16,664 nucleotides of DNA from Kiloniellales bacterium. GTDB lineage: Bacteria > Pseudomonadota > Alphaproteobacteria > Kiloniellales > JAKSDN01. Positions 1-16,664 of the stretch are shown in pieces. A program made the position numbers and the translations under genes. The notes under the pieces are model-generated. The model was not told the DNA's origin and searched no databases. It worked only from the letters and a program-made list of their open reading frames with translations. Numbering within the stretch: the stretch's first letter is position 1; every line of letters begins with the position of its first letter. The stretch spans positions 1-16,664 of the forward strand of contig JAKSDN010001453.1 in NCBI GenBank assembly GCA_022360075.1. Reading direction: 5' to 3'.

Positions 1-1840
1 CGCCGTCAGCTACGATGCCGGCAGCGGCCGGGCGACGCTCTACCAGGAAGGCGTGGTCAATCGCTACAACTCGATCTGGGGCAAGGTCGTGCCGGCCGAC
101 TTCCGCTCCCACGTACGCGAGACGCTACGCTTCCGCGCCCGTAACGCGCCAGAGACGCCCTTCCTGATCGGCGGCAGCCGGGATTGGCACGAGGTGCGCG
201 GCCATTTCGTCTCCCAGACCTACAACGGCAAGGTGGACCGGCCCGGAATCTTCGACCGCCCGCTCTCGCGCGAGGAAATCGACAGGATCCGCGTCGGCGA
301 GGCGCCGCCTGCCGAGGGCCTGGTCGCCTACTGGGACAGCAGCAAGGGCTACACGGACGAGGGCATCGGCGACCGGGTCGTCGATAGCGGGCCGCACGGC
401 CTCGACGCGCAGGGCGTCAACCGGCCGGTGCGCGCGCAGACCGGTTGGAACTGGGGCGGCCACAACGACTGCTTCCGCCTGGCACCGGAGGAATACGGCG
501 GCATCGAGTTTCACGAGGACATGATCGTCGACTGCGCCTGGAACGAGACCCGGCGCATGACGGTGCCGGAAGGCCTGAAGAGCGGCGTCTACGCGATCCG
601 GCTACGCGCCGGCGACGGTCACGGCCTGGGCGAGGAGTACCTCGTCTTCTTCCTGCGGCCCGCCACGCCCAAGGCACCGGTCGTGTTTCTCGTGCCCACG
701 GCGAGCTACCTGGCCTACGCGAACGAGCGCTTGTCCTTCGACGCCCAGATCGCCCAGCCCATCACCGGCCAGACGCCGATCGTCTCCGCGGTCGATGTCG
801 AGATGTATCAAACGCCGGACTTCGGCCTCTCCACCTACGACAGCCATGCCGACGGCGCCGGCGTCTGCTACAGCTCCTACAAGCGCCCGATCATCAACAT
901 GCGGCCCAAGTACCGCATCACCTCGATGGGCATCACCTGGCAGTTCCCTGCCGATCTCAGCATCGTCGGCTGGCTCGAGCGCATGGGCTACGACTATGAG
1001 ATCCTCACCGACGAGGATCTCGACCGGGAGGGCATCGAGGCGCTCAAGCCCTACAACTGCGTGATTACCGGCACCCACCCCGAGTACTACTCGGAGCGCA
1101 TGCTGGACGCGACCGAGGACTACCTGGCCGACGGCGGGCGGGTGATCTACATGGGCGGCAACGGCTACTACTGGAACGTCGCCTTCCGCCGCGACGAGCC
1201 CTGGTGCATGGAGGTGCGCAAGCTCGACTCGGGCATGCGCGCCTGGAACGCGCGGCCGGGCGAACACTACATGCAGACCAACGGGATGCGCAGCGGCCTG
1301 TGGCGGGCGCTGGCCCGCGCACCGCAGAAGACTGTGGGCGTCGGCTTCATCAGCCAGGGCTTCGAGGTCTCGGTGCCCTTCCGGCGCATGCCCGATAGCT
1401 GGCACCGCACGGTCGACTGGATCACCGAGGGCATCGAGGGCGAGATCATCGGCGACTTCGGCCTGGCCCACGGCGGCGCGGCCGGCATCGAGATCGACCG
1501 CTACGACCTCAGGCTCGGCACCCCGCCCCACGCCAAGATCATCGCCTCCTCGGGCGGGCACCCGGACAACTATATGCTGGTTTGCGAGGAGATCCTCTAC
1601 GCCCATCCCGGCATGACCGGGACCTACGACTATCGCATTCGCGCCGACATGGTCTATTTCACCACGCCCAACGACGGCGCCGTCTTCTCGAGCGGCTCGA
1701 TCGCCTTCGGCCAGGCCCTGCCATGCAATGACTTCAACAACAACGTCTCCAAGCTCCTGAAGAACGTCGTCGACGCCTTCGCGAAGCCGGGCAAGCTCCC
1801 GGGCGGCGCCTGGGTCGCCAAGGAGAAGCAGTGGCGCTAG
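1..1840 (+). CDS. N,N-dimethylformamidase large (beta) subunit-like protein, 5' end outside window
   Basis: The reading frame is open from the first full codon (base 2) to TAG at 1838-1840, so the gene begins upstream; the GTG at 53 is internal. About 613 residues are visible, against roughly 760 for DMFase large subunits. The start reads like the end of a LamG/concanavalin-type domain, with a YNGKVDRPGIF motif and the following DRPLSREEI. The DMFA2 C-terminal region follows, with VAYWD, GPHGL, APEEYG, FHEDM and VPEGLKSGVYAIRL blocks, then a glutamine-amidotransferase-like fold. DMFase hydrolyses N,N-dimethylformamide to dimethylamine and formate using a mononuclear iron bound by Tyr and Glu side chains. 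Candidate ligand-bearing motifs here are THPEYYS (about nt 1072-1092), GGNGYYW (about 1155-1175) and GGHPDNY (about 1552-1572). The last has Asp where a Glu might be expected, so the substrate may be another N-substituted amide. No small subunit is visible. The last codons abut the miniature repeat that shares the stop codon. Confidence 0.85.
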   Translation, partial: AVSYDAGSGRATLYQEGVVNRYNSIWGKVVPADFRSHVRETLRFRARNAPETPFLIGGSRDWHEVRGHFVSQTYNGKVDRPGIFDRPLSREEIDRIRVGEAPPAEGLVAYWDSSKGYTDEGIGDRVVDSGPHGLDAQGVNRPVRAQTGWNWGGHNDCFRLAPEEYGGIEFHEDMIVDCAWNETRRMTVPEGLKSGVYAIRLRAGDGHGLGEEYLVFFLRPATPKAPVVFLVPTASYLAYANERLSFDAQIAQPITGQTPIVSAVDVEMYQTPDFGLSTYDSHADGAGVCYSSYKRPIINMRPKYRITSMGITWQFPADLSIVGWLERMGYDYEILTDEDLDREGIEALKPYNCVITGTHPEYYSERMLDATEDYLADGGRVIYMGGNGYYWNVAFRRDEPWCMEVRKLDSGMRAWNARPGEHYMQTNGMRSGLWRALARAPQKTVGVGFISQGFEVSVPFRRMPDSWHRTVDWITEGIEGEIIGDFGLAHGGAAGIEIDRYDLRLGTPPHAKIIASSGGHPDNYMLVCEEILYAHPGMTGTYDYRIRADMVYFTTPNDGAVFSSGSIAFGQALPCNDFNNNVSKLLKNVVDAFAKPGKLPGGAWVAKEKQWR

Positions 1841-1970
1841 GGGTTCAATTCCGACACTTGAGTCCGATGAAATTGGATCAAGTGTCGACCAGAATTGGAC
1901 CCAAACTAAAGAGTTACCTAGTGGGGCGGCCCGACATTCCGGGATCGGAATGTCGGAGTCGAACCACTAG
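1837..1970 (+). mobile_element. Miniature inverted-repeat element (MITE-like), copy 1
   Basis: A 134 bp non-coding element begins and ends with CTAG. The inward-reading ends match over about 20 nt with 3 mismatches (consensus TAGTGGTTCRAYTCCGACA). Two perfect 10 bp stem-loops lie inside: 1852-1861 with 1878-1887, and 1931-1940 with 1947-1956. A third CTAG lies at 1918-1921. A near-identical copy (about 5 differences) is inverted at 7410-7542. TA at both edges with terminal inverted repeats fits a MITE mobilised by an IS630/Tc1-type transposase (TA duplication); that assignment is inference. The left TAG is also the stop codon of the upstream DMFase-like gene. The hairpins could end its transcript, although no T-run follows. 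Confidence 0.82.
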
Positions 1971-1993
1971 GGGTTGTTTGCCTCGTGATGCAG

Positions 1994-2082
1994 TCATTGC
2001 GAGCCGGCGTCAGCCGGCGCGGCAATCCAGGGCCACCGCTCCGGCGGCAGCCGTCTGGATTGCTTCGCGCCGCTTGCAATGA
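1994..2082. repeat. REP-type dispersed palindrome
   Basis: A long imperfect inverted repeat. The left arm (1994-2030) begins TCATTGCGAGCC and ends GGCAATCCAG. The right arm (2055-2082) begins CTGGATTGCTTCG and ends TTGCAATGA. The arms pair around a GC-rich centre (2031-2054), and the left arm carries an extra GCCGGC-type side hairpin. This layout is common among dispersed intergenic repeats in proteobacterial genomes. It lies between the miniature element and the end of the DUF1127 gene, with no coding content. Confidence 0.75.
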
Positions 2083-2118
2083 CACGCTCTGAGGTTGCGA
2101 CTCCTTCTTTGAAGCCAA

Positions 2119-2361
2119 TCAGGCGCGCCAGAAGGGCTTGGTGATCTCCTGCGCAACGTCGGCGCGTGATAGGCCCATATCCTTCAGCGAATGGTCGCTG
2201 AGGCCAGCGAGATTGGAGCGCTCGCTGGCCCGCTCCTGCCAGACAAGAAGCGTCTCGAAGGCGCGCGCCGTGCCGCGGGCGACGAGGCTGGGGATCGCCG
2301 TGACGGCCGTCGACAGCTCGAGCCGGTCGGCGTGACCTGAATGAACGCGCACATGAGACAT
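2119..2361 (-). CDS. DUF1127 domain protein
   Basis: An 80-residue protein. The start is the ATG at 2361, chosen because AAGGAG (2369-2374, complement strand) lies 7 nt upstream; a longer in-frame ORF from 2406 lacks such a site. The C-terminal half has the DUF1127 signature: LLVWQERASERSNLAGLSDH, then KDMGLSRADV and a terminal KPFWR. The N-terminal half is an amphipathic extension found in longer alphaproteobacterial members. Short DUF1127 proteins have been tied to carbon, phosphate and stress-linked RNA regulation in Agrobacterium and relatives; the role here is not known. The gene is divergent from the LysR regulator, with 133 bp between starts, so the regulator may act on it. The family call is secure, the function open. 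Confidence 0.9.
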   Translation of the reverse strand: MSHVRVHSGHADRLELSTAVTAIPSLVARGTARAFETLLVWQERASERSNLAGLSDHSLKDMGLSRADVAQEITKPFWRA

Positions 2362-2466
2362 GGTCTTGCTCCTTATCTGAGGCCCGAATCCCTGAGATCG
2401 AGCCATCGGTAACTCTCTGCTTACACGAGAGATTTAGGCGTCTTTCCGGCCCGCCACAAACGACCA

Positions 2467-2484
2467 TATCTCATATATCGGATA
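2467..2484. promoter_or_regulatory. Possible LysR-type operator in the divergent intergenic region
   Basis: The 133 bp between the divergent DUF1127 and LysR starts is more AT-rich than its surroundings. It contains TATC-N10-GATA, an interrupted dyad just upstream of the LysR start. LysR regulators often bind T-N11-A-type dyads in the promoter they share with a divergent gene. The dyad is short and the assignment is only a candidate. A second weak dyad, CTCTC-N9-GAGAG, is near 2413-2431. Confidence 0.25.
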
Positions 2485-2494
2485 AGAAATTTTT

Positions 2495-3475
2495 ATGCGA
2501 TACAGGGGCATGTCGCGCCGCCTTCCGCCGCTCAACAGCCTGCGCGCCTTCGAAGCCGCGGCCCGCCATTTGTCCTTCACCAAGGCGGCCGAGGAGCTCA
2601 ACGTCACCCAGGCCGCCATCAGCCATCAGGTCAAGGCGCTGGAGGAGGTCGTCGGTCTGCAGCTCTTCCGCCGGCTCAACCGCCGCCTGATCCTGACCGA
2701 CGCCGGCCAGGCCTATCTGCCGCCGCTGCGCGACGCCTTCGACATGATGGCCGCGGCGACCGGGCGGCTGCGCGCCGGCGAGGACAGCGGCAGCCTCAAG
2801 GTCACCACCATGCATTCGGTCGCGGTCAAGTGGCTGCTGCCGCGCCTGCCGCGCTTCCAGGCCGCTCATCCCGAGATCGACGTGATGATCTCGGCGAGCT
2901 ATGCCCTGGTCGATTTCACGCGCGACGACGTCGATGTCGGGATCCGCTATGGCCGGGGCCAGTACGAGGGCCTGAGGGCCGATCCGCTGATGGGCGACGA
3001 GATCATGCCGGTCTGCAGTCCCGCGCTGCTGGTCGGCGATCCGCCGCTGCGCGGCCCGGAGGATCTCAAGCACCATACGCTACTGCACGACACGGTCTTC
3101 ATTTCGCCCGACGACCCGGACTGGGCGCACTGGCTGGCGGCGGCCGGCGTCCAGGGGGTCGACAGCCAGCGGGGGCCCAAGTTCAGCGATTCCAACATGG
3201 TCATCCAGGCCGCGGTGGCCGGCCAGGGCGTGGCGCTCACGCGCCGCTCGCTGACCCAGGATGACATCGACGCCGGTCTGCTGGTCCAGCCCTTCGGGCC
3301 CGTGATGCAGACGCCGCTGTTCTACACCGTGGTCTGCTTGCCCAGCGCGGCCGATCAGCCGAAGATCCGCCTCTTCCGCGACTGGCTCTACGAGGAGGCG
3401 CAGGCGAGCGGGGCTAGACCGCCCCCCTCCGGCCTGCCATCTTCATCCAAGTCCACCTCCCCCGCTCCAGACTAA
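2495..3475 (+). CDS. LysR-family transcriptional regulator, GcvA-like
   Basis: The 326-residue protein begins with the winged helix-turn-helix of LysR regulators (about residues 10-68): LPPLNSLRAFEAAARHLSFT, KAAEELNVTQAAISHQVKAL and a LFRR wing. An effector-binding PBP2 domain follows from about residue 98 to 305. The N-terminal wording is that of the GcvA subgroup, whose founder controls glycine cleavage. Paralogs are numerous, so the ligand is unknown. The start is uncertain: ATG 2495 has only AAGAAA upstream, while ATG 2510 (MSRRLPPL, the usual family start) has AGGGG only 1 nt away. The stop TAA (3473-3475) overlaps the ribosome binding site of the next gene, so it is translated with the M20 hydrolase and AbrB genes and probably controls them, and perhaps the divergent DUF1127 gene. 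The last ~25 residues are a Pro/Ser-rich tail beyond the domain. Confidence 0.93.
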   Translation: MRYRGMSRRLPPLNSLRAFEAAARHLSFTKAAEELNVTQAAISHQVKALEEVVGLQLFRRLNRRLILTDAGQAYLPPLRDAFDMMAAATGRLRAGEDSGSLKVTTMHSVAVKWLLPRLPRFQAAHPEIDVMISASYALVDFTRDDVDVGIRYGRGQYEGLRADPLMGDEIMPVCSPALLVGDPPLRGPEDLKHHTLLHDTVFISPDDPDWAHWLAAAGVQGVDSQRGPKFSDSNMVIQAAVAGQGVALTRRSLTQDDIDAGLLVQPFGPVMQTPLFYTVVCLPSAADQPKIRLFRDWLYEEAQASGARPPPSGLPSSSKSTSPAPD

Positions 3476-3485
3476 GGAAGCACCC

Positions 3486-4661
3486 TTGTCCAACGACCTA
3501 AGCGTCTCGGCGGAAAGCCGGGCGATGATCGAGCGCTTGATCGGCTTCGACACCACCAGCCGCAACTCGAACCTGGATCTGATCCACGACGTGCGCGACT
3601 ACCTGGCCGGCCATGGCATCGCCTCGGAGCTGGTGTTCGACGAAGAGGGACGCAAGGCCAACCTCTACGCCACGCTCGGCCCGACGGATCGCGGCGGCAT
3701 CGCGCTCTCCGGGCATACCGATGTGGTGCCAATCGACGGGCAGGACTGGTCGAGCGATCCCTGGCAGGTGGTGGAGAAGGACGGCCGGCTCTACGGCCGC
3801 GGCACCAGCGACATGAAGTCCTTCATTGCCGTCGCGCTTGCCTTCGTGCCGCGCTTCCTCGAGCGCGGCCCCGAGACGCCGATCCATCTCTGCTTTTCTT
3901 ACGACGAAGAAGTGGGCTGCCTGGGCGTGCGGCGCCTGCTGAGCGAGCTCTCGACTCGCGCGGTCAGGCCGACCGCCTGCATCATCGGCGAGCCGACCGA
4001 CATGAAGGTGGTCAATGCCCACAAGGGCAAGCTCTCGGTCCGCTGCCACGTACGCGGGCACGAGTGCCATTCCTCGCTCGCGCCCACGGGCGTGAACGCC
4101 GTCGAGATGGCCGCGCGCGTGGTGACGAAGCTCTCCGACATGGGCCGCCGGAAGGCCGCCGAGGGCCCCTTCGATCAGAACTACGACGTGCCCTTCACGA
4201 CCGTCCATTGCGGCGTCATCGAAGGCGGTACCGCGCTCAATATCGTGCCGCGCGACTGCGGCTTCGAGTTCGAGTTCCGCAACCTGCCGGCCGACGACCC
4301 GCGCGCACTGCTGGAGGAGGTCCGCCACTATGCCGAGTCCGAGCTCGAGCCGGCGATGAAGGCGATCGCCGCCGAGACCGGCTTTACCTGGGAGGAGATG
4401 TCCAACTTCCCCGAGCTCGACACGCCGGAAGGCGCCGAGGTCGTCACGCTCGCCAAGGCGCTGGCCGGCGCCAACGACACGACCAAGGTCGCCTTCGGCA
4501 CCGAGGCCGGCCTGTTCCAGGACAGCGGCATTCCCGTCGTCGTCTGCGGCCCGGGCTCGATCGAGCAGGCGCACAAGCCGGACGAATACGTGACCCTCGA
4601 GCAGATCGCGCTTTGCGAGCGCTTCATGACCCGGCTGCTCGACCGGGTCGGTAGCACCTGA
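3486..4661 (+). CDS. argE: Acetylornithine deacetylase-like M20 metallopeptidase
   Basis: A 391-residue cytosolic Zn-dependent amidohydrolase of the ArgE/DapE/M20A group. ArgE removes acetate from N-acetylornithine in arginine synthesis. Expected metal and catalytic residues are visible: SGHTDVVP (His77, Asp79), GRGTSDMK (Asp109), DEEVGC (Glu141 and Glu142), IGEPT (Glu169) and AHKPDEY (His363). The dimerisation lid spans roughly residues 180-290, with GHECHSSLAP. Length matches ArgE. The start is TTG at 3486, placed by a strong AAGGAAG (3474-3480) 5 nt upstream that overlaps the LysR stop. Sitting between a LysR regulator and an AbrB permease, rather than among arg genes, suggests a catabolic N-acyl-amino-acid deacylase rather than the biosynthetic enzyme. 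The argE symbol is by sequence style only. Confidence 0.9.
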   Translation: MSNDLSVSAESRAMIERLIGFDTTSRNSNLDLIHDVRDYLAGHGIASELVFDEEGRKANLYATLGPTDRGGIALSGHTDVVPIDGQDWSSDPWQVVEKDGRLYGRGTSDMKSFIAVALAFVPRFLERGPETPIHLCFSYDEEVGCLGVRRLLSELSTRAVRPTACIIGEPTDMKVVNAHKGKLSVRCHVRGHECHSSLAPTGVNAVEMAARVVTKLSDMGRRKAAEGPFDQNYDVPFTTVHCGVIEGGTALNIVPRDCGFEFEFRNLPADDPRALLEEVRHYAESELEPAMKAIAAETGFTWEEMSNFPELDTPEGAEVVTLAKALAGANDTTKVAFGTEAGLFQDSGIPVVVCGPGSIEQAHKPDEYVTLEQIALCERFMTRLLDRVGST

Positions 4662-4671
4662 ACCGCCGCCG

Positions 4672-5748
4672 GTGGGCCGCTCCGCAAAGCCGTTCCAAGC
4701 GCACCCCCTGATCCTGGCCCTGCTGATCGGGACGCTCGGCGGCTGGCTCGCCTTCGCGCTCGGCCTGCCGCTTGCCTGGATGATCGGTGCCATGGCCGCG
4801 ACGACAGCGGCCGCCATCGCCCGCGTGCCGCTCGCGGTGCCGATGAGCCTGCGCGGCGTGATGGTGGCGACGCTCGGCGTCATGCTCGGCAGCCGCTTCA
4901 CGCCCGATATCCTCGACCGCATGCTCGACTGGGGCGCCAGCTTGGCAGCGCTCTTCGCCTACACGGTGCTCACGACCGCCGTCGGCCTGCTCTACTTCCG
5001 GCGGGTCGCGCGCTACGAGCCCGCGACCGCCTACTTCTCGGCGACGCCGGGCGGGCTGTCGGAGATGACCATCATGGGCAGCGCCTTGGGCGGCGACGCA
5101 CGGATCATCTCCCTCGTGCATTCCTCGCGCCTGTTGCTGGTCGTCCTGGTCTTGCCCTTCGCTTTCGAGATCCTGCTCGACGTCGAGCTTGGCGAGCGCC
5201 CCTTGCCCGGCCAGCCTCTGCTCACGGTACCGCCGCTCGACATCCTGTTGCTCGCCGTTTGCGGACTGGTCGGCTATCTCGCGGCCCGCGCCATTCGGCT
5301 GCCCGCGGCGCTGCTGGTCGGCCCCATGATCCTGAGCGCGGTCGTGCACCTGGCCGGCTGGACCCAGGCTTCGCCGCCCGTCGAGTTGATCGCGGCCGCC
5401 CAGGTCGTGGTCGGTGCCGCGATCGGCGCGCGCTTTGCCGGCACCGGCCTGGGGCTGGTCTGGCGCACCGCCCTGATGGGCACCGGCCTGACCGTGATCC
5501 TAGTCGGCATGGCGGTCGCTTTCGCTGTGGCGATGCACGCCCTCACCGACTTGCCGATCAGCGCCCTGATCCTGGCCTACGCCCCCGGCGGCCTCGCGGA
5601 GATGAGCCTGATCGCCCTGGCGCTCACCCTCGACGCCGCCTTCGTCGCCACGCACCACATCGCGCGCATCGGCTTCATCGTGCTACTCGCGCCCGCCGCC
5701 TTCCGCTGGCAGAGCCGGCAGAAGCAGATCGGTAACGACTCGTCGTGA
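4672..5748 (+). CDS. AbrB-family (ammonia monooxygenase-related) membrane protein
   Basis: A 358-residue inner-membrane protein with about ten hydrophobic segments. It shows the internal duplication typical of the Gram-negative AbrB family. LPLAWMIGAM in the first half corresponds to LPAALLVGPM in the second, and SATPGGLSEM corresponds to YAPGGLAEMSLIAL. The family includes E. coli AbrB, named for a proposed regulatory role, and members annotated as ammonia monooxygenase; the biochemical activity is not established. The start is GTG at 4672, 10 nt after the M20 stop. No good ribosome binding site is present, so translation may be coupled. As third gene of the LysR-M20 operon it may move the substrate or product of the deacylase; that is inference. 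The gene ends at TGA 5746-5748. Confidence 0.88.
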   Translation: MGRSAKPFQAHPLILALLIGTLGGWLAFALGLPLAWMIGAMAATTAAAIARVPLAVPMSLRGVMVATLGVMLGSRFTPDILDRMLDWGASLAALFAYTVLTTAVGLLYFRRVARYEPATAYFSATPGGLSEMTIMGSALGGDARIISLVHSSRLLLVVLVLPFAFEILLDVELGERPLPGQPLLTVPPLDILLLAVCGLVGYLAARAIRLPAALLVGPMILSAVVHLAGWTQASPPVELIAAAQVVVGAAIGARFAGTGLGLVWRTALMGTGLTVILVGMAVAFAVAMHALTDLPISALILAYAPGGLAEMSLIALALTLDAAFVATHHIARIGFIVLLAPAAFRWQSRQKQIGNDSS

Positions 5749-5814
5749 TGCGGTTCGATCACGCCATGACCAAGCGACTCCAAGGCGGTCGGGTCGAGCA
5801 ATACATCAAAAATC

Positions 5815-6097
5815 TGTAAGAGGGTCAAAAGTCCGGGCGAGAGTAGATCGGCGTTCTGCGACAGGAACGACAAGAGGCTTGGAGCGCTGGACAAACAGCC
5901 TGCGTGCTTCGAGACGCGCTCTGTCGAGCGCTCCTCAGCATGAGGTCCGATCTTAATGCCATCAAAAAACCTGTCCTCATGCTGAGGAGCCCCAAAGGGG
6001 CGTCTCGAAGCGCGCACGCCAGCACTGCAGCCAAGACCGGAAAGCGCCACCTTCGCTCCTTACTGCCAACACGGCCCGGCCTTTTGACTCTCTTACA
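5815..6097. repeat. 283 bp segment bounded by 24 bp inverted repeats
   Basis: Bases 5815-5838 (beginning TGTAAGAGGGTCAAAAG) are the reverse complement of 6074-6097 at 22 of 24 positions. The enclosed DNA is non-coding and carries the nested palindrome at 5906-6011. This could be a small non-autonomous element, a decayed IS, or a long-range hairpin. No target duplication of 4 or 8 bp is evident at the edges, so mobility is not shown. Confidence 0.55.
5906..6011. repeat. Nested palindromic repeat, copy A
   Basis: Left arm 5906-5945 and right arm 5975-6011 pair at their outer ends (GCTTCGAGACGC with GCGTCTCGAAGC) and inner ends (CTCCTCAGCATGAGG with its complement). The arms contain side hairpins GCGCTC-TGTC-GAGCGC and GCCCC-AAA-GGGGC. 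The central loop carries TCTTAATGCCATC (5951-5963). The same architecture, inverted, recurs at 14708-14814. Confidence 0.8.
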
Positions 6098-6120
6098 AGA
6101 GTCCCCCGTAAGAATCTGAA

Positions 6121-6234
6121 TTCTTTAAAGAAAGCTCGGATCGTTAACGATCGTTCGAGCCGGCGCTTTTTTGACACACTGCGCATGAGGCAGACTCGCC
6201 ATAGTCTCTTTCGGGGTCCGATAGCCCACGGAGG
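6121..6234 (+). promoter_or_regulatory. AT-rich leader with palindromes, TTGACA box and ribosome binding site
   Basis: Upstream of the small gene at 6241 are two perfect palindromes, TTCTTTAAAGAA (6121-6132) and GATCGTTAACGATC (6139-6152). The second sits inside GCTCG...CGAGC. A T-run leads into TTGACA (6171-6176), which could be a -35 box. The best -10 candidate, CATAGT, lies about 23 nt on, too far for a standard sigma70 promoter. GGAGG (6230-6234) is placed 6 nt before the ATG. The ribosome binding site is clear; the promoter is tentative. Confidence 0.4.
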
Positions 6235-6240
6235 CTCTCG

Positions 6241-6570
6241 ATGCGTGGCTACATCCTGCCGACCGTCATCGCCCTGCTCCTCGCCGCTCCACTGCTCTGG
6301 CGGCTCGACACAGAGCTGACCGCGCCCAATCAGGCCGTCGGCGTGGTTCCATCGGAAGAAGCCGAGCTAAAGCCAGACACCGCGAATTCGGCATCGCCGC
6401 AAGGCATTCGCCTTCTGGCGGCCGTGCCCCTCACCGAGACGCCGTCGAAGGTCCAGGTCGAGCTGGACATGCTCGCTCCCCAGCCGGATCGCGAGAAGCG
6501 CGGGCTTTGGTTCGTCGGTTTCAGCCCTTCGGGGCCGAGCGGCTACGCCACGATCCTGGAGTCCCAGTAG
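6241..6570 (+). CDS. Small membrane-anchored or secreted hypothetical protein
   Basis: A 109-residue protein of no recognised family. Residues 1-20 (MRGYILPTVIALLLAAPLLW) form one hydrophobic segment after a single Arg, consistent with a signal anchor or an uncleaved signal peptide. The rest is polar, rich in Pro and Glu, and expected in the periplasm. I see no cysteine lipobox or catalytic motif. It is probably a real gene: GGAGG sits 6 nt before the ATG, its own AT-rich leader precedes it, and it ends just short of the convergent SDR gene (9 nt between stop codons). A small stem, CGCCT-N6-AGGCG (6571-6586), spans that junction. Function unknown. Confidence 0.65.
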   Translation: MRGYILPTVIALLLAAPLLWRLDTELTAPNQAVGVVPSEEAELKPDTANSASPQGIRLLAAVPLTETPSKVQVELDMLAPQPDREKRGLWFVGFSPSGPSGYATILESQ

Positions 6571-6579
6571 CGCCTCGAC

Positions 6580-7380
6580 CTAGGCGAACTTCGCCGTAAG
6601 CCCGCCGTCCACGATCAGCTCCGTGCCCGTGACGTACTTGGCCTCGTCCGAGGCCAGGAACAGCGAGGCGTAGGCGACGTCCCAGGCGTCGCCCATGCGG
6701 CCCATCGGGCACTGCGCGTCGCGCACCTGCTTCATCTTCTCGACATCGCCGTCGCCATAGACGTCGCGCAGCGGCTCGACGATCATCGGCGTGTCCATCA
6801 GGCCGGGCAGCACGCTGTTGGCGCGGATGCCCTTGTCCGCATACTCCAAAGCGATGGCGCGGGTGAAGGGCAGCACGGCGCCCTTGCTGGCGTAGTAGGA
6901 GATGTAGGACACCCCGGTCCAGCGGATGCCGGCGACGGAGGAGATGTTGACAATCGCGCCGCCACCCTGGCGCGCCATCACCGGCAGGACGTGCTTGCAG
7001 GTGAGGAACATGGATTTGAGGTTGACCGCCATGACGCGGTCCCAATCGGCCTCGCTGAGCTCGACCGGCCCGCCGACCTCAGCGATCCCGACATTGTTGT
7101 GCAGCACGTCGATGCGGCCGAAGCGCTCGAGACAGGCCGCGACCATGGCCTCGACCTGATCGGCCTTTGAGACGTCGGTCTCCTGCACGACCGCCGTGCC
7201 GCCCTCCTCGGCGATGATGCCGGCGGTCTCCTCCGCAGCGGGGCGCTTCAGATCGACGCAAAAGACCTGGGCCCCCTCCCGCGCGAAGAGCACCGCCGCC
7301 GCCTTGCCGTTGCCCCAGCCCGGCCCGACCGAGCCCGCGCCGGTCACGATCGCCACCTTGTCCTTCAATCGCTCGCCCAT
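6580..7380 (-). CDS. SDR-family NAD(P)-dependent oxidoreductase
   Basis: A 266-residue classical short-chain dehydrogenase, probably cytosolic. Visible features are the cofactor glycine motif TGAGSVGPGWGNG (residues 13-25, with an insertion relative to the usual TGxxxGxG), the NNVG motif (95-98), catalytic Asn120 (AVNLKS), the NISS serine (147-148) and YYASK (Tyr162, Lys166), then the PG motif LPGLMDTPM. Acidic Asp43 after the second strand favours NAD over NADP. The start is ATG 7380, preceded by a GA-rich AAGGGAAGG; an in-frame GTG at 7395 is the alternative. Such enzymes oxidise alcohols or 3-hydroxyacyl compounds; the substrate cannot be read. Miniature element copy 2 begins about 30 bp upstream of its start and may affect its promoter. 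Confidence 0.93.
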   Translation of the reverse strand: MGERLKDKVAIVTGAGSVGPGWGNGKAAAVLFAREGAQVFCVDLKRPAAEETAGIIAEEGGTAVVQETDVSKADQVEAMVAACLERFGRIDVLHNNVGIAEVGGPVELSEADWDRVMAVNLKSMFLTCKHVLPVMARQGGGAIVNISSVAGIRWTGVSYISYYASKGAVLPFTRAIALEYADKGIRANSVLPGLMDTPMIVEPLRDVYGDGDVEKMKQVRDAQCPMGRMGDAWDVAYASLFLASDEAKYVTGTELIVDGGLTAKFA

Positions 7381-7409
7381 GGCCCTTCCCTTCACCTAGC
7401 TCCCAGCCG

Positions 7410-7542
7410 CTAGTGGTACGACTCCGACATTCCGATCCCGGAATGTCGGGCCGCCTCACTAGGTAACTCTTTGTTTGGGTTCAATTCTGGTCGACACTTG
7501 ATCCAATTTCATCGGACTCAAGTGTCGGAATTGAACCACTAG
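7410..7542 (-). mobile_element. Miniature inverted-repeat element (MITE-like), copy 2
   Basis: A 133 bp element, the reverse complement of copy 1 (1837-1970), with four substitutions and one single-base gap. It keeps the CTAG edges, the imperfect ~20 nt terminal inverted repeats and both perfect stem-loops. It lies between the SDR start and the DUF488 stop. The CTAG at 7539-7542 contains the DUF488 TAG stop (complement 7539-7541), as copy 1 does for the DMFase-like gene. With copy 1 it forms 96%-identical inverted repeats about 5.4 kb apart, which could recombine and flip the DNA between them. Confidence 0.82.
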
Positions 7543-8081
7543 AGCAGTTCGCCCTGCGCCGCCGGATAGTGCACCACACCGTCGGCCTGCAACTCGGCAC
7601 CCGCATTGATCTGGGCCGGCTCCATTCGATTCTCCGCGACGATGTGCACGACCTCGTGGCCCAGTCCGAGCAGGTGGTCGGTGATGATCTGGCGATGGCA
7701 GCGCTGCCAGGCCGCCTCGGCGCACATAACCGCGCAGGTCTTCTCTTCGGCCAACGCCACGAGCGCCGCCAGCGCGCTGCGAAAGGCCGGCGTCAGGGCG
7801 TAGTCCGCGTAGTTGCGGAAGCTCGCGTTGCGCCAGAAGCCGTTGGGGCTCGGATAGCCGAGATCCTGCTTGTTGCGCCGGCCGCCGAGATCGCGGGCGT
7901 GGCGATAGGCGATGCCGGCCGGCTTCAGCGTGTCGGGCAAGGTCTCGATGTTGAACTGCGGGTTGGTGCGCGAGCGCGGAAAGGAGCGCACGTCGACGAG
8001 GACCTCGATCCCGGCGTCGCGAAGCAGGGCCAGCAGTTCCTCGGCGCTGCGCGTGGAATGGCCGACGGTGTAGAGAGTCAT
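7539..8081 (-). CDS. DUF488 family protein
   Basis: A 180-residue protein with the DUF488 signatures: YTVGHSTRS at the start, VDVRSFPRSR (about residues 29-38), RDLGGRR, YADYA, and the MCAEAAWQRCHRQII block (about 118-132) with conserved Cys and His, ending HYPAAQGELL. The family is widespread and its function unproven. The conserved Arg, Cys and His residues suggest phosphate or nucleotide chemistry, but I would not assign one. The ATG at 8081 lacks an obvious ribosome binding site. The TAG stop is shared with the edge of miniature element copy 2. The C-terminal wording looks like a natural family end, so little or nothing seems lost. It is divergent from tam with 76 bp between starts. Confidence 0.92.
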   Translation of the reverse strand: MTLYTVGHSTRSAEELLALLRDAGIEVLVDVRSFPRSRTNPQFNIETLPDTLKPAGIAYRHARDLGGRRNKQDLGYPSPNGFWRNASFRNYADYALTPAFRSALAALVALAEEKTCAVMCAEAAWQRCHRQIITDHLLGLGHEVVHIVAENRMEPAQINAGAELQADGVVHYPAAQGELL

Positions 8082-8119
8082 GGCCCAAAGATGGCCGCCG
8101 ACCGCAGCCGCCGCAAGCC

Positions 8120-8148
8120 GTGACCCGGCCCCTGGCTTTGCCTAGAAT
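8120..8148 (+). promoter_or_regulatory. Candidate promoter of tam, possibly giving a leaderless mRNA
   Basis: GTGACC (8120-8125, four of six matches to TTGACA) and TAGAAT (8143-8148, five of six to TATAAT) are separated by exactly 17 nt. The ATG follows TAGAAT by only 9 nt with no ribosome binding site between. Transcription starting about 7 nt after the -10 box would begin within a few bases of the start codon. Confidence 0.45.
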
Positions 8149-8157
8149 CCCGAATCC

Positions 8158-8937
8158 ATGACCCGCCTGCCCTGGAACCCGCAGCAATACCTGCTCGCCG
8201 CTGGCCATCGGCTGCGCCCGTCCATCGATCTGCTGGCCCATGTCAGCCACGACTCGCCGCGCCGGGTCGTGGACCTCGGCTGCGGACCGGGCAACGCGAC
8301 TCGACTGCTCGCCGAGCGCTGGCCCGAGGCCGAAATCCTCGGCGTCGACAGCTCGACGGAGATGCTCGCGCGGGCTCGCGCCGAAGGGCCGAAGGCCGAC
8401 TGGCTCGAGGCCGATATCGGCACCTGGGAGCCCGAGACACCGCCCGACGTGATCTTTTCCAACGCCGCGCTGCATTGGCTGGACGACCACGAAAAGCTGT
8501 TTCCGCGCCTTCTCGCCAGCCTCGCCCCAGGCGGCGTCCTTGCCGTCCAGATGCCGCGCAACGTCGATTCACCCTCGCATCGGCTGGCGCGGGAAAGCGC
8601 GCGCGAAGGCCCCTGGTGGGCGGCGCTGACCGGCGCCTTTCGAGATTCGCCAGTCGCAGAGCCGGCAGCCTACTATGCACTGCTCGCCGGCCAAGCGGCC
8701 AAGCTCGACATCTGGGAGACGGAATACCTGCACGTCCTGGAGGGCGAGGACCCGGTGCTGGCGTGGACCCTCGGCACGGCCTTGCTGCCGGTCCGCCAGC
8801 GGCTCGACGCGGAGAGCTTCGAGGCCTTCAAGACCCATCACGCCGCCAAGCTGCGCACCGCCTACCCGCCGCAGCCAGGCGGCGAGACGCTATTCCCCTT
8901 TCGCCGTTTATTCGTGATCGCCGTGGCCAGGTCTTAA
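8158..8937 (+). CDS. tam: Trans-aconitate 2-methyltransferase
   Basis: A 259-residue class I SAM-dependent methyltransferase (E. coli Tam has 252). Tam methylates trans-aconitate, a by-product that inhibits aconitase, making its monomethyl ester; it acts in the cytosol. The diagnostic pieces are the N-terminal WNPQQYL, the SAM motif VVDLGCGPGN (37-46), the acidic strand end GVDSS, EADIGTW, SNAALHWL, the LAPGGVLAVQMP strand, and the family's own C-terminal DIWETEYLHVL and FPFRRLFVIAV. The ATG at 8158 has no ribosome binding site but follows a good promoter-like pair closely. Its TAA overlaps the TTA of the convergent permease stop, so the two coding regions share 4 bp (8934-8937) with no room for a terminator between them. 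Confidence 0.93.
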   Translation: MTRLPWNPQQYLLAAGHRLRPSIDLLAHVSHDSPRRVVDLGCGPGNATRLLAERWPEAEILGVDSSTEMLARARAEGPKADWLEADIGTWEPETPPDVIFSNAALHWLDDHEKLFPRLLASLAPGGVLAVQMPRNVDSPSHRLARESAREGPWWAALTGAFRDSPVAEPAAYYALLAGQAAKLDIWETEYLHVLEGEDPVLAWTLGTALLPVRQRLDAESFEAFKTHHAAKLRTAYPPQPGGETLFPFRRLFVIAVARS

Positions 8938-9818
8938 GACCCGGCGGAACCGACGGCCGCGGCGCGCGGCGGGCGAAACAGGGTCCACGCGGCGTGGCCG
9001 GCCAGCGTGCCGATGACGATCGCCCCGCCCAGCAAGGTACGATCGCCGGGCGTCTCGCCGATGGCGAGCCAGACCCAGAGCGGACCGAGGATGGACTCCA
9101 ACAGCAGGATCAGACCGACCTCGGGCGCGGGAAGGTAACGCGGGCCGATCGTCATCAAGGCGAAAGACAGCGGCAGCATCACCAGGCCCATGACCAGCAG
9201 CACCGCGACGTCGCCGCCGGCGATTGCGGCCGGCTGCGCCAGCGGCAACACCAGCAGCGCCGTCATCCAACCGCTCAAGGCGGCGGCCGGCACCATATCG
9301 CGGTCCCGGTGGCGGCGGATGAGAGAGAATCCTCCGGCAAGCGAGAGCGCCGCCGCCAGCGCCGCCAGATTGCCGATGATCGAGCCACTGTCGAGGCCGC
9401 CCGAGGCGATGATGCCGATTCCCACGAGGGCGAGCGCGATCGCGCCCCAGGTGCGCGGCGCCACCGCCTCGCCGAGCAGCCGCCAGGCGATCAGCGCCGA
9501 GAACAGCGGCGAGGTGCTGACGATGAACAGCGTGTTGGCAACCGTCGTGTTGGTGATGGAAACAATGAACGCGACGGTGCAGAGCGCAAAGAGCAGCGCG
9601 ACCGTGAAGCCGGGCCAGCCCAAGTCGCGAAACGCCGCCCAGGTTCGGCCGCGATAAAGACAGAGAAGGCCGAGCGCGATCCCGGTGCCCATCAGCAGGC
9701 CGCGCCAGAACAGAAGGGTCCAGATGTCGGCCGCGACCAAGCGGACGAGCAGCCCGTCCGGCGAGATCACCAGGACGGCGAGCAAGGTGATGAAGAAGCC
9801 TTTCGCGTGGGTCGACAA
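8934..9818 (-). CDS. EamA/DMT-superfamily permease
   Basis: A 294-residue inner-membrane protein with about ten transmembrane segments in two EamA repeats. The first runs through LFWRGLLMGTGIAL and SPLFSALIAWRLLGE, the second through YLPAPEVGLILLLESILGPLWVWLAIGE. Each half ends with the family's E-P/GP-W-L-GE pattern. Such proteins export small metabolites such as amino acids, nucleosides or drugs; the substrate is not predictable here. The frame is open up to 10055, but the start is placed at TTG 9818. The first helix begins there, a GGAGAGGGGG tract lies just upstream, and the extra 79 residues are Arg/Pro-rich and unlike a coding extension. It is convergent with and overlaps tam by 4 bp. 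Confidence 0.88.
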   Translation of the reverse strand: MSTHAKGFFITLLAVLVISPDGLLVRLVAADIWTLLFWRGLLMGTGIALGLLCLYRGRTWAAFRDLGWPGFTVALLFALCTVAFIVSITNTTVANTLFIVSTSPLFSALIAWRLLGEAVAPRTWGAIALALVGIGIIASGGLDSGSIIGNLAALAAALSLAGGFSLIRRHRDRDMVPAAALSGWMTALLVLPLAQPAAIAGGDVAVLLVMGLVMLPLSFALMTIGPRYLPAPEVGLILLLESILGPLWVWLAIGETPGDRTLLGGAIVIGTLAGHAAWTLFRPPRAAAVGSAGS

Positions 9819-9978
9819 GCCGCCCCCTCTCCGGTCCCCGGTCCGCTCGAGCCCCCTAGAGGCATACAGGGATTTGGGCCCGGGGCAAGCGTTCCCGCCC
9901 GAGGCGACGGGGCCCAAGGCAGGGACTCGACAGGCCCGCCGCGGCGCGGGCAGGATCCGGCAGCATGAGGGCGAGGCG

Positions 9979-10494
9979 ATGACGGCAAATCCGAGCAACG
10001 GACTCACTCTGCGCGACCTGGACGGCGACGATCTCGCCTGGCTGCTAGCGCTCAACCAGGCCTGCCTGCCGGCGGTCAGCAGCCTCGATGCGACATCCTT
10101 GACCCGCCTGCTGGCCGAGGCGTCACTGGCCCGCCTGGCCGCGCTCGATGACGAACGGCTCGGCGCGCTGATCGCCTTCCGACCGGGCGCCGACTACGGC
10201 AGCGACAACTACCGCTGGTTCTGCGCGGCCTACGACGACTTTCTCTACATCGACCGCGTGATGGTGAGCGGCGCGGCGCGCGGCCGCGGGGTGGGTGCCG
10301 CGCTCTACGAGGACGCCGCCGAGACGGCCCAACACCTCGGCGTGCCGCGCCTGACCTGCGAGGTGAACGAGGAGCCGCCGAACCCGGGCTCCATGCGCTT
10401 TCACGAGCGGCTCGGCTTTGAGGCCGTCGAGAGCCGTCCCAGCGCCGGGGGCCGCAAGCGGGTGGCCATGCTCGCCCGGCCGATCGGTCTCTGA
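9979..10494 (+). CDS. GNAT-family N-acetyltransferase (COG3818-like)
   Basis: A 171-residue acetyl-CoA-dependent acyltransferase, cytosolic. The GNAT core is visible: the strand FLYIDRVMVS (88-97), the pyrophosphate-binding loop RGRGVG (101-106) followed by helix ALYEDAAETAQ, strand LTCEVN (125-130), and NPGSMRFHERLGF (135-147), where the loop and Tyr/Phe end of the fold lie. Together with the NYRWF...YDDF block this resembles the COG3818 group of predicted acetyltransferases. The start is ATG 9979, with GAGG and GAGGG purine tracts just upstream. The frame is open 5' of it, but that part overlaps the divergent permease start region. It lies 30 bp ahead of the oxidoreductase and is likely co-transcribed. 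Acceptor unknown. Confidence 0.87.
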   Translation: MTANPSNGLTLRDLDGDDLAWLLALNQACLPAVSSLDATSLTRLLAEASLARLAALDDERLGALIAFRPGADYGSDNYRWFCAAYDDFLYIDRVMVSGAARGRGVGAALYEDAAETAQHLGVPRLTCEVNEEPPNPGSMRFHERLGFEAVESRPSAGGRKRVAMLARPIGL

Positions 10495-10524
10495 CCGGCC
10501 CGCCATGAGAAGCGGGGGCGCAGC

Positions 10525-11931
10525 TTGAACTACGACGCTCTCTTCGCGCCCTTCGACGGCCAGTCGGTGCGCGTGGGCTTGGTCGGGGCCGGCGAGTTCG
10601 GGGCGACGCTGCTGGCTCAGGCGCGATCGATTGAGGCGCTCGCGATCTGCGCGGTCTGCGAGCGGCAGCCGCAACGCGCCGTCAACGTCCTCAAAGCGAG
10701 CGGCTACGACCCGGCCCGGGTCGCCGTCTGCGGCCGTCTCGCCGAGGCGCGGACGGCTCTGACCGGCGGCAAGATCGCCGTCGTCACCGACGGCCGGCTG
10801 CTGGCCGAGCTCGAACTCGACATCGTCGTGGAGGCCACGGGCGACGCCGAAGCGGCGACGGTCACCGCGCTGGCCGCGATCGAGGCCGGCAAGCACGTCG
10901 CCATGGTCACCAAGGAAGCCGACTGCGTGATCGGCCCTGGCCTGCAGGCCAGGGCCGCCGCCCAGGACCGCGTCTTCACCAGCGTCGACGGCGATCAGCC
11001 GAGCCTGCTGATCGGCCTTGTAAGCTGGGCGCGCCGCCTCGGCCTCGATATCGGAGTTGCCGGCAAGTCGAGCGAGTACGATTTCGTCTTCGATGCCGAG
11101 ACCGAGCGGGTCACCTGCCGCGACCGACAGGTCGAAGCCAAAGGCCTTGGCAGACTGTGGTCGCCTGTACCGGACGAGCTTCGGGAGGCCGCAGAACGAC
11201 GTGCACAGATCCTGGACGGCCTGCCGACGCGCTCGGTCTCGGATCTTTGCGAGCTTTGCGTGGTCGCCAACGCGACCGGACTGCGGCCCGACACGGCGGC
11301 CTTGCATGCGCCGATCCTGCGCACACAGGAAGTGCCGAGCCTGCTGCGGCCTGCCGCAGAGGGCGGCCTGATGGCCGGCCATGGCGTGCTCGACATCTTC
11401 AACTGCTTGCGCCAAGCCGACGAGATCAGCTTTGCCGGTGGAGTCTTCCTGGTCGTCGCCTGCGGCGATCTCGAGGCCTGGCGTGTGCTCGGCGCCAAGG
11501 GCATTCCCATCGCCCACGACGGCCGCCACGCGCTGCTCTACAACCCGCAGCACCTGCTGGGGGTCGAGGCGCCGATCACGCTGTTGACCGCGGCGCTGCT
11601 GAGCCAGCCGAGTGGGGCGCTCGCGGCGAGGCCGGTCTGCGATCTCGCGGCCCAGACCGCGATCGATCTCGAGGCGGGCCAGGTGCTGAGCGTCACCGAC
11701 GCGCACAAGCACGAGGTCGGCTCGCTGCGGCCCTTGCTCCTGCCATCCGCGCCCCTGGCCGGTAGCAGCCCGATTCCGTACTACATGGCGGTCGGCTGCC
11801 GTCTTGCGGAGGCGGTGCCGGCGGGCACCACGCTCACGCTCGATATGGTCGAGGCGCCGGCGACCTCGGCCCTGTGGGATGAGCGGCGGCGACAGGATGC
11901 GCTGTTCTGTGTGAAAAGCGTAGAAGGCTAG
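10525..11931 (+). CDS. Homoserine dehydrogenase-like oxidoreductase with C-terminal SAF domain
   Basis: A 468-residue protein. Residues about 14-150 form a Rossmann domain with VRVGLVGAGEFG (GxGxxG at 21-26), the VEATGDAEA and GKHVAMVTKEAD strands typical of homoserine-dehydrogenase-type NAD(P) domains. A middle catalytic region follows (about 150-390). The SAF domain lies in about 415-455 (YYMAVGCRLAEAVPAGTTLT). Proteins of this architecture are often annotated as SAF-domain or DRL-like oxidoreductases, or wrongly as FlgA; they tend to occur in polyol or sugar-acid catabolic clusters. The substrate is not identifiable here. The start is TTG 10525, with GGGGG (10514-10518) about 6 nt upstream; an ATG at 10505 is out of frame. 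It follows the GNAT gene by 30 bp. The long opposite-strand ORF is a shadow. Confidence 0.85.
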   Translation: MNYDALFAPFDGQSVRVGLVGAGEFGATLLAQARSIEALAICAVCERQPQRAVNVLKASGYDPARVAVCGRLAEARTALTGGKIAVVTDGRLLAELELDIVVEATGDAEAATVTALAAIEAGKHVAMVTKEADCVIGPGLQARAAAQDRVFTSVDGDQPSLLIGLVSWARRLGLDIGVAGKSSEYDFVFDAETERVTCRDRQVEAKGLGRLWSPVPDELREAAERRAQILDGLPTRSVSDLCELCVVANATGLRPDTAALHAPILRTQEVPSLLRPAAEGGLMAGHGVLDIFNCLRQADEISFAGGVFLVVACGDLEAWRVLGAKGIPIAHDGRHALLYNPQHLLGVEAPITLLTAALLSQPSGALAARPVCDLAAQTAIDLEAGQVLSVTDAHKHEVGSLRPLLLPSAPLAGSSPIPYYMAVGCRLAEAVPAGTTLTLDMVEAPATSALWDERRRQDALFCVKSVEG

Positions 11932-11974
11932 GAAGATAAAGCTGTCTTGCGTGGGAGAAGGACGCATTTCTTTG

Positions 11975-12116
11975 GTCCGCTCCGCGGACGCCCCCCACCC
12001 GGCGCTATGCGCCGGCCTCCCCCTCGAGGGGGGAGGCGTAGCTGTTGCGGTGCCGATTTGATCCCCTCCCCCCTTGAGGGGGAGGGCTAGGGAGGGGGGC
12101 CGGCGCGGAGCGCCGA
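11975..12116. repeat. Cluster of GC-rich hairpins, arms of a larger inverted repeat
   Basis: Consecutive stem-loops lie between two genes: GTCCGC-TCC-GCGGAC (11975-11989), CCGGCGC-TAT-GCGCCGG (11999-12015), CCTCCCCCT-CGA-GGGGGGAGG (12016-12036), a near-identical C-run/G-run hairpin with a TTGA centre (12063-12086), and CGGCGC-GGA-GCGCCG (12101-12115). The left three and right two are roughly inverted images of each other about 12050. This resembles dispersed intergenic repeats of GC-rich bacteria. It may stop or dampen read-through from the SAF oxidoreductase gene into the amidohydrolase gene. Confidence 0.7.
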
Positions 12117-12131
12117 AGAGGAAAAGCGATC

Positions 12132-13058
12132 ATGACGCCAGCAACACAAAACGAACTCCAAGACCTGCCGATCGTCGACTCCCACCATCACTTCTTCGAC
12201 CTGGACCGTGTCTACTACCCCTGGCTCACCGACCGGCCGGAGCCGGATTTCCTGCTCGGCGACTACGAGGCGATCAAGGCCAACTACCTGCCGGCCGACT
12301 ACGCGCGCGACGCCGCCGGCCTGAACATCGTCAAGACCGTCCACGTCGAAGCCGAGGCCGATCATGACGCCCCGCTGGCCGAGACCCGCTTCCTGGAGAC
12401 GCTCCACACCGAACATGGCAAACCCGACGCCATCGTCGGCCATGCCTGGTTCCACACGCCCGACAGTGAGGCGGTGCTCGAGGCCCAGGCCGCCTCTCCG
12501 CTGATGCGCGGCATCCGCTCGAAGCCGGTGACGGGGCGCTCGCCGGCCGACAGCGTGGCCGGCCGGCCCGGCAGCCTGCAGAACCCGGCCTGGCGCCGCG
12601 GCCTTGGGCTGCTGCGCCGCTTCGGTCTCTCCTGGGATCTGCGGGTGCCCTTCTGGCACCTCGAGGAGGCGGCGGAGGTCGTGGGGCTCTATCCCGATCT
12701 GCCAGTGGTCGTCGAGCATACCGGCCTGCCCTGGGACCGCGGCGAGGCCGGCCTGGCGCAGTGGCGGCACGGCATGAAGGCGCTCGCGGCCCACGAGAAC
12801 GTCTGGCTCAAGGTCTCCGAGCTCGGCCTGCGCGACCGGCCTTGGGATTTCGAGTCGAACCGCCGGGTGGTGCGCGAGGCGCTGGAGACCTTCGGCTTCC
12901 GGCGCGCCATGTTCGGCTCTAATTTCCCGGTCGCGCGCCTGCGCATCGGTTACGCCGAGCTAGTGCACGACATCTGCCGTATGATCGAGGACTGCAGCGA
13001 CGCCGAGCGACGCCTGCTGTTCCATGACAACGCCCTGCGCTTCTATCGCCTGTCTTGA
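12132..13058 (+). CDS. Amidohydrolase_2 (COG3618) metal-dependent hydrolase, lactonase-like
   Basis: A 308-residue TIM-barrel hydrolase of the family that includes L-fuconolactonase and 2-pyrone-4,6-dicarboxylate lactonase. It shows the first-strand motif VDSHHHFFD (His18-His20), KTVHVEA (strand 2), GIRSKP, the VVEHTGLPW strand with His, LKVSELG, and the terminal FGSNFPV. The last motif carries Asn where many family members have the catalytic Asp (FGSDWP). An Asn form occurs in part of this family, but metal use or mechanism may differ. The ATG at 12132 is preceded by AGAGGAAAAG about 10 nt upstream. A dipeptide-type ABC importer follows 110 bp later, so it may hydrolyse the imported compound; that link is inference. 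The product name must stay general. Confidence 0.87.
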   Translation: MTPATQNELQDLPIVDSHHHFFDLDRVYYPWLTDRPEPDFLLGDYEAIKANYLPADYARDAAGLNIVKTVHVEAEADHDAPLAETRFLETLHTEHGKPDAIVGHAWFHTPDSEAVLEAQAASPLMRGIRSKPVTGRSPADSVAGRPGSLQNPAWRRGLGLLRRFGLSWDLRVPFWHLEEAAEVVGLYPDLPVVVEHTGLPWDRGEAGLAQWRHGMKALAAHENVWLKVSELGLRDRPWDFESNRRVVREALETFGFRRAMFGSNFPVARLRIGYAELVHDICRMIEDCSDAERRLLFHDNALRFYRLS

Positions 13059-13168
13059 GGTTTCATGAGGTTCACGGCAAGCTCGCGTCAGCGTGCCGGC
13101 CGAGGACCACAAGGGGCCCAGCGCACGGGAAACGAGCACAAGAATAACAAGCGCAAAGGAAACAAACG

Positions 13169-14650
13169 ATGAGAATGCTCCTGCCGATCCTGGTCTTGAC
13201 CGCCGGCCTTGTGCCCTTCGCCCCGCCGGCCTTCGCGGCCAAGGGCCACCTCACCATGGGCATGGTGCTGGAGCCGCCGCACCTCGACCCGACCGCCGGG
13301 GCCGCGGCGGCGATCGACGAGGTGGTCTACGCCAACATCATGGAGGGCCTCACCCGGATCGATCGCGACGGCACGGTCAAGCCTGCGCTCGCGGAAAGTT
13401 GGGAGATTTCTCCCGACGGCCTGACCTATCGCTTTACGCTCCAAGACGGCGTCAAGTTCCACGACGGCAGCGCGCTCGAGGCCGACGACGTGGTCTTCTC
13501 GTTCGAGCGGGCCCGCGCCGAGGACAGCACCAACGCCCAGAAGGCCCTGTTCGAGCCGATCGACAAGCTCGAGGCGGCCGACGTCCGGACCGTGGTCATC
13601 ACGCTGAAGCGCCCGACCGGCCATTTCCTGTTCAATCTCGGCTGGGGCGACGCCGTGATCGTCGCGCCGGAATCGGCCGAGACAAACAAGACCGACCCGG
13701 TCGGCACCGGACCCTTCAAGTTCAAGCGCTGGGTCAAGGGCGACTCGATCGAGCTCGAGGCCAACCCGGACTATTGGGACGCGGCCGTGAAGCTGGAGAG
13801 CGCGACTTTCCAGTTCATCCCAGACCCGGCCGCGGCCGTGGCGGCCATGATGGCCGGCGACGTCGACGCCTTCGCCAACTTCCCGGCGCCCGAGAGCATG
13901 GGCCAGTTCGACGCCGACCCGCGCTTCGAGGTCGTGATCGGCAGCACGGAGGGCGAGACCATCCTCGCCATCAACAACGGCCGCGCGCCCTTCGACGACA
14001 TCCGCGTGCGCCGCGCGATCGCCCATGCGCTCGACCGCCAGGCGATCATCGACGGCGCCATGTTCGGCTACGGCACGCCGATCGGCAGCCACTTCGCCCC
14101 GCACCATCCGGCCTACGTCGATCTGACCGGCCGCTATCCGCTCGACCTGGAAGCAGCCAAGGCACTGCTCGCCGAGGCCGGGCACGGCGACGGCCTGAAA
14201 GCCACGCTGAAGCTACCGCCGCCGACCTACGCCCGGCGCGGCGGCGAGATCATCGCCTCCCAACTCGCCAAGATCGGCATCGATGTCGAGCTGATCCCGG
14301 TCGAATGGGCCCAGTGGCTCGAGCAGGTCTTCCGAGGCAAGGACTACGACCTGACCATCGTCTCCCACACCGAGCCGATGGACATCAACATCTACGCCCG
14401 CGACACCTACTACTTCGACTACCAGGACGAGGGCTTCAAGGCGCTGATGGCCAAGCTCGACGCCGCGACCGACCCGGGGGATCGCGCAGCGCTGATGCGC
14501 GAGGCCCAGGAGACGCTGGCCGAGGCCTCGGTCAACGGCTTCCTGTTCCAGCTCGCCAAGCACGGCGTCTGGAACGCCAAGCTCGAAGGCCTCTGGGAGA
14601 ACAGCCCGGTCCAGGCCAACGACCTGACCGAGGTGCGCTGGATGGAGTGA
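13169..14650 (+). CDS. ABC transporter solute-binding protein, family 5 (DppA/OppA-like)
   Basis: A 493-residue periplasmic binding protein for a peptide/opine/nickel-type importer. A Sec signal peptide covers residues 1-23, with probable cleavage after PPAFA. The SBP_bac_5 hallmarks are present: EPPHLDPT, YANIMEGLTRID, LAESWEISPDGLTYRFTL, GVKFHDGSALEADDVVFSFE, GTGPFKFKRW and VRRAIAHALDRQ. The ligand is not predictable; family members bind peptides, opines, sugars or glutathione-type compounds. The ATG at 13169 follows AAAGGAA by about 7 nt. The two permease genes follow after a 252 bp gap holding a palindromic repeat. ATPase genes would be expected beyond the window. No lipobox, so it is a soluble periplasmic protein. 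Confidence 0.93.
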   Translation: MRMLLPILVLTAGLVPFAPPAFAAKGHLTMGMVLEPPHLDPTAGAAAAIDEVVYANIMEGLTRIDRDGTVKPALAESWEISPDGLTYRFTLQDGVKFHDGSALEADDVVFSFERARAEDSTNAQKALFEPIDKLEAADVRTVVITLKRPTGHFLFNLGWGDAVIVAPESAETNKTDPVGTGPFKFKRWVKGDSIELEANPDYWDAAVKLESATFQFIPDPAAAVAAMMAGDVDAFANFPAPESMGQFDADPRFEVVIGSTEGETILAINNGRAPFDDIRVRRAIAHALDRQAIIDGAMFGYGTPIGSHFAPHHPAYVDLTGRYPLDLEAAKALLAEAGHGDGLKATLKLPPPTYARRGGEIIASQLAKIGIDVELIPVEWAQWLEQVFRGKDYDLTIVSHTEPMDINIYARDTYYFDYQDEGFKALMAKLDAATDPGDRAALMREAQETLAEASVNGFLFQLAKHGVWNAKLEGLWENSPVQANDLTEVRWME

Positions 14651-14902
14651 AGGGGGGCAAATTAGGGGCCAAGGCGCCTCCTTCATCGCTGCAAATCCAC
14701 TGTGCGTCCTTCGAGACGCGCCCTGTCGGGCGCTCCTCAGGATGAGGTAAATCGTGGATGGCATTAAGAAATGTCCTCATCCTGAGGAGCCCGCGCTAGC
14801 GGGCGTCTCGAAGGGTTCGGTACGAACCGCGCGAAGCGCTTGGCGGTCGGTTCTCCAACCACCGAAGCGCCCGGCGTCGGGGCAGCTCTGAACCGCCGCC
14901 CC
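14651..14902. other. Intergenic region between binding-protein and permease genes
   Basis: No gene. It holds the nested palindrome (14708-14814), then a perfect hairpin GGTTCG-GTA-CGAACC (14814-14828). An open frame from 14840 leads into the permease but is read as non-coding because the membrane protein's natural start is at 14903. The structures would be in the operon mRNA and may set the binding protein:permease ratio. Confidence 0.6.
14708..14814. repeat. Nested palindromic repeat, copy B
   Basis: Two 40 nt arms (14708-14747 and 14775-14814) pair at the outer ends (CCTTCGAGACGC with its complement) and inner ends (CTCCTCAGGATGAGG with its complement). Side hairpins are GCGCCC-TGTC-GGGCGC and GCCCGC-GCTA-GCGGGC. 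The loop carries GATGGCATTAAGA (14757-14769), the exact reverse complement of the loop motif of copy A, so this copy is inverted relative to copy A. Confidence 0.82.
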
Positions 14903-15859
14903 ATGGCCCCCTTCATCGCAAAGCGCCTGGTCGCGCTGGTCCTGACCCTCCTGGTCGCCTCGCTCGTCGTCTTCCTCGTGCTGGAGGTGCTGCCCGGCGA
15001 TCCGGCAGCCATCATGCTCGGGGTCAATGCGCGCGAGGACACGCTGGCCGCCCTGCGCGCCGAGCTCGGGCTCGACCGGCCGGCCTGGGAGCGCTACGGA
15101 CTTTGGCTCGGCGGGATGCTGACCGGCGATTTCGGCCAGAGCTATACCTACAGCGTGCCGGTCGGCGAGCTCATCGGCGAGCGGGTGGCGATCAGCCTGC
15201 CCCTGGCCGTGATGGCGATCGTCTTGTCCACCGCGATGGCGATTCCGCTCGGTGTGCTGGCGGCGGCGCGACGCAACAAGGCGGCCGACCTCTGCGTCAA
15301 CGCCTTCGTCCAGGTCGGCGTGGCGGTGCCGAACTTCTGGTTCGCGATGCTGCTGATCATCCTCTTCGCCGTGATCCTGCGCTGGCTGCCGGCCGGCGGC
15401 TTCGCGGGCTGGGACGCCGGGCTCGGCGCGGCGCTGCTGTCGCTGTTGCTGCCGGCGGTCGCGCTCGCCCTGCCCCAGGCCGCGATCCTCACCCGGGTCA
15501 CGCGCTCCTCCGTGCTCGAGGTGCTGAACGAGGACTTCGTGCGCACCGCCCGGGCCAAGGGGCTCAGCCGCCGTGCCGCGCTCTGGCGCCATGCCGTGCG
15601 CAACGCCTTGATCCCGGTGGTCACGATCATGGGCCTGCAGTTCTCCTTCCTGCTGGCCGGCACGATCATCATCGAGAATGTCTTCTACCTGCCCGGCCTC
15701 GGTCGCCTGCTGTTCCAGGCGATCGCCCAGCGCGACCTGATCGTGGTCAAGGACTTGGTGGTGCTGCTGGCCGGCACCGTGGTGGTGGTGAACTTCCTGG
15801 TCGACCTGCTCTACGCGGTGCTCGACCCGCGCCTCAGGAGCGGCGGCACCCATGTCTGA
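14903..15859 (+). CDS. ABC transporter permease, DppB-like
   Basis: A 318-residue inner-membrane permease of the BPD_transp_1 family, the B subunit of a dipeptide-type importer. It begins with the characteristic FIAKRLVALVLTLLVASLVV helix, then LPGDPA (about residues 31-36), LGLDRPAWERY and GDFGQSY. About six transmembrane segments follow. The cytoplasmic EAA loop, which docks the ATPase, is VRTARAKGLSRRAALWRHAV (about 213-232), and it ends DLLYAVLDPR. The start is ATG 14903; an upstream in-frame ATG at 14840 would add 21 non-family residues. No clear ribosome binding site precedes it. The next permease overlaps its end by 8 bp. Substrate depends on the binding protein at 13169. Confidence 0.94.
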   Translation: MAPFIAKRLVALVLTLLVASLVVFLVLEVLPGDPAAIMLGVNAREDTLAALRAELGLDRPAWERYGLWLGGMLTGDFGQSYTYSVPVGELIGERVAISLPLAVMAIVLSTAMAIPLGVLAAARRNKAADLCVNAFVQVGVAVPNFWFAMLLIILFAVILRWLPAGGFAGWDAGLGAALLSLLLPAVALALPQAAILTRVTRSSVLEVLNEDFVRTARAKGLSRRAALWRHAVRNALIPVVTIMGLQFSFLLAGTIIIENVFYLPGLGRLLFQAIAQRDLIVVKDLVVLLAGTVVVVNFLVDLLYAVLDPRLRSGGTHV

Positions 15860-16664
15860 GGTCGCGCGCGAGTTCCTCGACCAGGGCCTGCGCCACCGCA
15901 GCTTCGTGATCGGCGGTGCGATCAGCGCGCTCTTCATCGCCGTCGCCCTGGTCTCGCTGGTCTGGACGCCGCATTCGGTGACCGCGATCGACATCGCGAT
16001 CAAGCTGCAGCCGCCCACGGCCGCGCATTGGCTGGGCACCGATCACTTCGGCCGCGACCTGGTCTCGATGCTTATGGTCGGTGCGACCAACTCGGTCGCG
16101 GTCGCCCTGGTCGAGGTCGGCATCGGGCTCGGCCTCGGCGTGCCCTTGGGCCTGCTCGCCGCGGCCAAGCGCGGCTGGATCGACGAGCTGGTGATGCGCG
16201 TGAACGACTTCACCTTCGCCTTTCCGGCGTTGCTCTCGGCGGTCATGATCACGGCCTTGCTGGGGCCGGGCGCGGTGAACTCGATCATCGCCATCGGCAT
16301 CTTCAACATCCCGGTCTTCGCCCGCCTGACCCGCGGCAGCGCCCTGGTGATCTGGCAGCGCGAGTTCATCCTGGCAGCGCGAGCCGCCGGCAAGGGTGCG
16401 GCGCGCATCAGCCTGGAGCACGTGCTGCCCAACGTGGCGAGCGTGCTGATCGTCCAGGCGACCATCCAGTTCGCGCTCGCCATTCTCGCCGAGGCGGGCC
16501 TCAGCTATCTCGGCCTCGGCACCCAGCCGCCGCAGCCGAGCTGGGGCAAAATGCTGAACGAGGCCCAGACCCTGATGTTCCAGGCGCCGCAGCTCGCGAT
16601 CTTCCCGGGCCTGGCGATCGCGCTCACGGTGCTCGGCCTCAACCTCTTCGGCGACGGGCTGCGC
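15852..16664 (+). CDS. ABC transporter permease, DppC-like, 3' end outside window
   Basis: The ATG at 15852 lies within the end of the DppB-like gene (8 bp overlap, ATGTCTGA), so the two are translationally coupled. The frame stays open for 271 codons to the last base of the window; a full DppC has about 280-300 residues. The motifs are those of the C subunit: LQPPTAAHWLGTDHFGRDL (53-71), which is the periplasmic signature, DFTFAFPALL, the EAA loop in FILAARAAGKGAARISLEHV (176-195), LPN, and SYLGLGTQPPQPSWGKML near the end, then LGLNLFGDGLR. It forms a heterodimeric membrane channel with the DppB-like subunit. One or two ATPase genes are expected just downstream. Confidence 0.94.
   Translation, partial: MSEVAREFLDQGLRHRSFVIGGAISALFIAVALVSLVWTPHSVTAIDIAIKLQPPTAAHWLGTDHFGRDLVSMLMVGATNSVAVALVEVGIGLGLGVPLGLLAAAKRGWIDELVMRVNDFTFAFPALLSAVMITALLGPGAVNSIIAIGIFNIPVFARLTRGSALVIWQREFILAARAAGKGAARISLEHVLPNVASVLIVQATIQFALAILAEAGLSYLGLGTQPPQPSWGKMLNEAQTLMFQAPQLAIFPGLAIALTVLGLNLFGDGLR

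What the first reader, a model, noticed from the sequence alone, without database searches (positions are those of the whole stretch)
1837..1970. Both copies of a miniature element sit inside a TAG stop codon and rebuild it
Copy 1 (1837-1970) starts within the TAG of the DMFase-like gene and copy 2 (7410-7542) within the TAG of DUF488. If TA is the duplicated target, the empty site would read C-TAG in both cases. The element's first base is G, so TA plus G restores TAG after insertion. Both copies have the same end facing the gene. This would let the element land at a gene end at no cost and add two hairpins right after the stop, perhaps as a portable terminator or 3' stabiliser. Only two copies are seen, and the empty sites are reconstructed, not observed.
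Basis: partly seen in the sequence, partly recalled or inferred. Interest (0 to 1): 0.72.

Follow-up and report, generated by a model that had tools for sequence, protein, structure and literature searches.

The report
CTAG-targeting double-hairpin element on stop codons
A small mobile-looking DNA element made of two hairpins inserts at the rare four-letter site CTAG, which sometimes is the end of a gene's stop codon, so it can land on a stop codon and leave the protein unchanged.

Summary
Two 96%-identical double-hairpin elements start inside the TAG stops of a DMFase-like and a DUF488 gene. Neither protein is shortened: 120 of 120 and 104 of 120 listed homologues end at the same residue.

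The element belongs to a 133-170 bp family, mostly in Hyphomicrobiales. Of 154 full-length copies examined, 119 have CTAG at the left edge, 127 at the right. A real empty site exists: 8 genomes of the Pleomorphomonas group end fliQ in an uninterrupted C-TAG; P. oryzae carries the element in that codon.

34 of 154 copies lie exactly on a stop, against 57 of 477 other CTAG sites (p = 0.003). Leaving gene interiors out, the excess is 1.2-fold (p = 0.39) or 1.5-fold (p = 0.035), depending on how possibly interrupted genes are treated. CTAG targeting explains most or all of it. Orientation is unbiased (18:16). There is no T-tract, no convergent-gene bias and no G-T over A-C preference, so a terminator or RNA role is not supported. 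The stems covary strongly.

Best reading: a non-autonomous, CTAG-targeted mobile palindrome; C-TAG stops are a tolerated site class. The mobilising enzyme was not found.

The parts
1837..1970 (+). copy 1 of the double-hairpin element, CTAG to CTAG; its left edge is the TAG stop (1838-1840) of the DMFase-like gene
   Evidence: sequence, end pattern, fold
1841..1902 (+). copy 1, hairpin 1
   Evidence: predicted fold
1917..1971 (+). copy 1, hairpin 2 (predicted pairing reaches one base past the element), with an inner CTAG at 1918-1921
   Evidence: predicted fold; CTAG positions
7410..7542 (-). copy 2 of the element; its left edge (7542 side) is the TAG stop of the DUF488 gene
   Evidence: sequence, end pattern, fold
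7477..7538 (-). copy 2, hairpin 1 (approximate limits)
   Evidence: fold and alignment to copy 1
7410..7462 (-). copy 2, hairpin 2, from the inner CTAG 7459-7462 to the outer CTAG 7410-7413
2..1840 (+). DMFase-like gene (5' end outside the window), stop on copy 1
   Evidence: ORF; many listed homologues are named N,N-dimethylformamidase by a source; 120 of 120 listed end at the same residue
7539..8081 (-). DUF488 gene, stop on copy 2
   Evidence: ORF; listed homologues carry PF04343; 104 of 120 end at the same residue

Best explanation
The element is a non-autonomous mobile DNA palindrome, like a MITE, built from two inverted, related hairpins joined by a short linker. It inserts at CTAG. Insertion turns C-TA-G into C-TA-[G...C]-TA-G, so a CTAG stands at both edges. 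CTAG is depleted in these genomes, and its sites outside gene interiors are intergenic or are amber stops preceded by C. When the CTAG is such a stop, the element's own first base restores TAG in frame and the protein does not change, so the insertion can survive. Shown: the family, the CTAG edges, an observed empty C-TAG stop, preserved protein ends for both window genes, covarying stems, tandem and nested copies sharing CTAG. Inferred: TA (rather than all of CTAG) as the duplicated core, an enzyme acting in trans, and loss of insertions inside genes as the reason for most of the stop share.
For: Of 154 full-length copies, the left edge is CTAG in 119, the right in 127, both in 104. fliQ: of 14 genomes searched the junction was read in 11; 8 have an uninterrupted TTC-TAG, P. 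oryzae has the element there, two have other inserts. A stop on an edge in 34 of 154 (32 TAG; 2 TAA, where the element's inner base is changed, inferred from the edge letters), other CTAG sites 57 of 477; spanned by a gene 7 of 154, with a gene running into the element a further 32, against 186 of 477 control sites inside genes. CTAG 504 seen against 1156 expected by the maximal-order Markov estimate. Chelatococcus (G047) has 85 matches, some partial, and head-to-tail arrays of period 165 sharing one CTAG. Stems, 49 unselected representatives: 92.9% of cells paired, 24 of 49 pairs with changes on both sides, 0 of 500 shuffles as high.
Against: No autonomous partner was found: PF13358 in 3 of 8 genomes, PF01797 in 1 of 8, neither in Chelatococcus; PF01609 is in 8 of 8, but none of the 30 of 36 places fetched has these ends except a nested insertion. 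The genomes are drafts and other transposase families were not sought. The central TA is the least conserved part of the edges (T 136 and A 140 of 154 left; T 139 and A 144 right). Two viral-contig copies have CTCG and CGAG edges. Other orthologous sites are not clean CTAG: LacI TAA, TAG, TAG, TGA, TGA; at the L007 site 1 of 5 gapped alignments reads CTAG; the L218 relative does not; the L191 site reads TGA in both relatives.
Confidence: 0.82

Rival explanations
1. Stop codons are a target in their own right: the element is guided to gene ends, beyond its taste for CTAG.
For: 34/154 against 57/477 of all other CTAG sites, p = 0.003; 34/115 against 57/291 if genes running into the element are treated as interiors, p = 0.035. 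In the window's subtype 6 of 11 copies lie on stops against 28 of 143 others, p = 0.015; without the window pair 4 of 9, p = 0.09.
Against: 34/147 against 57/291, p = 0.39, if only spanning genes are left out; 0.062 in the other treatment without the window copies. No orientation bias, 18:16. The subtype test was not planned beforehand.
Confidence: 0.15
2. A portable terminator or 3' RNA stabiliser kept at gene ends for its RNA hairpins.
For: Very stable hairpins directly after the stop; REPs act on 3' ends in E. coli (passages in PMC5082802). One of four sub-helices, H1 outer, has more G-T than A-C (25 vs 11, p = 0.029 uncorrected).
Against: No terminator-like site. Over all stems G-T and A-C are equal, 73 vs 70, p = 0.87. 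Neighbour orientation is like background: tandem 90, divergent 26, convergent 19 of 135, against 691, 176 and 176 of 1043.
Confidence: 0.1
3. Site-specific recombination of a circular element at a shared CTAG core, without true target duplication; arrays arise because each copy offers the same core.
For: Tandem arrays share one CTAG and copies nest at edges of copies and of another repeat.
Against: Edge data cannot tell it from TA duplication; inverted-repeat ends fit an ordinary transposase better. No circle or recombinase was looked for.
Confidence: 0.2

Closest known systems
GTAG-tagged REP elements (PMC3733652; abstract start and passages seen)
   Same: Repeated palindromes whose termini, the paper says, often provide the TAG stop codon to flanking ORFs.
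   Different: REPs are 20-40 bp with a GTAG or CGTC tag and often go with RAYT genes; this element is 133-170 bp, two hairpins, CTAG at both edges, and a Y1 transposase was found in only 1 of 8 genomes.
Bacterial MITEs
   Same: Short, no transposase gene, inverted ends, target duplication, many copies.
   Different: No parent insertion sequence found; each half is itself a covarying hairpin, usually with CTAG at its inner end.
RIME elements of rhizobia (named in PMC2573895, passages seen; the two-palindrome, about 108 bp description is recalled)
   Same: Intergenic repeats of the same bacterial order, by recall also made of two palindromes.
   Different: Sequences not compared; the original paper was not held.
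IS711/IS6501 and Bru-RS1 in Brucella (PMC3163539, passages seen)
   Same: TA duplication at YTAR, which includes CTAG; one insertion into a palindromic repeat.
   Different: IS711 is a full insertion sequence of 842 bp; Bru-RS1 is 103 bp and its sequence was not compared.

Membership tests
MITE | short, multi-copy, no transposase gene | tested here: met
   133-170 bp; 154 full-length copies; 85 matches in one genome
MITE | inverted terminal repeats | tested here: met
   both ends of both window copies fit one 22-nt pattern
MITE | target duplication with an observed empty site | tested here: met
   fliQ locus: one CTAG empty, two when filled; one locus
MITE | shares ends with an autonomous element | tested here: inconclusive
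   none found among the transposase loci fetched from 8 draft genomes or in the loci held; three families sought, 6 of 36 PF01609 places not fetched
IS630-derived element | DDE_3 transposase (PF13358) in the genome | tested here: not met
   absent at E 1e-8 from 5 of 8 genomes, including Chelatococcus with 85 matches
REP/REPIN | RAYT (Y1 transposase, PF01797) present | tested here: not met
   1 of 8 genomes
REP/REPIN | 20-40 nt unit with GTAG or CGTC tag | tested here: not met
   hairpins of about 55-80 nt, edge CTAG
intrinsic terminator | GC-rich hairpin followed by a T-tract | tested here: not met
   no terminator-like site at either window copy; other copies not scanned
RIME | sequence similarity to RIME1/RIME2 | not tested
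   reference sequence not available here

The most novel reading that the evidence does not exclude
C-TAG stop codons are shared safe harbours for a whole guild of unrelated two-hairpin elements in Alphaproteobacteria. The elements share not sequence but a plan (CTAG, hairpin, linker, hairpin, CTAG), so one machinery may recognise hairpin shape plus CTAG. At one fliQ stop, three genomes of the Pleomorphomonas group carry three different hairpin inserts, and in Chelatococcus a second repeat with GAGC ends has a like plan and target.
Probability: 0.3. Interest if true: 0.7.

Novelty: new variant of a known kind. Interest (0 to 1): 0.48.

Why it matters
It gives a simple rule for how mobile DNA can spread in compact genomes with little damage: a target that is rare in genes and, at gene ends, can be the stop codon itself. 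It explains most or all of the repeats that sit exactly on stops without invoking a regulatory role. It also offers natural pairs (empty and filled fliQ) for testing what a hairpin placed on a stop codon does to translation and mRNA decay.

Tried and rejected
The window's own genome is not held, so the family was sought in public genomes. No close relative of the window was found: the DMFase-like gene is at most 58% identical in samples of 385 and 22 genomes, some in both, and a DNA search of an order of 10 genomes gave 65% matches to the gene. Of 43 genomes in the order of G001 only G001 itself has a match to the element. Plasmids hold no match to copy 1; phages hold none to the viral-contig copy; 10 plasmid records match the Chelatococcus copy, 5 over at least 80% of it. 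Rfam: no match at gathering score. Apparent autonomous elements in L326 and L208 proved to be nested insertions: L326 is IS1634 by profile, L208 looks like IS3 by eye. My first gene caller misread a gene in the window (antisense ORF 10123-11967); it gave 30 of 154 stops against 29 of 297 control sites, p = 0.005, and 30/116 vs 29/181, p = 0.05. It was replaced. That control in turn held some unmasked element copies (58 of 491; p = 0.002 and 0.38); the re-masked control is used here. The neighbour background and the CTAG expectation were not re-masked or freed of overlapping loci. A first covariation count (44 of the 49 representatives plus four copies added by hand, three after I had noticed changed arms) gave 94.1% paired and 21 of 49 pairs; the unselected set is used instead. 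A scan for other CTAG-bounded palindromes gave 8 candidates of 70 pairs, 6 with a stop on an edge; one is a re-fetched copy of this family (L404), two in L074 overlap, and the one in the window may be a chance pairing of GC-rich repeats, so it is only a hint. Literature searches were seen as listings, with passages of PMC2267715, PMC3163539, PMC12306157, PMC2573895, PMC5082802 and PMC3733652. In what I saw, only PMC3733652 speaks of repeats providing TAG stops, and none describes this family. On this check the confidence of the best explanation went from 0.85 to 0.82 and that of stop targeting from 0.10 to 0.15, because of the p = 0.035 treatment.

Full report
What is there. Two copies of a 133-134 bp element lie in the window in opposite orientation, identical in 129 of 134 columns. 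All four ends fit one 22-nt pattern, which I wrote from them. Each copy folds as two long hairpins with a short linker between. The left CTAG of copy 1 holds the TAG stop of the DMFase-like ORF 2-1840, the left CTAG of copy 2 that of the DUF488 gene 7539-8081.

Was a protein end changed? No. All 120 listed DMFase homologues end at the same residue, as do 104 of 120 DUF488 homologues. Both stops stand at the natural gene end.

A family. A scan of one genome per species with GTGGTTCRAYTCCGACAYT, which leaves the flanking CTA free, gave 98 stretches, by record title mostly Hyphomicrobiales. Some are chance matches, for example in Paenibacillus. The common form is 166-170 bp with the plan CTAG-hairpin 1-linker-hairpin 2-CTAG. 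The window's shorter subtype was found in two MAGs, G001 and G002, and as a partial match in a third, G003 (alignment). Chelatococcus asaccharovorans (G047) has 85 matches, some partial. Head-to-tail arrays with a period of 165 bp share one CTAG between units.

Target. Copies whose edges ran off the held sequence were dropped uncounted; of the 176 left, 154 are full length and the 22 others were left out. One pair of the 154 (L032 and L220) is probably the same place fetched twice; neither is on a stop. Edges are CTAG in 119 (left), 127 (right), 104 (both). The outer C and G are kept in 148 of 154 each, the inner G in 151 and inner C in 152, while the central T and A are the least kept (136 and 140 left, 139 and 144 right). 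Single outer changes number 7 (CTAG/CTAA 3, ATAG/CTAG 2, GTAG/CTAG 1, CTAG/CTAC 1), single inner ones 3; most other departures touch the central TA. This is compatible with a duplicated TA flanked by the element's own G and C, but does not prove it.

A real empty site. Flanks of four Pleomorphomonas elements, joined without the element, were searched in 14 genomes of that genus group. At fliQ the junction was read in 11: 8 read TTC-TAG straight through, P. oryzae has the element in that codon, and two carry other hairpin inserts that start at the same CTAG (L360, L361). Three genomes gave no readable fliQ match. Other sites are less tidy. LacI orthologues end in TAA, TAG, TAG, TGA and TGA; at the L007 site 1 of 5 gapped alignments reads CTAG; the L218 relative does not; the two Chelatococcus relatives of the L191 site have TGA.

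Stop codons. With a codon-frequency gene caller of my own that recovers the expected window genes but was not validated elsewhere, 34 of 154 elements have an edge exactly on a stop, 18 at the left and 16 at the right edge (p = 0.86). The offset histogram has 34 at zero and at most 6 at any other offset within 60 nt. As control I took the 477 distinct CTAG sites outside elements in the same 132 loci and in 40 further stretches: 57 are stops, 186 lie inside genes, 234 are intergenic. Elements exceed all CTAG sites (p = 0.0034). If the 7 elements spanned by a called gene are left out, they do not exceed the CTAG sites outside genes (34/147 vs 57/291, p = 0.39). If the 32 into which a called gene runs are left out too, they do mildly (34/115 vs 57/291, p = 0.035; 0.062 without the window copies). 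An insertion often breaks the frame of the gene it hits, so the truth probably lies between. CTAG targeting plus loss of insertions inside genes thus accounts for most or all of the stop positions. CTAG itself is depleted, 504 against 1156 expected. The window subtype is higher, 6 of 11 against 28 of 143 (p = 0.015), but 4 of 9 (p = 0.09) without the pair that prompted the question.

Function of the hairpins. On the 49 representatives of the 155-180 bp type (at most 90% alike), 92.9% of stem cells pair, 24 of 49 pairs change on both sides in at least one copy, and no measure was reached in 500 shuffles. Related sequences can exceed shuffles; slid structures, which keep relatedness, give 27-43% paired and 14-34 double-change cells against 109. 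G-T and A-C cells are equal (73 vs 70, p = 0.87), as expected if the palindrome matters as DNA, or if the arms correct each other, rather than as RNA; the outer part of hairpin 1 alone leans to G-T (25 vs 11, p = 0.029 uncorrected). No terminator-like site lies at either window copy. Neighbouring genes are oriented as in the background.

Mobilisation. PF13358, PF01797 and PF01609 were sought in 8 draft genomes. No transposase locus fetched had these ends as its own. Two transposase genes between element ends are nested insertions: an IS1634 at an inner CTAG (L326) and an IS3-like one in an array (L208). The enzyme is unknown.

Prior art. [quoted passage not shown] TA duplication at YTAR is described for IS711 (PMC3163539, passages). 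What appears new, within the searches named, is this family, its CTAG target with an observed empty stop, the CTAG control that explains most or all of the stop share, and the use of one stop by different elements.

Noticed in passing
L360, L361, L362 (at the fliQ stop): The same fliQ stop codon carries three different hairpin inserts in three genomes of the Pleomorphomonas group, while eight others are empty.
   Followed up: partly
L411, and 31 further places listed for G047: A second repeat of about 100 bp with CTAG-GAGC ends and two palindromes, many copies in Chelatococcus; one of our elements sits at its edge (L190).
   Followed up: partly
L001:6837-7005: In a viral contig the element lies inside an ORF that reads through it (487 aa, 5976-7439); by eye it resembles a DNA methylase gene.
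   Followed up: no
L001:7773-7941 and the L106 copy: Copies whose edges read CTCG (left) and CGAG (right), complementary to each other; not explained by the CTAG rule.
   Followed up: no
L326:1202-3239: An IS1634-family insertion at an inner CTAG of an element copy, with CTAG on both sides.
   Followed up: partly
window 5885-5963 and 14687-14814: Another repeated palindrome (CTTCGAGACGC...CTCCTCAGGATGAGG), with an inverted pair at 14708-14814.
   Followed up: no
window 1992-2083 and 11989-12112: Two further palindromic stretches: one beside copy 1 (by eye), and a GC-rich inverted repeat shortly after the stop at 11931.
   Followed up: no
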